DNA of 64,000 nucleotides from Candidatus Gastranaerophilales bacterium (GTDB taxonomy: Bacteria > Cyanobacteriota > Vampirovibrionia > Gastranaerophilales > Gastranaerophilaceae). The stretch is taken from assembly GCA_944326585.1 (NCBI GenBank), contig CALVEN010000002.1:62001-126000 (forward strand), given 5' to 3'. This document shows positions 1-64,000 of the stretch, piece by piece. Positions within the stretch are counted from its first letter, which is position 1. Each line of letters begins with the position of its first letter. The translations under genes were made by a program, and so were the position numbers. The notes under the pieces are model-generated. The model was not told where the DNA came from. It was given only the letters and a program-made list of their open reading frames with translations, and did no database searches.

Positions 1-236
1 CCTTTCCCAGTATCAATAAAGAGATAATCTTCGTATTTATCAAAATTACCTATTTCATTTATAATAGACAGAATATTAACCAAAGATATATTTCCACTAG
101 TTGAGAAAAATCTTATTATTTTTTTCTTTTTAACAAATTTATCCCAAATTTTATATTCTAACCTAATAATGGGTGATAGAATATAGAATAAAAGCCACTT
201 TGTTATTCTTATAATTTTATAATCATTGATATTCAT
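1..236 (-). CDS. Unidentified envelope polysaccharide gene, 3' part cut off by window edge
   Basis: The first 78 codons of a gene start at the ATG at 236 and run off the window. The next upstream gene ends at 240, so it is the last visible member of the polysaccharide operon. The N-terminus has a hydrophobic patch (WLLFYILSPIIRL), then a basic stretch, then FFSTSGNISLVNIL, which vaguely recalls the first strand-loop of polysialyltransferase-like or LOS glycosyltransferases. That resemblance is weak, and the family is unassigned. The segment is very AT-rich, like the polymerase gene next to it, and suggests a horizontally acquired end of the cluster. Confidence 0.6.
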   Translation of the reverse strand, partial: MNINDYKIIRITKWLLFYILSPIIRLEYKIWDKFVKKKKIIRFFSTSGNISLVNILSIINEIGNFDKYEDYLFIDTGK

Positions 237-239
237 TAT

Positions 240-1664
240 TTAACCCTCTTTTGTAACTAAATAAAGACTTTTTTGAAATTGTTTATAATACATAATACAG
301 GGGATCGTCATTCCATATAAAAACCAAAAGTAAATAAAATTTGAACGTATATCATAAATAGAAAGACAAATAATTGTAATATATGTTTGTCTTAATCCTA
401 TAATAAATTGTTTAATCATTGTATCAGGAATTTTATTTTTTATAGCATTTAATTTTATGATGCTAAGTATAAGAAACGTATAAAATAATATTATTCCAAC
501 ACTTCCTGTATCAGAAAGGGCATTCCAAAAAATAGAACCACTTAACGTAATAAATTTATTATTATTTGATATGTTAAACAGTTGTTTTCGCATTCCAGTA
601 GGTAAAATATTATTTGTAGATTCTAGAACTTTATAGACCTGATATTCTGTATTTTTATAACCAACCCCAGTTATAGGATGTTGTAAAAAAATCTTAAATC
701 TAGCTTTGTATCCAAGCACTCGAGTGGCAAGAGATTCATCTATAAATACAATATTTATACCTAAATTATTTGTAAAGTTGATAATTCGAGTTAAAGCTCC
801 CCGAGGATTATAACGAAGATGAATCACACCTGTATTTATTACTATATTTGCACAAATAACAAGCATTAATATAATAATAAGCATAGTTTTAAAATATTTT
901 ATAATTATTTTATAAAAATAAATTAAGTTTATTATTATAAATATTATTAACCATATTGGTGATTGCACAAGTATAAGAGTAACAATATATAATGGAATAA
1001 AAGATTTTTTAAAAAAATAGTTAATATATTTATTATAAAATACTTTGAATTTAGATAAAACGATATTATAAACGATTGGAATATTAATACAGATAAACCC
1101 ACCCATATACCCAGGTTCTTCAAAAACACTTAAGACTCTTGTTGTACTTATAAAATCACGTCTATTTACAATAATATTTTGTATTGGTTCTAATATTGGA
1201 ACATTAATTTTATTAAACAAAAATACCAATATACCATATAAACAAATTAAATATATACTAATAAGTAAATATCGTATTAAATTTTTTAAAGAAATAAAAT
1301 GTGGTACTAACAAAGTAGGATAAATATACCAACTAATATTGTTATAAAAGAAAAGAGCAATAGCAGCATATAAAAAAATGGGAAATTTATAAATACCCAT
1401 AAATACCAAAAAGATACCACTGACAAATACCCAAGCTATATATAGCCACAATACTTTATAATATAGTTCCTTAAAAGTGAAAAATCTGATAAAGAATTTG
1501 GGATTAATTAGAATTAATAAAAAAAATGAAAGACCAATTATAATATCATAAAAAGGGATATTTGTTCCTGGAACATAAAAGCTTTGCAAAAATAAAAAGA
1601 ACAATGGTAAAAAAATTATGAATATTACTATTTTTTTAGGAATCATAGTTAATAAATTATTCAT
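240..1664 (-). CDS. Wzy/O-antigen ligase-like polysaccharide polymerase (multi-pass membrane protein)
   Basis: The 474-residue protein is almost entirely hydrophobic, with about ten or more predicted membrane segments and a larger polar loop near residues 280-370. This is the usual layout of Wzy polymerases and O-antigen ligases. I see no strict motif, so polymerase versus ligase is open; position in an operon with an initiating sugar transferase, heptose genes and a glycosyltransferase supports the role. It would join oligosaccharide repeat units on the periplasmic side of the inner membrane. It overlaps the glycosyltransferase gene by 8 bp. Base composition is clearly more AT-rich than the heptose genes, a common sign of exchange in surface polysaccharide loci. 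Confidence 0.7.
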   Translation of the reverse strand: MNNLLTMIPKKIVIFIIFLPLFFLFLQSFYVPGTNIPFYDIIIGLSFFLLILINPKFFIRFFTFKELYYKVLWLYIAWVFVSGIFLVFMGIYKFPIFLYAAIALFFYNNISWYIYPTLLVPHFISLKNLIRYLLISIYLICLYGILVFLFNKINVPILEPIQNIIVNRRDFISTTRVLSVFEEPGYMGGFICINIPIVYNIVLSKFKVFYNKYINYFFKKSFIPLYIVTLILVQSPIWLIIFIIINLIYFYKIIIKYFKTMLIIILMLVICANIVINTGVIHLRYNPRGALTRIINFTNNLGINIVFIDESLATRVLGYKARFKIFLQHPITGVGYKNTEYQVYKVLESTNNILPTGMRKQLFNISNNNKFITLSGSIFWNALSDTGSVGIILFYTFLILSIIKLNAIKNKIPDTMIKQFIIGLRQTYITIICLSIYDIRSNFIYFWFLYGMTIPCIMYYKQFQKSLYLVTKEG

Positions 1665-2859
1665 TTATCACCTCTTGAATAATTTTATCCCACTCATCAC
1701 CAACTTTTTCCCAAGAAAAATTATTTAGAATAAATTCTCTTGATTTTGTTGCAACATCATTTCGCAAACTATCATCTTTCATTATATCTATAACCTTTTT
1801 AGCAAAATCTTTTTCTGATATTGCAACTTTTAAAATATTTTCATCAGCCCCTATACCTTCTGCTCCCTCAGGAGTTGTTACAACTGGAATCCCCATAGAC
1901 ATAGCTTCTAAAATTTTATTTTGGATTCCTCCTGCAATTTTTACAGGACAAACTGATACTTTGCAGTCTTTCATATATTCTCTTACATCATCTACTCGTC
2001 CTGTGATTTCAATCCCATTAATTTCTTTTACAGCATCAAATAAATCTTTTCTAGGATTAGCCCCTATTATTTTAAATTTAGCATCCGGTATTTCTTTTTT
2101 TACCAATGGAAAAACTTTTGTTGCAAAATATATCGCAGCTTCTGAATTTGGAATATATTGCATAGATCCTACAAAACATATTTTATTTTTCTTCGAGAAA
2201 TCAATAGGCTTATAATATTCAATATCAGTAGCTAAGCCAATTATACTACAATTCGAAACATCTACATATTTTGATAAATAATTTTTATCCATCTCTGAAA
2301 TCATAATCTGTTTATCAGTACATAAACAAGCTTTTTTTTCGTAATTTTTAACTTTTAAATATTCAATTCCGATTTTAAATTTATCAAATATATTAGACTT
2401 TTCTTTAAATCTTCTTTCATACATCATGGATATTGCATCACATAAATGAATAATTTTTTTTATACTTTTGTGTTTTTCTAAATATGGCAAAGAACGTATT
2501 ATATATCCAATTATACAGTCGTATTTACCTGACGCTACCTCCTTATCAATAACTTTTTGCATCCCTCTGTCATAAAAATATTCTACTATAAACGGTTTAT
2601 CATTAAAAACAGCCTTTACTGCATTTAAATACGCTAATTTTTTGTTAAAGTTTACAGGAATAAGTTGTGTATAGAACTCATTATGTTCAAGCGCTCCATG
2701 CAAATCATCATCCTTTGAAACCAAAGTAACAAGTGTTATACGATTACCACGTTCTTTTAATTCCTTTAAATAATGATAGATATGAACTCTATCGCCGCCA
2801 ATTAAAGGCCAAGGGAGTCTTGTTGTTATGTATAAAATATTTAGTCCTTTGTTATCCAA
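1657..2859 (-). CDS. GT4-type glycosyltransferase
   Basis: This 400-residue protein has the GT-B layout. An N-terminal Rossmann half opens with LPWPLIGGDRVHIYHYLKEL (residues ~14-33), the acceptor-side glycine loop. The C-terminal half carries KILEAMSMGIPVVTTPEGAEG (around residues 315-335), the donor-nucleotide E-x7-E region of family 4. The N-terminus resembles the sugar transferases found beside exopolysaccharide/PEP-CTERM systems (TIGR03087-like). It probably adds a sugar, perhaps the heptose made by the neighbouring genes, to the lipid-linked unit at the cytoplasmic membrane face. It overlaps hddA by 19 bp and the polymerase gene by 8 bp, so translation is probably coupled. Donor and acceptor cannot be read from the sequence. 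Confidence 0.85.
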   Translation of the reverse strand: MDNKGLNILYITTRLPWPLIGGDRVHIYHYLKELKERGNRITLVTLVSKDDDLHGALEHNEFYTQLIPVNFNKKLAYLNAVKAVFNDKPFIVEYFYDRGMQKVIDKEVASGKYDCIIGYIIRSLPYLEKHKSIKKIIHLCDAISMMYERRFKEKSNIFDKFKIGIEYLKVKNYEKKACLCTDKQIMISEMDKNYLSKYVDVSNCSIIGLATDIEYYKPIDFSKKNKICFVGSMQYIPNSEAAIYFATKVFPLVKKEIPDAKFKIIGANPRKDLFDAVKEINGIEITGRVDDVREYMKDCKVSVCPVKIAGGIQNKILEAMSMGIPVVTTPEGAEGIGADENILKVAISEKDFAKKVIDIMKDDSLRNDVATKSREFILNNFSWEKVGDEWDKIIQEVINE

Positions 2860-3869
2860 CTTTCTGCTCCTAAATTTGTAAATCTAAACCTTCTGAATTC
2901 TCCGCCGAGTTTTGACAGCTCTGCAATTACACGGTATCTTGTATTTTTCGGACAATAGAACATAAAAAATCCACCGCCGCCGGCACCTGATATTTTGCCA
3001 CCAGTTGCACCGGCCCTTAGTGCTGTTTCATAAATTTTATCAATTACAGGATTAGAAATCGAGACAGACATTTTCTTTTTGTTTTCCCAACCGGTATTTA
3101 AAAGTTTGCCCATTTCTGATAAATTTCCTGTCAATAGCGCCTCTTTCATATCATATGACTGCTGTTTTAATTTATGCATTGCATCAAGAGCTTTTTCATC
3201 CTTTTTCTTTGTATTTTCAACCTGACTTTCAATAATTTTTGCAGAAAGTCTGCTTGTGCCTGTGTAATACAAAAGAACATTAAATTCCAGCTCATTTACA
3301 TATTCTTTTCTAATTCTTAACGGATTAACAAGGACTTTTTCATTTTTTGCAAATTCCATAAAATTAAATCCACCAAAGGCTGCTGCATACTGATCCTGCC
3401 GGCCGCCTGCCATTTTTAAATCTTCACGTTCAATACTCCAGGCAAGTTTTGCAAGGTCATATTCACCTAGAGGCAGATTCTGCCATTCCTGAAACGCTTT
3501 TACAATTGCAACAACAAGAGTTGAACTTGAACCTAAACCGCTGCCTGCAGGCGCATCAACATATGTTGTCAAAGTAAAACTTAAAGGGTTTTTTATAAAA
3601 TCTTTTACAAGACGGTTATAAACCCCTTTTAATAAATCAAATCTACCATCTATTTCCAAATGTTCTACTGCTTCAAAAGTTGCAAATTCTGCTCTGTCTT
3701 CACAACGAAATTCAATTTTTCCGTCATCTCGAGGTTCAATTGTTGCATAGGCATACATATTTATACAAGCATTAAGAATTGAACCGCCATAAATATCACA
3801 ATACGGACTTACATCAGTTCCGCCGCCGGCAAGACCAATTCTTAACGGTGCTTTTGATCTTATAAGCAT
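2841..3869 (-). CDS. hddA: D-glycero-alpha-D-manno-heptose-7-phosphate kinase
   Basis: A GHMP-family kinase of 342 residues, the usual length for HddA. The N-terminal PLRIGLAGGGTD (residues 8-19) and the ATP-binding loop PAGSGLGSSS (107-116) are both clear, as is the C-terminal glycine-rich GKISGAGGGGFF motif near residues 291-302. The enzyme phosphorylates D-glycero-D-manno-heptose 7-phosphate at C1 with alpha configuration, committing heptose to the GDP branch used for S-layer glycans, capsules or O-antigens rather than the ADP branch of LPS core. It lies between gmhA and the glycosyltransferase gene, with overlaps of 10 and 19 bp, and together with the fused HddC-GmhB gene completes the pathway. 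Confidence 0.9.
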   Translation of the reverse strand: MLIRSKAPLRIGLAGGGTDVSPYCDIYGGSILNACINMYAYATIEPRDDGKIEFRCEDRAEFATFEAVEHLEIDGRFDLLKGVYNRLVKDFIKNPLSFTLTTYVDAPAGSGLGSSSTLVVAIVKAFQEWQNLPLGEYDLAKLAWSIEREDLKMAGGRQDQYAAAFGGFNFMEFAKNEKVLVNPLRIRKEYVNELEFNVLLYYTGTSRLSAKIIESQVENTKKKDEKALDAMHKLKQQSYDMKEALLTGNLSEMGKLLNTGWENKKKMSVSISNPVIDKIYETALRAGATGGKISGAGGGGFFMFYCPKNTRYRVIAELSKLGGEFRRFRFTNLGAESWITKD

Positions 3870-4447
3870 ACTTTTTCTCCCTTAAATATAGCTTCCTCAA
3901 CTAATGCACAGATTATATGACCTATCATAATATGAGATTCCTGAATTGTCGGTGTACTGTCAGACGGTACTTTAATTATATAATCACAAATATCATCCAT
4001 TTTGCAAGTCTTTTCCCCGACAAGTCCGATAGTTGTTACATTTTTCTTTTTTGATTCAACAAGAGCGTTCACAATATTTTCAGAATTACCGGATGTTGAA
4101 ATTGCAATAAAAACATCCCCATCATTTGCATTTGCCTGAATCTGGCGTGAAAAAGATTTTTCATAACCATAGTCATTTCCAATTGCAGTTAAAATTGATG
4201 TATCTGTTGCAAGAGAAAACGCACTCAAACCCGGACGGTCAAAAAAGAATTTTGATACGAGTTCACCTGCTATATGCTGTGCATCGCCGGCAGATCCTCC
4301 GTTGCCGGCTGTCAGAACTTTTTTGCCGTTTTTATAGGCATTGATTATAGCATTTGCAGCTTGATTAATTGTTTCAATAATATTTTTATCATTCAAAATT
4401 TTTTGTTTTGTTTCAATTGATGTCTGAATATAATTTTCTATGAACAT
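3860..4447 (-). CDS. gmhA: D-sedoheptulose-7-phosphate isomerase
   Basis: The 195-residue SIS-domain protein has the GmhA hallmarks: AGNGGSAGDAQHIAGEL (residues 47-63) and ISTSGNSENI (116-125), which hold the phosphate, plus E162-region residues near the C-terminus (TIQESHIMIGH). It converts sedoheptulose 7-phosphate to D-glycero-D-manno-heptose 7-phosphate in the cytosol, the first step of nucleotide-activated heptose synthesis. It abuts the HddC-GmhB fusion gene with no gap and overlaps hddA by 10 bp, so the four activities are co-translated. Length and motifs are complete; nothing looks degraded. Confidence 0.93.
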   Translation of the reverse strand: MFIENYIQTSIETKQKILNDKNIIETINQAANAIINAYKNGKKVLTAGNGGSAGDAQHIAGELVSKFFFDRPGLSAFSLATDTSILTAIGNDYGYEKSFSRQIQANANDGDVFIAISTSGNSENIVNALVESKKKNVTTIGLVGEKTCKMDDICDYIIKVPSDSTPTIQESHIMIGHIICALVEEAIFKGEKVCL

Positions 4448-5626
4448 TTAGACAAAATCCCTTTCTTTAATTATTACACACTCCAGATATGGTAATTTAA
4501 TATTGTCAATTTCAGCATTATCGCCGACCATCAATGAATTTTTTAAATCAATTTTTAATGTTTCGCAGGCCTTTAGAATCATTCCGGGGTTGGGTTTTCT
4601 AAGAAGCGAATCATATGTGAATTTTTCAATTACGCCGTCTTTGTGATACGGACAAAATTCAATATCATCAAATCTAACACCTTTTAACAGGTAAAATTCT
4701 TGTATCCCTTCAAACCCTTCAAACATTTCGTCAAAATTAAACTTATTTTTAGCAATTCCTGCCTGATTTGTAACCATTACGATATGGTAATTTTTATCGG
4801 AATAGTTTTTTACAATGTCGATTGTGCTTTCTATTATTTCAAAATCACTTCCATACGGATATTCGGTATTAACAATCAAAGTTCCGTCTTTATCAATAAA
4901 AAGTGCAGGTTTTTTCTCTTTGTTAATCCAAAGCGGAATGTATATTTGGGCTTTAGAATAATCCTCGGGTATACCTATATCTATAAAATAACCTCCGAGC
5001 GGCAATCCGAATAATTCATTATTGCCCAGAAGTTTTGGAAAAATTTCCGTTTCAAGCGAGATGAATTGTCCTGTGAAATTTTTTATAAAATCGTTTAAAA
5101 CAGATTTTTTCAAATAATAAATTCCGCCGTTAATATATCCGTCAATTCTATTTTTAGGTAAATTCCCTTTTTCAACAAAAGATATAATTTTGAAATTATC
5201 ATCAATATCAACAAAGCCGTATCTTTGAATATTATTTGTATACCTTAAAGCAATTGTGCAAGGTTTATCTTTGCCAAAATCTTCTAAAATTGAAAAATCA
5301 ATATCGAAGAATGTATCACCATTAATTACAAAAAAATCGTCATGCAGTTGATTAAAGGCATTTAAAATCGCACCGCCTGTACCGAGTGCGGATTCTTCTT
5401 TTATAAATAAGGAATTTTTTAAATCTTTAAAGTGATTTTCAATAATTTCAGACTTATATCCGGTTAAGAATAGAAAATTATCAAATCCCTGGCTTTGCAG
5501 TTGCTTGATTATATACTCCAAAAAAGGAATATCATTAATAGGTGCCATTGGTTTTGGAACATCAGACACAATATGTGATAATCTTGTGCCAAACCCTCCG
5601 GCCAAAATTACCGCCTGTCTAGCCAT
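4448..5626 (-). CDS. Fused heptose-1-phosphate guanylyltransferase / heptose-1,7-bisphosphate phosphatase (HddC-GmhB)
   Basis: Two enzymes lie in one 392-residue chain. Residues 1-~232 are a sugar-nucleotide transferase with LAGGFGTRL (9-17), KP (25-26) and NGDTFFDID (102-110), matching HddC. Residues ~240-392 are a HAD phosphatase with DKDGTL (245-250), TNQAGIAK (286-293), RKPNPGM (343-349) and GDNAEID (368-374), matching GmhB. GmhB normally binds zinc through CxH...CxC; here CPYH (325-328) is kept but the second pair is replaced by SLL before RKP, so the zinc site is incomplete. The fusion places steps 3 and 4 of GDP-D-glycero-alpha-D-manno-heptose synthesis on one polypeptide. It overlaps the sugar transferase gene by 8 bp. 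Confidence 0.88.
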   Translation of the reverse strand: MARQAVILAGGFGTRLSHIVSDVPKPMAPINDIPFLEYIIKQLQSQGFDNFLFLTGYKSEIIENHFKDLKNSLFIKEESALGTGGAILNAFNQLHDDFFVINGDTFFDIDFSILEDFGKDKPCTIALRYTNNIQRYGFVDIDDNFKIISFVEKGNLPKNRIDGYINGGIYYLKKSVLNDFIKNFTGQFISLETEIFPKLLGNNELFGLPLGGYFIDIGIPEDYSKAQIYIPLWINKEKKPALFIDKDGTLIVNTEYPYGSDFEIIESTIDIVKNYSDKNYHIVMVTNQAGIAKNKFNFDEMFEGFEGIQEFYLLKGVRFDDIEFCPYHKDGVIEKFTYDSLLRKPNPGMILKACETLKIDLKNSLMVGDNAEIDNIKLPYLECVIIKERDFV

Positions 5627-6983
5627 GGCGTCCTCCGAGAGCCAAGAACACTGCTTTCACTAAAATTCCGATTTCCCATAAAATATTTCTGTGTTTTAAA
5701 TAATATAAATCGTATTGAAGTTTTTCCGTAACGTCTTCATTAGAAATACAATGTCCTTGATTAATTTGAGCCCAGCCGGTCCAGCCTGTTTTAACCCACT
5801 GACGACAAGGGTAATACGGAATTTCATTATATACTTTTACAAGATCATCCCATTCAGCGCGTGGACCCACAATCGACATTTCACCTTTTAAAATATTTAT
5901 CATTTGCGGAATTTCGTCAAATCTTGCTTTTCTTACAAATTTACAAAACGGAATTACTCTGTTGTCAGAGTCTTGAGGTTCGGTATGTTCAATATTTTCC
6001 GCATCCGGAACATAATCATTCACATACATTGTTCTCAGTTTATATACCTTAAACACTTTGCCGTTTTTGCCGACTCTGTTTTGAGTATAAACTGCATCTC
6101 CTCCGTCAGTTTTTTTAACCCTTATTCCGATATATAAAAGTATCGGGAAAGTAACAGTTAAAATAATTGACGCCGCAACTATATCGTAAATTCTTTTACA
6201 AATGTCATAAATTCTTGAACGTTTATTCATAAAATCATAAAACAGCCAGTTTACGGACATTTTATCAATAAAATATTTACCCGTAACCATTTCATAAAAT
6301 TCAGGCATTTTATAAACCTTTACGGATCTTGGAATACTTTGAACCATTTCTGTCAACAGTTCTTCTTCCATACGTCTTTCGATTGCTACAATTAAAATAT
6401 CCGTCCGGGTCTTTTTTATAACTTCTTTTAAATTTTTCGGTTTTGCAAGAACTTTTATGTTTGAATCGGTATTTGAATCGTCTGTATCAGCGATAAATCC
6501 TGCAATATTCATTTTTAAAGCTTTTTTATTCTGAATTTCATTTGCAATAATTTGAGCATTTTCACCTGTTCCGAGGATTAAAACATTTTTGGGTCTTTTA
6601 ATATTAAAAAGGTAGTAATGAAAACCGATTCGATATAATCTTAAAACTACAAAAACGGTCAATAAATTTGCAAGAAGATATTCAAAAATATCAGGACTTT
6701 GAGCCAGAGTCAAAAGTAAAATGGCTGCAGGAATTTGAGAAAATACAACTCCTTCAAAAAGCAAATAAAAATTTTTTAAGGTGACATTGAATTCTCTGAT
6801 TTTATAATTATCTTTTAAAAATAAAACACATAAACCTGTTAAAACTGTTATCAAAACAGTTATATCCAAAAAGTTTTCGGGCAATTTAAAATATGTATAC
6901 CAGAACGTAGCTGATACCAGTAAAGTACACATATCAAACAAAAACATCACAACAATAGATCTGGATATTAATTTCAAAATCAT
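5619..6983 (-). CDS. Undecaprenyl-phosphate sugar phosphotransferase (initiating transferase)
   Basis: The 454-residue protein has four N-terminal membrane segments (to ~residue 120), a central CoA-binding-like Rossmann region with VLILGTGENAQIIANEI (~137-153), and a C-terminal bacterial sugar transferase domain. That domain starts at the KRIYDIVAASI reentrant helix (~266) and carries KVYKLRTM, RKARFDEIPQ, LKGEMSIVGPR and KTGWTGWAQIN. This is the WbaP/WcaJ-type polyprenyl phosphohexose transferase fold, which loads the first sugar phosphate on undecaprenyl phosphate at the inner membrane. It is first in the minus-strand operon and overlaps the HddC-GmhB gene. The transferred sugar is not predictable. 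Confidence 0.9.
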   Translation of the reverse strand: MILKLISRSIVVMFLFDMCTLLVSATFWYTYFKLPENFLDITVLITVLTGLCVLFLKDNYKIREFNVTLKNFYLLFEGVVFSQIPAAILLLTLAQSPDIFEYLLANLLTVFVVLRLYRIGFHYYLFNIKRPKNVLILGTGENAQIIANEIQNKKALKMNIAGFIADTDDSNTDSNIKVLAKPKNLKEVIKKTRTDILIVAIERRMEEELLTEMVQSIPRSVKVYKMPEFYEMVTGKYFIDKMSVNWLFYDFMNKRSRIYDICKRIYDIVAASIILTVTFPILLYIGIRVKKTDGGDAVYTQNRVGKNGKVFKVYKLRTMYVNDYVPDAENIEHTEPQDSDNRVIPFCKFVRKARFDEIPQMINILKGEMSIVGPRAEWDDLVKVYNEIPYYPCRQWVKTGWTGWAQINQGHCISNEDVTEKLQYDLYYLKHRNILWEIGILVKAVFLALGGRHG

Positions 6984-7152
6984 ACCTCAATATCAATTTT
7001 AATAGTACAACAAACACAAAAAAAATAAACCCCCCCTCTATCGGGTAAGAAATAATTTTATCAAAATATAAAATTTTTGTAACAATAACGCAAAAACACT
7101 AAATCTTATAAAAAAAAATACCGATAAAATAAAAAAGTGTAAAAGGAAAAAT
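6984..7152. promoter_or_regulatory. Divergent intergenic region with a C7 run
   Basis: This 169-bp AT-rich gap separates the polysaccharide operon from the calpain-like gene and must hold both promoters. On the minus strand a TACTAT box lies about 25 bp upstream of the sugar transferase ATG. A run of seven C (7030-7036, G on the minus strand) sits just upstream of that box, roughly in the spacer/-35 zone. Such a run could alter promoter spacing by slippage, but seven is short. The calpain-like gene has a clear AAAAGGA Shine-Dalgarno site. Confidence 0.3.
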
Positions 7153-9192
7153 ATGCTCGAACGTATTCAAAATACAGGCAATACACAAAATGTTTCCAAA
7201 ACGTTGTCAATCGGCAAAGACGGCGAAACATTTGATTTTAATATTTTCGGAAACGGCTTTGCCACAAACAAAGTATTTGATGAAATTTTAAAAGACTATG
7301 ATACAGACAACAGCGGGATTATAGAAAAAAACGAACTTGAAGCTTTTAAAAAAGCTTTGATGAAAGCTGCCGGCGAAGACAATATTCTGGATACAAAAGA
7401 ACTGAATAAATTACTAACCAAATCCGAAAAAACCACTGAATTTTCGATAAAAACAACCGCTCTGTTCAAAGCTTTTATTACTGCAATGAAAAACGGACCC
7501 GATAAATTAAAACTAAACGAATCGTCTCCGAGAGAAACAACTCTGACATCAATGGCAGAGGACGGCTCAGGCGTCATGGTGGTTTTATTCAAATCCGGAA
7601 ACGGCAAAGATGCTTATGTGGTAAAAACGTTTTCGGCAGGCGGCAAATTAAAAGAATCAACCGAATGCAATAATGTTGAATATAAAGACGGTGTTCCCAT
7701 GCCTTTCAGAGGATCTAAAAATTTAACCTCGCATATTGTATACAACGATAAAGGACAAATAACAGAACAAACATCCGTTTACCAAGGTGATAAACGGATA
7801 GCACAATACTCTGACAGCACTTTTAACCAATATGATGACAACGGGAATTTAATTTACCGAGCTGAAAAATTTACAAACCGTACAAATGGAAACAAAGATG
7901 CTATACTCACCTTATACGGAGAGGGGAATACCGTTAAACAAAAATTTACTTATTCTGAAGCATTCGGACTTAAAAGAACAGAATTAATAAATTACGATAA
8001 CAATGAAATAATAAGCAAAGAAGTTAAACATGAAAAAGAAGATATCGTAACCGTAGAAGAATACAGCGGCAAAAATCTTGCTAACCGTCTGGAGCATCTG
8101 CCGGATAAAATCACCGTATACGACAAATCAACAGGCAGGATTAAATCCGTTGAAACCAATATATTTGACGAACACGGCATTTTAACGGGCAAAATACTTA
8201 ATGAAAATAATACCGTAAAACAATTTGACTATACTGATGTAAACGGCATCATAGAACATTCAAAACAAGGCGGCATAGGAAATTGTTTTTTACTCGGGAC
8301 AATAAACTCCTTAAATACGTCAACCGCAGGGCGTGAAATTCTGAACAATTCCGTTAAAAAAGAAACAATTACTGACGAAAACGGCAAAGAACAAATTGTA
8401 TACAGAATATCTTTTAAGGGTGCAGCACAAATTACGGAAGATTTGACAAACGGAATAAGAAATTTTCCGAAAGACAAAGTCTTTATACAGCCTGAATACA
8501 CTATAACTGCCGAAGAATTGGAAGAAGCTGCATTAAAATCAGGCAAAAATTATTCTTCCGGCGACAAAGACGTTTTGCTGCATGAATTAGCATACGAAAA
8601 ATACCGTCAGGATGTTGTAAAAACAATACAAGCAAATGACGTGGATGATAGCCCGATAAGCGCGCCCAAATATATATCCGGACTTGATGTTCCGACAGGT
8701 TTCGGCACCAATCCAGAAGATATCGGAAGCGGCAACACGCTGGGTATGACAATGTATTTATATACCGGCAAAAAATCTGATGTATATTTCAACACTTCAA
8801 ACAAATTACCGGTCTGCGAAATTGATTCCGACGGGAATATATCTGCTGTTAAAAACAATACCGCAGACAATAACGCCATGGCCATTGAAAGCGAATCAAA
8901 CGTTTTTAATAAACGCTACGACGACGCGGAACAGGTGATTAAATTACTAAAAAATAATACCGATAAAGAAGGCAATTTTAAAAATTATATAGTTGAAACA
9001 AGCTTGAATATTACCTCTCAAATAGTTGACGGCAAAGCAGTAAGTAATGCAGGCCATGCTTTTACCATAAAAGGCATTAAAGGAAATAAAGTAATTTTAA
9101 TAAACCCGTGGGATTCCAGCAAAGAAGCTGAAATCAGCATCAAAGATTTTATAAAAGCAGCCGGAGCAATAAATATAGTAAACTTGGAATAA
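7153..9192 (+). CDS. EF-hand and calpain-like (C2) cysteine protease
   Basis: This 679-residue protein has an EF-hand loop at residues 50-61 with all ligand positions filled (D50, D52, S54, G55, E58, E61). A middle region follows of short YDDNGNLIY-type repeats that resemble RHS/MORN-like beta repeats (~190-350). The C-terminal half is a papain-fold calpain domain. GGIGNCFLLGTINSL places the catalytic Cys at 378, AGHAFTIKGI places the His at 635, and LINPWD places the Asn at 651, the order and context of the calpain triad. No signal peptide is visible. It is probably a calcium-responsive protease; export and substrates are unknown. The ATG follows a good Shine-Dalgarno site. It converges with the mTERF-like gene. 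Confidence 0.75.
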   Translation: MLERIQNTGNTQNVSKTLSIGKDGETFDFNIFGNGFATNKVFDEILKDYDTDNSGIIEKNELEAFKKALMKAAGEDNILDTKELNKLLTKSEKTTEFSIKTTALFKAFITAMKNGPDKLKLNESSPRETTLTSMAEDGSGVMVVLFKSGNGKDAYVVKTFSAGGKLKESTECNNVEYKDGVPMPFRGSKNLTSHIVYNDKGQITEQTSVYQGDKRIAQYSDSTFNQYDDNGNLIYRAEKFTNRTNGNKDAILTLYGEGNTVKQKFTYSEAFGLKRTELINYDNNEIISKEVKHEKEDIVTVEEYSGKNLANRLEHLPDKITVYDKSTGRIKSVETNIFDEHGILTGKILNENNTVKQFDYTDVNGIIEHSKQGGIGNCFLLGTINSLNTSTAGREILNNSVKKETITDENGKEQIVYRISFKGAAQITEDLTNGIRNFPKDKVFIQPEYTITAEELEEAALKSGKNYSSGDKDVLLHELAYEKYRQDVVKTIQANDVDDSPISAPKYISGLDVPTGFGTNPEDIGSGNTLGMTMYLYTGKKSDVYFNTSNKLPVCEIDSDGNISAVKNNTADNNAMAIESESNVFNKRYDDAEQVIKLLKNNTDKEGNFKNYIVETSLNITSQIVDGKAVSNAGHAFTIKGIKGNKVILINPWDSSKEAEISIKDFIKAAGAINIVNLE

Positions 9193-9239
9193 TGCTTCTA
9201 TCAGGTTCCCCGAAATCCGATTCCGACAATATTTATAGT

Positions 9240-11318
9240 CTATGGCTTTATTTTAAAATGAAAAATTAGTTTTCCAAAATTCTTTTCCGCAAATTCTTCC
9301 GCAAACCGGATAAATTCTTTAGCCAATTCATTATCGGGTATTTCAAAATGATAGGTCTTGCCGCTTTCTTTTAAGTAATTTACAAATTCATTTCCGCTTA
9401 TAGCTGCTTTTAATCCGTCGGCTTTTTTCACTAAATAGTTTAAAATCAATTCATAAAAATAACTGTCTGTTCTTGTATTAAATGCTATTTTATTAAAATC
9501 TTTATTTTGAATTTGCCTATAATATTGAATAATTTTTTGTTTTTTCGCTAAACTTTCAGGTTTTTGATAAAAAAATGAAGGCTGTATTAAGGCGGTCTCT
9601 ATAAAGGTCCTTTGTTCCATTTTAAGTAATCTTGAAGTATTTTTTACATTTTCCGCTACAGTTTCGGGTTTCATAGCGAATAATGCCGGTTGTTTTAGGG
9701 CAGCCTTTATATAGATTTTCGGGTCAAGTTCAAGCAAATTTGATGTCCTTTTTATATTCTCTGCTAATGTTTCAGGCTTTTGTCCGAATAATGACGGCTG
9801 TCTTAAAAGAGCTTTCACATAAGATTTTTCATCTATTTTGAATAAATCTAAACATTTTTTTATATTCTCAACTATGGTTTCAGGATTTCGAACGAATAAT
9901 ATCGGCTGTTTTAAGGCAAGGGATATATATTTTTTTAAGTCTATTCCCAGTAAATCTGATGCCTTTTTTATATTCTCGGTTATAGTTTCAGGCTTTTGAC
10001 CAAATAATGACGGTTGTCTTAAAGCAGTCTTCAAATATACCTTTGGTTCAATCTCAAGCAGACTTGAGGCGCCGTTTATATTCTCAACCATAGTCTCCGG
10101 TTTTCGATAAAATATTGTAGGCTGTCTTAAAGCAGCTTTCACATAAGATTTTTCATCAATTTTGAATAAATCCGAACCTCTTCTTATATTCTCAGCTATA
10201 GTTTCAGGTTTTTGACCGAATAATGCCGGTTGTTTTAGGGCAGCCTTTATATAGATTTTCGGGTCAAGTTCAAGCAAATTTGATGTCCTTTTTATATTCT
10301 CTGCTAATGTCTCAGGCTTTTGTTCGAATAATGACGGCTTTCTTAAAGCAGCCTGTATATATGTTTTTGGTTCTATTTCAAATAAATCTGATCCCTTTTT
10401 TATCTTTCCCGCTATCGACTCAGGCTTGAGACTAAATAATGACGGTTGTCTCAAAACGGTTTTTACATAAGATTTTGGATCTATTTTGAGTATTTCGGAA
10501 GTTTCGTCTATATTTTTAAAAAGTTTATCTTGCGGATATGACAAGATGTAGGTATTATTAAGAAGAACCTTTTTTATATCATCTTTTGGAATATTCAATT
10601 CATATTTTGAAATTAATGCTTCTGCAAAATCATTATACATTTCGGGCAATACCCGGCTTTTATACTGTATTTTAGCTATAGCGTTGTGGACTATATGCTT
10701 GATAAAGGTTTCACTCCGGTCATATTCTTCTGCTATTTGTTTGAATGTTTTTCCGCTTCCTCTTTCTTTTAAAAAATTCTTCTCTCTTTCCGTTAATTCT
10801 GCTTTATCTACAAGCTCTTGTATTTGCTTAAGATATATTTTTCTTTCTTCATCTGACGCAGAATTCAAATAGCCCTGAAGATTGTCATAGGTTATTCGAT
10901 CTTTTATGGTTAGTTTGCTTTCATCTTTTGACTTTGTATTTTTAGCATATATTTTTTTATTAAGTGATAACCGCCCGAACTGATAGTCTTCTTTTATTTC
11001 ATTTTTATCAAATTTTGTACTGTTTAATATCTCAATAAGACTTTCCGTTGTTAATTCTTTTACATTTTCTAATGTTTCAAAAAATTTTAAATACATTTTT
11101 TGTAATACATCTTCCTTGTAATATAATTTTTTCCCCTTTTTAGCCGCTTCCTTTTGAAGATGCTTATCAAATACTTTAAACAAGTCCGATTTTATTTTTT
11201 CTTTATTTCCTGCAGTATTAAGCCCGGATATTAATTTATCCGATTTTGCTTTTTCTCGTTCGTTCAAACTGATTGCTCTAAAGGTTATAAAATTTGATGT
11301 CGTAGTTTGTACTCGCAT
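9240..11318 (-). CDS. Protein with sigma-region-4-like HTH and mTERF-like 36-residue repeats
   Basis: I start it at the ATG at 11318; an upstream TTG has no better support. It has about 692 residues. After an N-terminal VQTTTSNFITFRA segment, a charged region leads to LTEREKNFLKERGSGKTF...IAEEYDRSETFIKHIV, which reads as a sigma-70 region 4/LuxR-type helix-turn-helix (about residues 190-235). From ~245 to ~600 come eight full 36-residue repeats, flanked by degenerate ones, with the pattern [DE]PK-Y-KAALRQPSLF-QKPET-AENI----LL. This helix-helix-Pro pattern matches mTERF motifs, known as nucleic-acid-binding solenoids in mitochondria and plastids. A role in DNA or RNA binding is inferred. The repeats are also nearly identical in DNA sequence. 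Confidence 0.65.
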   Translation of the reverse strand: MRVQTTTSNFITFRAISLNEREKAKSDKLISGLNTAGNKEKIKSDLFKVFDKHLQKEAAKKGKKLYYKEDVLQKMYLKFFETLENVKELTTESLIEILNSTKFDKNEIKEDYQFGRLSLNKKIYAKNTKSKDESKLTIKDRITYDNLQGYLNSASDEERKIYLKQIQELVDKAELTEREKNFLKERGSGKTFKQIAEEYDRSETFIKHIVHNAIAKIQYKSRVLPEMYNDFAEALISKYELNIPKDDIKKVLLNNTYILSYPQDKLFKNIDETSEILKIDPKSYVKTVLRQPSLFSLKPESIAGKIKKGSDLFEIEPKTYIQAALRKPSLFEQKPETLAENIKRTSNLLELDPKIYIKAALKQPALFGQKPETIAENIRRGSDLFKIDEKSYVKAALRQPTIFYRKPETMVENINGASSLLEIEPKVYLKTALRQPSLFGQKPETITENIKKASDLLGIDLKKYISLALKQPILFVRNPETIVENIKKCLDLFKIDEKSYVKALLRQPSLFGQKPETLAENIKRTSNLLELDPKIYIKAALKQPALFAMKPETVAENVKNTSRLLKMEQRTFIETALIQPSFFYQKPESLAKKQKIIQYYRQIQNKDFNKIAFNTRTDSYFYELILNYLVKKADGLKAAISGNEFVNYLKESGKTYHFEIPDNELAKEFIRFAEEFAEKNFGKLIFHFKIKP
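9678..10484 (-). repeat. Tandem 108-bp coding repeats
   Basis: These are the DNA repeats encoding the 36-residue units of the mTERF-like protein. The unit length is 108 bp. A stretch of about 90 bp beginning at 9678 recurs without change at 10218, exactly 540 bp (five units) away. That indicates recent duplication or gene conversion and a likely ability to change copy number in frame. Confidence 0.85.
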
Positions 11319-11360
11319 ATCAGTATAAAACCCCAAAATTAAAAATTTGCCGCCGTCTTT

Positions 11361-11397
11361 AAAAAATTAAAGTCCGCCAACACTGACGGACTTTAAT
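11361..11397 (-). terminator. Rho-independent terminator of tRNA-Ser
   Basis: An 11-bp perfect stem (ATTAAAGTCCG at 11366-11376 with its complement at 11387-11397) is followed on the minus strand by a T run. It starts only 2 nt past the tRNA discriminator base. Confidence 0.85.
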
Positions 11398-11398
11398 T

Positions 11399-11488
11399 CG
11401 GAGCAAGAGGGATTTGAACCCTCGAGGCAGGTTAGACCCACCTAACACCTTAGCAGGGTGCCGCCTTCAGCCACTCGGCCATTACTCC
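11399..11488 (-). tRNA. tRNA-Ser (GCT)
   Basis: This 90-nt cloverleaf reads on the minus strand as GGAGTAA (acceptor), a D arm GCCGAGTGGCTGAAGGC and an anticodon loop CTGCTAA with anticodon GCT. A long variable arm typical of class II serine tRNAs follows, then the T loop GGTTCAAATCC and TTGCTCC closing the acceptor. The discriminator base is G, as expected for serine. The CCA end is not encoded. The anticodon reads AGC/AGT codons. It stands alone, with its own terminator. Confidence 0.96.
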
Positions 11489-11608
11489 ATTTTGTCATGC
11501 CGGCAAATCTCAATTGCCTATATGTCAAGTATATCATAAATATTTTTTTTTAAAAGAGGCTAAAAATTATTTTTTGGTTTATAATATCCTTATATAGGAG
11601 AGAAAATT

Positions 11609-12382
11609 ATGACAATAAGAATTGCGGACAAAGAATTCACCTCAAGATTAATGGTTGGCACAGGGAAATTTGATAATTTTGAAATAATGGAAAAAGCCCA
11701 CAGAGCAAGCGGTGCGGAAATTGTTACCGTTGCGATAAGAAGAGTTGATATGAAAGCACCGGGGCACGTCGGATTAATGGATCATATTGACCTTAATAAA
11801 TACTGGCTTTTACCGAACACTGCAGGCTGTGCAACGGCAGAAGAAGCAATTCGTGTCGCAAGACTTTCAAAAGCTATGGGAATAAATAACTGGATTAAAC
11901 TTGAAGTTATACCGGATCCGACATATCTTATGCCTGATCCGATTGCAACTTTGGAAGCGGCAAAAGTACTTGTCGATGAAGGATTTACCGTGCTGCCTTA
12001 TATAAATGCGGATCCGATTTTAGCCAAAAGGCTTGAAGAAATAGGCTGTGCAACAATTATGCCTTTAGCGTCTCCAATAGGTTCAGGTCAGGGCGTAAAA
12101 ACACTTGAAAACATAAAAATTATTATTGAACAGGCAAATGTTCCGGTTGTTGTAGATGCCGGAATAGGGGTTCCGTCAGATGCTGCGACCGTTATGGAAT
12201 GCGGAGCTGATTTTTGTCTTATAAATACTGCTATTGCCAAGGCGCAAGATCCTGTCAAAATGGCAGAAGCATTCAAATACGGTGTAATGGCAGGTCGCGC
12301 AGCTTACGAAGCAGGCAGAATGCCCAAAAAAGAAATCGCCTCAGCATCTTCACCTCTTGTTGGTGTTGTCGGTAAAAATTAA
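11609..12382 (+). CDS. thiG: Thiazole synthase
   Basis: ThiG at full length (257 residues) forms the thiazole phosphate ring of thiamine from 1-deoxyxylulose 5-phosphate, dehydroglycine and ThiS thiocarboxylate. Visible family features are MVGTGKF (15-21), the Schiff-base lysine in NNWIKLEV (K97), the phosphate loops PIGSGQG and [10 protein letters not shown], and the AGRAA-AGRMPKK C-terminus. No other thi gene and no TPP riboswitch is adjacent, which is unusual because thiG normally sits with thiS/thiH. It has a TATAAT box at 11580-11585 and an AGGAGA Shine-Dalgarno site. The bifunctional nuclease gene follows after 15 bp, probably in one transcript. Confidence 0.95.
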
Positions 12383-12397
12383 CGAAAGGTTTTAAAT

Positions 12398-12913
12398 ATG
12401 ATAGAAATGAAAGTTATGGGCATTGCCCTTGATACAAGAACAGGTTCTCCGATAGTTGTTTTGCACGACAAAGACAACAGAAAAGCTTTGCCAATCTGGA
12501 TAGGTTCGGCAGAGGCAAGCGCGATTATAAGAAAAATCGAAAACCTTAAAGTAGCACGCCCGATGACGCATGACTTAATAATAAATATTATTGAAAAAAC
12601 AGGCTATACACTTGATCGAGTCGAAATTAACGACGTTGAAAAAGAAACTTATTTTGCGACATTGTTTTTAAAAGACGAAAACGATAATTTTATTGAAATA
12701 GATTCCCGTCCGTCAGATGCTATCGCTATCGCAATAAGAGTTGATGCTCCGATATTTGTAACGGCAAATGTTCTCTCTAACGGTTCCGTTTCAACTGATA
12801 CAGCGAAAGACGAGGAAGAAGCTCAGGAATTCAAAAACTTTATCCAGAGCATTAAACCGTCTGATTTTGCTAAATTAATGAAAGACAACGAGCGCCACGA
12901 AAGCGATCAGTAA
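12398..12913 (+). CDS. Bifunctional nuclease family protein (DUF151)
   Basis: The 171-residue protein matches the BFN/DUF151 fold: KVMGIALDTRTGSPIVVLHD at the N-terminus, LPIWIGSAEASAI (~30-42), the conserved R-MTHDL region, and IDSRPSDAIAIAIR (~106-119), the strongest family motif. Members are small proteins found in Cyanobacteria, Actinobacteria, Thermotoga and plants; some show RNase/DNase activity, but the cellular role in bacteria is unsettled. The acidic C-terminal tail (~140-171) is variable. It lies 15 bp downstream of thiG and is likely co-transcribed. Confidence 0.88.
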   Translation: MIEMKVMGIALDTRTGSPIVVLHDKDNRKALPIWIGSAEASAIIRKIENLKVARPMTHDLIINIIEKTGYTLDRVEINDVEKETYFATLFLKDENDNFIEIDSRPSDAIAIAIRVDAPIFVTANVLSNGSVSTDTAKDEEEAQEFKNFIQSIKPSDFAKLMKDNERHESDQ

Positions 12914-12914
12914 T

Positions 12915-13091
12915 TTAAGCAAAAATGTTCAATTTATTTGCCAAAACTTCGTTCTGAACTTTCGGGACAAGTTCACCGTTTCCAAAATTAGTTTGGAAAT
13001 TTTCTGCTACATAATGATTTGCAACAGGTTTCTGCGCATTTAAATGCCTTAGTGCCGAAATGTTTCCAAATTTGATTGCATTAACAGACAT
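12915..13091 (-). CDS. Small lineage-specific protein with two FG motifs
   Basis: A 58-residue ORF starts at the ATG at 13091, which follows GGGGATTAAT. An earlier in-frame TTG lacks a better site. The protein begins MSVNAIKFGNIS and later has NFQTNFGNGEL, both carrying the x-F-G motif seen at the N-termini of several unknown proteins here. No domain is recognisable. It converges with the nuclease gene, the stops being 2 bp apart. It could be a small secreted or cell-surface peptide, but there is no signal peptide. Confidence 0.5.
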   Translation of the reverse strand: MSVNAIKFGNISALRHLNAQKPVANHYVAENFQTNFGNGELVPKVQNEVLANKLNIFA

Positions 13092-13165
13092 ATTAATCCC
13101 CAATTTTTCCCTATATTATAATAAAGTAACAGAGGATTAAAAAATTGCCTGTTTGTTACAAAATA

Positions 13166-13327
13166 TTACGTCAGAAAAAAATTTTTCCGGTAATTCAAAT
13201 TATAAATCGGCTTTGCTGGATTGAATTTCGGAATAAATATACCGAGCTTTTCATCATCTTCTTTTTTAAAACCGGACAGGCCTATAATTCTGTCATCATC
13301 TTTAAATAAATTTTTGAAAAATTCCAT
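13166..13327 (-). CDS. Small hypothetical protein (53 aa)
   Basis: A short ORF starts at the ATG at 13327, 7 nt after a good AGAAGG Shine-Dalgarno site, and ends at 13166. The product begins MEFFKNLFKDDDRIIG and continues with LGIFIPKFNPAKPIYN, an acidic then aromatic/basic composition typical of a real soluble small protein rather than a random frame. No family is recognised. It is divergent from the DUF1858 gene and fills an otherwise empty gap. Confidence 0.5.
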   Translation of the reverse strand: MEFFKNLFKDDDRIIGLSGFKKEDDEKLGIFIPKFNPAKPIYNLNYRKNFFLT

Positions 13328-13399
13328 TTTGTTACCTTCTTTTGTTTAGTGTATAATATTTTTAATAATGAACTTAAAAAAGTCAAAAAGGAGAAAACT

Positions 13400-13603
13400 A
13401 TGGCACAAAAAATTACAAAAGAAATGAACATTATGGATATAGTTCAAACTTGTCCGCAAAGTATTGAAGTATTCCAAAAATACGGTTTAGGATGTATCGG
13501 ATGTGCTGCGGCACGTTTTGAAAACCTTGAAGCAGGCGCCAGAGTCCACGGATTTGACCCTGATGCAATGGTTGCCGATATTAACGCTTTAATTGAAGAA
13601 TAA
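13400..13603 (+). CDS. DUF1858 hybrid-cluster-associated redox disulfide protein
   Basis: The start is the ATG at 13400, 7 nt after AAGGAG, giving 67 residues; an upstream in-frame ATG at 13349 lacks such a site. The sequence shows the DUF1858 pattern: NIMDIVQTCPQSIEVFQKYG, then GLGCIGCAAA with a CxxC pair, then the gaRxHG-D-D--v-diN C-terminus. In other bacteria this domain sits with hybrid cluster proteins or Fe-S repair proteins (ScdA/Ric N-terminus) and is thought to be a redox-active disulfide domain. Here it is a free-standing gene with its own terminator. Confidence 0.88.
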   Translation: MAQKITKEMNIMDIVQTCPQSIEVFQKYGLGCIGCAAARFENLEAGARVHGFDPDAMVADINALIEE

Positions 13604-13636
13604 AAAAAAAGAGGTTCAAATGAACCTCTTTTTTTA
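13604..13636. terminator. Bidirectional terminator between convergent genes
   Basis: The hairpin GAGGTTCA/TGAACCTC is flanked by an A run on the left and a T run on the right, so it works on both strands. It serves the DUF1858 gene and the minus-strand membrane protein gene, whose stop codon overlaps the T run. Confidence 0.85.
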
Positions 13637-15622
13637 AGCTTTATTCAGAAAACCTGCCATAGTAGGCTTATTGGTGACAATTCTCATAGCTTCCGGCACC
13701 TGTGTTTGTTTTGCCATATTCTGCATGGATTGTTCTTTTTGCTCTGCAATACGTGCTTTTGTCATTTTTTCGCAGTGCTTTGAAATCCATATCATCAACG
13801 CAGGAACAAGGAAGATTGTTGATGCGAAACCGAATAAACTGTTGTAAGTTTTGGCACGTTTAACAAGAGTATTGCCTTCATCAGCAAGCTTTTTAATAAT
13901 ATTCTTATAAGCATCCGTATCTTTTGCTTTATCAAAAGATTTTATAATATCAGCTAGTTTCATGCTTTTATCCGGAGCTTTACCGAGAATTTCAGTTGCA
14001 GCAGCTTTGATATCTTTATCAATATTAAGCATTTTACCGACATTACCGCCGTTTTGATCTACAAATCTGAACATGTCGTTAATTCCGTCTTTATATGAAG
14101 CTACATTACTGTAATTAGCCTTAATTCTTGTATCATCAAGCACCTGTACGCCGCCTGACGGATAAATATAATGCCAGATTTTTTTGAAAATAGAATCTTC
14201 TTTAACATGAGGTTTGATATTCAAAGCAAGACCCGAAGTTTTTGCAAATGCATCAGAAAAGACTCTTGTAAGTATTTTTGCACCGAATAAAATTGACAAG
14301 AAACTTGTAACATCACGGAACAAAATTTCTTTTCTGTCTGTATTACTTTGAGCATGTTTTAATCTCGGCGGCAGACAAAAACCGAACAATAAAGTAAGCA
14401 TTGCCGGCATAGACATTGTTGCACCGTCAAATTCAAACCCGTCGGACAATTTTTTAAGCCCTTTTGAATCAGTAACGGTTTTACCCACTTTAGCCATTGC
14501 AGATGACAAACCGGTAAACGACGGCTCTGCCTTTACGGAATTATCCGATTTTTCTGACCTGTCATCTTTATTATCCTTTGAGAATGTCGGATTAGAAGTT
14601 TTATTTACATTTTGAATATCCAAACCGTCCAATCCGGGATCTCTGCCTTTTGTAACGTGATTGTATAATTTCGGAATTATCGTATAAAAACCGACAACCG
14701 CAAGCCACATACTGATATTTGACAAAAATCTTGTACCGGAGCGTCTTTGACTCAATGTTTTTACAAATTTTTCAACGTTTTCCGGAGAAAGATTTTTAAC
14801 ATCTTTGAATTTCTTATTTACATGTTTTATTGCATCATTAGCATAATCATTCATATGACCCAGAACTGATTTAAAAGAGGATGCAATCTTTTTGCCGTCT
14901 TTGCCGATATATTCCGCAACGACTTTGTCACTGTCCGCACCGAGATATTGTTTTCTGACTTTGATAAAATCTTCTAAAAGCTCATGCTGCAAATCCTGAG
15001 CAGATCCCGGGACGGCTTTTCCGGTAACATGTTTCCAAAAACCTTTTTTAGGTGCTTTTTCAGCAGCTATTAATTTATCGGCAAAAGTTCTGGCTGCAGT
15101 TTCAAGTTCTTCGCCTTGCATTAGATTATCGGTCGAAGCAGCGAGCATATTTTTAAAGACATTTTCATAAAAACCATGTTTTGCGGCAGCTTTATTACTC
15201 AAAATTGCCGTATTTGATTTAGCATAATCTTTAAAAGTTTCACCCAAACCGTTTATAAAATCTACGGGAACATTATTAGCAGTTCCTGAAATCCGCTTAA
15301 TACCCGCCATCAAAAATGCCGGTATAATAAATGCACTGGGACCGCTTAAAATTTCACGGATACCTTCTTTTTTGGCAAAATCCCAGTTCAATTCACCCGT
15401 TTTATCATGATTACGGAACATGCCTGTTAATACACGGGGACCCGCCATGCCGAGAAAATCCTGCATGATAAATGACGCAGCAAAACCGCCTCTGTCAATT
15501 GCATCCATTAAAGTAATGACCGGATTACCCGCATTACCGAATGAAACATCACTGCGTTTTTTCTGATTATTATAATTGCGGTTGGAATCTACGCTTGCTA
15601 ATTGAACTGATTTTACTGACAT
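13634..15622 (-). CDS. Large lineage-specific membrane protein
   Basis: This 662-residue protein has no recognised domain. Its N-terminus (MSVKSVQLASVDS, then DVSFGNAG) carries the short F-G motif seen in other unknown proteins here. Hydrophobic segments lie near residues 95-110 (PSAFIIPAFLMAG), 300-320 (MWLAVVGFYTIIP), 400-420 (MPAMLTLLFGFCL) and 600-620 (FASTIFLVPALMIWI), separated by long charged stretches, so it is probably a multi-pass membrane protein. The motif GPR---GMFRN-----LNW--A--EG-RE near residues 58-88 is distantly like the (R)PxF---D----TKKY-A-RE motif of the paralogous pair at 17396-18654, suggesting one family. Function unknown. Confidence 0.75.
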   Translation of the reverse strand: MSVKSVQLASVDSNRNYNNQKKRSDVSFGNAGNPVITLMDAIDRGGFAASFIMQDFLGMAGPRVLTGMFRNHDKTGELNWDFAKKEGIREILSGPSAFIIPAFLMAGIKRISGTANNVPVDFINGLGETFKDYAKSNTAILSNKAAAKHGFYENVFKNMLAASTDNLMQGEELETAARTFADKLIAAEKAPKKGFWKHVTGKAVPGSAQDLQHELLEDFIKVRKQYLGADSDKVVAEYIGKDGKKIASSFKSVLGHMNDYANDAIKHVNKKFKDVKNLSPENVEKFVKTLSQRRSGTRFLSNISMWLAVVGFYTIIPKLYNHVTKGRDPGLDGLDIQNVNKTSNPTFSKDNKDDRSEKSDNSVKAEPSFTGLSSAMAKVGKTVTDSKGLKKLSDGFEFDGATMSMPAMLTLLFGFCLPPRLKHAQSNTDRKEILFRDVTSFLSILFGAKILTRVFSDAFAKTSGLALNIKPHVKEDSIFKKIWHYIYPSGGVQVLDDTRIKANYSNVASYKDGINDMFRFVDQNGGNVGKMLNIDKDIKAAATEILGKAPDKSMKLADIIKSFDKAKDTDAYKNIIKKLADEGNTLVKRAKTYNSLFGFASTIFLVPALMIWISKHCEKMTKARIAEQKEQSMQNMAKQTQVPEAMRIVTNKPTMAGFLNKA

Positions 15623-15909
15623 GTCCCTACTAACTTTTACTATCTACACACATATTATTTTAAAAAACTTACCGTGACACTTATTGCTTTTTTTCGCCTA
15701 ATCTTTAAGAAACATTAACAAAAAGATAAATGTATTTAATAAGTGTACTTATTATACTTAATCCAAAATTATTTTGCAAGTCATCTACTACAATTGTAAC
15801 ATTTGTGTAACAATAACATTAAAACACTTGTATATCTTGAAGAAATACTACTATATATGTAACAGTACAAAAAATTGACATGCCTAAAATAGTATAATAA
15901 ACTAAAAAA
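15623..15909. promoter_or_regulatory. Divergent intergenic region with a trmFO-proximal TATAAT box
   Basis: In this 287-bp AT-rich gap between divergent genes, TATAAT at 15893-15898 lies only 11 bp before the trmFO ATG, with no Shine-Dalgarno sequence between. Transcription would therefore start within a few nucleotides of the start codon (leaderless or nearly so). TTGACA at 15875-15880 is 12 bp upstream of the box, too close for a standard -35. I see nothing else in the gap. Confidence 0.4.
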
Positions 15910-17214
15910 ATGGAAGTAACGATAATCGGAGCGGGTTTAGCAGGGTCAGAAGCGGCACTGCAGCTTGCAAAAAGAGGATTTAAAGTAAAATTATACGAAA
16001 TGCGTCCCCAAAAAACGACAGGGGCGCACACCGGCGGCAGCTGCGCGGAATTTGTATGTTCAAACAGCCTGGGATCTGCAGACATAACAAATGCCAGCGG
16101 ACTTTTGAAACATGAAATGGAAATTTTAAACGGAGAATTAATAAAAACGGCTTATGAATGCAGAGTTCCGGCAGGAAGCGCTCTTGCGATTGACCGTGAA
16201 ATGTTCTCCGAAAAAGTTACCGAAAAAATAAAAAGCAATCCGAATATAGAATTAATCAGAGAAGAATTAACTCAAATTCCCGACACACCTGTTATAATAG
16301 CCTCCGGTCCTTTGACGAGCGACAAACTTGCAGAGGACATCAAAAGATTTACCCGAAGCGAACACCTGCACTTTTTTGATGCAATTGCACCGATTGTTGA
16401 AAAAGACAGCATAAATTTTGACAAAGCATTTTACGCCTCACGCTATGACAAAGGGGAAGCGTCATATATTAACTGTCCTATGAACAAAGAAGAATACGAA
16501 AAATTCTATGATATATTAACCCATGCTCCGCGGATTGAATTAAAAGAATTTGAAAAAAACGCCAAATTTTTTGAAAGCTGCCTTCCGATCGAAGTATTGG
16601 CATCAAGAGGAGTTGACACATTGAGATTCGGACCGATGAAGCCTGTCGGGCTTGTTGATAAAAGGACGGGTATTGAAAATTACGCCGTTGTCCAATTAAG
16701 ACAGGATAACTCCGCAAAGACTTTGTATAATCTTGTAGGCTTCCAGACAAACTTAAAGTGGGGAAGCCAGAAAGAACTTTTGCAATCAATTCCGGGGCTG
16801 GAAAACGCAAACATCATAAGATACGGCGTTATGCATAGAAATACATTTATAAATTCACCTAAAATTTTGAACGCATCACTGCAGACCCAAAAACGTCCGG
16901 ATTTATTTTTTGCAGGGCAGATTACGGGTACTGAAGGCTATACGGAATCCATTGCAACAGGACTTCTTGCCGGAATCAATATGGCAAAATTTTTAAACGG
17001 CGAAAAGCTTTTAGAGCTTCCTGAAGAAACCATGCTCGGAGCATTAACTCATTACATAAGTAATCCCGAACACGAAAAATTCCAGCCTATAAATTCAAAC
17101 TGGGGGATTTTACCGCCTGTTGAACTTCCCAAAAAAGAACGCAAAAACAAAAAGCTTAAAGCGGAATTAATGGCGGAACGTTCATTAAATATCCTAAAAT
17201 CTATTTGCTCATAA
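15910..17214 (+). CDS. trmFO: Folate-dependent tRNA (uracil-5-)-methyltransferase
   Basis: TrmFO (434 residues, full length) makes ribothymidine at position 54 of tRNA using methylenetetrahydrofolate and FADH2. The FAD-binding GAGLAGSEAA (7-16) opens the protein. The two cysteines known to act in catalysis are present as EFVCSNS (C50) and FESCLPIEVLASRG (C224). The C-terminal half has PDLFFAGQITGTEGYTES. The start at MEVTIIGAG is the family's usual N-terminus and has no Shine-Dalgarno site. The 3' end overlaps the convergent cysteine-rich gene by 14 bp. Confidence 0.95.
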   Translation: MEVTIIGAGLAGSEAALQLAKRGFKVKLYEMRPQKTTGAHTGGSCAEFVCSNSLGSADITNASGLLKHEMEILNGELIKTAYECRVPAGSALAIDREMFSEKVTEKIKSNPNIELIREELTQIPDTPVIIASGPLTSDKLAEDIKRFTRSEHLHFFDAIAPIVEKDSINFDKAFYASRYDKGEASYINCPMNKEEYEKFYDILTHAPRIELKEFEKNAKFFESCLPIEVLASRGVDTLRFGPMKPVGLVDKRTGIENYAVVQLRQDNSAKTLYNLVGFQTNLKWGSQKELLQSIPGLENANIIRYGVMHRNTFINSPKILNASLQTQKRPDLFFAGQITGTEGYTESIATGLLAGINMAKFLNGEKLLELPEETMLGALTHYISNPEHEKFQPINSNWGILPPVELPKKERKNKKLKAELMAERSLNILKSICS

Positions 17215-17392
17215 CTTTTATGAAATACTCAATTGATCTGTTATAAGTTGCTTCTGCGTCTTTAGGGAAAAAGCAGCCCGGAATTTGACCGAGTTCACGA
17301 TGATGAGCGACACATTCGCAGCAATAACCTCTATTAGGACATCCAGCTGTACAGGTACAATTTTTTATATTTTCAGATTGTTTACATTCCAT
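17201..17392 (-). CDS. Cysteine-rich DUF6485-type small protein
   Basis: This 63-residue protein has seven cysteines arranged C-x8-C-x-C-x3-C-x4-CC-x-C, then HH. The sequence NCTCTAGCPNRGYCCECV followed by a GQIPGCFFP motif matches DUF6485, a short probable metal-binding protein common in anaerobic gut bacteria. The role is unknown; zinc or iron-sulfur binding is likely from the residues. It precedes the paralogous membrane protein genes' 3' ends on the same strand, 3 bp from the nearer stop, so it is probably the last gene of that minus-strand operon. Confidence 0.75.
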   Translation of the reverse strand: MECKQSENIKNCTCTAGCPNRGYCCECVAHHRELGQIPGCFFPKDAEATYNRSIEYFIKVMSK

Positions 17393-17395
17393 AAT

Positions 17396-18028
17396 TTATG
17401 CCTTCTTATCTAATTTTACATCGGATTTTTGTTCTGCTTTCGGGGCATCTTTTTTCTCAAGACCTAATGCTCTGAGCATCGGGTGAATTGTAACATGGCT
17501 TATTTGAGGTGCTAAAATCGCCAGACCTAAAACTGAACCGATTAATGAACCGAGTTCAATTGTACCTTTTATCAACGGATATTTTTCGGGATTGTTTTTA
17601 GTTGTTAATTCTTCCCGTAAACCGTCATGTAAAAATTTATCGCGCGAATGATCTTTCATTAATGTAGCACGCCTGTTGGTGATGTTTTTTGACGCCAAAT
17701 TGTGATAATCAAGATATTCTGCGGCATTTTTAAATTTCGCGAATTCGGGTTTATTTTTAAAGAAAGTTTTCTTGGCAAGAGTAAACGCGCCTTTTTTAAA
17801 TACAGGCGTAATCAAAGCCAGATAAACCGCAAGACAGGTTGCCTGATACAAAAATTCTTTTGCAGCAGCGTATTTTTTGGTAGCAGGGCTGATTTCATTA
17901 TCAATTAAGATAAAACCGGGTCTGCCGATGGATTTTAAAGTTGTTTCAATAGAAACAGACGCAGTAGTATTTTGCGCGATATTTGCAAGTGTTGAATTAG
18001 ATAAACCGTTTGCTATTGCACTAATCAT
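17396..18028 (-). CDS. Lineage-specific membrane protein, paralogue of the upstream gene
   Basis: A 210-residue protein with two clear hydrophobic segments, near residues 70-85 (CLAVYLALITPVF) and 158-175 (LGSLIGSVLGLAILAP), and a lysine-rich C-terminus. The stretch SIGRPGFILIDNEISPATKKY (about 32-52) aligns with GICRPIFTMMDKKENPETKKY of the next gene, followed in both by A-[KR]E and a hydrophobic helix. The two are paralogues overlapping by 4 bp, so translation is coupled. No known family is recognised. Membrane location is inferred; function unknown. Confidence 0.7.
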   Translation of the reverse strand: MISAIANGLSNSTLANIAQNTTASVSIETTLKSIGRPGFILIDNEISPATKKYAAAKEFLYQATCLAVYLALITPVFKKGAFTLAKKTFFKNKPEFAKFKNAAEYLDYHNLASKNITNRRATLMKDHSRDKFLHDGLREELTTKNNPEKYPLIKGTIELGSLIGSVLGLAILAPQISHVTIHPMLRALGLEKKDAPKAEQKSDVKLDKKA

Positions 18029-18654
18029 ACGCCACCTACTTTCATTCCGCCAACCGGGGTTTTATGGAAACTGCTTAAATATTTCAAATTATCATTATGC
18101 TGAAAATTCGGAGCATACATCAAAACAGATGGTTGTTCCAATGTATTAATATCCAGATGTTTTTTATTATCGCTGTGTTTTTTTTGTATTGAATTCATTA
18201 ACGGTTTTATAGCTGCTGAACATAATGCCGGAATAACAAATAACGCAGCAGCGCAAACACCGATAAACATCAAATTTTTATTCATTTTAGACAAATTATT
18301 TTCTGCAAGCTCTTTTGCGCTGTCAAAGGCTTTCGCTACTTCGGGAGTAACATGCCCTTTTTTATGCTGCTTATATAAATTTTTATCCATGAAATTTTTA
18401 GGTTTAGCAAGAACATGTGCAAGCTTTCCGGCCAATTCACCGCTTGCCCAATAAACAGGAATCGCAATAATTTCCGTCAAACCTTCTCTGATTGCCGTAT
18501 ATTTTTTTGTTTCAGGATTTTCTTTTTTATCCATCATGGTAAAAATAGGACGACAAATACCTTTGACGGTAGCAATTGCCATTACTACGTACGTAGGTTT
18601 ATTATTGTTACCTAATTTGGTACATATTTTTTCCAGTAACTTACTTACACTCAT
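18025..18654 (-). CDS. Lineage-specific membrane protein, paralogue of the downstream gene
   Basis: This 209-residue protein has an N-terminal amphipathic start, a hydrophobic segment near residues 65-80, and a strong membrane segment at about 128-148 (LMFIGVCAAALFVIPALCSAA). It shares the RPxF-x3-D-x4-P-x-TKKY-x-A motif with the gene it overlaps. The C-terminal 45 residues are polar and look disordered. Lone and paired members of this type occur elsewhere in the window (13634-15622 is a distant relative), suggesting an expanded family. Function unknown. Confidence 0.7.
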   Translation of the reverse strand: MSVSKLLEKICTKLGNNNKPTYVVMAIATVKGICRPIFTMMDKKENPETKKYTAIREGLTEIIAIPVYWASGELAGKLAHVLAKPKNFMDKNLYKQHKKGHVTPEVAKAFDSAKELAENNLSKMNKNLMFIGVCAAALFVIPALCSAAIKPLMNSIQKKHSDNKKHLDINTLEQPSVLMYAPNFQHNDNLKYLSSFHKTPVGGMKVGGV

Positions 18655-18800
18655 TACAATTATTCCAAGTCCGTAAATCTAAAAAATTGCTACCGGATTT
18701 TATAATATTACAACAATTTTACAAATGCAAGATAATATTATATAATAAAAAAATGAACTTTTTGTTTTCGATTTCGTTATATAAGTACAGAGGTTAAAAA

Positions 18801-19145
18801 ATGACAAACAAATGTACAAAATATGAGGCTCTTTTTACATTCGCAGATGAAAAGACTTTTCAGGAACATCTTGAAACCTGCAAAGACTGTCAGGCTGAGG
18901 ATGCAAAAATGAATGCCGTATCGGAATTGATTAAGGAGGTTAAACCGCATTATTTAAAACACAAAAAAGACATGGCTAAACTTAAAATAGCCTGTGCCGT
19001 TTTTGCAATGTGCCTGAGTGCCACGACACTTGGTGTAATTAACCTTAACACCGACATCTCGGATACAATAAAATACGGCACAACACTGACAGCGGAAGAC
19101 TTAGGATTTCCTGTTGATGCATACGGGTTTGTAATGGTAGAGTAG
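18801..19145 (+). CDS. Probable ZAS-type anti-sigma factor
   Basis: The 114-residue protein has H23-x3-C27-x2-C30 (FQEHLETCKDC), the zinc anti-sigma signature of zf-HC2 proteins, followed by a helix and one membrane segment (about 62-83) and a short extracytoplasmic tail. It would hold the ECF sigma factor encoded immediately downstream at the inner membrane until an envelope signal arrives. The order (anti-sigma, sigma, CpxP-like) with stop and start codons touching (TAG-ATG) shows tight coupling. Anti-sigma first is the less common order. It could instead sense through its short tail of ~30 residues, which has no known domain. Confidence 0.75.
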   Translation: MTNKCTKYEALFTFADEKTFQEHLETCKDCQAEDAKMNAVSELIKEVKPHYLKHKKDMAKLKIACAVFAMCLSATTLGVINLNTDISDTIKYGTTLTAEDLGFPVDAYGFVMVE

Positions 19146-19658
19146 ATGAATTTTAAAGAAATTGTAGAAAAAAACAGAGAAAACGTACAAAATATTATTA
19201 AACTCATAACAAAAGAAGAAAACGAAGACCTTGAACAGGAGGTCTATATAAGAGTATGGAAAAATTCAAAAAACTACTCCGAACAAGGTAACTTTAAAAG
19301 CTGGATAAATACCATAGCCAAAAATATCTCAAAAGATTACATCAAATCCGCTTACAAAAGAAACCTTCAAAATTCAACCTCGGAAGATACCATTATAAAT
19401 ACAATTAAAGACAAAAAGGAGACACCCGAACTTAAAGTTATAAAAAATGAAAGACAAACTCAAATCATAAATGCAATAAATTCACTAAAGCCAAAATTCA
19501 AAGAAGTGATAATGCTTTGCGAAATTCAAGGTTACAGTTACGAGGACTGCGCGCGCAAATTAAAATGTCCTTTAGGAACCGTAAAATCAAGAATTTACAA
19601 TGCAAAAAAAGAATTGGCTGAAAAGTTAAAAGATTTAATCAAAGAAAGGATGGATTAA
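19146..19658 (+). CDS. ECF-family RNA polymerase sigma factor
   Basis: At 170 residues this is the normal ECF size. Region 2 is seen in LEQEVYIRVWKNSKNY and FKSWINTIAKNISKDYIKSA (~29-75). Region 4 is ALNSLKPKFKEVIML-like (INSLKPKFKEVIMLCEIQGY, ~100-120), followed by the HTH LKCPLGTVKSRIYNAKKEL. It lacks region 3, as ECF factors do. The gene starts directly after the anti-sigma stop and overlaps the CpxP/Spy-like gene (TAATG), forming a three-gene envelope stress unit. It probably also drives its own operon. Confidence 0.9.
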   Translation: MNFKEIVEKNRENVQNIIKLITKEENEDLEQEVYIRVWKNSKNYSEQGNFKSWINTIAKNISKDYIKSAYKRNLQNSTSEDTIINTIKDKKETPELKVIKNERQTQIINAINSLKPKFKEVIMLCEIQGYSYEDCARKLKCPLGTVKSRIYNAKKELAEKLKDLIKERMD

Positions 19659-20278
19659 TGAAAAAAACACTTATTATAGCAAGCTTACTGGCATTTTCAA
19701 TGACAACAGTACTTGCTGCTGAAACACCTGTTACAGAAGATGTAAAAGCACCCGCGGCTCAAACTGAAGTACAACCCGCAAAACCCGTTCTGACTCAGGA
19801 ACAAATTAAAAAACGCGAAATGAAACGCGAACAGTTTGAAAAACGCCTTAAACTTACGGAAGAACAAAAAGTAAAAATCAAAGAACTTCAACAAAACGGC
19901 CGTGAACAAATGAAACCGATTATTGAACAGATTAAGGCAAAATATCAGGAAGCTGAAGCCGTAAAACGTTCAAGAATGGCTGTTGAAATGCAGCAAGAAA
20001 AGTTAGCTGAAATTCAAAAAGACATTCAGGCACTTAAAAAACAGGCACACGATCTGCGTATGCAAAATATGAAAGATTTTGAAGCAGTTTTGACCAAAAA
20101 ACAACAAAAAGAACTTAAAAAAATGAAAGAAGAAGGCAGAAAACGTTTTGAAAAAGAACACAAAAACCGTCCCGTATTCGGACCGGGGTACGGAATAAAA
20201 GGACCGCATCATATGCCTATGGGACCGGGACCTGTTATTCCTAACGCACTTCCGCCGCAGCCGCCTGTTGAAAAATAA
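19658..20278 (+). CDS. CpxP/Spy-like periplasmic LTxxQ-motif protein
   Basis: This 206-residue protein has a cleavable signal peptide (residues 1-21, ending VLAA), then a proline/alanine-rich linker. The long charged helical region contains LTQEQ (45-49), LTEEQKVKIKELQ (~71-83) and LTKKQQKEL (~145-153), the LTxxQ hallmarks of CpxP, Spy and ZraP. These dimeric periplasmic proteins act as chaperones or stress sensors. The glycine/proline/histidine-rich tail (~170-206) could bind metal. Encoded with an ECF sigma and anti-sigma, it is probably both target and feedback modulator. A strong terminator follows. Confidence 0.8.
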   Translation: MKKTLIIASLLAFSMTTVLAAETPVTEDVKAPAAQTEVQPAKPVLTQEQIKKREMKREQFEKRLKLTEEQKVKIKELQQNGREQMKPIIEQIKAKYQEAEAVKRSRMAVEMQQEKLAEIQKDIQALKKQAHDLRMQNMKDFEAVLTKKQQKELKKMKEEGRKRFEKEHKNRPVFGPGYGIKGPHHMPMGPGPVIPNALPPQPPVEK

Positions 20279-20294
20279 TCTCAATCATCTCCAT

Positions 20295-20323
20295 AAAAGA
20301 CCGGCAAAAGCCGGTCTTTTTTC
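20295..20323 (+). terminator. Terminator of the envelope-stress operon
   Basis: The perfect hairpin AAAAGACCGGC-AAAA-GCCGGTCTTTT is followed by T residues, 17 nt after the CpxP-like stop. Confidence 0.9.
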
Positions 20324-20326
20324 GTG

Positions 20327-20332
20327 TATAAT
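20327..20332 (+). promoter_or_regulatory. -10 box giving a leaderless hydE transcript
   Basis: TATAAT ends 6 nt before the hydE ATG at 20339 and there is no Shine-Dalgarno sequence. Transcription would begin at or next to the ATG. No good -35 box is visible because this zone is the preceding terminator. Confidence 0.45.
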
Positions 20333-20338
20333 TAAATT

Positions 20339-21733
20339 ATGAAGTCATTAATTAAAAAAGCAGAAGAGAGTCATTTTCTTTCAAAGCCAGAAATCATCCG
20401 GCTGCTTGAAGATAATTCAATAAATGACGAACTTTTCAGGGCTGCGGACAGAGTCAGGAAAAAATTTGTCGGGGATGAAATTCACCTGAGGGCGCTGATT
20501 GAATTTTCAAATATCTGCTCACGAAACTGCTTTTATTGCGGGGTCAGAGCAGAAAATAAAAACATTGAAAGATACAGATTAATGCCGGATGAAATAATTC
20601 AGCTTGCAAGAAACGCCTTAAGCAGCGGCTACAAAACAATCGTTCTCCAATCCGCGGAAGATATGTATTATACGGCAGAAATGCTTGCGGATATCATTAA
20701 AGAAATCAAAAAAAACGATACTGCCGTAACCCTGAGCATAGGCGAACGTTCTTATGAGGAATATAAAATTCTAAAAGACGCCGGTGCAGATAGATTTTTG
20801 CTCAGGATTGAAACCACGGACAAAGAATTATACCGGAAACTTCACCCGAACATGAGTTTTGAAAACCGAATCAGATGTCTTAAAGATTTGAAGAAACTTG
20901 GCTATGAAACAGGAACGGGGTGTCTTGTCGGACTTCCAGACCAGACAACAAATTCGCTTGCTGACGATATATTGTTTTTCAAAGAACTTGATGCTGATAT
21001 GGTCGGTTTAGGACCGTTAATTCCGCATAAAGACACACCGCTTAAAGATGTTAAAGCAGACGGATTTTGGCTTTCTTTAAAGGTTCTGGCACTAACAAGA
21101 CTTTTGCTGCCGGATATTAATATTCCCGCAACAACCGCAATGGAAACGATTCACCCTGACGGGAGAATTCTGGCACTCCAAAGCGGAGCAAATGTTGTTA
21201 TGCCAAACGTTACGGATGAATTTCATCGTTCACAATACGAAATTTATCCGGGCAAAAAATCAGTGGATTATACAAAATTGGAAGAAAAGTTCAAACAAAT
21301 TGGCAGAACAATTTCACAAAATAAAGGGTTTAGACCAATATGCCCCCTCTCCCTAAATCCCTCTCCCGCAGGGCGAGGGAATAATAAAGCAAAAGCACTC
21401 CGAAAAAATATGACACCTCAAGAAAAAAAATTATGGTCAATTTTACGCAATAAAAATTTTTACGGTTATAAATTTAAAAGACAGCATCCTATATGGAAAT
21501 ATATAGTTGATTTTGTATGCATAGAAAAAAGATTAATAATTGAATTAGATGGCAGCGGACATAATTTTGCCAGAACTAAAACTTATGATAAGCAAAGAAC
21601 ACAATATTTTGAATCACGCGGGTTTACCGTAATACGGTTTTGGAATAATGAAATAGATAACAATATTGAAGGTGTAGCACAACAAATTCTCCTCTCCCTA
21701 CGGGAGAGGGCAGGGAGAGGGGGCAATAAATGA
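20339..21733 (+). CDS. hydE: [FeFe]-hydrogenase maturase HydE with a C-terminal DUF559 domain from an inserted element
   Basis: Residues 1-334 are a complete HydE radical SAM enzyme (usual length ~350): C60-x3-C64-x2-C67 ([11 protein letters not shown]), [31 protein letters not shown] and [21 protein letters not shown]. HydE helps build the dithiomethylamine-bridged di-iron centre of [FeFe]-hydrogenase. Residues ~335-464 come from an element at 21341-21725 with perfect 14-bp inverted ends. It encodes a DUF559 endonuclease-like fold: [49 protein letters not shown]. The tail is read in frame and ends overlapping the cysK start (ATGA). HydF and HydG are not here. Confidence 0.88.
21341..21725 (+). 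mobile_element. Palindrome-flanked DUF559 element inserted at the 3' end of hydE
   Basis: TGCCCCCTCTCCCT (21341-21354) and its exact complement (21712-21725) bound 385 bp. Each end also holds an internal hairpin (CCCTCTCCCGCAGGGCGAGGG on the left, CTCTCCCTACGGGAGAG on the right). ATA flanks both ends, a possible 3-bp target duplication. The only coding content is a DUF559 domain with PD-(D/E)xK-like residues (VDF...ELDG). DUF559 genes bracketed by such GGGAGAGGG palindromes are common in many phyla; how they move is not settled. No transposase is present. Confidence 0.7.
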
Positions 21734-22641
21734 AAATCGCAAACAATATGACAGAATTAATCGGAAATACACCGCTTGTAAAAATCAACAAGCTGTCAAA
21801 CGCAAATATCCTTGCTAAAGTTGAAAGCTTCAACCCCGCAGGATCAATTAAAGACCGGCCTGCGCTTAATATGATAGAAAAAGCCGAACAAGATGGGTTA
21901 ATCAATAAAGACACCATAATTATTGAGCCGACAAGCGGCAATACGGGAATAGGACTTGCAATGGTCTGTGCGATTAAGGGTTACAAAATGATTCTAACTA
22001 TGCCTGAGACTATGAGCATTGAAAGACGTAAACTTTTAAAAGCATACGGCGCGGAATTAGTCTTGACTGACGGAGCTAAAGGCATGCATGGCGCTGTAGA
22101 TAAAGCAATTGAATTAAACAAAAAATATCCGAATTCATTTATCCCGCAGCAATTTGACAATCCTGCGAACCCGGATGCGCACATTAAAACAACCGCCGAA
22201 GAGATCTGGCGCGATACAGACGGCAAAGTTGATGTAATAGTTGCAGGAGTCGGCACAGGCGGAACTATTACGGGACTTGCAAGGGGATTAAAATCCCACA
22301 ACCCGCAGATAAAGGCAATTGCAGTAGAACCTGACAGTTCGCAAGTTTTAGCCGGCAAACCCGCAGGCGCACACAAAATTCAAGGTATCGGCGCGAATTT
22401 TGTACCGAAAAATTTTGACTATAACGTTGTGGATGAAATTATTCCCGTAAGCGATCAAGATGCATTTGAAACAGCAAGAAAACTAGCAAAAGCGGAAGGT
22501 ATTCTGTGCGGAATTTCATCCGGTGCTGCAATGTATGCGGCAATTGATATTTCAAAACGACCTGAATACAAAAACAAAATGATTGTTGTAATTTTACCTG
22601 ATTTAGGCGAAAGATATTTGTCGAGTGAATTGTTTTCATAA
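21730..22641 (+). CDS. cysK: Cysteine synthase (O-acetylserine sulfhydrylase)
   Basis: The 303-residue PLP enzyme joins O-acetylserine and sulfide to cysteine. [12 protein letters not shown] places the Schiff-base lysine at K41. [12 protein letters not shown] (67-78) and [10 protein letters not shown] bind substrate and phosphate, and GISSGAA lies near the C-terminus. Length and motifs fit CysK/CysM; the family cannot be split further by eye. Its ATG overlaps the stop of the hydE-DUF559 reading frame, so the inserted element now forms the junction between the two genes. A strong terminator follows. Confidence 0.93.
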
Positions 22642-22669
22642 AAAAAGACCTCATTTGAGGTCTTTTTTT
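22641..22669 (+). terminator. cysK terminator
   Basis: The hairpin AAAAAAGACCTCA-TT-TGAGGTCTTTTTT lies immediately after the stop codon and is symmetric enough to act on both strands. Confidence 0.9.
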
Positions 22670-22696
22670 ATTGAATATAATTAAATCTTAATAGAA

Positions 22697-23605
22697 TTAA
22701 TTATGAAAAACACCTGAATTTCTGTAATAACGATCACAAGCTTCACGTGCTTTTTCAATATGATCAGCTAAAATTCCTCTATCTTTAAGAGAAAGAACAT
22801 ACAATGCATCTTCGTCCAAATCTTCTAAAAGACCCTGGCCTTCATAATAAGGACTAAGAAGATCAATTTTGTTCAAATCATTATCAGGATCATTTAAATC
22901 TTGGCCGAACGATCCTCTGATAACTGCATCTCTATTTCCGGCACCTGTATGAATATGATAATCTTCTTCACTCATACTTTCAAATCCGTTCGGATCAAAA
23001 TGAGGGCTGCGCGGATCTATTTTGTTTAAATCATCATGCGGATTGTCTATATGCTGCCCGTATGATCCTTTACGCATTGCTGCTTTATTTTTCAAATCTG
23101 TATGAATATGATAATCTTCTTCGCTCATACTTTCAAATCCATTCGGACTATAATGGTGGCTGCGCGGATCCATTTTGTTTAAATCATCATACTGGTCAAA
23201 TATATCCTGTCCGTATGATCCTTTATGCAAAGGCTGCTTGCGAGTTTTATGCAGCATTTCAATATGAGTCTGATAATCTTCTTCACTCATACTTTCAAAT
23301 CCGTTCGGATCAAAATGGTGGCTGAGCGGATCCATTTTATTTAAATCATCATGCGGATTGTCTATATCCTGTCCGTATGATCCTTTTTTACCGGAAAAAG
23401 ATACAACGTCTTTATCAGGTGTTCTTTCAAGTTTATTTGTCTGATCTTTTACAAATGCATTCATAAAATCGTTTACCGGCATTTTACGAACACCGTATTT
23501 GTCACCTTGAATTGTAACAACGCCATTATCTTTTTGAGCAGTACAATTTTCACCGGAAGAAGTTCTGAACTGAATTGTTGTAAATGGCTGAATCTTTTCT
23601 ATCAT
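22697..23605 (-). CDS. Tandem-repeat protein of unknown function
   Basis: This 302-residue protein has no signal peptide. After an N-terminal part with TTIQFRTSS and VVSFSGK (the F-G type motif), four tandem units of 51-54 residues follow. Each starts [KR]GS[YF]GQ and contains DDLNKMDP, HHFDPNGFE and SMSEEDYHIHT. The last unit is degenerate and runs into an acidic, then basic helical tail. The units are rich in Asp, Asn, His and Tyr, which could suit calcium or other metal binding, but no known repeat family is recognised. The gene stands alone between two terminators. Confidence 0.7.
   Translation of the reverse strand: MIEKIQPFTTIQFRTSSGENCTAQKDNGVVTIQGDKYGVRKMPVNDFMNAFVKDQTNKLERTPDKDVVSFSGKKGSYGQDIDNPHDDLNKMDPLSHHFDPNGFESMSEEDYQTHIEMLHKTRKQPLHKGSYGQDIFDQYDDLNKMDPRSHHYSPNGFESMSEEDYHIHTDLKNKAAMRKGSYGQHIDNPHDDLNKIDPRSPHFDPNGFESMSEEDYHIHTGAGNRDAVIRGSFGQDLNDPDNDLNKIDLLSPYYEGQGLLEDLDEDALYVLSLKDRGILADHIEKAREACDRYYRNSGVFHN
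22894..23391 (-). repeat. Four tandem coding repeats (~153-162 bp)
   Basis: DNA repeats encode the KGSYGQ units of the unknown protein. The first three are closely similar in DNA (the blocks for SMSEEDY and DDLNK recur almost unchanged). The fourth is diverged. Confidence 0.8.
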
Positions 23606-23774
23606 TTAAAAAACTCCTTTATTTTCTCTACGGATAAGTCAAAATACAAAAAAATTTTTTTTTGCTAGCTGTATCGTTTAACTCTACCATGTTTTAACAT
23701 ATCCTAACGGCATTATAACTGAATCTCAGCCGTTTTAAAACTCATATTTACATTTTGTTACATTCATTACAAAT

Positions 23775-23808
23775 AAAAAAGACGAAGCCTGTCAGCTCCG
23801 TCTTTTTT
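23775..23808 (-). terminator. groESL terminator
   Basis: A 14-bp stem with one mismatch (AAAAAAGACGGAGC type) has a T run on the minus strand, 16 nt past the groEL stop. Confidence 0.85.
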
Positions 23809-23823
23809 AAAATTGGATTGTAA

Positions 23824-25476
<1,653 letters not shown>

Positions 25477-25482
25477 CTATAA

Positions 25483-25767
25483 TTAATCTAATACTGCCAA
25501 AGCATCTTTAACTGACAGAATTTTATATTCAACACCGTCCATTTTAATATCTGTACCTGCGTATTTTGCGTAAAGAATAACATCGCCGACTTTAACGTCC
25601 ATAGGTTCTCTTTCGCCTTTGTCGTTAACTTTGCCCAAACCTACCGCAACGATTTCACCTTTTTGAGGTTTTTCTTTTGCGCTGTCAGGAATAAAAATTC
25701 CGCCTGATGTTTGTTCTGTGTCTTCAACAACCTTAATTACAATTCTGTCGCCTAACGGTTTAATCAT
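25483..25767 (-). CDS. groES: 10-kDa co-chaperonin GroES
   Basis: The 94-residue GroES has [11 protein letters not shown] at the start, the mobile loop around [21 protein letters not shown] (residues ~16-36, the part that docks on GroEL), and [24 protein letters not shown] near the end. The heptameric lid closes the GroEL chamber. A GGAGAGGA Shine-Dalgarno site precedes the ATG. It is the first gene of the groESL operon. Confidence 0.97.
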
Positions 25768-25842
25768 ATTATCCTCTCCTTTTTACTCTACAACTGATTT
25801 GTCACCCGAAATCAAAGATAACGTATGCGAAAGCTCTACGTC

Positions 25843-25863
25843 ATCCCGGACTTGTTCCGGGAT
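25843..25863. repeat. Dispersed CATCCCGG palindrome
   Basis: ATCCCGGA-CTTGT-TCCGGGAT is a single-hairpin copy of the repeat that occurs as a double hairpin at 44243 and 60195. Confidence 0.8.
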
Positions 25864-25980
25864 CTACAATTATATTTATAATACAGAATTCACAATTTTT
25901 TAAAAAAGTTAAGGAAAAATTAATTATTTAAACCTAATAGTGAAACTTATTAACCATATAAGTAAAAAGATTATACTATA

Positions 25981-26260
25981 TTATAAAACAATCAGAGGTT
26001 AAAAAATGAACACAAATACGCGTTACGACTACATTTCTACATTAGACAGAAACTGACACTGCGCCGCTAACCTCCACATATACCATTGGCTTTTTTAATA
26101 CTGTAGGTCGGCTTTACCAAGCCGACAGAAAAATTTACAGTCGGGTTAGTAAACCCGACCTACAAAATAATACTTCTTTCAAGGGCGGGAGAAAAAATTA
26201 GTAAGCGAAGCTCACAGAAAATACTTATTCCCTTATTAACTTATTCACACATTCCTTTTT
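25981..26260 (+). pseudogene. Relic of a prepilin leader region (no pilin)
   Basis: This non-coding stretch resembles the 5' region of the prepilin gene at 44108. A Shine-Dalgarno site and ATG at 26006 open a 16-codon ORF (M-x-x-NT-x3-Y-x-S pattern) like the 16-codon ORF at 44108, each followed by TAACCTCC, which can pair with its own ribosome site. Then come a paired palindrome and, at 26199-26255, AAGCGAAGCTCACAG with pyrimidine-rich TTATTC runs, matching the last part of the leader at 44452-44505. The pilin itself is missing. It may be a decayed gene, or a short expressed leader. Confidence 0.5.
26103..26163. repeat. Dispersed GTAGGTCGG paired palindrome
   Basis: Two adjacent hairpins (GGCTTTACCAAGCC and GGGTTAGTAAACCC) lie within a larger inverted repeat GTAGGTCGG...CCGACCTAC. 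It is the same element as at 31797-31857 and, as a half, at 60320-60344. Confidence 0.85.
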
Positions 26261-26277
26261 TATGTTATTCTGGAATT

Positions 26278-28173
26278 ATGAAACGGGTTATGTATGTTAT
26301 CTTAATTCTTGTGTTGGTTTTAGGGCTTTTAAAAGCCTGCATAAGGCGTGACATACCTGACACAAATACAGAAAAAGCAGTCACGACCCGCGAGCAGGAA
26401 ATCATATTCCCAGAGGACAGAAAAACCGTTACGATTAAGGGAGTAGATTATCTGGAATCACAGGCGCCTATAGGAAAATTCGGCGGAACATTCACGGCAT
26501 CCACAATAGGCGAAGGCCCAAAAACATTTAATCCGTTTAATTCAAAAGACAATATTTCAAGTGCCATGTCTGAAATTATGTACGACGGACTTTTGACAAC
26601 ACACCCCGTAACAGGTCAGCCAATCCCGAAACTTGCAAAATCATTTTCAATCTCAGAGGACGGAAAAGAATACACAATCAATTTAAGACACGGTATCAAA
26701 TGGTCTGACGGCAAACCGATTACCGCAGACGACGTTGTTTTTACATGGCGTGACATAATTCTTGCAGGGCTCGGAAATACCTCAATCAGGGATTCCATCG
26801 TAATCGACGGCAAGCTTCCGACCGTACACAAAATTGACGATTACACCGTCAAATTTGTAACACCCGAACCATTTGCACCATTTATAAGAATGCTTTCTTC
26901 CCCAATTGCACCCAAACATATTTTTGAACCGGCAGTTAAAAAAGGCGCGCAATACTTTGAAACCTTTTTATCCACAAATACAAACCCTAAGGATTTAGTA
27001 ATATCCGGCGCATTCAAACTTAAAGAATACGTTCCGGCACAACGCGTTGTCTATGAACGGAACCCGAATTATTACATTATAAACAAAAACGGGGACAAAC
27101 TTCCTTATCTGGACAGACTGGTTTATTTGATTGTGGGGGATTTGAATAACGAAGTATTAAAATTTGAAGCAAAAGAGCTTGACACCATTAATCTTCAAGG
27201 GTCAAAAGTTGCACGCTACAAAGCAATGGAGCCGCATTCCGATTTTACAATCCATAATCTCGGGCCGAACACAGGCACAATTTATCTTGCAATGAACCTG
27301 AACAACCGCAAAAATAACGACGGCAAATTCTACGTTCCGCCGAAAAAGCAGGCGTGGTTTAACGATGTAAATTTCAGAAAAGCTGTTGACTATGCAGTTG
27401 ACCGCAAAAACATAGTTTTAAATATTGCAAACGGAATAGGAGAACCTCTTTTCACGGCGGAAAGTCTTAATTCAATTTTCTTAAATACAAATCTCAAACC
27501 CTATGACAAAGATTTGAACAAATCCCGCGAACTTTTGAAAAAGTCCGGTTTTTATTGGGACAAACAGGGAAGATTATACGATAAATTCAATAACCGCGTA
27601 GAATTTGACATGTTTACCAATGCAGGAAACACAGAGCGCGAAGCCATCGGGGTTATGATCAAACAGGATTTGGAAGATCTTGGAATGAAAGTTAATTTTA
27701 AACCGATTGAATTCAATTCTCTTGTCAATAAACTCGTAAACACTCTTGATTGGGATATGGTTATAATGGGATTTACGGGGTCGCCGCTTGAGCCTAACGG
27801 CGGGAAAAACGTTATGATGTCCGACGGAACATTACATGTATATAACATGAGGCTTGAAAAAGACAAAAATTCTCCGCGCTACGATTTTGAAAAAAAGATT
27901 GACGAAATGTTTATAAAAGGCGCACTCGCAACAAAATTTGAAGATAGAAAAAAATATTACGACGAGTACCAGAAAATAATTTATGACGAAAAGCCTTTTG
28001 TATATATCTATTCACCGACTGTAATTGTGGCAATTCGAGATAAATTCAAAAATATATTTCCGACATCACTCGGCGGGGTCACGTATAATATAGAGGAGAT
28101 TTATATAGATAACCCTCACCCGTCTTTGCACAATGCTCAGACACCCTCTTCCAAAGGTAGAGGAGAAGGATAA
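26278..28173 (+). CDS. Peptide/nickel-type ABC transporter substrate-binding lipoprotein
   Basis: A 631-residue family 5 solute-binding protein. A signal peptide ends in LGLLKAC, placing a lipidated cysteine at 21 (Lys at -2 is unusual). The mature part has EIMYDGLLTTHPVTGQPIP, the family signature region DGKEYTINLRHGIKWSDGKPI-ADDVVFTW, and NFRKAVDYAVDRKNIV. It would capture oligopeptides or similar solutes for the two permeases encoded next. The last ~15 residues (PSSKGRGEG) are read from a CCTCTTCC-AAA-GGTAGAGG palindrome, so a repeat supplies the stop. No transporter ATPase is nearby. Confidence 0.9.
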   Translation: MKRVMYVILILVLVLGLLKACIRRDIPDTNTEKAVTTREQEIIFPEDRKTVTIKGVDYLESQAPIGKFGGTFTASTIGEGPKTFNPFNSKDNISSAMSEIMYDGLLTTHPVTGQPIPKLAKSFSISEDGKEYTINLRHGIKWSDGKPITADDVVFTWRDIILAGLGNTSIRDSIVIDGKLPTVHKIDDYTVKFVTPEPFAPFIRMLSSPIAPKHIFEPAVKKGAQYFETFLSTNTNPKDLVISGAFKLKEYVPAQRVVYERNPNYYIINKNGDKLPYLDRLVYLIVGDLNNEVLKFEAKELDTINLQGSKVARYKAMEPHSDFTIHNLGPNTGTIYLAMNLNNRKNNDGKFYVPPKKQAWFNDVNFRKAVDYAVDRKNIVLNIANGIGEPLFTAESLNSIFLNTNLKPYDKDLNKSRELLKKSGFYWDKQGRLYDKFNNRVEFDMFTNAGNTEREAIGVMIKQDLEDLGMKVNFKPIEFNSLVNKLVNTLDWDMVIMGFTGSPLEPNGGKNVMMSDGTLHVYNMRLEKDKNSPRYDFEKKIDEMFIKGALATKFEDRKKYYDEYQKIIYDEKPFVYIYSPTVIVAIRDKFKNIFPTSLGGVTYNIEEIYIDNPHPSLHNAQTPSSKGRGEG

Positions 28174-28178
28174 GCATT

Positions 28179-29150
28179 ATGGAAATCTTAAAATATATAT
28201 TTAAAAGAATTTTGCAGACGATACCGTTATTAATAATAGTATCGTTAATAAGCTTTTTTATAATAAGGCTGTCGCCTGTGGATCCGCTTGCGGAATTAAG
28301 GCTTAACCCGTCGGTTTCAAAAGAAACTCTTGAAAAAGAAACTCAAAGGCTGGGTCTTGATAAACCTATTATTATTCAATACGGCAAATGGGCAAAATCA
28401 TTTATAAAAGGCGATCTCGGGATAACCGCAAACGGCGAACAGGTCAGTACAAAACTGAAAGAAAGAATTCCAAATACCCTTTTATTAACAATTGTGGTAA
28501 TTTTTCTGACATGGGCTGCGGGAATTCCGCTAGGAATACTTGCCGCACTCAAATGGAAAACTCCTTTTGACAGAATACTGACGGTTTTAACAAGTGTCGG
28601 AATGGCAATTCCGTCGTTTTTCTTTGCGGTTTTGCTGTTAATTTTTGCGGTAAGAACAGGCTGGTTTCCGGTAGGAGGTTTAACAAGTGCAAATTTTGCG
28701 GATATGGGATTTTTTAGTCAGGTAAAAGATATCGCACATCACCTGTTTTTACCTGTGATTGTACTTTTTACGATTTCGCTTGCGGGATTGCAGCGGCAAA
28801 TGAGGGCGAATATGCTTGACGTACTCGACAGCGATTACGTAAAATTCGCACGTGCAAAAGGGTTGAACGAATTTAAAGTTGTTTATAAACACGCACTCCG
28901 GAACGCGGTTAACCCTTTGATAACCCTTTTGGGTTTTGAATTTGCAGGATTATTAAGCGGAGCTACTTTGACTGAATACGTATTTCAATACCCCGGATTG
29001 GGGCGGTTGATTTTGGAAGCGGTTTTGAAATCCGATATTAATCTTGTTATGGCATCCTTGATGATGGGGGCTATTATGCTTATACTTGGAAATTTAATTG
29101 CGGATATACTGTTGATAATTACGGATCCGAGAATAAGGGTGAAATCATGA
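28179..29150 (+). CDS. ABC transporter permease, DppB/OppB family
   Basis: This 323-residue inner-membrane protein has about six membrane segments. The N-terminal LKYIFKRILQTIPLLIIVSLISF and RLSPVDPL are typical of the DppB/OppB type, as is the EAA loop (HALRNAVNPLITLLGFEFAGLLSG). It forms one half of the translocation channel for the preceding binding protein. It sits 5 bp downstream of that gene and overlaps the second permease by 4 bp. Confidence 0.92.
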   Translation: MEILKYIFKRILQTIPLLIIVSLISFFIIRLSPVDPLAELRLNPSVSKETLEKETQRLGLDKPIIIQYGKWAKSFIKGDLGITANGEQVSTKLKERIPNTLLLTIVVIFLTWAAGIPLGILAALKWKTPFDRILTVLTSVGMAIPSFFFAVLLLIFAVRTGWFPVGGLTSANFADMGFFSQVKDIAHHLFLPVIVLFTISLAGLQRQMRANMLDVLDSDYVKFARAKGLNEFKVVYKHALRNAVNPLITLLGFEFAGLLSGATLTEYVFQYPGLGRLILEAVLKSDINLVMASLMMGAIMLILGNLIADILLIITDPRIRVKS

Positions 29151-30211
29151 GAGAAGTTTTAAGACAATTATTAAAAGATAAATTTGCAAGACTTGCCCTT
29201 ATAGTTCTCGGGGTAATCTATCTTGCGCTTTTCTTTGCGGATTTTCTGGCACCATATACAAAGGATTTTTCAGACAGAACAATGGCTTACGTTCCGCCGT
29301 CCAAAATCTTTACGATTGACGAAAACGGTAAATTTTCAAGACCTTATACATATAATTACATAAGAGAATTCGACCAAAATACCCTTGAGATGACCTACAA
29401 ACTTGACCGTTCACAAAAATATTATCTGAAATTTTTCTCACAAGGACAGCCTTATAAATTCTTAGGATTGATTCCAATGAAACGTCACCTTGTAACCGTC
29501 GCACCGGAGGGCAGATTATTCCTTTTAGGAACAGACATAAACGGCCGCGATGTATTTTCAAGACTTTTATTCGGCGGAAGAATTTCAATGACAATAGGAT
29601 TTCTTGCTTTATTCGTACTGTTTCCGATAGGACTTTTGTACGGCGGAATTTCAGGGTATTTCGGCGGCAAAGTCGACACAATAATGATGCGTTTTGCGGA
29701 AGCTGTTATGTCCGTTCCGAGTTTTTACTTATTGATAATCCTTGCATCAATTCTGCCGTCCGGGATGACAAGCATCCAGAGATTTATCCTTATTGTCGTA
29801 ATTCTTGCGCTGATTGGCTGGGCAAGTTTTGCACGTGTAGTCAGAGGAATGGTTTTATCTATTAAAAATCAGGAATTTGTTCAGGCGGCAAAATCAATAG
29901 GGCAATCAAGACTCGGTATTATCGTAAAACATATTCTGCCTCAAACAACGAGCTTTGTAATAGTTGCAATGACTTTATCGGTTCCGTCGTATATCTTGTC
30001 AGAATCAGGCTTAAGCTTTTTAGGTCTGGGAATTCAGCAGCCGGACGCGAGTTGGGGTAATATGCTTAAAGAAGCACAGGAATTTACAAATATAATCTAT
30101 CGCCCGTGGCTTTTAACACCGGGATTTTTAATTTTTGTTGCGGTATTGGCATTTAACTTAATAGGTGATACAATAAGGGACGTATTGGATCCGAAAAGCA
30201 GGGTAAGGTAA
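29147..30211 (+). CDS. ABC transporter permease, DppC/OppC family
   Basis: The 354-residue permease is the partner of the preceding one. The N-terminal cytoplasmic/first membrane segment is followed by a long extracytoplasmic insert (~50-110), then the LLGTDINGRDVFSRLLFGGRIS block (~119-140) and EAA-type loop IVKHILPQTTSFVIVAM. The insert is longer than in Escherichia coli DppC but common in the AppC/OppC subgroup. MgtC follows after 2 bp. The required ATPases are not encoded in this window, so they must be elsewhere or shared. Confidence 0.92.
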   Translation: MREVLRQLLKDKFARLALIVLGVIYLALFFADFLAPYTKDFSDRTMAYVPPSKIFTIDENGKFSRPYTYNYIREFDQNTLEMTYKLDRSQKYYLKFFSQGQPYKFLGLIPMKRHLVTVAPEGRLFLLGTDINGRDVFSRLLFGGRISMTIGFLALFVLFPIGLLYGGISGYFGGKVDTIMMRFAEAVMSVPSFYLLIILASILPSGMTSIQRFILIVVILALIGWASFARVVRGMVLSIKNQEFVQAAKSIGQSRLGIIVKHILPQTTSFVIVAMTLSVPSYILSESGLSFLGLGIQQPDASWGNMLKEAQEFTNIIYRPWLLTPGFLIFVAVLAFNLIGDTIRDVLDPKSRVR

Positions 30212-30213
30212 AA

Positions 30214-30918
30214 ATGGAATTACTGGGAATTTTTGATTTAAATATAATAATACGCGTGGTTTCTGCGTTGTTATTAGGTTTTGCAGTCGGTCTTGAAAGA
30301 GAAATGACAAACAAATACGCAGGGTTGAGGACAAATATCCTTGTATGCCTCGGCGCATGTGTATTTACAATAATTTCAATATACGGATTTCCGGCAATTA
30401 CCGTAACGTCAGTTGAGCTTGGAACCCGTGATACGGCACGTGTTGCGGCACAGGTTGTAACAGGTATAGGTTTTATCGGCGGCGGAACAGTTTTACGCCA
30501 CGGCGCAACTGTTTTCGGACTTACAACTGCCGCAACTTTATTTATGTCAGCTGCAATCGGTATGGCATGCGGCTCTGGAATGTATGATCTGGCAATAGTT
30601 GCAACAATTGTAGCTATCATAACCCTTGTTTCCGTCAGATTCTTTGAGAAAAATGTTCTTGTGTCGAGCACTAAAAACCTTTGCAGACTCAAAATTTCTT
30701 TAAAATGCCAAAATAATAATGCTGACAAAATTTATGAACATATTGTAGATAAATATCCGTATTTAAAAGAAATAAGCAAAAAAGCCGATGAAAATTTAAC
30801 TAAAATTATAGTAATTCTTGAACTTAACTCAAAAAAACCGATGCAGACACTTTACAAAGAATTCCAAAAATTTGAGGGGATTGAATCAGTTTCCATACAA
30901 GAATTTTGTGAAGCTTAA
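30214..30918 (+). CDS. MgtC/SapB family membrane protein
   Basis: The 234-residue protein has five membrane segments in the first 150 residues and the MgtC signature LLLGFAVGLERE (~18-29), GLRTNILVCLGAC, RVAAQVVTGIGFIGGG and GLTTAATLFMSAAIGM. The C-terminal ~75 residues form an ACT-like soluble domain. MgtC proteins support growth in low magnesium and in some species modulate ATP synthase; the exact role here is unknown. It starts 2 bp after the permease stop, so it is probably in the transporter operon. Confidence 0.9.
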   Translation: MELLGIFDLNIIIRVVSALLLGFAVGLEREMTNKYAGLRTNILVCLGACVFTIISIYGFPAITVTSVELGTRDTARVAAQVVTGIGFIGGGTVLRHGATVFGLTTAATLFMSAAIGMACGSGMYDLAIVATIVAIITLVSVRFFEKNVLVSSTKNLCRLKISLKCQNNNADKIYEHIVDKYPYLKEISKKADENLTKIIVILELNSKKPMQTLYKEFQKFEGIESVSIQEFCEA

Positions 30919-30921
30919 CGC

Positions 30922-31992
30922 TTACCACGGGTAATCGTCTTTTATTTTCCAGCCGTCTAGCATTATTTTTGCCGCGCAGCAAAAGCCATATCCATTTTTG
31001 GAACAGTCCCTGTTTATATACTCATAACTGTTGGAGGCACAGTAACTCATAACAAGACCTTTAGAAAAATCCGTTTTGAAATAAAAAATATCTTTTCCCA
31101 TAGTATTTGGTCCGTCTGCTCCGTTCAAATCAACCCAAACTTCGGGAGAAGTTCTATACTCACGACCGTCCTCGGGGTTGTCCGGGTCAATATACTTCAT
31201 TATATTTATAAAATAAGAAGTCTTATCAGATGTTGTGAAATATATACGTCCGTAATTCAACTGAGTCAAAACGCTTATAGTTACAGTACTATTATTAGCA
31301 AACTTAAAAGGTGTACATTGTTTCGGCAAATCGCTCTCATACGGGCAAACAAGATCCTTGGACACAGCAGGCGACTTAAAATACGGTAAAATATATAAAT
31401 TAAAGAATTGTTCTGTTTTTTCAGGAGATACAGCCCCTGAAAAAACATTGTATACCCCGTCAGCGTACAAAAGCTTAGTCATATTACCAAGGGTTGAATA
31501 AACTTTTTGCAATTTTGAAACCGTAATTTTTTTCTGATAATTCGTTATAAGCGTCGGAATTGTCATTGCTGCCACAATACCGATAATGGCAAGGGTGATA
31601 AGCACCTCGGCGAGGGTAAAGGCAGCACGTTTTGCGTGAGTAAAGTGAGTGAGGTGAGTAGAGTGAGGGGTGTGGCTTCTGTGAGCCTCATTCACTAATC
31701 TGTCATCCTGAACTCGTTTCAGGATCACTGATTTATAATTCATCATATTAGAATTATAATTTGTTTCGGGGGTTGTGTCAATTCTTTTTGTATCTTGTAG
31801 GTCGGATTTACTAATCCGACAGTAAGTTTTTCTGTCGGCTTGGTAAAGCCGACCTACATTTCTGTTACTTCTTAGTGCCTTAGTGCCATAGTAACTTAGT
31901 AACTTTACTAAACCAATACCACCGAAACCCTTGTCCTGTCTACTTAGGAGAGTCGCCCCCCCCCCGAGATTCCCGAACTCATTATTTCCCAT
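30922..31992 (-). CDS. Prepilin-like protein L1, poly-G tract in the ON frame
   Basis: Of 356 residues, the first ~124 are an unusual leader. It starts at the ATG at 31992 (AGGAGA site and a -35/-10 promoter upstream), runs through a G10 tract (31956-31965), then through translated dispersed repeats. The prepilin motif KRAAF-TLAEVLITLAIIGIVAAM follows. The mature part is a pilin-like domain with several Cys and a W-x-D-x-NG-DGPN-x-G-x-D segment. With ten G the frame is open from ATG to pilin; nine G would give a stop after about a dozen codons. A perfect TTGACA-17-TATAAT promoter at 31753-31781 could alternatively start a leaderless message at the ATG at 31746. Confidence 0.75.
   Translation of the reverse strand: MGNNEFGNLGGGATLLSRQDKGFGGIGLVKLLSYYGTKALRSNRNVGRLYQADRKTYCRISKSDLQDTKRIDTTPETNYNSNMMNYKSVILKRVQDDRLVNEAHRSHTPHSTHLTHFTHAKRAAFTLAEVLITLAIIGIVAAMTIPTLITNYQKKITVSKLQKVYSTLGNMTKLLYADGVYNVFSGAVSPEKTEQFFNLYILPYFKSPAVSKDLVCPYESDLPKQCTPFKFANNSTVTISVLTQLNYGRIYFTTSDKTSYFINIMKYIDPDNPEDGREYRTSPEVWVDLNGADGPNTMGKDIFYFKTDFSKGLVMSYCASNSYEYINRDCSKNGYGFCCAAKIMLDGWKIKDDYPW
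31753..31781 (-). promoter_or_regulatory. Consensus promoter inside the L1 leader
   Basis: On the minus strand TTGACA (31776-31781), a 17-bp spacer and TATAAT (31753-31758) lie 6 nt before an in-frame ATGATG at 31746. If used, it yields a leaderless mRNA that bypasses the G tract and keeps a 41-residue leader. Confidence 0.6.
31797..31857. repeat. Dispersed GTAGGTCGG paired palindrome within L1
   Basis: A double-hairpin copy of the element at 26103-26163. It is translated in the L1 leader. Confidence 0.85.
31862..31965. repeat. Shared leader repeat ending in the poly-C/G tract
   Basis: About 100 bp (CTTAGTGCCTTAGTGCCATAG... to GGAGAGTCG and the C run on the plus strand) are almost identical to 60344-60445 in prepilin L3, in the same orientation relative to the pilin gene. 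Confidence 0.88.
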
Positions 31993-32015
31993 ATATTTTC
32001 TCCTGTAATGAACTT

Positions 32016-32044
32016 ATAATACCATATTTAAAATATATTTGCAA
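32016..32044 (-). promoter_or_regulatory. L1 upstream promoter
   Basis: TTGCAA (32039-32044), 17-bp spacer, TATTAT (32016-32021), followed by AGGAGA and the ATG at 31992. L3 has the same TTGCAA box. Confidence 0.5.
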
Positions 32045-32109
32045 CAGAATTGCTTAATTAATATTTTTCTGCTACGCTTTGATAAGAAACAGACAAACGG
32101 GAGAAATTC

Positions 32110-32859
32110 ATGTCAGGACACTCAAAATGGTCAACCATTAAACATAAGAAAGCAAAAGTAGACTCACAAAGAGCCGTAGTTTTCCAAAAATATTCAAGGG
32201 AATTAATCGTATCAGCAAGGCTCGGCGGACCGGATCCGGCGGGTAATTTCCGCTTAAGAACAGCAATTGAAAAAGCCAAAGCTGCAGGGCTTCCGAACGA
32301 CAACATTAAGCGCGCCATTGAAAAAGGTGCCGGAACGTCAGGTGCCGAAAATTACGAAGAATTAATCTATGAAGGATATGCTCCGGGCGGCGTTGCCGTT
32401 GTAATTGAGGCCATGACCGACAACCGCAACAGAACCGCAGGCGATATCAGAAGCTATTTTACAAAATTCGGCGGCAGCTTAGGTGCAACAGGCTGTGTGG
32501 GCTGGATGTTCGACCAGAAAGGTTCTATATCTTTTGACAAATCAATTGATTATGAAAAACTTTTTGAAGCTGCAATCGCACTTGACGCCGAAGATATTCT
32601 TGAAGAAGATGATGAATACAAAGTTATCACATCTGTTGAAAACTTCCAAAAAGTAGTTGAAGGGCTTGAGGCGGAAGGATTTAAAAGTAAAACCGCAGAA
32701 CTCACAAGAATTCCGCAAAATACCGTTGAAGTTACTGATGAAACTACAGCCGGTCAGATTATGAAACTTTTGGAAAGAATTGAAGAACACGATGACGTCC
32801 AAAATGTCTATGCAAACTTTGATATTTCCGACGATATTTTACAAAAAATAGAGGGCTAA
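32110..32859 (+). CDS. yebC: YebC/PmpR family protein
   Basis: This 249-residue YebC-type protein has the start MSGHSKWSTIKHKKAKVDSQ and GPDPAGNFRLRTAIEKAKAA, NDNIKRAIEKG, YEGYAPGGVAVVIEAMTDNRNRT and GGSLGATGCVGWMF. The family was described as transcriptional regulators; newer work links members (and mitochondrial TACO1) to ribosomes and translation of proline-rich stretches. It has a GGGAGA Shine-Dalgarno site. The diguanylate cyclase gene follows directly and may be translationally coupled to it. Confidence 0.93.
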   Translation: MSGHSKWSTIKHKKAKVDSQRAVVFQKYSRELIVSARLGGPDPAGNFRLRTAIEKAKAAGLPNDNIKRAIEKGAGTSGAENYEELIYEGYAPGGVAVVIEAMTDNRNRTAGDIRSYFTKFGGSLGATGCVGWMFDQKGSISFDKSIDYEKLFEAAIALDAEDILEEDDEYKVITSVENFQKVVEGLEAEGFKSKTAELTRIPQNTVEVTDETTAGQIMKLLERIEEHDDVQNVYANFDISDDILQKIEG

Positions 32860-32862
32860 ATT

Positions 32863-34080
32863 ATTTTAGAATTAATCAAAAAACTTTCCAAGCTTCTCAA
32901 TGAAAGTTACAGCGAAAAATCGGTTGTGACCTCACTCGGGGAGTTTTTTGACAAAAATTTCAAAACAGGCGGATGCCAGATTGTGCTTAAAGAAAATTTT
33001 GAGTCTCCCAGACCGAATTACCCTCTCTACAAGCACAACAAAATTATAGGCTATATTGAATTTGATAAAACGAATAAAAGACTCGAAGATTTTCTGGATA
33101 CAGCACTTTACCTTATTTCGTTAAAAGTTCAAAACATAGTGCTTACAAACAGAATGCAAAAGAGCATCGATTTTCAAAACGCTATGAAAAACATAGCCAA
33201 AATTATTGAAACTCAATACGAATTGCACTATATAATTCCGCTTCTTGGTGAAATGATAGATAAATTCATCCAAAATCACCTTATTTATATATTTATTAAA
33301 GACAAACATGAATATAAATTAATGTGGCCCGGCGCCTGTAATGACAACAAAATTATGGACATAATTAATGCAGAACCGAGGAAACGCGTGACGACAGATG
33401 AACTCGGCGTATTTCCCTTGATAAATGAAAATCAAATATTAGGCTATGTAATTACAAAAAAAATTGACAATAAACTTACTTTAAGAGAAATCGAATATCT
33501 GGAAGATTTATCAAAACAGGCAGCAACAACAATCAACAGGGCAAATGCTTATGCGGAAATTTTAAAGCACGCCACGCTTGATGCTCTGACGGGCTTTTAT
33601 AACCGCCGTCAGCTTGAAGAACGTACCAAACAAGAAATCGCAAGTTCCCGCCGTCAAAAAACACCGCTCTGCGCTATCATGACAGATATTGATTTTTTCA
33701 AAAAAGTAAACGATACATACGGGCACACTGTCGGCGACTTGGTATTAAAAACAGTTTCAAAAGTTATGCGTTCACAACTCCGTGAATACGATATTGCAGG
33801 ACGATACGGCGGAGAAGAATTCGTAATTTTGCTGCCCTTTACAAAGATTACCGAAGCAAAAATGGTTGCGGAGCGTCTTAGAAAGGCTATTGAGAATAAA
33901 GTTATTGACATTTCAAAAATTAATCCCGAATCTCCGGAAAAAGAAATTAAAGTTACAATAAGTCTAGGCGTATACCAGCTTAAAACCGAAGATAAAGAAA
34001 CCGATTTAATAAATAATGCCGATAAAGCTCTTTATAAAGCAAAAGAAACCGGCAGGAATAAGGTGGTTATAAATGAATAA
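32863..34080 (+). CDS. GGDEF diguanylate cyclase
   Basis: The C-terminal ~170 residues are a GGDEF domain with the active GGEEF motif (GRYGGEEFVILLP). A feedback I-site RxxD lies five residues before it (REYD). DALTGFYNRRQLEE, DIDFFKKVNDTYGH and ADKALYKAKETGRN are also present. The first ~230 residues look like a GAF-type sensor joined by a helix. It makes cyclic di-GMP. No ATG fits the N-terminus: coding character (LELIKKLSKLLNESY) extends upstream of the first GTG (32926) to the yebC stop, so an ATT start at 32860 or 32863 behind GAGGG is likely. It overlaps tsaE by 8 bp. Confidence 0.85.
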   Translation: MLELIKKLSKLLNESYSEKSVVTSLGEFFDKNFKTGGCQIVLKENFESPRPNYPLYKHNKIIGYIEFDKTNKRLEDFLDTALYLISLKVQNIVLTNRMQKSIDFQNAMKNIAKIIETQYELHYIIPLLGEMIDKFIQNHLIYIFIKDKHEYKLMWPGACNDNKIMDIINAEPRKRVTTDELGVFPLINENQILGYVITKKIDNKLTLREIEYLEDLSKQAATTINRANAYAEILKHATLDALTGFYNRRQLEERTKQEIASSRRQKTPLCAIMTDIDFFKKVNDTYGHTVGDLVLKTVSKVMRSQLREYDIAGRYGGEEFVILLPFTKITEAKMVAERLRKAIENKVIDISKINPESPEKEIKVTISLGVYQLKTEDKETDLINNADKALYKAKETGRNKVVINE

Positions 34081-34546
34081 TAAATATGAAAAAATTTGTC
34101 ATAATTTAGAAGACACAAAAGAACTGGCACAAAGATTTGCAAAACTGATTGAACCTAAAGGATGTTTTGTAAGCCTCTACGGCGAAATCGGAGCAGGTAA
34201 AACAGCATTCGTAAAACTCGTTGCGGAAGCACTCGGCGTCAAAGAAAAGGTAACAAGCCCGAGTTTTGTTATACTTAACGAATACCATACGGCAAAACTT
34301 CCCGTATACCATTTTGATTTGTACAGACTTGAAAACGAAGGCGTCAAAACAATTCTTGACGAACTCAGGGAATATTCGGAAGGGCATCAGGCAACATTCG
34401 TTGAATGGGCGGAATTTTCTCAGGATGAAATTCCGTTTGATCATATAAAAATAAATGTTACATATGATGAAGATGACACAAGAAAATATTCCTTTGAAGC
34501 CACGGGTCATGATAATATAGATATAGTAGGGGACTTAAATAAGTGA
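34073..34546 (+). CDS. tsaE: tRNA threonylcarbamoyladenosine synthesis ATPase
   Basis: TsaE (157 residues) has Walker A GEIGAGKTAFVK (~39-50), VTSPSFVILNEY (~61-72), VYHFDLYRLE (~78-87) and FVEWAE. It works with TsaB and TsaD to make the universal t6A37 base of ANN-reading tRNAs, its ATPase cycle resetting the complex. It overlaps the GGDEF gene by 8 bp and tsaB by 4 bp. Confidence 0.94.
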   Translation: MNNKYEKICHNLEDTKELAQRFAKLIEPKGCFVSLYGEIGAGKTAFVKLVAEALGVKEKVTSPSFVILNEYHTAKLPVYHFDLYRLENEGVKTILDELREYSEGHQATFVEWAEFSQDEIPFDHIKINVTYDEDDTRKYSFEATGHDNIDIVGDLNK

Positions 34547-35160
34547 AAATATTAGCATTTGATACATGCTTGGACAAAATGTATGTGGTCTTGAGGACGG
34601 AGAAGAAAATTTTAACATCCGAAGTTGTTGAAAATACCGAAAGCAAGTATCATTCTGCATTTTTGATTTCCACAATAAAAAATATTCTTCGAAAAAACAA
34701 CCTTAAACCTGAAGATTTGGATGTTATAGGGATAAATATAGGCCCCGGAAGTTTTACAGGGATAAGAGCATGTACAACTGTCGCAAGAGTGATTGCACAG
34801 CAGCTCAATATAAAAGCAATAGGCGTTTCTTCTCTGGAAATCCTTTCAAAACTCGGCGGAGAAAATCCGCTTGTTGCACTTGATGCAAGAAAAAACAAAG
34901 CTTATCTTTGGTGCGACAACGAAATAAAAGGGGCAATTGATCTTGAACAAGTTCAAGAGATAATTAAAAACGGCAGCTATAACGTTATAACAGATGACAG
35001 ACTACAAAAAACATTGGGCGGAACATCATACCAGCAAAATAATTATCCGCTCGGAGAAATTTTATCAGGTCTGGTGCTTGATAAATTAAAGACACAAAGC
35101 GGTAATTGGGCGGAATTACTGCCGTTGTACATCCAGCCTCCGCCGATTAGTCAAAAATAA
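34543..35160 (+). CDS. tsaB: tRNA threonylcarbamoyladenosine synthesis protein
   Basis: TsaB (205 residues), an ASKHA-fold partner of TsaD in t6A formation, starts at GTG. KILAFDTCLDKMYV opens the protein, and IGINIGPGSFTGIRACTTVAR (~65-85) is the family signature, followed by GVSSLEIL and ALDARKNKAYL. It overlaps tsaE and ends at a good terminator. TsaD and TsaC are not in the window. Confidence 0.93.
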   Translation: MKILAFDTCLDKMYVVLRTEKKILTSEVVENTESKYHSAFLISTIKNILRKNNLKPEDLDVIGINIGPGSFTGIRACTTVARVIAQQLNIKAIGVSSLEILSKLGGENPLVALDARKNKAYLWCDNEIKGAIDLEQVQEIIKNGSYNVITDDRLQKTLGGTSYQQNNYPLGEILSGLVLDKLKTQSGNWAELLPLYIQPPPISQK

Positions 35161-35189
35161 AATTGTCAGTGTTAACTGGCAATTTTTTT
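35160..35189 (+). terminator. Terminator after tsaB
   Basis: An 11-bp stem (AAATTGTCAGT / ACTGGCAATTT, one G-T pair) and loop GTTA are followed by seven T. Confidence 0.85.
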
Positions 35190-35210
35190 ATTTAGGAGTT
35201 TTATAACAAT

Positions 35211-36644
35211 ATGAAAATTTTACCGATTAATATTTTTAACACACATACAAAAAAGATAGAGAATAACCAAAATGATTATTCTCCTAATAAATTACTTATC
35301 AAACCGCAGTATGACAGCATAAGTTTTACAAGCACCTCGCCGATGTCAATAAAAGATTTTAAGAAACTCGGTGCATATATGACATGCCTTTATTCAGGGG
35401 AAAGAATGCTTACCAGCAATCAATTGACCAAAATGAAAAAACGCGGATTTTTTCAAGGTCCTATCAGCGAAGTCGTAAGAAAATTAAAACCCTATGAGAA
35501 CAAATATCTTGAACCTATAGAAAAAGAAGTATTCAAAAGAATTGAGCAGGCAGCAAAAGAAACGCCCGACATTGATCTTCCGCAGCTTTTTAAAAATTGG
35601 TACAAAACAACGCGTACAAACTTCAGACAAATTCAAAAGCCTAAATTTGACGCTATAAAAACACTCGGCGCCGAGCTTCCTCAAGAATATGTACAGCCGT
35701 TTTTTAAATTTATGGAAACAATTGACAAAAAATTGTATGACCATCCAATCAAACAAGAATTCAGCCTGAAAGAATTTTCATATAAAATAACAAAAATTAT
35801 TGAAAAAATGTCTGACAACAATCTCAAAAACAGAATGCAGAAATTACTTGACATGCTGTATAATGAAAACCTGAACAACACAAAAAAATCTCTTTCATCA
35901 GCATTTGTAAAACAGGTATTTGACTTTAAAAATATAAAGGCTCCCTACAAAAAAACTCTGTACTATGAAAAAAATTATAAACAATTTGAAACAAATAAAA
36001 ATGCCGTACGCATCGCGATTATAGAAAAAATGAAAGAATCAGCGGCACTTAAAGGGTATCGAAAACTGGAAAAACTTTGTACGGATAATATTGGCATGCT
36101 GCATGGATTACCGGTACACGTAGCTTTCAGCAATAAAGCTTTCGTATATGATTTGGACAAGTTATTAGAAAACATGCCTGATAAAGCACTTAAACAAAAA
36201 ATGATGGATATAGCAATGAACCTTCCGACATCATCAAGAAGCGCCGATGCGTTGATTTTGAAATTCAGAGATTCAGACCCGAATATTATCGGTGACAGAT
36301 TATTTAACCCGTCAATGGTCTCCGTAGAGCATCTCAAGGCAAAATCAGAAGGCGGCGCTAATACGATTGCAAATGTTGCGCTTGCGAAAAAACAAATAAA
36401 TTCAGACAGACAAAGCAAACCCCTGTGGGAGGTTTTACAAAATTACCCGTTGAAAAACCAGCAAAAATATGTCAACAATCTCGCAAAACTTGTTGCCAGA
36501 GGTAAAATGAAATACGAAGATGCAATTGCGCAAATTCAAACTATTGAAAGAGAAGGTCATATTACTCTTGATAAATCAAGAGTAAAAAAAGTAAAGAATC
36601 CGCTTATTGAAAGGCTTAGACAAAAATTTATCGTAAAAGGTTAA
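35211..36644 (+). CDS. HNH-like protein of lineage-specific family
   Basis: The 477-residue protein begins with a polar N-terminus carrying SISFTSTSP (the F-x motif). MTCLYSGERML (~63-73) follows, resembling the CxxC-GE half of an HNH zinc site with one Cys lost. Long charged helices come next, then VSVEHLKAKSEGGANTIAN-ALAKKQINSDR (about 368-398). That matches the second half of HNH nucleases (H, GG, N, N-x3-K/R). It may be a derived HNH nuclease with incomplete zinc ligands, or a structural relative. It has a TTTAGGAGTTT ribosome site and stands alone after the tsaB terminator. Confidence 0.6.
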   Translation: MKILPINIFNTHTKKIENNQNDYSPNKLLIKPQYDSISFTSTSPMSIKDFKKLGAYMTCLYSGERMLTSNQLTKMKKRGFFQGPISEVVRKLKPYENKYLEPIEKEVFKRIEQAAKETPDIDLPQLFKNWYKTTRTNFRQIQKPKFDAIKTLGAELPQEYVQPFFKFMETIDKKLYDHPIKQEFSLKEFSYKITKIIEKMSDNNLKNRMQKLLDMLYNENLNNTKKSLSSAFVKQVFDFKNIKAPYKKTLYYEKNYKQFETNKNAVRIAIIEKMKESAALKGYRKLEKLCTDNIGMLHGLPVHVAFSNKAFVYDLDKLLENMPDKALKQKMMDIAMNLPTSSRSADALILKFRDSDPNIIGDRLFNPSMVSVEHLKAKSEGGANTIANVALAKKQINSDRQSKPLWEVLQNYPLKNQQKYVNNLAKLVARGKMKYEDAIAQIQTIEREGHITLDKSRVKKVKNPLIERLRQKFIVKG

Positions 36645-36749
36645 AAGATTAACAATTGTAAATTTTTCTTGCTTTTTGCCAAAAAACATTAAATATTTTA
36701 AAGAAGGTTTCCGAATATTTATGTGTACATATAAATAGGGAATAGTCTC

Positions 36750-37037
36750 ATGGCAGAAGCAGGATTTTCATTTAACAGACCATATAAGCCTTTCGGATTA
36801 AACGTAAAAGTTCCGGAAAGGACATTGAAACAAGCGGGCGAAACTTTAGGCAATCTGGCTAAAGGACCGGCTGATCCGCTTTTCAAATTTTTAGAAGAAA
36901 ATGAACAGGTATTTAACGGAGATTTAAATTATCAAATTAACAGAATAAGCGCACAAAGCTTTACAATAGGTTCGGCAATGCGTATGGAAGACGAAAAAAT
37001 GAACGGTATGCCGCCAAGCTTTGATATGCATTTCTAA
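36750..37037 (+). CDS. Small hypothetical protein (95 aa)
   Basis: A 95-residue protein starting MAEAGFSFNRPYKPFGLNV, with two F-motifs, a lysine/glycine-rich middle, and a C-terminus with several Met and Phe (GMPPSFDMHF). No signal peptide, membrane segment or known domain is present. It resembles the other short F-G motif proteins here and has its own terminator (37066-37088). The function is unknown. The weak ribosome site (AATAGGGAATAG) is acceptable. Confidence 0.6.
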   Translation: MAEAGFSFNRPYKPFGLNVKVPERTLKQAGETLGNLAKGPADPLFKFLEENEQVFNGDLNYQINRISAQSFTIGSAMRMEDEKMNGMPPSFDMHF

Positions 37038-37065
37038 AAACATTTTTATTGTCTATAAATGATAG

Positions 37066-37088
37066 AAAGGCCCGACGAGGGCCTTTTT
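37066..37088 (+). terminator. Terminator of the small hypothetical gene
   Basis: AAAGGCCC-GACGA-GGGCCTTTTT, a perfect 8-bp GC-rich stem with a T run, 28 nt after the stop. Confidence 0.9.
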
Positions 37089-37104
37089 AGCGTTTAAAAC
37101 AAAC

Positions 37105-37133
37105 TTGACAAAACATTAAAAATCATCTTTAAT
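37105..37133 (+). promoter_or_regulatory. Prepilin L2 promoter
   Basis: TTGACA (37105-37110), 17 bp and TTTAAT (37128-37133) are followed by AAAGGAG and the ATG at 37155. Confidence 0.65.
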
Positions 37134-37154
37134 AAAGGGAAAAGGAGAATTAAT

Positions 37155-37917
37155 ATGTTTAAAAAGGTTATACAAAAAGCGGTTCAAATGATCGCCCCCC
37201 CCCCCGAGATGCCCGCTTCATAAGGGTTTCACGCTTGCCGAGATTTTGATTACCCTGGGCATTATTGGAATAGTGGCAGCAGTGACTATCCCGACGCTTG
37301 TAACAAAATATCAGGAAAAACAAACTGTCACAAGGTTTAAATGGATTTATTCAACTTTAGCAAATGCTTTCACAATGGCTGTTGCGGAAAACGGTGACCC
37401 GCAGACATGGGATTTGAATACCCCTGAAGATTTAGCAAAAATTCTGTCTAAATACATGCGGGTTTCAGAAAAATGTTATTATAAAAAAGGCTGTATCCCG
37501 TCTGATGTCAAACTGGTTGCCTTAACAGGAGAACCACGTTACTCAAATTTAGGGACCACTAAAGGTTACGTTAAAGAAAAATTTAACAATGGAATTGCCC
37601 TTTTTTATTCCAGCGTGCATAAAGGCTGCAATTATTCCTATATTGAGGCTGAAACCGGAAATCAAATTAATGTGGAAAATGATTGCGGTTCGCTTTATGC
37701 TTTCATATCAATGAATCGTACAAACAAATACGGACTTGACCATTTTGGTTTTGTTGTTACCCCTAAAGGAATTTTCCCGTCCTACCACAATTGGAGTGAC
37801 AGCTATATAAAAAGTAACTGCAATAAAAGGGAACAAAATACGACGCTTGGTACCAACGGTTGCACCTGCGGGGAATGGATAAGACGCTGGGGTAATGCCG
37901 ACTACTGGTATGATTAG
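37155..37917 (+). CDS. Prepilin-like protein L2, poly-C tract in an OFF frame
   Basis: Promoter, AAAGGAG site and ATG (37155) start a short leader (MFKKVIQKAVQMIAPPP), which reaches a C11 tract at 37195-37205. In the frame as given, translation stops at TAA seven codons later. Deleting one C (or adding two) joins the leader to HKGFTLAEILITLGIIGIVAAV and the full 220-residue pilin domain that ends at 37917. No ATG, GTG or TTG precedes GFTLAE in the pilin frame, because a TGA blocks it at 37187. The mature protein could therefore only be made after a frame change. The leader here is short and has no dispersed repeats. Confidence 0.8.
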
Positions 37918-38083
37918 TCAATAGATTGGGTCTTTAGCCAAACAATAATCCGTCATACGGACTCGGGTATCTTGTTATGCTCTGTTTGTTTTAGTTTTGC
38001 ATACCTGCCCAACAATATGCAAAACTCTGGATAGATATTATGTTCTGTTGGATAGGACAGCAATTAGAAAATTTTATAATCAC

Positions 38084-38113
38084 AAAAAAGACCACAAGTT
38101 GGTCTTTTTTTTT
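38084..38113 (+). terminator. Terminator between prepilin L2 and pnp
   Basis: AAAAAAGACCA-CAAGT-TGGTCTTTTTT plus a further T run. The 160 bp before it (37918-38083) show no gene. Confidence 0.9.
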
Positions 38114-38195
38114 GTTTAAGTTATAATAAAAACGAACAAAAGAAATGTATCACAATAAAAAGCGTTTAGGAAGAACGCAGGAAAGGAAAAGAATT

Positions 38196-40340
38196 ATGAC
38201 AATTCCTCAAACTCACAAAACTCAATTGGAAATCGGCGGAAAAACCGTTACAATTGAAACAGGGAAGTATGCTCAATCCACAAACGGTTCCGTTACGGTA
38301 AGATGCGGCGACACAATGTTATTTGTACACTGCGTTGTATCAAAAGAACCCCGTGTCGGAATAGACTTTTTCCCGCTATTAATTGATTATGAAGAAAGAA
38401 TGTCCTCAATCGGACGTATCCCGGGCGGATACAACCGTTCAGAAGGAAAAGCAAGCGACAAAGCCATTCTGGTATCACGTTTAATCGACAGACCAATCAG
38501 ACCGCTTTTCCCGAAAGGATACAGAAATGATATACAAATTGTAGCGCAATTATTCAGCTATGATCAGCAAAACCAGCCTGACACACTTGCCATGCTCGGT
38601 GCATCATTTGCTTTAATGCTTTCAGGCGCACCGTTTGAAGGTCCTATAGGCGCAGTCAGGGTTTCAAAAGACGAAAACGGCAATATGATTGCAAACCCGA
38701 CTCACCAACAGGCTGACAAATCCGATCTGGATATTGTTGTAGCAGGTACACATGATTCCGTAATCATGGTTGAAGCGGGCTGCAAATTCGTAACCGAAGA
38801 CGATATTATGAATGCCGTTGAATTCGCTCAAGTTGAAATCAAAAAACAATGCGAAGTGCAAGAAGCTTTTGCAAAAGAATGCGGCGTTGTTAAAGAAGAA
38901 TTCGTAAATCCTTACGATACAACCGAATTAAAGAAAATTATTGACGAAACAGCTCACGATATGATTTTTGACGCATATCACAACTTTGACAGAGAATACA
39001 GACAAAACAAACTTGAAGAAGCTAAAAATCTTGTCAAAGAAAAAATTGACGCATTGCCTGAAGACCATTACATCAAAAAAATTATTGAAGAAACAGGCAT
39101 TGATTTTGTTGCAGAAGAATTTAAAAACGCAGAAAAGAAAATTATGCGTGCAATGATTCTGGATGAGGGTGTAAGAGCTGACGGCAGAAAACCGACAGAA
39201 GTCCGTCCCATCTGGTGTGAAGTCGGTGTAATTCCGCGGGCACACGGATCTGCAGTATTCACAAGAGGTCAAACACAAGTTTTATCAGTTGCAACACTTG
39301 CAGGCCCCGGAATGAAACAGGAACTTGACGGTGTTGATCCGGAAACCGAAAAAACTTATATGCACAAATACATCTTCCCCGGATTTTCAGTGGGCGAAGT
39401 TAAACCTCTAAGAGGTCCCGGACGCCGCGAAGTAGGCCACGGAAACCTCGCAGAACGTGCTAATGTTCCGGCACTTCCGTCTCAGGAAGAATTCGGCTAC
39501 ACAATCCGCGTAACGTCAGATGTTCTTGAATCAAACGGTTCAACATCAATGGCATCAACCTGCGGTTCATCTATGGCATTAATGAATGCCGGCGTTCCCG
39601 TTAAATGTATGATAGGCGGCGTTGCAATGGGTATGATAACCGAAGAAGGCAAAGAACCCGTTGTATTAACCGATATTCAAGGCATTGAAGACTTTTTGGG
39701 CGATATGGACTTTAAAGTTACGGGTAATGACACGGGAATTACCGCACTTCAAATGGATATGAAAGCAAAAGGTATTGCAAACGATACATTGCGCCGCGCA
39801 CTTCAGCAGGCAAAAGAAGGCAGACTCCATATTTTAGGCGAAATGAGAAAGGTAATTACAGCTCCTGCCGATCACCTGTCACCTTTTGCACCGAGCATTA
39901 CAACAATGACAATTCCGACGGAAGATATCGGAACCGTTATCGGACCCGGAGGCAAACAAATCAGACAGATTATTGATGCCTCAGGCGCTGAAATCGATAT
40001 TCAAGATAACGGCGTTGTAACGATTACTTCAAACGATCAAGAAGGCGCAGAAATCGCTAAACGAATGATCAAAGAACTTACTTTCAAACCTGAAGTGGGT
40101 ATGATTATGAAAGGTAAAGTCGTAAGAATCATTCCGATAGGTGCATTTGTTGAACTTTGCGGCGGAAAAGACGGTATGGTTCACATATCTCAAGTTTGCA
40201 ATGAACGTATTGAAACTATTGAACCGCATCTTCATATCGGTGATGAAGTTATTGTCAAAATCATCAAAATTGATGACAAAGGCCGAGTTAACCTTACAAT
40301 CAAAGGTGTAACCGAAGAAGAAAAAGCTCAATTCAATTAA
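38196..40340 (+). CDS. pnp: Polyribonucleotide nucleotidyltransferase (PNPase)
   Basis: The start at 38196 (MTIPQTH) follows AGGAAAGG; an earlier in-frame ATG at 38145 gives an atypical basic extension. It has 714 residues, the normal size. Two RNase PH domains flank a helical linker (first: RCGDTMLFV, DFFPLLIDYEERMSSIGRIPGG; second: GSAVFTRGQTQVLSVATL, RREVGHGNLAERA). KH follows with IGPGGKQIRQI, and then S1 with GKVVRIIPIGAFVEL and DGMVHISQV. It degrades RNA phosphorolytically from the 3' end and can add tails. It stands alone here; rpsO is not adjacent. Confidence 0.97.
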   Translation: MTIPQTHKTQLEIGGKTVTIETGKYAQSTNGSVTVRCGDTMLFVHCVVSKEPRVGIDFFPLLIDYEERMSSIGRIPGGYNRSEGKASDKAILVSRLIDRPIRPLFPKGYRNDIQIVAQLFSYDQQNQPDTLAMLGASFALMLSGAPFEGPIGAVRVSKDENGNMIANPTHQQADKSDLDIVVAGTHDSVIMVEAGCKFVTEDDIMNAVEFAQVEIKKQCEVQEAFAKECGVVKEEFVNPYDTTELKKIIDETAHDMIFDAYHNFDREYRQNKLEEAKNLVKEKIDALPEDHYIKKIIEETGIDFVAEEFKNAEKKIMRAMILDEGVRADGRKPTEVRPIWCEVGVIPRAHGSAVFTRGQTQVLSVATLAGPGMKQELDGVDPETEKTYMHKYIFPGFSVGEVKPLRGPGRREVGHGNLAERANVPALPSQEEFGYTIRVTSDVLESNGSTSMASTCGSSMALMNAGVPVKCMIGGVAMGMITEEGKEPVVLTDIQGIEDFLGDMDFKVTGNDTGITALQMDMKAKGIANDTLRRALQQAKEGRLHILGEMRKVITAPADHLSPFAPSITTMTIPTEDIGTVIGPGGKQIRQIIDASGAEIDIQDNGVVTITSNDQEGAEIAKRMIKELTFKPEVGMIMKGKVVRIIPIGAFVELCGGKDGMVHISQVCNERIETIEPHLHIGDEVIVKIIKIDDKGRVNLTIKGVTEEEKAQFN

Positions 40341-40351
40341 TAATCAGACAT

Positions 40352-40388
40352 AAAAAAATAACCTTCCTTCGGGAAGGTTATTTTTTTA
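40352..40388. terminator. Bidirectional terminator with TTCG loop
   Basis: A-rich arm, AATAACCTTCC-TTCG-GGAAGGTTATT, T-rich arm. It is shared by pnp and the convergent 825-residue gene. Confidence 0.95.
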
Positions 40389-42863
40389 TAAATTTTTACC
40401 GAAATAGTGCGCCGCCGCCAATCTGTACTCGCATAATTTGTAATACAGAGAATAATCATACGGTCTGACATACTTGTTAATATTATCTATATCAATTGCT
40501 GCCATAAAATTAAACACTTCAGTTTCTTTTTCCATAAATTCAACAATAAATCGTTCGGTTTTAGCTTCAATCAATTTTTTATTGGCATTATCATCAATAA
40601 AATAACGCAATGTTGTATTTTCAGGAACCACAAACTCTTTTTGCAAAATTTGACTGAGGCTTGATTTTATTTCGGGATATTTTGCAATATTTGCCTGAAT
40701 TGCTTTATATACAAATGAATACGGCACACGCAAAACAGAAGATGTTTCAGTATCATAATTAATCAAATTATCAATTATTTTATTGGTAATATTTCTGATT
40801 TCTTTTTTAGATAAAGGAGCTTGATATTTTTCCATTGTTTCTTCAACAAATTTATTATCTTCAAATGACAATTCATCAAAACCTGTAACTTTCAAAGCAT
40901 CAATTATGTGATGCGGTTCAATAAAAGCTATGTCATGTTTTCTGAAGAGTCTTGATTTTTTCAAAGCACGACTCTGAATCAAATTTTGGATATTCTTATC
41001 CAAAATTTCCTGAAGATTAATATCTACATCAGCTTCAGAATCAATTAATTCCATCAAATTTTTAGGTATAGTAACCGTTTGAATACTATCTCCGGAATTT
41101 GCGAGCCTCATAAATAATTCCATACAAGTCTGAGTTGCAATAGCGGCAATTTTTCTGTTATTTTTGACAAAATCACTGTAAACTTCTTTTGATATAGCTT
41201 TAACTTCGTCTGCCGGCATTAATTGTTCTTTTATCTGTTCAGCAACCATTCTGTTGAGTTCATCATTTTTTTCCTTATCATCGAAAAAGTTTCTGTTCGC
41301 AAACATTTCACCTTTAGACAACAAATTATCCACTTTATACAACAGAGAAAGCATATAATCTTCAGTTACTTTAGGGTGTTTTAACACAAATCTGGTATAT
41401 CTGTCGGCAAAAGAAGAAGGTAAAAATTTATATTCTTCGTGATATTTATCAGACATTATTTCCGAAAGATTCGCCACAATAGAAACTTTTATACCGTCAT
41501 CAACAAAAAAATCATACAATTTGCCGTTCAATTTGTCGGCTTGTTTGCGTAATTCATCTGCAAAGGGAAGAATTTCTTCCTGAGTCGGTTCTGATTTTTC
41601 AACAACTGATTCTTCGGATTTTTGTTCTTCAAGACTTTTGAAAAGCTCGTCATATTCAGCCTGTCTGCGATTATGTTCAAGTTCTTGAGCTTCTCTTTTT
41701 GCTTTTATACCGCGGGCATATTCTAAAAGTTCCTGAAACTCGTCGTTATTACCGTCTACACCATAGACATCAAAGAAAAATCTGATTGTTGAGGACATTA
41801 CAAGTGAACGTAATTCTCTTGTTTCAGGATTTTTCCAGTAATCTTTGAATTTTTGTTTTTGAGATTTGGTTAAAGATTCATAATTATCAAAAAATTCTTT
41901 CATTTCTTCGGAAACATGTAATTTTTCCAATACAACGGAATTAATTTCACCCATATATTTAGCAACGAAGTTCAAGGATTCCGTATCTTTTAGATTGCGT
42001 TTTTTCAACAATTTTTCGGTTTCTTTTCTGTCGCCCATACCTTCAAGCATTGCGTCAGTAATTTTATCAATTTCCCAATCTTTCAAATCTTCAAAACGTT
42101 TTTTAGGCGGCTGTTTAACGACATTTTCACGATGTGTTGTTAATCCGGCAGGAACTTTGCCGCCCTCAACTATTCTCGGGATATAAACATAAGGAAAATC
42201 TTCGCGGGTTGCAATAAAAGATTTCCAAAAATTTCTCTGTGGGAAGTGTATTCCGAATGCTTTTAAATCAACATATTGAATATCGCTCAAACCTTTATAG
42301 GCAACACTTTTATCCCTATGAAAGTCTTTATTAATTTCTTTTAAAGTTTTACCTTCAACGTAAATCTTTTTCAAGATATACATACCCAAATCATCTTTTC
42401 CGTTTTTAAACAAAGATTTTTGAGCATAATCTTCATCTTCTCTCATCAAAGCCAATTCACCGAGAACACCGGTTCTTGCTTTTCTTGAAGATTGTGAATG
42501 CAAGTCTTTAAAAAGAGGTTCCTCAGGGAATGCCGCCTTTACTTCTTCTAAACTCTTCATATCGCTAATTGAACCAAAAACCTCTTTCATTGCCTGTGCT
42601 GGCGGAATTGTTTTCCTGAAATCGTAATTATCCGGATTATAAATATATCTGTGAAGGGATTTTGGCATTCCATCTTTATTAAAATCCTGCTCATAAAAAT
42701 TTTCCGGACTTCTAAATAATCTTGCACCAAAAGATATATTAAAATCTCTGTATGCAACAGGATTATATGCATAATCGGCGGTTAAATTCTTATTATCCTC
42801 ATGTTTATTTTGCTGCCTTATATTTATAGAAGATTTAATTGCGGGGTTAAAGTATATTTTCAT
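40386..42863 (-). CDS. Large lineage-specific hypothetical protein (825 aa)
   Basis: This 825-residue soluble-looking protein has no recognised domain. The N-terminus (MKIYFNPAIKSSINIRQQNK then FNISFGARLFRSP) has the F-G motif. A segment near residues 155-185 (LGMYILKKIYVEGKTLKEINKDFHRD) is like the recognition part of a helix-turn-helix. The middle is charged, with a Glu/Lys coiled region (~400-450), and the rest is predicted mostly helical. No signal peptide or membrane segment is present. The gene is well formed, alone, and shares a terminator with pnp. The function is unknown. Confidence 0.75.
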   Translation of the reverse strand: MKIYFNPAIKSSINIRQQNKHEDNKNLTADYAYNPVAYRDFNISFGARLFRSPENFYEQDFNKDGMPKSLHRYIYNPDNYDFRKTIPPAQAMKEVFGSISDMKSLEEVKAAFPEEPLFKDLHSQSSRKARTGVLGELALMREDEDYAQKSLFKNGKDDLGMYILKKIYVEGKTLKEINKDFHRDKSVAYKGLSDIQYVDLKAFGIHFPQRNFWKSFIATREDFPYVYIPRIVEGGKVPAGLTTHRENVVKQPPKKRFEDLKDWEIDKITDAMLEGMGDRKETEKLLKKRNLKDTESLNFVAKYMGEINSVVLEKLHVSEEMKEFFDNYESLTKSQKQKFKDYWKNPETRELRSLVMSSTIRFFFDVYGVDGNNDEFQELLEYARGIKAKREAQELEHNRRQAEYDELFKSLEEQKSEESVVEKSEPTQEEILPFADELRKQADKLNGKLYDFFVDDGIKVSIVANLSEIMSDKYHEEYKFLPSSFADRYTRFVLKHPKVTEDYMLSLLYKVDNLLSKGEMFANRNFFDDKEKNDELNRMVAEQIKEQLMPADEVKAISKEVYSDFVKNNRKIAAIATQTCMELFMRLANSGDSIQTVTIPKNLMELIDSEADVDINLQEILDKNIQNLIQSRALKKSRLFRKHDIAFIEPHHIIDALKVTGFDELSFEDNKFVEETMEKYQAPLSKKEIRNITNKIIDNLINYDTETSSVLRVPYSFVYKAIQANIAKYPEIKSSLSQILQKEFVVPENTTLRYFIDDNANKKLIEAKTERFIVEFMEKETEVFNFMAAIDIDNINKYVRPYDYSLYYKLCEYRLAAAHYFGKNL

Positions 42864-42992
42864 AAGACCATCCTATATTTTTAACAAAATTATTTAAACC
42901 CCTGAAAAAATATTTTTGCCAGATAGCCTAAAAAACATTAAAAAATTTTAACATTTTTATGCTAAAATAAAAACAAAGAAGGGGAAAGATTT

Positions 42993-44042
42993 ATGTTTGA
43001 CGTAATCACAATCGGAAGTGCGACAATGGATGTATTTGTGGAAAGTGACGATGCAAATATTGTATCCGTATGCAGAAAAGATAAAAAAACGGAATTTATG
43101 AGCTATCCGTATGGTGCTAAACTGGAAATAACGGATTTTGATTCACAGGTCGGAGGCGGCGGAATAAATACAGCCGTAAACTTTGCGAATTTAGGTCTTA
43201 AAACAAGCGCCATATTCAAAGTCGGCGATGATATTTATTCAAAAGGCATTTTCAAATCTTTTGAAAATAAAAATGTAGATTTATCAAACGCAATTCAAAG
43301 AGATGACGTCAGCACAGGGTTTTCAATTATTCTGACGAGTTTTGAAGGCGACAGAACGGTTCTGGCACACAGAGGCGCAAACGCTTTAATTCAAAAATCA
43401 GAAATAAATTTTGACGCGATAAAAAATTCTACACTGCTTTATATTGCGCCCTTAAACGGCGAAAGCAACAAGGTTCTGGATGATATAGTTAATTTTGCAA
43501 AAGAAAACGGGACTTTTGTATGTTTTAACGCAGGCACAACAAGCATTAAAAAAGGATTTAACTACCTTAAAAAGATTATATCAACAGCGCAAATCGTTGT
43601 AATGAATAAGGACGAAGCCTCAATGGCAACAGGAATTCAAATACGACCTGACACCCGCGATGAAAAATTTTCGGATCAATTAATCCATCCTGATTTAAAA
43701 GAAATGTTCAAAAAATTAAGAATATCCGATTATCAGGTAATAGTAATCACAGACGGCGGAAACGGCGCCTATGCTTATGACGGGAAGAATTACTACCACT
43801 GTCCGATTTTTGACGGGCCTGTTGTATCAACACTAGGTGCGGGCGATGCTTTTGCCTCAACTTTCTGTGCGGCATTACAAAGAACCAACCGCAATTTAGG
43901 CAAATCTTTGATGTATGCGTCCGTGAATTCAGCGGGAGTTGTTTCCCAATTCGGCGCAACACAGGGGCTTTTGACTTTTGAAGAAATAGAAAAAAGATTA
44001 GCTGATAATCCAAAATATCACTACGAGGTTATTGAGGAATAA
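42993..44042 (+). CDS. PfkB-family carbohydrate/nucleoside kinase
   Basis: The 349-residue ribokinase-fold enzyme has the N-terminal VITIGSATMDVFV, GGGGINTAVNFANLG (~53-67, substrate loop), VVMNKDEAS, VITDGGNGAYAYD and the catalytic anion-hole motif TLGAGDAFASTF (~281-292). It transfers phosphate from ATP to a sugar or nucleoside. The substrate (ribose, adenosine or another sugar) cannot be fixed from these motifs. It has a GAAGGGGAAAG ribosome site and is monocistronic. The prepilin L4 promoter begins directly after its stop codon. Confidence 0.9.
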   Translation: MFDVITIGSATMDVFVESDDANIVSVCRKDKKTEFMSYPYGAKLEITDFDSQVGGGGINTAVNFANLGLKTSAIFKVGDDIYSKGIFKSFENKNVDLSNAIQRDDVSTGFSIILTSFEGDRTVLAHRGANALIQKSEINFDAIKNSTLLYIAPLNGESNKVLDDIVNFAKENGTFVCFNAGTTSIKKGFNYLKKIISTAQIVVMNKDEASMATGIQIRPDTRDEKFSDQLIHPDLKEMFKKLRISDYQVIVITDGGNGAYAYDGKNYYHCPIFDGPVVSTLGAGDAFASTFCAALQRTNRNLGKSLMYASVNSAGVVSQFGATQGLLTFEEIEKRLADNPKYHYEVIEE

Positions 44043-44047
44043 GCTGG

Positions 44048-44076
44048 TTGCACACATGTATAAAAAATGATATAAT
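44048..44076 (+). promoter_or_regulatory. Prepilin L4 promoter
   Basis: TTGCAC (44048-44053), 17 bp, TATAAT (44071-44076). The message would carry TTGGAGG and the ATG at 44108. TAACCTCC just after the 16-codon frame can pair with the ribosome site. Confidence 0.7.
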
Positions 44077-44107
44077 AAACCAGTAACAGAACACTTGGAG
44101 GTTAAAA

Positions 44108-45545
44108 ATGGGCGCAAACACGCATAACAACTACTTTTCACTCAGGGGGGACAGTTAGCTTAACCTCCGGGCATGCTGAACTGGTTTCAGCATCTCAAAA
44201 AAATAAAAATCTTTGTGAAAAAATAAATCTACAAACTATAAACGTCATCCCGCATTTATTGCGGGATCTAATAGATAAAATAAGATCCCGGAACAAGTCC
44301 GGGATGACGGAAGTATCATGTCATCCTGAGGTGCCTGAGGCACGACAACATTCGGGGTCTCTGTGTAATTTTACAGGTCATCCTGAGGCGATAGCCGAAG
44401 GATCTCAAAAAGTTGATGAGATGCTGAAACAAGTTCAGAATGACAAATATGTGAGCGGAGCTCACAGTAAACACTTATTTACTTATTCCCCTATTACCTT
44501 ATTCACTTCAAAGAAAGCCGCGTTTACTCTGGCAGAGGTTTTAATTACCCTTGCTCTTATCGGCATTGTGGCAGCTATGACTATTCCGACGCTAATACAA
44601 AATTATCAGGAGCGCTCTTGGAATACTGCTTCTTTAGTTTTCCAGAGAAAACTCGGCGACGCCTTGACTATTATGAATTCACAAGGAACCCTTGCAGGAT
44701 ATTCTTCTACAGATGATTTCGTCGCTGAATTAGCTCGGCACATGAAGATTTCTAAAATATGCCAAAATGATGACTTAACTTCCTGCTTCCCTGATAAAGT
44801 CATCTGGGGTGATGAAGAAGTTGACATGACTAAAGTTAAAACAGTTAAAAATTTTGGACGAGATGATTGGGAAAATACAAACCTTATAGGCGCTATGTTT
44901 GCTGACGGTACAGCAGGACTTATTGCATATAACAAAGACTGTAAACAAGATCCCTATAGCAACAGAGTTATTACTATTTCCAAAGAGACCGGTATTGGTA
45001 CTGATTGTTTAGCTGTTTTGTATGATACCACAGGCTTTAAAACTCCTAATACTAATTTGAAAGATTTAAGAGGGTTAAATGTTTTAAGTCTTGCAGGGAA
45101 TAGTTGTGCGTTTGAAATTAACGGTACTTGTTTTACTGCGCCTTTTACTCCTGCACCGTTAACCATGGCTGAATGTGAAAAATTAAAAGATAATTTAGGT
45201 ATAAAAAGATGCGACATAGACGACGACTATTGGGCGGGTGCCGTTAAAGCTTGCGGAGGTGTTAGTAAGATGCCAACAATGGCACAGGTTGCAGATATAG
45301 CTAATTATGTATACAACACATCAGGCATTGGGGCAAAACAGGATGTATCAAATTTAACATTAGACTATGCTAAAGTAGCAGAGCTTGGCTTCACAGCCAG
45401 TTCAGGCTCTTCTTTCTACGTTTGGTCCGGCGAGGAGGTTAGTTACTACAACGCGTACATCCGCGGTTTCTACCCTACCAATACGTACTGGAACCACTAC
45501 TACCGTGGCGATAGCGGTTGGCAGGCGGTTTGTCTAGGTGATTAG
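44108..45545 (+). CDS. Prepilin-like protein L4 with C-type-lectin-like tail; leader out of frame
   Basis: The only well-placed start (promoter, GGAGG, ATG at 44108) reads 16 codons and stops after a G6 run (44145-44150). Five or eight G would join it to an open frame that runs without stops from 44151 through translated repeats to SKKAAFTLAEVLITLALIGIVAAM and the pilin. The pilin part is long (~340 residues). Its end (KMPTMAQVADIANYVYNTS, then FYVWSGEE, then QAVCLGD) resembles the DUF1566/formylglycine-enzyme-like lectin fold. Codons in the last ~40 residues are mostly NNC, unlike the rest. It may be a variable receptor-binding pilin. Confidence 0.65.
44243..44309. repeat. Dispersed CATCCCG double palindrome in L4
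   Basis: CGTCATCCCGC-ATTTATT-GCGGGAT and ATCCCGGA-ACAAG-TCCGGGATGACG are joined by a short AT spacer. It is the inverted copy of 60195-60258 and is translated in the L4 leader. Confidence 0.88.
45411..45545 (+). other. Candidate hypervariable region (DGR-target-like)
   Basis: The last ~45 codons of L4 contain TAC at least seven times plus AAC, CAC, AGC, ATC, CGC, TTC and GGC, while the organism otherwise prefers TAT, AAT and CAT. In diversity-generating retroelements, AAC codons of a template are mutated at A, giving NNC codons at the surface of a C-type lectin fold. No reverse transcriptase or template lies in this window, so this is a hypothesis. Confidence 0.4.
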
Positions 45546-45871
45546 TGGGGTGTGACAGCGGTCTAATGTGTTGTCGTGCCTCAGCCAACCCTCCCCACTT
45601 GAGGGGGAGGGTTAGGGTGGGGGGCCAGTAATAAGAGTTTTGTAGTTGGGCATACTCACCCAACAGTAAATCCTTAGTGCCTTACTGCTTTAGTATCTTT
45701 ATCGGAGATTCTTCGCTACGCTCAGAATGACATTATCTTGTCGTGGCTTTGGCTCCCTTAACAAAAACATGAATAGGCATACCAAAATTATCAAACATGA
45801 TGTCGTGCCTTTGGCACCCCTTTCGCCATGACAAAATTTATGCTATAATTCAATTACAGAAGGTGGAAATT
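45546..45871. repeat. Gene-free region of dispersed palindromes
   Basis: A GC-rich hairpin (AACCCTCCCC...GGGGGAGGGTT, 45587-45613) directly follows L4. A CCTTAGTGCCTTACTG fragment (near 45672), an inverted TTCTTCGCTACGCTCAGAA fragment and a GTCGTGCC/GGCAC palindrome (45801-45818) come next. No ORF with coding character is seen. The promoter of the next operon must lie at its right end (TATAAT at 45844-45849). Confidence 0.6.
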
Positions 45872-46711
45872 ATGGGTTATAAAATATTATCAAAAAAAGA
45901 AATTTGTCCTAATCAATTTGAAATACAGGTAGATGCACCTTATGTTGTAAGAAATGCAAAAGCCGGACAGTTTATAATTTTCAGAGCAGAAGAAAACGGT
46001 GAGAGGGTGCCTTTGACAATAGCTGACGTTGATAAAGAAAAAGGAATTCTGACACTTGTTTTTATGGCAGTGGGATATTCAACGAAAAAACTTGCGGCGC
46101 TGAATGAAGGTGATGAAATTGTTGATATAGTCGGGCCTTTGGGTCAGCCCACACACATAAAAAAATACGGCACGGTAGTTTGTCTTGCAGGCGGCTACGG
46201 CGCAGCACCATGTTATTTGATTGCAAAAGCTTTCAAAGAAGCCGGCAACAAAGTTTATATGATTATGGGCGCAAGAACAAAAGAATTAATTTTCTGGGCA
46301 GATAAGATGAAAGACGCCTGCACGGAACTTTTCATCACAACCGACGACGGAACTCTCGGGGAAAAAGGCTTTGTAACTCAGGTTCTTGAACGATTAATGG
46401 GACAAGAAAAAATAGATTACGCAATCGCGGTAGGTCCGATGCCCATGATGAGAGCGGTTGCGAATATGACCCGCGATAAAGGAATTTATACGGAAGCCAG
46501 CATGAACCCGATTATGGTAGACGGAACGGGGATGTGCGGAGCGTGCAGAATTACTGTCGGCGGAGAAACAAAATTTGCCTGTGTTGACGGTCCTGATTTT
46601 GACGCGCACAAAATAGACTTTGACGAGGTTATCAATAGAACCCGTATTTACAAAGATCAGGAACGCAAACGCGACGAAAATTGTAATTTACTTAAACAAA
46701 GTGTTAAATAG
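45872..46711 (+). CDS. NfnA/PyrK-like FAD-[2Fe-2S] electron transfer subunit
   Basis: I start at the ATG at 45872, after AGGTGG; an upstream in-frame ATG lies in repeat DNA. It has 279 residues. An FAD domain (RVPLTIAD, GDEIVDIVGPLGQP) and an NAD domain (CLAGGYGAAPCYLIAKAF) precede the C-terminal Fe-S cluster loop DGTGMCGACRITV...FACVDGP. This matches the small subunit of NADH-dependent ferredoxin:NADP oxidoreductase (NfnA/SudB) and PyrK relatives. The usual large subunit (GltD-like) is absent. Instead a small Cys protein and EtfBA follow, suggesting a link to flavin-based electron transfer. Confidence 0.85.
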   Translation: MGYKILSKKEICPNQFEIQVDAPYVVRNAKAGQFIIFRAEENGERVPLTIADVDKEKGILTLVFMAVGYSTKKLAALNEGDEIVDIVGPLGQPTHIKKYGTVVCLAGGYGAAPCYLIAKAFKEAGNKVYMIMGARTKELIFWADKMKDACTELFITTDDGTLGEKGFVTQVLERLMGQEKIDYAIAVGPMPMMRAVANMTRDKGIYTEASMNPIMVDGTGMCGACRITVGGETKFACVDGPDFDAHKIDFDEVINRTRIYKDQERKRDENCNLLKQSVK

Positions 46712-46720
46712 GAGAAAATT

Positions 46721-46903
46721 ATGACAAGAAATGATATTCCTTATTGCCCGTTATTAAGCGTAGGATCAGGCGGCATCGACATGGTTTGCACACAGGAAAA
46801 GTGTGCATGGTATATGGCTAATGTAAAAAAATGTTCAATGTATATAATGGGTTATAATGCACTAATTGAAGCCAACAGCAAAAAGAGACCGGCTAATCAA
46901 TGA
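46721..46903 (+). CDS. Small four-cysteine protein
   Basis: A 60-residue protein with C9, C24, C29 and C37 in the pattern YCPLLSVGSGG...VCTQEKCAWY...KKCSMY. Small proteins with a CPLL...CxxxxCAW pattern occur in anaerobes and are probably metal or Fe-S binding; I know of no assigned function. It lies 9 bp after the NfnA-like gene with a GGAG ribosome site and overlaps etfB by 4 bp, so it belongs to this electron-transfer operon. Confidence 0.75.
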   Translation: MTRNDIPYCPLLSVGSGGIDMVCTQEKCAWYMANVKKCSMYIMGYNALIEANSKKRPANQ

Positions 46904-47694
46904 AAATAGCTTTATGCGTAAAACAGGTTCCTGATACATCAGATATCAAATGGACCGAAAATAACACAATGCAGCGTGAAGGGGTTGAAAGCATCCTTAA
47001 CCCTTACGATGTTTATGCTGTAGAAGCCGCACTGAAACTCAAAAAAGCATACGATGATGCGGAAATTACCGTATTTACCATGGGACCTTTGCAGGCTGAA
47101 AGTATGCTTAAAGATATTATCGCATTAGGCGTTGATAATGGGGTTTTAATAACAGACAGAAAATTTGCGGGAGCTGATACCTTTGCGACCGGAAAAACCG
47201 TGTCTGCCGCAATAAAAAAAATCCTGCCTGATTTTGACATAATTCTTTGCGGACAGTTCGCAATTGACGGTGATACAGCCCAAACAGGACCTTGTATTGC
47301 AAGCCTGTTAAATATTCCGCAGGTAACTTACGTCAAAAAGATTAACGAATACTCTGACGGAACTATTACCGCAACAAGACTTCTCGATGACGGCATTGAA
47401 GCCGTAAAAGTCAAGGCACCTGCACTTTTATGCATTTTAAAATCCGAATTTGAACCCTCAAGAGCTTTGATAAACGGGATTATAAAAGCACAGGATACAA
47501 AAATTACAACTCTGACGCTTGAGGATTTGGGGCTGAACCCTGAAGATGTCGGGATAAAAGGCTCACCAACCTATGTCTCAAAAGCTTTCCGGCCGGAGGT
47601 TAAACATACCGGCGAAAAACATGATTGTCTTGAAACAGGTACAGGGGCCGAAATTATCTTAAACAAAATAAAAGAAATCGGGGTACTGAGATGA
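46900..47694 (+). CDS. etfB: Electron transfer flavoprotein beta subunit
   Basis: EtfB (264 residues): MKIALCVKQVPDTSDIKW, the NPYDVYAVEAAL loop (~34-45), LCGQFAIDGDTAQTGP (~115-130), which is the nucleotide/FAD-facing loop and of the type seen in anaerobic, possibly bifurcating ETFs, and KAPALLCI. It pairs with EtfA to carry electrons between dehydrogenases and partners. The overlap with both neighbours shows co-translation. The redox partner is not obvious; the NfnA-like subunit upstream is a candidate. Confidence 0.92.
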   Translation: MKIALCVKQVPDTSDIKWTENNTMQREGVESILNPYDVYAVEAALKLKKAYDDAEITVFTMGPLQAESMLKDIIALGVDNGVLITDRKFAGADTFATGKTVSAAIKKILPDFDIILCGQFAIDGDTAQTGPCIASLLNIPQVTYVKKINEYSDGTITATRLLDDGIEAVKVKAPALLCILKSEFEPSRALINGIIKAQDTKITTLTLEDLGLNPEDVGIKGSPTYVSKAFRPEVKHTGEKHDCLETGTGAEIILNKIKEIGVLR

Positions 47695-48689
47695 CGGGCG
47701 GAATTCTTTTATATGCGGAAGTTACAAGACAAGGGTATGTTCATACGGTATTCTTTGAACTTGCAAACAAAGCCCGTGAACTTTCGGCGAAATTGAATAA
47801 CGCACCTGTTATGGCAATTTTATTCACAAAACCCGATATGCTGCCCGATTATAAGGAAGGGTTTACTTATAGCGGGATTGATAAAGTTTTTGTGTTTGAG
47901 AATGAAAAATTCGGTGAATACAACACAGAAACTTATTCAAATCTTATTATTAATCTTGTAAAAGAAATCCAGCCGGAAATCTTTTTAATCGGAGCAACAA
48001 ATCAGGGGCGGGATCTTGCGCCGAGAATTTCATCAACCTTGGAAACAGGGCTTACAGCAGACTGCATAGAACTTGATATAAATGAAAAAGGCTTGCTTGC
48101 CGCAACCCGCCCGACATTTGGCGGTCAATTAATGGCAACAATTCTTTGCAAAACAAAACCGCAAATGGCAACTGTTCGCCCGAAAGTTTTCAAACCCTCG
48201 GTTGATATCGGTTATAAAGAAACCGAATTTATCTATAAAGAGGTAAAACCCGAAGATTTTAAAGAAAACGTACAGCTTGAAAAATTTATGCAGGTATACG
48301 AAAACGACCTGAATGAACTTGATTCTGCCGAAATTATAGTAGCAGGAGGCAAGGGAATGAAAGGCGAAGAAGGTTTTAAAATGCTGAAAGAGCTTGCTGA
48401 TTTATTGGGCGGAACGGTCGGCGCTACACGCGGAGCTGTAGATTTAGGCTATGCACCGCACACAATGCAGATAGGTCAAACAGGAAAAACAGTTACTCCT
48501 AAATTATACATAGCCTGCGCAATTTCCGGCGCAATTCAGCATACCGTCGGAATTATGGGGGCTGAACATATAATTTGCATAAACAACGACCCGAATGCGC
48601 CGATTTTTGATGTTTCGGATACCGGAATTGTTGGTGATGTGTTTGAAGTCGTGCCAAAATTAATTAAAATGTTGAAAAACAAAGTTTGA
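47691..48689 (+). CDS. etfA: Electron transfer flavoprotein alpha subunit
   Basis: EtfA (332 residues): an N-terminal domain, then the C-terminal FAD domain with AEIIVAGGKGMKGEEGF (~218-234), GGTVGATRGAVDLGYAP (~245-261), QIGQTGKTVTPKLYIACAISGAIQHTVGI (conserved through ~265-295) and INNDPNAPIFD. The FAD-binding end is complete. It overlaps etfB by 4 bp and closes the operon. No acyl-CoA dehydrogenase is adjacent, so the electron donor is not shown by context. Confidence 0.94.
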   Translation: MTGGILLYAEVTRQGYVHTVFFELANKARELSAKLNNAPVMAILFTKPDMLPDYKEGFTYSGIDKVFVFENEKFGEYNTETYSNLIINLVKEIQPEIFLIGATNQGRDLAPRISSTLETGLTADCIELDINEKGLLAATRPTFGGQLMATILCKTKPQMATVRPKVFKPSVDIGYKETEFIYKEVKPEDFKENVQLEKFMQVYENDLNELDSAEIIVAGGKGMKGEEGFKMLKELADLLGGTVGATRGAVDLGYAPHTMQIGQTGKTVTPKLYIACAISGAIQHTVGIMGAEHIICINNDPNAPIFDVSDTGIVGDVFEVVPKLIKMLKNKV

Positions 48690-48854
48690 CAAAATCATAA
48701 GATTTAATAAAATAACCGCCACGCTGGTATCTGATTAGACTAAGATAAAAATCTGTATGGCAAAAAATATTTTGCCCAAAGAGTATTTAACCCGCTTTCT
48801 TTTTTGTGCTAAAATAAATGGGTAAATGACCGTTTTTTAGAAAGGAAAGAGGAT

Positions 48855-50135
48855 ATGAACAGAGTAGTTGTAGGCGCGCAGTGGGGAGATGAAGGCAAAG
48901 CAAAAATTACAGACCTTCTGGCAGAAAAAGCTGATTTGATTATACGTTATCAGGGAGGCTGCAACGCAGGCCACACAGTCGTGACCCACAACACTACCTA
49001 CAAATTTCACTTAATCCCGTCCGGCATTTTGTATAAAAACAAAACATGCCTGATAGGTCCGGGGACAGTCATCCTGCCAGAATATTTTGAAAAAGAATTA
49101 AATGAACTCATAAGTCAGGGCGTTGATGTATCAGGATTAAAGGTAAGCCCCCTTGCATCAATTACAATGCCTTATCATACGGATATTGACGGCTATAGCG
49201 AAGACAATGCCCAAAAAGGCAAAATCGGCACTACAAAAAAAGGCATCGGCCCGACCTATACTGACAAAATGGCAAGAATCGGCTTAAAAATTCAGGATTT
49301 ATACAATGAAGAAACATTATCAGAAAAACTTGATATAATTTTACCGTTAAAAAACAAACAGCTTAAAGAAGTTTACGGACTTGAACCGTATTCAAAAGAA
49401 AAAGTTTTGGATTTATGCAAAAAATACGCTGAAATTTTCAGACCCTATGTCTGGTTTGACTGGCAGAAAAATCTTGAAGCCGCTAAAACAGATAAAAAAT
49501 CCGTGCTTTTTGAAGGCGCACAAGGGGTAATGCTGGATGTGGATTACGGAACTTATCCTTTTGTCACAAGTTCAAACCCCATAGCAGGCGGCGCCTGCAC
49601 AGGTTCAGGTTTCGGCCCTAAAATGATAGATGAAGTTATCGGCGTTGCAAAAGCTTACGTAACAAGAGTAGGTGAAGGACCTTTTGTAACCGAACTTGAC
49701 AATGAAACCGGTAAAAAAATTCAAACAATCGGACACGAATTCGGCGTAACAACAGGACGTCCCCGCCGCTGCGGCTGGTTTGATGCGGTTACAATGCGCT
49801 ACTCCGTTCTTGTTGGCGGATTAACTTCTGTTGCGCTCACCAAAATTGATGTGTTTGATACTTTTGACGAAATAAAAATCTGCTGTGCATACCGTGACAA
49901 ACGTGACGGAAAAATTTACGAAACATATCCGACAGATGTATTCATTCACAAATATCTTGAGCCTGTTTACGAAACCTTCAAAGGCTGGGGAACAGATGTT
50001 TCCGGTATCAGAAAATATGCAGATCTTCCTGAAAATTGCAAAAAATATCTTGCAAGATTGGAAGAATTAATCGGGGCGCCAATATCAATTGTAAGCGTCG
50101 GTCCTGACAGAGAACAAACTATTTTTAAAAATTAG
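48855..50135 (+). CDS. purA: Adenylosuccinate synthetase
   Basis: PurA (426 residues): VGAQWGDEGKAKITDLLA (~6-23, the GTP loop; Lys-Ala replaces the usual Lys-Gly), RYQGGCNAGHT (~32-42), KIGTTKKGIGPTYTDK (~124-139), LFEGAQGVMLD, TYPFVTSSN and RVGEGPFVTEL. It joins IMP and aspartate with GTP in the AMP branch of purine synthesis. A GAAAGGAAAGAGG site precedes the ATG. The 165-bp gap upstream holds no other gene. Confidence 0.95.
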   Translation: MNRVVVGAQWGDEGKAKITDLLAEKADLIIRYQGGCNAGHTVVTHNTTYKFHLIPSGILYKNKTCLIGPGTVILPEYFEKELNELISQGVDVSGLKVSPLASITMPYHTDIDGYSEDNAQKGKIGTTKKGIGPTYTDKMARIGLKIQDLYNEETLSEKLDIILPLKNKQLKEVYGLEPYSKEKVLDLCKKYAEIFRPYVWFDWQKNLEAAKTDKKSVLFEGAQGVMLDVDYGTYPFVTSSNPIAGGACTGSGFGPKMIDEVIGVAKAYVTRVGEGPFVTELDNETGKKIQTIGHEFGVTTGRPRRCGWFDAVTMRYSVLVGGLTSVALTKIDVFDTFDEIKICCAYRDKRDGKIYETYPTDVFIHKYLEPVYETFKGWGTDVSGIRKYADLPENCKKYLARLEELIGAPISIVSVGPDREQTIFKN

Positions 50136-50192
50136 TTACAAAAAGGCAATTTTTAAAATGCTTTTGTTTTTATATGCATATAGGTAGAATTC

Positions 50193-52991
50193 ATGCTTAA
50201 AATAAATCAAGTACAAAATATAGACTGTAAACAGCCTAAATATCATATTGCCCCGTCATTTGAGGCACAAAATCCAACACAACAGCAAGTACAGGAATTG
50301 CAGGCTGTTCAGCCGGATTATAATGTAAAAGTTCCGATGAAATATCAAAAAATCGAAGAACTTAAACTGCCGTTTGATTACACCGCACATTTTTATAAAC
50401 TTGCAAACGGGCAGCGTGTTGTAATTATTCCAAAAGAAGGCGAAACCGTTCTAAAAACTTATGTCAACACAGGCTCAATGAATGAACCTGACCACCTTCG
50501 CGGAATCAGCCACTACATTGAACATAATCTTTTCAACGGTTCTGACGGACTTGACGCAGGAGAATTTTTCCAAAAGGTTAATAAAATGGGCGCGGCAAGC
50601 AATGCTTCTACCGATATGGCAAAAACCGATTATTACATAAGTTCCAATCTCTTAAACGACGATGACCTTGAAAATAAAATAAAACTTCATGCATCAATGC
50701 TTGAAACCCCGCGTTTTGCTGCAGAAATGCTGGAAAAAGAAAAAGGCATCGTGAATTCCGAAATTAATATGATTACAGGCTATCCTGAAAATATAATTTC
50801 AAATGAAACTTTAAAAAATCTGTATAGCCTAAAAAGTACCTCAACGGATTTGGTCGGAGGCTCAACTCAAAATATTACAAATCTTACCCGTCAGGATGTT
50901 GTGGATTATTACAATAACAATTATTTTCCGGCAAATATGATAACGGTTATAACAGGTGAAGTTAAACCGGATGAAACTATGCAGCTTATATCTAAATATT
51001 TTTCATCCGCCAATAAAAATTCTCACTCCAGAAAATTTGAAGAATTTAAATCCTTAAATCAAACAGTACGCAAGGATATAATTTCAGACAAAACAACCGC
51101 AACACTTGTTATGCTGGGATTTAACGGACCTAAAAACAATGACGCTGAATCAGCTATTTATCTCCAAGCTGCCATGAAACTATTGACTGCGGATAAAACC
51201 GGAAGAATAGACAAAAATCTCAAAGATTTAAACACTTATGCGGATATGTGGCAGGAAAAAATAAGCTCTAAAGCCGCTGATCCGACAGCAATCCTTTTGG
51301 GCGTTGAAACAACGGAACAAAATTCCGAAAAAGTCTTGAAAAGAATTTTCGGACAAATTCATTCCCTAACAATCAACCCGCCGACCGACGAAGAAATGCA
51401 GATTGTTAAAAAAGCATTGCTCAACAGCTATTCACATATATTTGATACCTCAAGCGGATTAAACGATTTTATCGGTAACAATATGCTTGATGAAAACCTA
51501 AGATATGTGACAGACTACGAAAAAATAGTCAATAATATGACAAAAGACGATTTAGTAAATGCCGCAAAACAATTTTTGGATTTAAATAAAACAGCCGTCA
51601 CGGTTCTTCATCCGCAGCAGGCGGACAAAACTTCAATAAAAAGCAATTACGACAATACGTTATCCTTCACCGGCAATATACAAAAACAGGCTATTAATCC
51701 GGCTAACGTTAAAAGATACAGATTAGACAACAATTTTGATATCGTAACGAATAATATCAAAACCAACAACGCTGTATTCCAAATAAAATATAATACCGAA
51801 ATTCCAAAGGATATAAAGCCTGCAACCCTTTATGTGCTCAAAAAAATACTGAATGAAGGTTCAAAATTCAAAAACGATTATGAATACAACAATGAATTAC
51901 AAAAAAACGGTATCATAATGGATTTTTATGCCGGGAAATACTCTATAGATGCAGTTTCATTATTCTCTGCGGATGATATGGAAAAAGCTTTGAAAAATGC
52001 AAAAGAAGTTTTATTAAATCCGCGTTTCACAGAAGAAACTCTTGATTTTGCGAAACGTGACATCAAAGAAGACATCTCAAAATGGGAAAAAAATGTCAAT
52101 GAAAAATTATTCAAAGAACTTTTTGAAGGACTTCCGCTGAGTTATACAAAAGAAGATATCCTGCAAAGCCTTGACAGTGTAACTCTTGATGATGTTAAAG
52201 CATTGTATAATCATATACTCAATACATCACAGGGACACGTAACGGTTTCCGCACCTTTTGAAAAGAAACCGGAATTAAGCGGAATTTTATTCAAAGAGAT
52301 TTCCGAATTACCGAATGTACAGTTTGCAAAGCCGTTTTTAAGGGACACATTCAAAACGCCTGTTGATGAAACAAAAGTCTTAACAGATACTCATGAAAAA
52401 AATCAGGCGCAAATTATTGAAGCCTTTAAATTCAAAACAAATGGCAACCTGAAAGACACCGCAGCAATTCAACTTTTAAATTTAATACTCGGCGCAGGAA
52501 GTTCTTCAAGATTATTCAATGACTTACGAGAAAAACAACAGCTTGCATACCGCGTTAATTCATCCGTAAATTACTTTGATAACGCTGGATTGTTTAAAAT
52601 TTATATAGGAACAACCACTGAAAATAAAGAAACCGGTGAACAAAGCTTTGACAATGTTCAAAAATCCATTAACGGTTTTAATCAGCATATCCAAAAAATT
52701 ATGACTGAAAAAGTTACTGACGAAGAACTTGAAAACGCAAAACTGAGTTTAAAAAATATGATTTTAACAGATACGGAAACAGCTGCCGGTAAAAACGATT
52801 CTTTAACGGCTTTTATAACTGATTTTAACGGACCTCTGGCTGATAATAAACTTTTAAAAATTATAGATACAATAACCGTTGACGATATTTATAACGCTGC
52901 AAATTATATCTTCAGCGGCAAGCCGACATATTCCGTACTTGCCACTGAAAACACCTTAAAAGCGAATGAAGAATTTTTCAAAACTCTTTAA
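50193..52991 (+). CDS. M16 family zinc metallopeptidase (two-domain)
   Basis: This 932-residue pitrilysin-type protein has the inverted zinc motif HYIEH (H107, E110, H111) and a distal glutamate in VNSEINM (E190), so the first M16 domain should be active. The second half (from ~500) repeats the fold without the zinc motif and has the LGAGSSSRLFNDLREKQQLAY signature. No signal peptide is present. The first ~45 residues (MLKINQVQNI, then HIAPSFEAQ) are the short F-motif leader seen on other proteins here. It degrades peptides; location is uncertain. Confidence 0.88.
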   Translation: MLKINQVQNIDCKQPKYHIAPSFEAQNPTQQQVQELQAVQPDYNVKVPMKYQKIEELKLPFDYTAHFYKLANGQRVVIIPKEGETVLKTYVNTGSMNEPDHLRGISHYIEHNLFNGSDGLDAGEFFQKVNKMGAASNASTDMAKTDYYISSNLLNDDDLENKIKLHASMLETPRFAAEMLEKEKGIVNSEINMITGYPENIISNETLKNLYSLKSTSTDLVGGSTQNITNLTRQDVVDYYNNNYFPANMITVITGEVKPDETMQLISKYFSSANKNSHSRKFEEFKSLNQTVRKDIISDKTTATLVMLGFNGPKNNDAESAIYLQAAMKLLTADKTGRIDKNLKDLNTYADMWQEKISSKAADPTAILLGVETTEQNSEKVLKRIFGQIHSLTINPPTDEEMQIVKKALLNSYSHIFDTSSGLNDFIGNNMLDENLRYVTDYEKIVNNMTKDDLVNAAKQFLDLNKTAVTVLHPQQADKTSIKSNYDNTLSFTGNIQKQAINPANVKRYRLDNNFDIVTNNIKTNNAVFQIKYNTEIPKDIKPATLYVLKKILNEGSKFKNDYEYNNELQKNGIIMDFYAGKYSIDAVSLFSADDMEKALKNAKEVLLNPRFTEETLDFAKRDIKEDISKWEKNVNEKLFKELFEGLPLSYTKEDILQSLDSVTLDDVKALYNHILNTSQGHVTVSAPFEKKPELSGILFKEISELPNVQFAKPFLRDTFKTPVDETKVLTDTHEKNQAQIIEAFKFKTNGNLKDTAAIQLLNLILGAGSSSRLFNDLREKQQLAYRVNSSVNYFDNAGLFKIYIGTTTENKETGEQSFDNVQKSINGFNQHIQKIMTEKVTDEELENAKLSLKNMILTDTETAAGKNDSLTAFITDFNGPLADNKLLKIIDTITVDDIYNAANYIFSGKPTYSVLATENTLKANEEFFKTL

Positions 52992-53191
52992 TATCTGTCG
53001 GAAATATCACGATATGACATAAGAAGGTATACGATTGCGGCAATACCGATTAATGAGTATACAATTCTTGACACAAGCGTCAAATCTCCGAAAATTGAAG
53101 CCACAAGATCAAATCCGAAAAATCCGACCAGACCCCAGTTTAATGCGCCTATTATAACCAAAACATAGGCAATTAATTTTAATATATACAT
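52988..53191 (-). CDS. DUF378 family small membrane protein
   Basis: The start is the ATG at 53191; an upstream TTG is less likely. It has 67 residues. Two membrane segments enclose the conserved GALNWGLVGFFGFDLVASIFG (about 14-34), and RIVYSLIGIAAIVYL follows. This is the DUF378 pattern, found as a small inner-membrane protein of unknown function in many bacteria. Its stop codon overlaps that of the M16 gene by 4 bp in convergent orientation. Confidence 0.88.
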   Translation of the reverse strand: MYILKLIAYVLVIIGALNWGLVGFFGFDLVASIFGDLTLVSRIVYSLIGIAAIVYLLMSYRDISDRY

Positions 53192-53259
53192 ATCTAACCT
53201 GCCTTTCAAAAGCAGTTTAACAAAAATTTTTACGTATTAAATTACCCGAAAAGGCATAA

Positions 53260-53292
53260 AAAATGAGCCGAAAATAATTTTCGGCTCATTTT
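53260..53292 (-). terminator. gap terminator
   Basis: The perfect 15-bp stem AAAATGAGCCGAAAA-TAA-TTTTCGGCTCATTTT lies 18 nt past the GAPDH stop on the minus strand. Confidence 0.92.
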
Positions 53293-53309
53293 GTTTAAAT
53301 TATAACGAA

Positions 53310-54314
53310 TTATAATTTGCTTGCAACCATCAAAGTAGTTTCAGCCAATCTTGTAGAATAACCCATTTCGTTATCGTACCAAGAAATGATTTTAACCTGA
53401 TTGCCGCCCATTACACGAGTTAATAAAGCGTCAACAGTTGATGATTGAGAAGTCCCGATGTAGTCAGAAGATACCAACGGTTCTTCGGTATAGCAAAGAA
53501 CGTGTCCGTCAGCGCCTTCTTTTAATGCAGCGTTAACTTCTTCAACAGTAACGTCTTTTGCAAGTTCAAATACAACGTCAACAAGTGATACGTCAGGAGT
53601 CGGAACTCTCATAGCGAAACCGTCCAATTTACCTTTCAATTGAGGCAAAACAAGAGCAACCGCTTTTGCAGCACCTGTTTTGGTCGGAACGATGTTAAGA
53701 GCGCCGGCTCTTGCACGACGCGGATCTTTGTGACCTGCATCCAAAATTCTCTGGTCGCCTGTGTATGAGTGAACTGTTGTCATCAAACCTTTAACGATAC
53801 CGAATTTTTCATCAATAACTTTAGCAACCGGTGCTAAGCAGTTAGTTGTGCAAGATGCCATAGAAATCACATTGTGTTTTGCAGGATCGTATTCTTTGTC
53901 GTTTACGCCCAAAACAATTGTAATATCTTCATTTGTAGCAGGTGCTGAGATAATAACTTTTTTAGCGCCTGCTGTGATGTGAGCTTTAGCTTTTTCAGCA
54001 TCTGTGAAGAAACCTGTTGATTCAACAACAACTTCAACACCTAATTCTCTCCAAGGTAATTGTGCTGGATCTTTTTCAGCAAAGAATTTAATTTTTTTAC
54101 CGTTAACGATAATGCCTTCTTCATAAGCTTCAACTGTACCGTCAAATTTACCCATTACAGAGTCATGTTTAAACAGAAGTGCAGCTTCAGCCGGTTTCAA
54201 ACCGGGGTCATTGATTGCAACATAATCAATTTTATTGAAGATACCTTCTCTGATTGCTGCTCTTAATGTGTTACGTCCGATTCTTCCGAATCCGTTAATT
54301 GCTACTTTTACCAT
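53310..54314 (-). CDS. gap: Glyceraldehyde-3-phosphate dehydrogenase
   Basis: GAPDH (334 residues): NAD-binding INGFGRIGRNTLRA (~6-19), catalytic cysteine in SMASCTTNCLAPVAK (C155), GILNIVPTKTG-type phosphate loop (ALNIVPTKTGAAKAV), and WYDNEMGYSTRLAET at the end. D36 after the second strand (INDPG) favours NAD. It catalyses the oxidative step of glycolysis. It is monocistronic with its own terminator; pgk is not adjacent. A GAAGGAG ribosome site precedes the ATG. Confidence 0.97.
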   Translation of the reverse strand: MVKVAINGFGRIGRNTLRAAIREGIFNKIDYVAINDPGLKPAEAALLFKHDSVMGKFDGTVEAYEEGIIVNGKKIKFFAEKDPAQLPWRELGVEVVVESTGFFTDAEKAKAHITAGAKKVIISAPATNEDITIVLGVNDKEYDPAKHNVISMASCTTNCLAPVAKVIDEKFGIVKGLMTTVHSYTGDQRILDAGHKDPRRARAGALNIVPTKTGAAKAVALVLPQLKGKLDGFAMRVPTPDVSLVDVVFELAKDVTVEEVNAALKEGADGHVLCYTEEPLVSSDYIGTSQSSTVDALLTRVMGGNQVKIISWYDNEMGYSTRLAETTLMVASKL

Positions 54315-54464
54315 AAGATTTTACTCCTTCTTATTTTAATTACATGTAATTTATATCACCAACACAAAAACTAATCAATAGGTTTAAGCCTGTTGAAATA
54401 TTAAAAAATTGTTAATTATAGCAAATTTTTTTTTGTTCGGTTATTATATGAAAAAGGAGAAAGT

Positions 54465-54782
54465 ATGCAGGTACAAAAAATAAACGCGAATGTACGTTTT
54501 GGCAACAACAACGGACAAAAATTTACGGACAAATTTATTACTCACACGAAAAATGCAGCGGATATGAATGATACTGTTGTAGTGCCGAGAACAATTTTTA
54601 AAGGATATTTAGGATTTATGGCGGGAACCACCTTAACAGCGCTCGGCGGACTTGCAAAAAATAAAAAATGGCTCAGCTATCCCTTAAATATTGCGGGAGT
54701 TTTGACCTGTTTATACGGTACCTGGGCATTTGTAAGACCTTTTGTGGTAAAAGACGCACCGGGAGTTGCTCAGAAAAAGTAA
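54465..54782 (+). CDS. Small lineage-specific membrane protein
   Basis: The 105-residue protein starts MQVQKINANVRFGNNNGQKF, carrying the V-R-F-G motif right at the N-terminus. After VVPRTIFKGY it has two membrane segments (about 43-58, LGFMAGTTLTALGGLA, and 66-85, YPLNIAGVLTCLYGTWAF). The VPRT(I)FKG segment recalls the GPR/RPxF motif of the membrane proteins at 13634-18654, so it may be a short relative. It has an AAAGGAG site and converges with radA. Function unknown. Confidence 0.65.
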   Translation: MQVQKINANVRFGNNNGQKFTDKFITHTKNAADMNDTVVVPRTIFKGYLGFMAGTTLTALGGLAKNKKWLSYPLNIAGVLTCLYGTWAFVRPFVVKDAPGVAQKK

Positions 54783-54787
54783 CGCCA

Positions 54788-56155
54788 TTATTGTGCTGAC
54801 ACACATGCGGCAATCGCATCAATAAGCCTTTTTACAGGCACAATTTCGATTTTGTCATATTTAATTTTATTTGAATAAGGAATTATTGCTTTTTTAAATC
54901 CTGATGATACAGCCTCATTCAAGCGTTTTTCAATATTCTGCACAGGGTGGATTTCGCCGGACAAACCGATTTCGCCGATAATAACCGTCTGGCTGTCAAC
55001 AACAACATCCCTTGCACATGTTGCAACCGCAAGCGCAATTCCTAAATCCGCACTCGGTTCATCTACCTCAATCCCGCCCATTACATTAACATAAACATCC
55101 TGCTTGGAAAGATTAAGTCCGACACGTTTTTCAAGTACCGCAAGAATTTGCAATAATCTGCTTGTGTCAACACCATTTGTAACCCTTCGCGGCGTAGGAT
55201 AAGGCGTAGTCCCGACAAGCGCCTGAATTTCCACCAGAAGCGGCCGCGTACCTTCATTTGTAACAACAATTGCAGTTCCCGGAATTGAACCTTTGGATCG
55301 CTCATTTAAAAACAATTCATTAGGATTTGTAACACCTGTCAAACCTTTCGGACCCATTTCAAAAATTCCGACCTCGGACGTTGTACCGAAACGGTTTTTC
55401 ATGGAACGCAGAATTCTATAGGATTTGTATTTGTCACCTTCAAAATAAATAACCGTGTCGACCATGTGTTCAAGAACCTTAGGGCCGGCAATTGAGCCGT
55501 CTTTTGTAACATGCCCGATTACAATTACCGTAATATTTTTATTCTTTGCAATTTGCATTAAAATATTGCAGCACTCGCGAATTTGAGAAACACTTCCCGC
55601 GGAACTTGTAATTGTTCCTGAATAAATCGCCTGAATACTGTCAATTACAACAACATCAGGATTTATATTGTCAATTTCAGCACGAATACTTTCCATATTA
55701 ATCTGCGGATAAATATACAAGGTATTTGAATTTATCTCGAGTCTTTCAGCTCTTAATTTAATCTGGCTTGCGCTTTCTTCAGCCGAAACATACAAAACTT
55801 TTTTACTGTTTTTGCACAATTCACCGCTTGTCTGCAAAAGTATGGTGGATTTACCTATTCCCGGATCTCCTGCAATAAGGATAAGAGAACCCTGAACAAG
55901 TCCGCCGCCCAGAATTCTGTCGAATTCCGGAATATTTGAGCTTACACGAACCTCATCACCAACGTGAATATCGGATAACAAAGCCGGCTTTGTATCATTC
56001 AAAAAGCCCTGCGGAGTCACCGCCTGAGGCTTAAAAGAAGTTTGAACTTCCTCCGTAAAACTTCCCCACGAGCCGCATTCAGGACATTTACCAAGATATC
56101 CTGCCGTTTCATACCCGCAATTCTGGCATATCCATTTTGATTTTACTTTTGCCAT
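54788..56155 (-). CDS. radA: DNA repair protein RadA (Sms)
   Basis: RadA (455 residues): N-terminal zinc finger CQNCGYETAGYLGKCPEC (~9-27), Walker A AGDPGIGKSTILLQ (~95-108), VVIDSIQ Walker B, the RadA-specific KNRFGTTSEVG, and the C-terminal Lon-like domain with VNVMGGIEVDEPSADLGIALA. It is a RecA-related helicase that extends strand exchange in recombination and repair. It is complete and is not overlapped by the small membrane protein gene (5 bp between stops). Confidence 0.96.
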   Translation of the reverse strand: MAKVKSKWICQNCGYETAGYLGKCPECGSWGSFTEEVQTSFKPQAVTPQGFLNDTKPALLSDIHVGDEVRVSSNIPEFDRILGGGLVQGSLILIAGDPGIGKSTILLQTSGELCKNSKKVLYVSAEESASQIKLRAERLEINSNTLYIYPQINMESIRAEIDNINPDVVVIDSIQAIYSGTITSSAGSVSQIRECCNILMQIAKNKNITVIVIGHVTKDGSIAGPKVLEHMVDTVIYFEGDKYKSYRILRSMKNRFGTTSEVGIFEMGPKGLTGVTNPNELFLNERSKGSIPGTAIVVTNEGTRPLLVEIQALVGTTPYPTPRRVTNGVDTSRLLQILAVLEKRVGLNLSKQDVYVNVMGGIEVDEPSADLGIALAVATCARDVVVDSQTVIIGEIGLSGEIHPVQNIEKRLNEAVSSGFKKAIIPYSNKIKYDKIEIVPVKRLIDAIAACVSAQ

Positions 56156-56190
56156 AAATTAATTATAGTACAAATACAATAAACATGCAA

Positions 56191-56221
56191 AAACCTGCCG
56201 CCCTTTCCGGATGGCAGGTTT
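56191..56221 (-). terminator. Terminator of the secreted serpin-like gene
   Basis: AAACCTGCC...GGCAGGTTT hairpin, T run on the minus strand, 17 nt past the stop. Confidence 0.85.
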
Positions 56222-56237
56222 GAGTTAAAAATTTTAC

Positions 56238-57275
56238 TTATTTTTTCTTATTCAAAGCCGCTGCATCAGCAACTCTGAGCGCAAAATACGGTTTATCTTT
56301 TTCTATCAAAAACATTACAAATGTATCGTCAAAGAAGAAATCCGCAGGTTCTCTCATAATCGGCACAGGCATAGACATTTTCATAATCAAAGCTGCTTCG
56401 CTTTTGAGTTTTACACCTTTATTATCCATTTTAAAATCAATACTTTGCAAAGCCTGATCAATGGTTAAATCCGTATCTTTAATTGTTTTTCCCTGAATTT
56501 CCGGATACTGATTCAGACTTTTGAAACTGATAAAAGGTACTTTTAAACGGTCTTTTTTACCGAATTCACGGCTGTCAGTGTATTCATCTGATTTCTTCAT
56601 CATATCGTCATACAAAGCGGAAAGCGACTTGTTGTCATCAGTTCTGTAAAGAAGAACTCTGTCGTTTTGTTTGGTACGTAATTCAACGGCAAAATCATCC
56701 GGATTATTATAGAAAAGCACGCTGACGTTTTCTCTCAAACCGTTTTTGCTGTCTCTGTTAATCCCGAAATACTGAACTTTTTCTTTATTCAATTTACCGA
56801 ATCTTTCTTTTTTAAGCTCGTCAAACGCATTCAAAAATTCAAAATCCTTTTTCAGCATTGCATAGACGAGGTAATTTCTGCCGGACCAATCCATACCTTG
56901 CAAAAGATCACTTGTTTCATTGAATTTTTCCATTAATGCCGTGTCAATCTGTTCTTTTAAATTCATATTGGCAACGCCGTGAGCGGTGTAATAAGAATTG
57001 TCAGACAGCATTTCTTTTGTAAATTCCTGTTTATTAAGCTCATCTGCAAGATTTGACGGACCATCCGTAAATTCAATCGGAGCTTTTACGACATTATCCA
57101 TCAAATCATTCCAAACAAGCTGAAAAGTTCCGACCCAGACTTTGTTTTGATCCTGAGTTGCAGTGGAAAACATCGGCATAACAACGAGTTCCGTTTCAGG
57201 CGCTTTTTTAAAAAACGCAAAAGCGGATGTCGTAAACATCATCATTGCTGCCAGTGTTAAAACAATTTTCTTCAT
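56238..57275 (-). CDS. Secreted protein, possibly serpin-like
   Basis: A 345-residue protein with a signal peptide (1-20, ending SAFA). The mature part starts with VVMPMFSTATQDQ and FQLVWNDLMD. Near the end, FKMDNKGVKLKSEAALIMK followed after a short loop by FFFDDTFVMFLIEKDKPYFALRV resembles the breach/hinge, reactive-loop and final strands of serpins (FkvdEkGtkA...F-aD-PFlf-I). The reactive loop is short (~15 residues), so inhibition by the full serpin mechanism is doubtful. It is the last gene of a BlaI-led minus operon. Serpin assignment is tentative. Confidence 0.5.
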   Translation of the reverse strand: MKKIVLTLAAMMMFTTSAFAFFKKAPETELVVMPMFSTATQDQNKVWVGTFQLVWNDLMDNVVKAPIEFTDGPSNLADELNKQEFTKEMLSDNSYYTAHGVANMNLKEQIDTALMEKFNETSDLLQGMDWSGRNYLVYAMLKKDFEFLNAFDELKKERFGKLNKEKVQYFGINRDSKNGLRENVSVLFYNNPDDFAVELRTKQNDRVLLYRTDDNKSLSALYDDMMKKSDEYTDSREFGKKDRLKVPFISFKSLNQYPEIQGKTIKDTDLTIDQALQSIDFKMDNKGVKLKSEAALIMKMSMPVPIMREPADFFFDDTFVMFLIEKDKPYFALRVADAAALNKKK

Positions 57276-57290
57276 AAATGTCCCTTTCTT

Positions 57291-57653
57291 TTAAATATTC
57301 AAAAATCTGAAAAAACTTTCTAAAAATCCTTTTGTATCTTTTGAATGCGGAATATTTGCCGATTTATAGTATTTTTCATAACTTTTTATAATATTTTCCG
57401 GCAAGTCCTCGCCTTTTTCCATAATATACGACAAAAATTCAATATAGTCATCCTGCTCTTCACGGTATAAATCATCGCGATGTCTTAAATCTTCATCTGC
57501 CTCATAATGTACAAGCGCATGGTATGACGCCATAACACTTTTGTCCTCAGTCTCATCAGGGAATGCCAACAGTGCGTCCCTAACATGCATTTCACCCAGC
57601 CTGACTTTTCTGAGCAATTCGCCGACTTTTTTTCTGCTCTCTATATTAGACAT
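57291..57653 (-). CDS. Hypothetical protein (120 aa)
   Basis: This acidic, soluble, helical protein of 120 residues carries VGELLRKVRLGEMHVRDALLAFPD and a His/Asp/Glu-rich middle (HYEADEDLRHRDDLYREEQDDY). No domain is recognised. It lies 4 bp after the BlaI-type regulator and 15 bp before the secreted serpin-like gene, so it belongs to that operon. The His/Asp cluster might bind metal, but this is speculative. Confidence 0.65.
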   Translation of the reverse strand: MSNIESRKKVGELLRKVRLGEMHVRDALLAFPDETEDKSVMASYHALVHYEADEDLRHRDDLYREEQDDYIEFLSYIMEKGEDLPENIIKSYEKYYKSANIPHSKDTKGFLESFFRFLNI

Positions 57654-57657
57654 AAAA

Positions 57658-58002
57658 TTAACTTACTAAAAACTCGCTGCACTCACGTTCAATAAAATGA
57701 CACAATTCCGTATAGCTTCCGTTAAAAAATTGATTAGCAAGGACCTTTACGGATTCCATAGCCATTTCGCGTCTGTCCATTGCGGCTTTGTAAAAGAATT
57801 TTTTACCCACTTTATATCTTACAAGAATACTTTTTACGGTTAATCTGTCCATAACGGTTTTAATTGTTGTGTATGCTCTTTCAATACCCGATTTTGACAA
57901 ATCATCCACAATATCCTGTATTGAAATATCCATATCTTCATTTTGTTCCGTAAGATTCCAGAAGGAATTCAAAATATCAATTTCAAGTTTTCCGCAAACC
58001 AT
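57658..58002 (-). CDS. BlaI/MecI-type transcriptional regulator
   Basis: The 114-residue winged-helix protein fits the penicillinase repressor family: LEIDILNSFWNLTE (~6-19), IQDIVDDLSKSGIERAYTTIKTVMDRL (~28-54, recognition helix with YTTIKTVMDRL), GKKFFYKA (wing) and a C-terminal dimer region. BlaI repressors are normally inactivated by a BlaR1/MecR1 sensor protease, which is not encoded nearby. It is the first gene of a three-gene minus operon and probably represses it. The beta-lactam link is not supported by context. Confidence 0.8.
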   Translation of the reverse strand: MVCGKLEIDILNSFWNLTEQNEDMDISIQDIVDDLSKSGIERAYTTIKTVMDRLTVKSILVRYKVGKKFFYKAAMDRREMAMESVKVLANQFFNGSYTELCHFIERECSEFLVS

Positions 58003-58090
58003 AAGATTTTCCTTAAAAACAATACTAAACTACTAACAGTGTAACATAAAAAATCATCATTTCAATTCCGTGCTATAAAAAACTTTACAA

Positions 58091-59239
58091 TCACTCTATA
58101 TCAAACAAATCCACATCTTTTTTATAATTTTTCTTAAACCTGCGGCGCTCATTTTTCTTTTGATCTTTTTTGGACATTTTTCTGTAAGCATTATCAACGG
58201 AAATCTTTGTAATAGCCTTGCCGGAGCGTCTGTCAAAAAAGGTCAGCCAGAATTTTCTGTGAATATTATCAACCGCAAATGACACTTCGCCTGCAATACG
58301 CTCACCTGGATTAATCGTTTTATACATCATTTTTGTATCGCCGAAAACCGACGGACGGAACGTGGAATTGTAATCATTTACAAGCGCCATATCAAAACCG
58401 GAAAGCGTTTTATCAGACATATTGGAAATCGTAATTGAAAGCGTTATTGTATTCATTTCACCGAACGGATCTTCTTCGTGTTTGACATTTGTTATCAAAA
58501 TATCAAGTCCGGGATACAAAAGTTCTTCCTGCTTTAAAGCCTCTTTTTTATACACAGGAAGCGGAATTTTTGTATTAATTTTCACTTTAATCTCGTCACC
58601 CGGGGCGATTAAAACATCTTTGCCTTTACGTATTAATGCCATACCAAGCCCGACAGCACTGCCGATTGCGGCACCGCCTGCAAGAGTATACCCTTGAGAT
58701 AAAATTGCAGCCTCAAGCCCCAGCCAATTAAGCGCCAGAAAACCGCCTACAACCCCGCCTGCCGCGGTATATCCCAGATCCTGTGCAACAATTTTAGATG
58801 TTTCGACAATAGGATGAAGTTTTGTCGTCATCTTGCCGTCAATCGGAATTTCCCGTCCGTCAGGGGTTACAAGATAATCAAAAGAAAGCTCAATCCATGC
58901 TTGTTTTCCCATTTTACCGGCACCGCCGGTTTCCGAAATCTTACCGTGTGCAACAGTGCCTTTCGGGATAATTATCCCGTCATCACCGTAGACATCGGAT
59001 GTAACCTGTGCGAAAAATTCATCGCCCTCAATTGAATACGAGCTGTCCAAAACTTGAGAAACCGTCATATTAATAACATCTTTTCTGTCCAGATGTTCAA
59101 TCTCACCTGTGAACAGCTCCTCCTGCATTTGCTTGTATTCATCGTTTTCCTCAATATACCCGTGCAGCGGTTCTGCCGCAAGGACAACTGAATTCATGAA
59201 AAATATTAATGATATAAACAATACAAAAATCTTTTTCAT
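58091..59239 (-). CDS. Secreted/envelope protein of unknown function
   Basis: A 382-residue protein with a signal peptide (1-21, ending VVLAA). A segment around residues 60-135 (VSQVLDSSYSIEGDEFFAQVTSDVYGDDG, IIIPKGTVAHGKI, DYLVTPDGREIPI; parts of one stretch) resembles the beta-barrel of VirB10/TrbI-like proteins and related pilus-assembly proteins. A glycine-rich hydrophobic stretch (~155-205, GGVVGGFLALNWLGLEA...) could insert in a membrane. A second beta domain and a very basic tail (KKNERRRFKKNYKKD) follow. It is not part of a conjugation cluster. Function unknown. Confidence 0.65.
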   Translation of the reverse strand: MKKIFVLFISLIFFMNSVVLAAEPLHGYIEENDEYKQMQEELFTGEIEHLDRKDVINMTVSQVLDSSYSIEGDEFFAQVTSDVYGDDGIIIPKGTVAHGKISETGGAGKMGKQAWIELSFDYLVTPDGREIPIDGKMTTKLHPIVETSKIVAQDLGYTAAGGVVGGFLALNWLGLEAAILSQGYTLAGGAAIGSAVGLGMALIRKGKDVLIAPGDEIKVKINTKIPLPVYKKEALKQEELLYPGLDILITNVKHEEDPFGEMNTITLSITISNMSDKTLSGFDMALVNDYNSTFRPSVFGDTKMMYKTINPGERIAGEVSFAVDNIHRKFWLTFFDRRSGKAITKISVDNAYRKMSKKDQKKNERRRFKKNYKKDVDLFDIE

Positions 59240-59270
59240 AAAAACATTATATTACGATTTTTTTGAAATA

Positions 59271-60463
59271 TCAAAGTTGATTACGTTCAAGTTTCGTAAT
59301 CATAGCACCTGTATCCAGCCCGCCCTCTTCAGGATACATACACCCGCCGCCGTAATACTTGAACTTATTACCGTCCGAACGTATAAGAAAAGAAAATAAA
59401 TCATGTCCCCATTTATTTGGACCTTTTTGACCGTTTATATCAACGGCGAGTAAGGAAGGATATTCAGAATAAAGAATAATAATTGTCCCGTCCGAAAGTA
59501 CATATACAGTTCTGTCATTTAAGATAGCATTTTTCTTAAAATTTACACATCCTCTGGACGCATAATCACCATAATTCGCATACCCGTCAGGAACTTCAGC
59601 ATCAGGATAGTTTGCGTTTGCAACAGTATCCATCCCTTCATATTCAGGTATACAGCCCCTTTCAAACGCTTTGCCATCACAAATTTTGCTAACTTTGAAT
59701 AACGTCCAAAATTTATCTGACAACTCAGCACAACCGGAAATCACCGGAAAGGAATTATCCACGGAATAATAGCAATTCGGGAAGTAACCTAATTGACTTT
59801 GCGCATTCAATAATGCCTCATTAAGCATGGCATAAGTTTTTTTAAACTGATTGTTTAAAACTTTTTGCTTGTAATTGCTTACCAACGTCGGAATTGTCAT
59901 GGCAGCTACTATACCGATTATGGCGAGAGTTATCAAAACCTCTGCCAAAGTGAAAGCGGCTTTCTTGGAAGATACCAAGTTACTAAGGCAGTAAGGCACT
60001 AAGAGTTTTTTAGAGTGAGTGGAGTGAGTAAGGTGAGGTTTGTGGTTACCGCGAGCTTCGCTCAAAGGGCTTACCCCCACCCCTTGAGGGCGGAGGTTGA
60101 ATTTCTTAGTGAGCCTTGCGAACTTAGAAATTCGGGGGCGAGGTTGTGTTTTTTGGGATCCTTCGGCTATCGCCTCAGGATGACATGATACTTCCGTCAT
60201 CCCGGACACGTTCCGGGATCTTTTTTTATTTAGATCCCGCAATAAATGCGGGATGACGTTTATAGGTTGACCAATGTCAAGTATGTTGTCCGGACTCAGG
60301 CAGTTCAAAATGACATGTTGTAGGTCGGGTTTACTAATCCGACTGTTACTTCTTAGTGCCTTAGTGCCATAGTATCTTAGTAACTTTACTAAACCAATAC
60401 CGCCAAAACTCTTGCCCTGTCTACTTAGGAGAGTCGCCCCCCCCCGTTATTCAAACTAGTCAT
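59271..60463 (-). CDS. Prepilin-like protein L3, poly-G tract in an OFF frame
   Basis: A promoter and AAAGGAG precede the ATG at 60463. The leader (MTSLNN) enters a G9 tract (60437-60445) and stops four codons later. One added G opens a frame of about 150 residues through the shared repeat, a TAGGTCGG half-palindrome and the double CATCCCG palindrome, into SSKKAAFTLAEVLITLAIIGIVAAM and a pilin domain ending in GGGCMYPEEGG. The pilin frame itself is intact to 59271. The layout is the same as L1, where the tract is ten and the frame open. Homopolymer sequencing error is the alternative for OFF. Confidence 0.75.
60195..60258. repeat. Dispersed CATCCCG double palindrome in L3
   Basis: Two hairpins (CCCGGA/TCCGGG and CCCGC/GCGGG) share outer CGTCATCCCG arms. 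It is the inverted copy of 44243-44309 and is translated in the L3 leader. Confidence 0.88.
60320..60445. repeat. Half GTAGGTCGG repeat and shared leader repeat with the poly-C/G tract
   Basis: A single GTAGGTCGGGTTTACTAATCC hairpin arm is followed by ~100 bp (60344-60445) nearly identical to 31862-31965 of L1, ending at the C9 run. Confidence 0.88.
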
Positions 60464-60486
60464 ATCAATCACGCTCCTTTATATTT

Positions 60487-60514
60487 ATTATATCAAAATT
60501 TTTTGAATTTGCAA
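60487..60514 (-). promoter_or_regulatory. Prepilin L3 promoter
   Basis: Minus-strand TTGCAA (60509-60514), 16 bp, TATAAT (60487-60492), then AAAGGAG and the ATG at 60463. Confidence 0.6.
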
Positions 60515-60519
60515 ATGTG

Positions 60520-60549
60520 TTGACTTATTTAAACATGACATATTATAAT
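60520..60549 (+). promoter_or_regulatory. Consensus promoter for a leaderless transcript
   Basis: TTGACT (60520-60525), 18 bp, TATAAT (60544-60549). The ATG of the next gene is 8 nt after the box, at the expected transcription start. No Shine-Dalgarno sequence is present. It is back to back with the L3 promoter. Confidence 0.7.
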
Positions 60550-60556
60550 AAATTTT

Positions 60557-60847
60557 ATGAAGAAACGTTGGTATGACTTAGATGTTACGGTCAGCAAAGC
60601 AGTCAGCATGCTGGAAAAGGCAGAGGAAACAATTCAGGTTCGCTGTGCCGAATATATTATTGATCAATTAAAAGACATCGACTTTGATATTCCGATGTCG
60701 CTGGAGGATCAATACAACTATATTCTCAGACGCTGGTATGACAAAAATATCAAGGTATCTCACGCAATGGAATATCTTAAAAACTGCCCCGTCGAAATCC
60801 GGAAGCAGCTGGCGCTTGATATTATCGAATACTTAAAACAGGTTTAA
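60557..60847 (+). CDS. Small protein with an internal duplication (96 aa)
   Basis: The 96-residue protein is built of two copies of a ~38-residue helical unit. KRWYDLDVTVSKAVSMLEKA (3-22) matches RRWYDKNIKVSHAMEYLKNC (53-72), and each copy continues to an [IL]-x-x-[QE]-L-K end. The repeated RWYD-x3-VS-A---L pattern is not a family I can name. It appears to be translated from a leaderless message and lies 1 bp from the next gene, in an operon leading to the radical SAM gene and RNase E/G. Function unknown. Confidence 0.7.
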   Translation: MKKRWYDLDVTVSKAVSMLEKAEETIQVRCAEYIIDQLKDIDFDIPMSLEDQYNYILRRWYDKNIKVSHAMEYLKNCPVEIRKQLALDIIEYLKQV

Positions 60848-60848
60848 A

Positions 60849-61187
60849 ATGGCTGATGACATCAACAAAAAAATAATAAATCTTTTTTCCAAGCATAGTA
60901 AATCAATTCCGACTGATGAAAAAATCAAATACTATGCCGGATTTAATTATGTAAAAATCAATAAGGACACCAACGGAAACAAATTCAACCCCGAACATTT
61001 AAAAAAATACGCCGAAAAATGCCACTACATTGTACGCGTAATGAGAGAATTTGACGGGGAAACTTATCTGTATAACTACGATGTGCCGAATAACGACTTG
61101 TTCAAATTTATGAAATCCTTTGAGGAGAACACACTTGACGGCACCATCATAGAAATAGAAAAATACATTCCGGAAGATTTAGCTTAA
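60849..61187 (+). CDS. Hypothetical protein (112 aa)
   Basis: A 112-residue soluble alpha/beta protein with no recognised domain. Features are a lysine-rich N-terminal helix (MADDINKKIINLFSKHSK), a YVRVMREFDGETYLYNYDVP-like central strand region and a C-terminal EEN-LDGTIIEIEKYIPEDL. It is wedged between the duplicated-unit protein (1-bp gap) and the radical SAM gene (no gap), so co-translation is certain, but the operon partners do not reveal its role. Confidence 0.7.
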   Translation: MADDINKKIINLFSKHSKSIPTDEKIKYYAGFNYVKINKDTNGNKFNPEHLKKYAEKCHYIVRVMREFDGETYLYNYDVPNNDLFKFMKSFEENTLDGTIIEIEKYIPEDLA

Positions 61188-63722
61188 ATGAATTGTTTTT
61201 TCAGAAAATACCACGATGCATTATACAACGCCACAAAACCGTATCAGTACGTAGGCGGAGAATTTTTATCCTATAATAAAGACTTTGACAGTGCAAAAGT
61301 AAAAATAGCCTTTGCATTTCCTGACAAATACGAAATAGGGATAAGTAATCTCGGTGTCAGAATCTTATACGACATGATAAATCGACAGCCTGATTATATG
61401 TGCGACAGGGTTTATGCACCGGAGGCGGATTTCAAACCGGAAATTTTATACGGACTTGAAAGCAAACGACCGATTAAAGACTTTGATGCGGTATGCTTTT
61501 CACTTCAATATGAAATGTCTTATCCGACTGTTTTAAAAATGCTGGAGATGTCCGGAATTCCGTATAAAAACTCCGACAGGTCGGAAAGTGATCCGATAAT
61601 AATAGGCGGCGGTCCCTGCGCGTATGACCCTTTGCCTGTGGCGGAATTTTTCGACGTGTTTATGATAGGCGACGGTGAAGAAAGCATGGTAGAAGTCTGC
61701 CAAATTTTGGAAAGGACAAAAGGATTACCGAGAATCGAGAGGATAAAAGCACTTACAGAAGGTGAAAATTCCGGCCGCTGGTCAATTATGACAGGCGGCA
61801 AAGTTAGAAAAAGAATTGTACAATTGGATTATGATAAAGCGCTAAAAGCATACCCGATACCGTTTTCGTCATCAGTCCACGACAGAGCGGTTGTAGAAAT
61901 CCGCCGCGGCTGCGGGAGGATGTGCCGTTTCTGCCAGCCGGGGCACGTGACGCTTCCCGTCAGAGAACGGAGTGCCGAAGAGATTATAAAAATTGCAAAA
62001 AAGCTTGTTAAAAATACCGGCTACGATGAATATTCGCTGCTTTCCCTGTCTTCAAACGACTATTCAAACATAAATGAAGTTATAAAAGAGCTTGCTGTGG
62101 ATTTTAACGAAAAAAAAGTTTCGGTATCTTTGCCGAGCCAGAGAATTGACGGGTTTAACCTTGAGCTTGCAAACCTTGTTCAAAGCGTTAGAAAATCAAC
62201 CATGACACTTGCACCGGAGGCCGGAAGCCAGCGGCTGCGGGACGTAATTAAGAAAAATATTACGGAAGACCAAATTCTTGACGCGGTTTTAACACTTTAC
62301 GAAAACGGCTGGTCACGGGTGAAATTCTACTTTATCTGCGGACTCCCGACGGAAACCCTTGAAGATATGGACGAATTAGCGGAATTATTAGCAAAAATTA
62401 AATACCGCACAAAACAAATTAAAAAAGAAAAAGGTCTGAAACACGGAATGGATATAACCTGCACGCTTTCAATTTTCGTGCCGAAACCGTTTACACCTTT
62501 CCAGTGGTGCGGACAGATGAATTTAGACGAGGTTACCGCACATATTCACTATCTGAAAGAGAAAACAGCTCACTTGAAAGGTGTTAAAATAAACTATCAT
62601 GAAAAATTTGTGTCACAGATTGAGGCTGTACTTACGCGTGGTGACGTGAGCCTTTGCCGCTATATTGAAGCGCTTTACAAAAAAGGCTGCTACTTAGACG
62701 CGTGGGGTGAGTATTTTAATAAAAACATCTGGCAGGAAACCGCAAAAGAATGCGGCTTTGATCTCGCGGAGCTTGCAGAACACACATATTCAACGGATGA
62801 AATACTTCCGTGGAATTTTATTGATACGGGACTTGATAAAAATTGGCTTATTAATGAATATAATACTGCCCTAAATGTTGATGAAAACTCCCCCCACATT
62901 GTTCCTACCTGCGAAACTAAATGCGTAAATTGCGGTGTCTGCCCGAATTTTAAAACTCATAAGGTTCTGGCAAAACCTTTCAAAGCAAGCGAAAAAGCAC
63001 AAAATCTCGCAAAGCTTGAACCCGTTGATCCGGCAAATTCTCACTGCTGCATACGAGAAACTTACAAATACCGGATTAAATTAACTAAAACCGGCATTTT
63101 AAAATATTTTTCACACCTCGACTGGCAGAATACTTTCTTTAAAGCACTTGCAAGGACTGATTTAAACGTGGCATTTTCGCAGGGGTTTAACCCGTCAATG
63201 AAAGTATCAATGGGGGTTGCACTGCCTTTGTTTGCGGAAAGTTTAACGGAATTCGCCGATATTGAACTTTATGACAACCTCTCGTGCGAAACTATCCGAC
63301 TTAAGTTGGAAAAAGTTTTACCGGAGCAATCCAAAATACTAAGTATTGTAAAACTTGAAAATAGTGCAAAATCCATCGATAATACCGTATTTTGGGCCGA
63401 ATACAAGGTGGAAATTTTCGACCCCGCTCTTTACGATTTTGAAAAATTAGTATATAATACAAACAGAGTTTTATCTTCCGATGAAATTTATATTGAGAAG
63501 AAAAACAAAAAAGGTTTAATTAAAAAAACAGACATCAAACCGTCCGTAAAATCATACAGATTTGAAGAAAATTGTCTGTTCATAGTATTAAAAACGGGTC
63601 AAAACCTTGAAGGCGGCATTCAATCCTTAAGAGCTGACGTTCTTATGAATGAAATCGCCCCCGGTGTGAAGTTTAATATTACGCGCACACGGTTTTTTGA
63701 CGAAAGTTTAAAAGAGTTATAA
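61188..63722 (+). CDS. Radical SAM protein (TIGR03960) fused to DUF2344 domain
   Basis: This 844-residue protein has three parts. A B12-binding-like N-terminal region (FAFPDKYEIGISNLGVRILYDM, GGPCAYDPLPVAEFFDVFMIGDGEE, residues ~40-165) precedes a radical SAM core with the cluster motif RRGCGRMCRFCQPG (~239-252) and LAPEAGSQRLRDVI. The C-terminal ~220 residues (YRIKLTKTGILKYFSHLDW, AFSQGFNPSMKVSMGVALPLF) are the TIGR03936/DUF2344 domain, often a separate gene. The family regularly precedes RNase E/G and ribosomal protein genes, as here, suggesting an RNA or ribosome modification role that is not established. Confidence 0.9.
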   Translation: MNCFFRKYHDALYNATKPYQYVGGEFLSYNKDFDSAKVKIAFAFPDKYEIGISNLGVRILYDMINRQPDYMCDRVYAPEADFKPEILYGLESKRPIKDFDAVCFSLQYEMSYPTVLKMLEMSGIPYKNSDRSESDPIIIGGGPCAYDPLPVAEFFDVFMIGDGEESMVEVCQILERTKGLPRIERIKALTEGENSGRWSIMTGGKVRKRIVQLDYDKALKAYPIPFSSSVHDRAVVEIRRGCGRMCRFCQPGHVTLPVRERSAEEIIKIAKKLVKNTGYDEYSLLSLSSNDYSNINEVIKELAVDFNEKKVSVSLPSQRIDGFNLELANLVQSVRKSTMTLAPEAGSQRLRDVIKKNITEDQILDAVLTLYENGWSRVKFYFICGLPTETLEDMDELAELLAKIKYRTKQIKKEKGLKHGMDITCTLSIFVPKPFTPFQWCGQMNLDEVTAHIHYLKEKTAHLKGVKINYHEKFVSQIEAVLTRGDVSLCRYIEALYKKGCYLDAWGEYFNKNIWQETAKECGFDLAELAEHTYSTDEILPWNFIDTGLDKNWLINEYNTALNVDENSPHIVPTCETKCVNCGVCPNFKTHKVLAKPFKASEKAQNLAKLEPVDPANSHCCIRETYKYRIKLTKTGILKYFSHLDWQNTFFKALARTDLNVAFSQGFNPSMKVSMGVALPLFAESLTEFADIELYDNLSCETIRLKLEKVLPEQSKILSIVKLENSAKSIDNTVFWAEYKVEIFDPALYDFEKLVYNTNRVLSSDEIYIEKKNKKGLIKKTDIKPSVKSYRFEENCLFIVLKTGQNLEGGIQSLRADVLMNEIAPGVKFNITRTRFFDESLKEL

Positions 63723-63737
63723 GAAGGATTTTAAATT

Positions 63738-64000
63738 ATGGGAAACTACAGAAACAACAGAAAGCAACCGCAAATTGACACAAATACGGTTGAAAAGAAA
63801 ATTATTATTGCCGAAAGGGACAACATTGCAGCTGTTTTGGAAAACAAAAAAGTAACCGACTTTTTTATCCACAGAGGCGACGTACTTTTAGGCGATGTTT
63901 ACCTTGCAACGGTTGACAACATTTTGCCGAGTATTGACGCGGCATTTGTAAACGTCGGCAGTGATAAAATGGGATTTTTACACGCTGAAGACGTTATGGG
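63738..64000 (+). CDS. Ribonuclease E/G, 5' part only
   Basis: The first 87 codons are present before the window ends. After an N-terminal basic stretch, KIIIAERDNIAAVLENKKVTDFF and the S1-domain start GDVYLATVDNILPSIDAAFVNVG are typical of Rne/Rng proteins, whose catalytic part would follow. It would be the endonuclease starting mRNA decay and rRNA processing. It begins 15 bp after the radical SAM gene with an AAGAAGGA site. E versus G cannot be told from this part. Confidence 0.9.
   Translation, partial: MGNYRNNRKQPQIDTNTVEKKIIIAERDNIAAVLENKKVTDFFIHRGDVLLGDVYLATVDNILPSIDAAFVNVGSDKMGFLHAEDVM

Follow-up and report, generated by a model that had tools for sequence, protein, structure and literature searches.

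Probable multi-locus slipped-strand phase variation of type IV pilins with G/C runs in their leaders in a Gastranaerophilales genome

The contingency loci of Campylobacter jejuni belong to genes of varied function, and in the gonococcus the main source of variation in the pilin itself is gene conversion. In C. jejuni NCTC11168, 29 polyG/polyC contingency loci have at least 7 repeats (PMC4965091); the bacterium analysed here resembles that organism in combining a small genome with many G/C runs inside reading frames. With the simple-repeat phase variation of Neisseria (PMC5084427, PMC5953494), the proposed system shares run-length switching and an association with surface- or pilus-related genes. 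For the G-tracts of the sortase-dependent pilus of Bifidobacterium breve, replication slippage has been measured by deep sequencing (PMC9187656), and the features in common are a gut commensal as the host, an intragenic G run, and a pilus that requires a suitable run length. Open-access literature on phase variation in Gastranaerophilales/Melainabacteria yielded nothing relevant; since the literature covered was open-access only, this missing description is no proof of novelty.

The locus considered here, L2, is found in a stretch of 64,000 nucleotides (the window; C2:62001-126000) of an assembly of 1,703,243 bases in 16 contigs from a gut bacterium related to the cyanobacteria (Candidatus Gastranaerophilales). 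In the rest of the genome, the stretches around runs and pilins were examined. In all probability, L2 is one of about 40 type IV pilin genes that undergo slipped-strand phase variation and are mostly OFF by default.

Anatomy of L2 and the other runs in the window

The main features of L2 are a short reading frame that contains a run of 11 C residues and, downstream of it, a pilin body (Table 1). The frame opened by ATG 37155 is closed by TAA 37221-37223 and the pilin lies in another frame, so that L2 needs a frame change to make its pilin, as the original prediction stated. The pilin frame, which reads ...SPPPPRCPLHKGFTLAEILITLGIIG... and ends in TAG, is closed on its upstream side by the expected TGA, which is located at 37189-37191 instead of 37187-37189. 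The prediction also held that no ATG, GTG, or TTG is found between the run and GFTLAE, and this is the case: the first candidate is TTG 37246, past the cleavage site and within the hydrophobic (transmembrane) helix. An initiation site 3' of the run was therefore rejected. Removal of one C does fuse the leader to the cleavage site, although the leader as originally quoted omitted the residues RCPLH; at C10, the predicted product starts with MFKKVIQKAVQMIAPPPRCPLHK, followed directly by GFTLAEILITLGIIGIVAAVTIP. The fused leader displays the class III signal layout that had been ascribed to it, with a positively charged leader, a G/F cleavage site, Glu at position +5, and a hydrophobic helix. L2 carries an above-chance homopolymer in the 5' part of its reading frame, as do phase-variable genes, and this frame is opened by one run length and closed by the others.

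Table 1. Features of the three tract-bearing pilin loci (positions in the window)
Feature	Position	Strand	Remarks
L2 candidate promoter (TTGACA, 17 nt, TTTAAT)	37105-37133	+	Picked by eye, fails a stricter promoter scan; suggestion only
L2 Shine-Dalgarno (SD) sequence, AGGAG	37143-37147	+	7 nt ahead of the ATG; sibling loci likewise have SD-supported starts
L2 start codon and short OFF-frame ORF	37155-37223	+	MFKKVIQKAVQMIAPPPEMPAS and stop, as assembled
L2 C11 tract	37195-37205	+	Proposed switch, ON at C10
L2 pilin body from GFTLAE	37225-37917	+	230 codons and TAG (37915-37917); PF07963 at 28.9 bits (over the cut-off, genome context), TIGR02532 over the cut-off, homologues
L2 expected cleavage site	Between G 37225-37227 and F 37228
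Terminator-like hairpin 3' of L2	38084-38110	+
L1 G10 tract	31956-31965	-	ATG 31990-31992; ON as assembled
L1 pilin ORF	30922-31992	-	356 aa, long leader; N_methyl motif 31561-31632
TCTCCT just 3' of L1 tract	31946-31951	-	Complementary to Shine-Dalgarno
L3 G9 tract	60437-60445	-	ATG 60461-60463; OFF, one base short
L3 pilin gene with leader	59271-60463	-	N_methyl motif 59895-59969
TCTCCT just 3' of L3 tract	60427-60432	-	Complementary to Shine-Dalgarno

When the L2 body is searched alone, its PF07963 score falls below the cut-off. The structure model of the L2 pilin consists of a helix (residues 4-56) and a beta region, with a mean pLDDT of only 71.9, and a structure search with this model gave no PDB match at E <= 0.001.

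The window contains six 9-mer run matches (three runs) versus 0.09 expected, and none of 100 shuffled sequences had six or more. All three runs belong to pilins; the L1 run has the ON length, that of L2 is one base too long, and that of L3 one base too short. In L1, L3, and most G-type pilins, the cleavage site is preceded by a leader of 100 to 190 codons, much longer than ordinary prepilin leaders; these long leaders consist of dispersed repeats of the intergenic type, yet have stayed open. The C-type context (37185-37212; AGTCG-C9-GAG in the siblings of L2) is similar to the reverse complement of the G-type G9-CGACT (31946-31970), and judging from these contexts it looks as if the run module may be present in both orientations.

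Runs, leaders, and pilins across the genome and its relatives

A profile search of the genome gave 68 matches to PF07963 at E <= 1, and the prepilin peptidase domain PF06750 was found at C3:8942-9193 (122.6 bits). Of the 43 G/C runs in the genome that reach or exceed 9 bases, 38 are followed within 567 nt by a co-oriented pilin motif. Three of the remaining five belong to leader modules truncated at the end of a contig, one belongs to an orphan leader (C1:393302), and the last, a G9 run at C8:8630, is unrelated to pilins. On the coding strand, the pilin-linked runs consist of G in 34 cases and of C in 4, L2 included. Contigs C5, C7, C10, and C13 (G000) end within pilin or leader repeats, so that switched pilins are probably more numerous than counted here. 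In one pilin (L079, in the C7:38677 region), the cleavage motif is present twice (VAFTLAEGATHVDMSDNIRRVAFTLAEVLITL), perhaps through duplication of the leader-body junction.

The leaders between run and pilin are open in a single frame. Among those of at least 60 nt, 30 of 33 have no stops in the pilin frame, and 3,700 leader codons contain 13 stops in this frame versus 344 and 324 in the other two (counts uncorrected for kinship among leaders). With the leaders open in the pilin frame, translation has to enter 5' of the run, and SD-bearing starts, assigned by the SD sequence and a preference for ATG, are indeed found 6 to 13 codons ahead of most runs. The state of the run could be assigned for 128 loci with an assigned start, which come from this genome, 13 relatives, and a few records that lack a genome assignment. 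Both wrong frames have a stop within 12 codons after the run in 89% of these loci, versus 53% in shuffled sequence, while the ON frame has none in that interval. The first stop comes at a median of 3 codons in the ON-1 frame and 5 codons in the ON+1 frame, and CTCCTAAGTAG in the main leader class places one stop in each wrong frame.

Related genes differ in run length. The leader class of L2 (similar to M-KKV--KAVQIVAPPP) is represented in this genome by C9, C9, C10, and C11 runs, and the ON length is C10 in all four; the C10 member has no in-frame ATG and would start at a TTG. The original interpretation of the L2 run as a length switch is thus supported by its three siblings, by their common ON length, by some 35 G-type pilins, and by relatives in the genus and family. 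On sequence grounds, the L2 run is likely to vary in length within the population. Two near-identical paralogues in the relative G006 carry G10 and G12 (flank identity of 95% upstream and 98% downstream). A second pair, C7:43780 and C7:51316 in the present genome, shares 97% identity across 449 nt and is gapped at the run alone; one member is in frame via an interrupted run and the other is OFF. The closest pilin bodies to that of L2 in the same genome (66 to 73% identity) follow a C-type C9 leader (C1:239951), a G-type G9 leader (C7:38303), and a closed G12 leader (C1:406186). Because L2-like bodies are found after such different leaders and runs, leaders and bodies appear to be exchangeable.

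Where both members of a pair are OFF in the assembly, dN/dS over the full-length pilin bodies is 0.11 to 0.26. These low values suggest that OFF pilins are probably expressed at times. For L2 and its paralogues, the values are 0.12 and 0.22, which are rough because synonymous divergence is high.

Among the 128 loci, 18 are ON, 93 are one base short, and 17 are one base long (chi-square of 89 versus equal thirds, with shared descent ignored). The bias toward one base short is present with a usual length of 9 and an ON length of 10, and likewise in G050, with a usual length of 10 and an ON length of 11. This excess is more regular than expected from free drift and needs a preferred run length or another mechanism. 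A preferred length one below ON offers a simple account, under which most genes would be OFF and a single insertion away from ON.

The proposed switch and alternative explanations

In the proposed switch, each pilin gene would consist of an SD sequence and a start codon of its own, a short initial part of the leader, 8 to 12 G residues (or C, as in L2), the rest of the leader, and the pilin. Replication slippage would alter the run by one base per event. One length modulo 3 (C10 in L2) would join the leader in frame to K-G/FTLAE and allow the pilin to be made, and at other lengths translation would mostly end within a few codons. At any moment, most genes would be OFF but one slip short of ON, and the population would therefore sample varied pilin combinations. 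We infer that run lengths change in the population as a result of slippage and that the benefit lies in adhesion or in escape from phages or the immune system. An absence of mismatch repair was rejected as a source of slippage, as MutS1 is found in this genome (and, overall, 76 of 79 genomes have it above the cut-off); any extra slippage is therefore without an obvious cause.

An element that follows the G runs might add a layer of regulation. CTCC is found within 40 nt after the run in 69 of 114 G-run loci, compared with 3% of later windows, and it is absent from the C-type class of L2. It falls in all three codon phases (21/29/19), so the protein is not the reason for its retention. Beyond the core, the flanks of CTCC match the SD sequence of their own gene at 2.31 bases versus 1.57 in permuted pairs (p ~1e-4); a looser whole-region test of SD and CTCC gave a weaker result (p 0.04, and 0.15 within genomes). 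An example of such covariation is L007, which has GGAGGTTAA with TTAACCTCC. Folding of the mRNA from the SD sequence to the run gave no excess stability over mononucleotide shuffles (z ~ -0.15), so the case for an SD complement comes from motif enrichment and covariation. Masking of the SD sequence is our guess at the role of CTCC. It is doubtful that the run does more than switch by slippage, with the one-short default and the SD-covarying CTCC acting as a conserved device to couple run length to translation (through SD pairing or programmed shifting) and to give a low or regulated basal level of pilin on top of genetic switching.

The regularity of the one-short state bears also on an explanation without genetic switching, in which the gene is held out of frame and ribosomal frameshifting or RNA polymerase slippage provides a fixed low level of pilin. 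The one-short loci are in exactly the register that would be restored by ribosomes shifting by -1 or by RNA polymerase adding a base, and the SD-complementary sequence after most G runs could form an RNA structure around the run. However, L2 and 16 other loci exceed the ON length by one base, and 18 need no shift; as L2 is long and most loci are short, no single direction of shift serves all of them, and ribosomal slippage is not needed. In addition, related leaders in G006 carry G10, G12, and G13, and the early stop that closes each wrong frame is more in keeping with tight than with leaky switching. We consider programmed shifting unlikely.

The same excess could be produced by a systematic one-base undercall. 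L2 would then truly be C10 and always on, and its C11 in the window would stem from faulty sequencing or assembly. Errors are common in runs of this length, the named relatives are metagenome assemblies, and the consensus of this fragmented 16-contig assembly may miscall a run by one base. However, L2 is called long rather than short, lengths of 8, 9, 10, 11, and 12 are called in this same assembly, and the pattern is repeated in different assemblies. Early stops in both wrong frames would also serve no purpose unless these frames actually arose. A miscalled run is a very unlikely explanation of L2. Decay of L2 and the other out-of-frame genes into pseudogenes of an overgrown, repeat-rich family would accommodate the 29 of 35 callable tract-pilins that are out of frame in this genome, the 3 stop-closed leaders, and the orphan leader, but is scarcely credible given the full-length out-of-frame bodies (more than ~218 aa in nine of ten loci), their dN/dS values, and the persistence of open leaders of up to ~190 codons.

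Distribution and comparison with known systems

Slipped-strand switching of pilins appears to be a design of the whole family. The median number of 9-base G/C matches (overlapping 9-mers, not runs) is 103 per genome in 57 genomes of the family versus 3 in 22 genomes of the order's other families, and within the 57 genomes the number of 9-mer matches correlates with the number of pilins (Spearman 0.68, with pilin counts of 90 standing for at least 90). Three genomes, G020 (from another family), G049, and G070, have about 90 pilin motifs or more with few or no G/C runs; pilin expansion is therefore separable from switching. Neither the C-type nor the G-type leader anchors had a match in scans of viral contigs.

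The host belongs to a gut lineage without a known pathogen role, and its 1.7-Mb genome would contain about 40 separately switched pilins. Gene finders are likely to call many such pilins truncated or to overlook them, and metagenomic run lengths could offer a direct readout of the pili that these uncultured bacteria display.

Nearly all runs of at least 9 bases serve one family here, the pilins, in contrast to the varied functions of the C. jejuni loci. Every pilin gene has its own run, whereas the gonococcal pilin relies mainly on gene conversion. The B. breve system comprises Gram-positive sortase pili, with 1 or 2 clusters per genome, while the present one comprises type IV pilins encoded by about 40 genes; unlike the B. 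breve sortase-pilus G-tracts, the run lies within the prepilin leader (PMC9187656). The slipped-strand mechanism is already known, and what would be new is its scale, the host group, and the position of the runs inside prepilin leaders.
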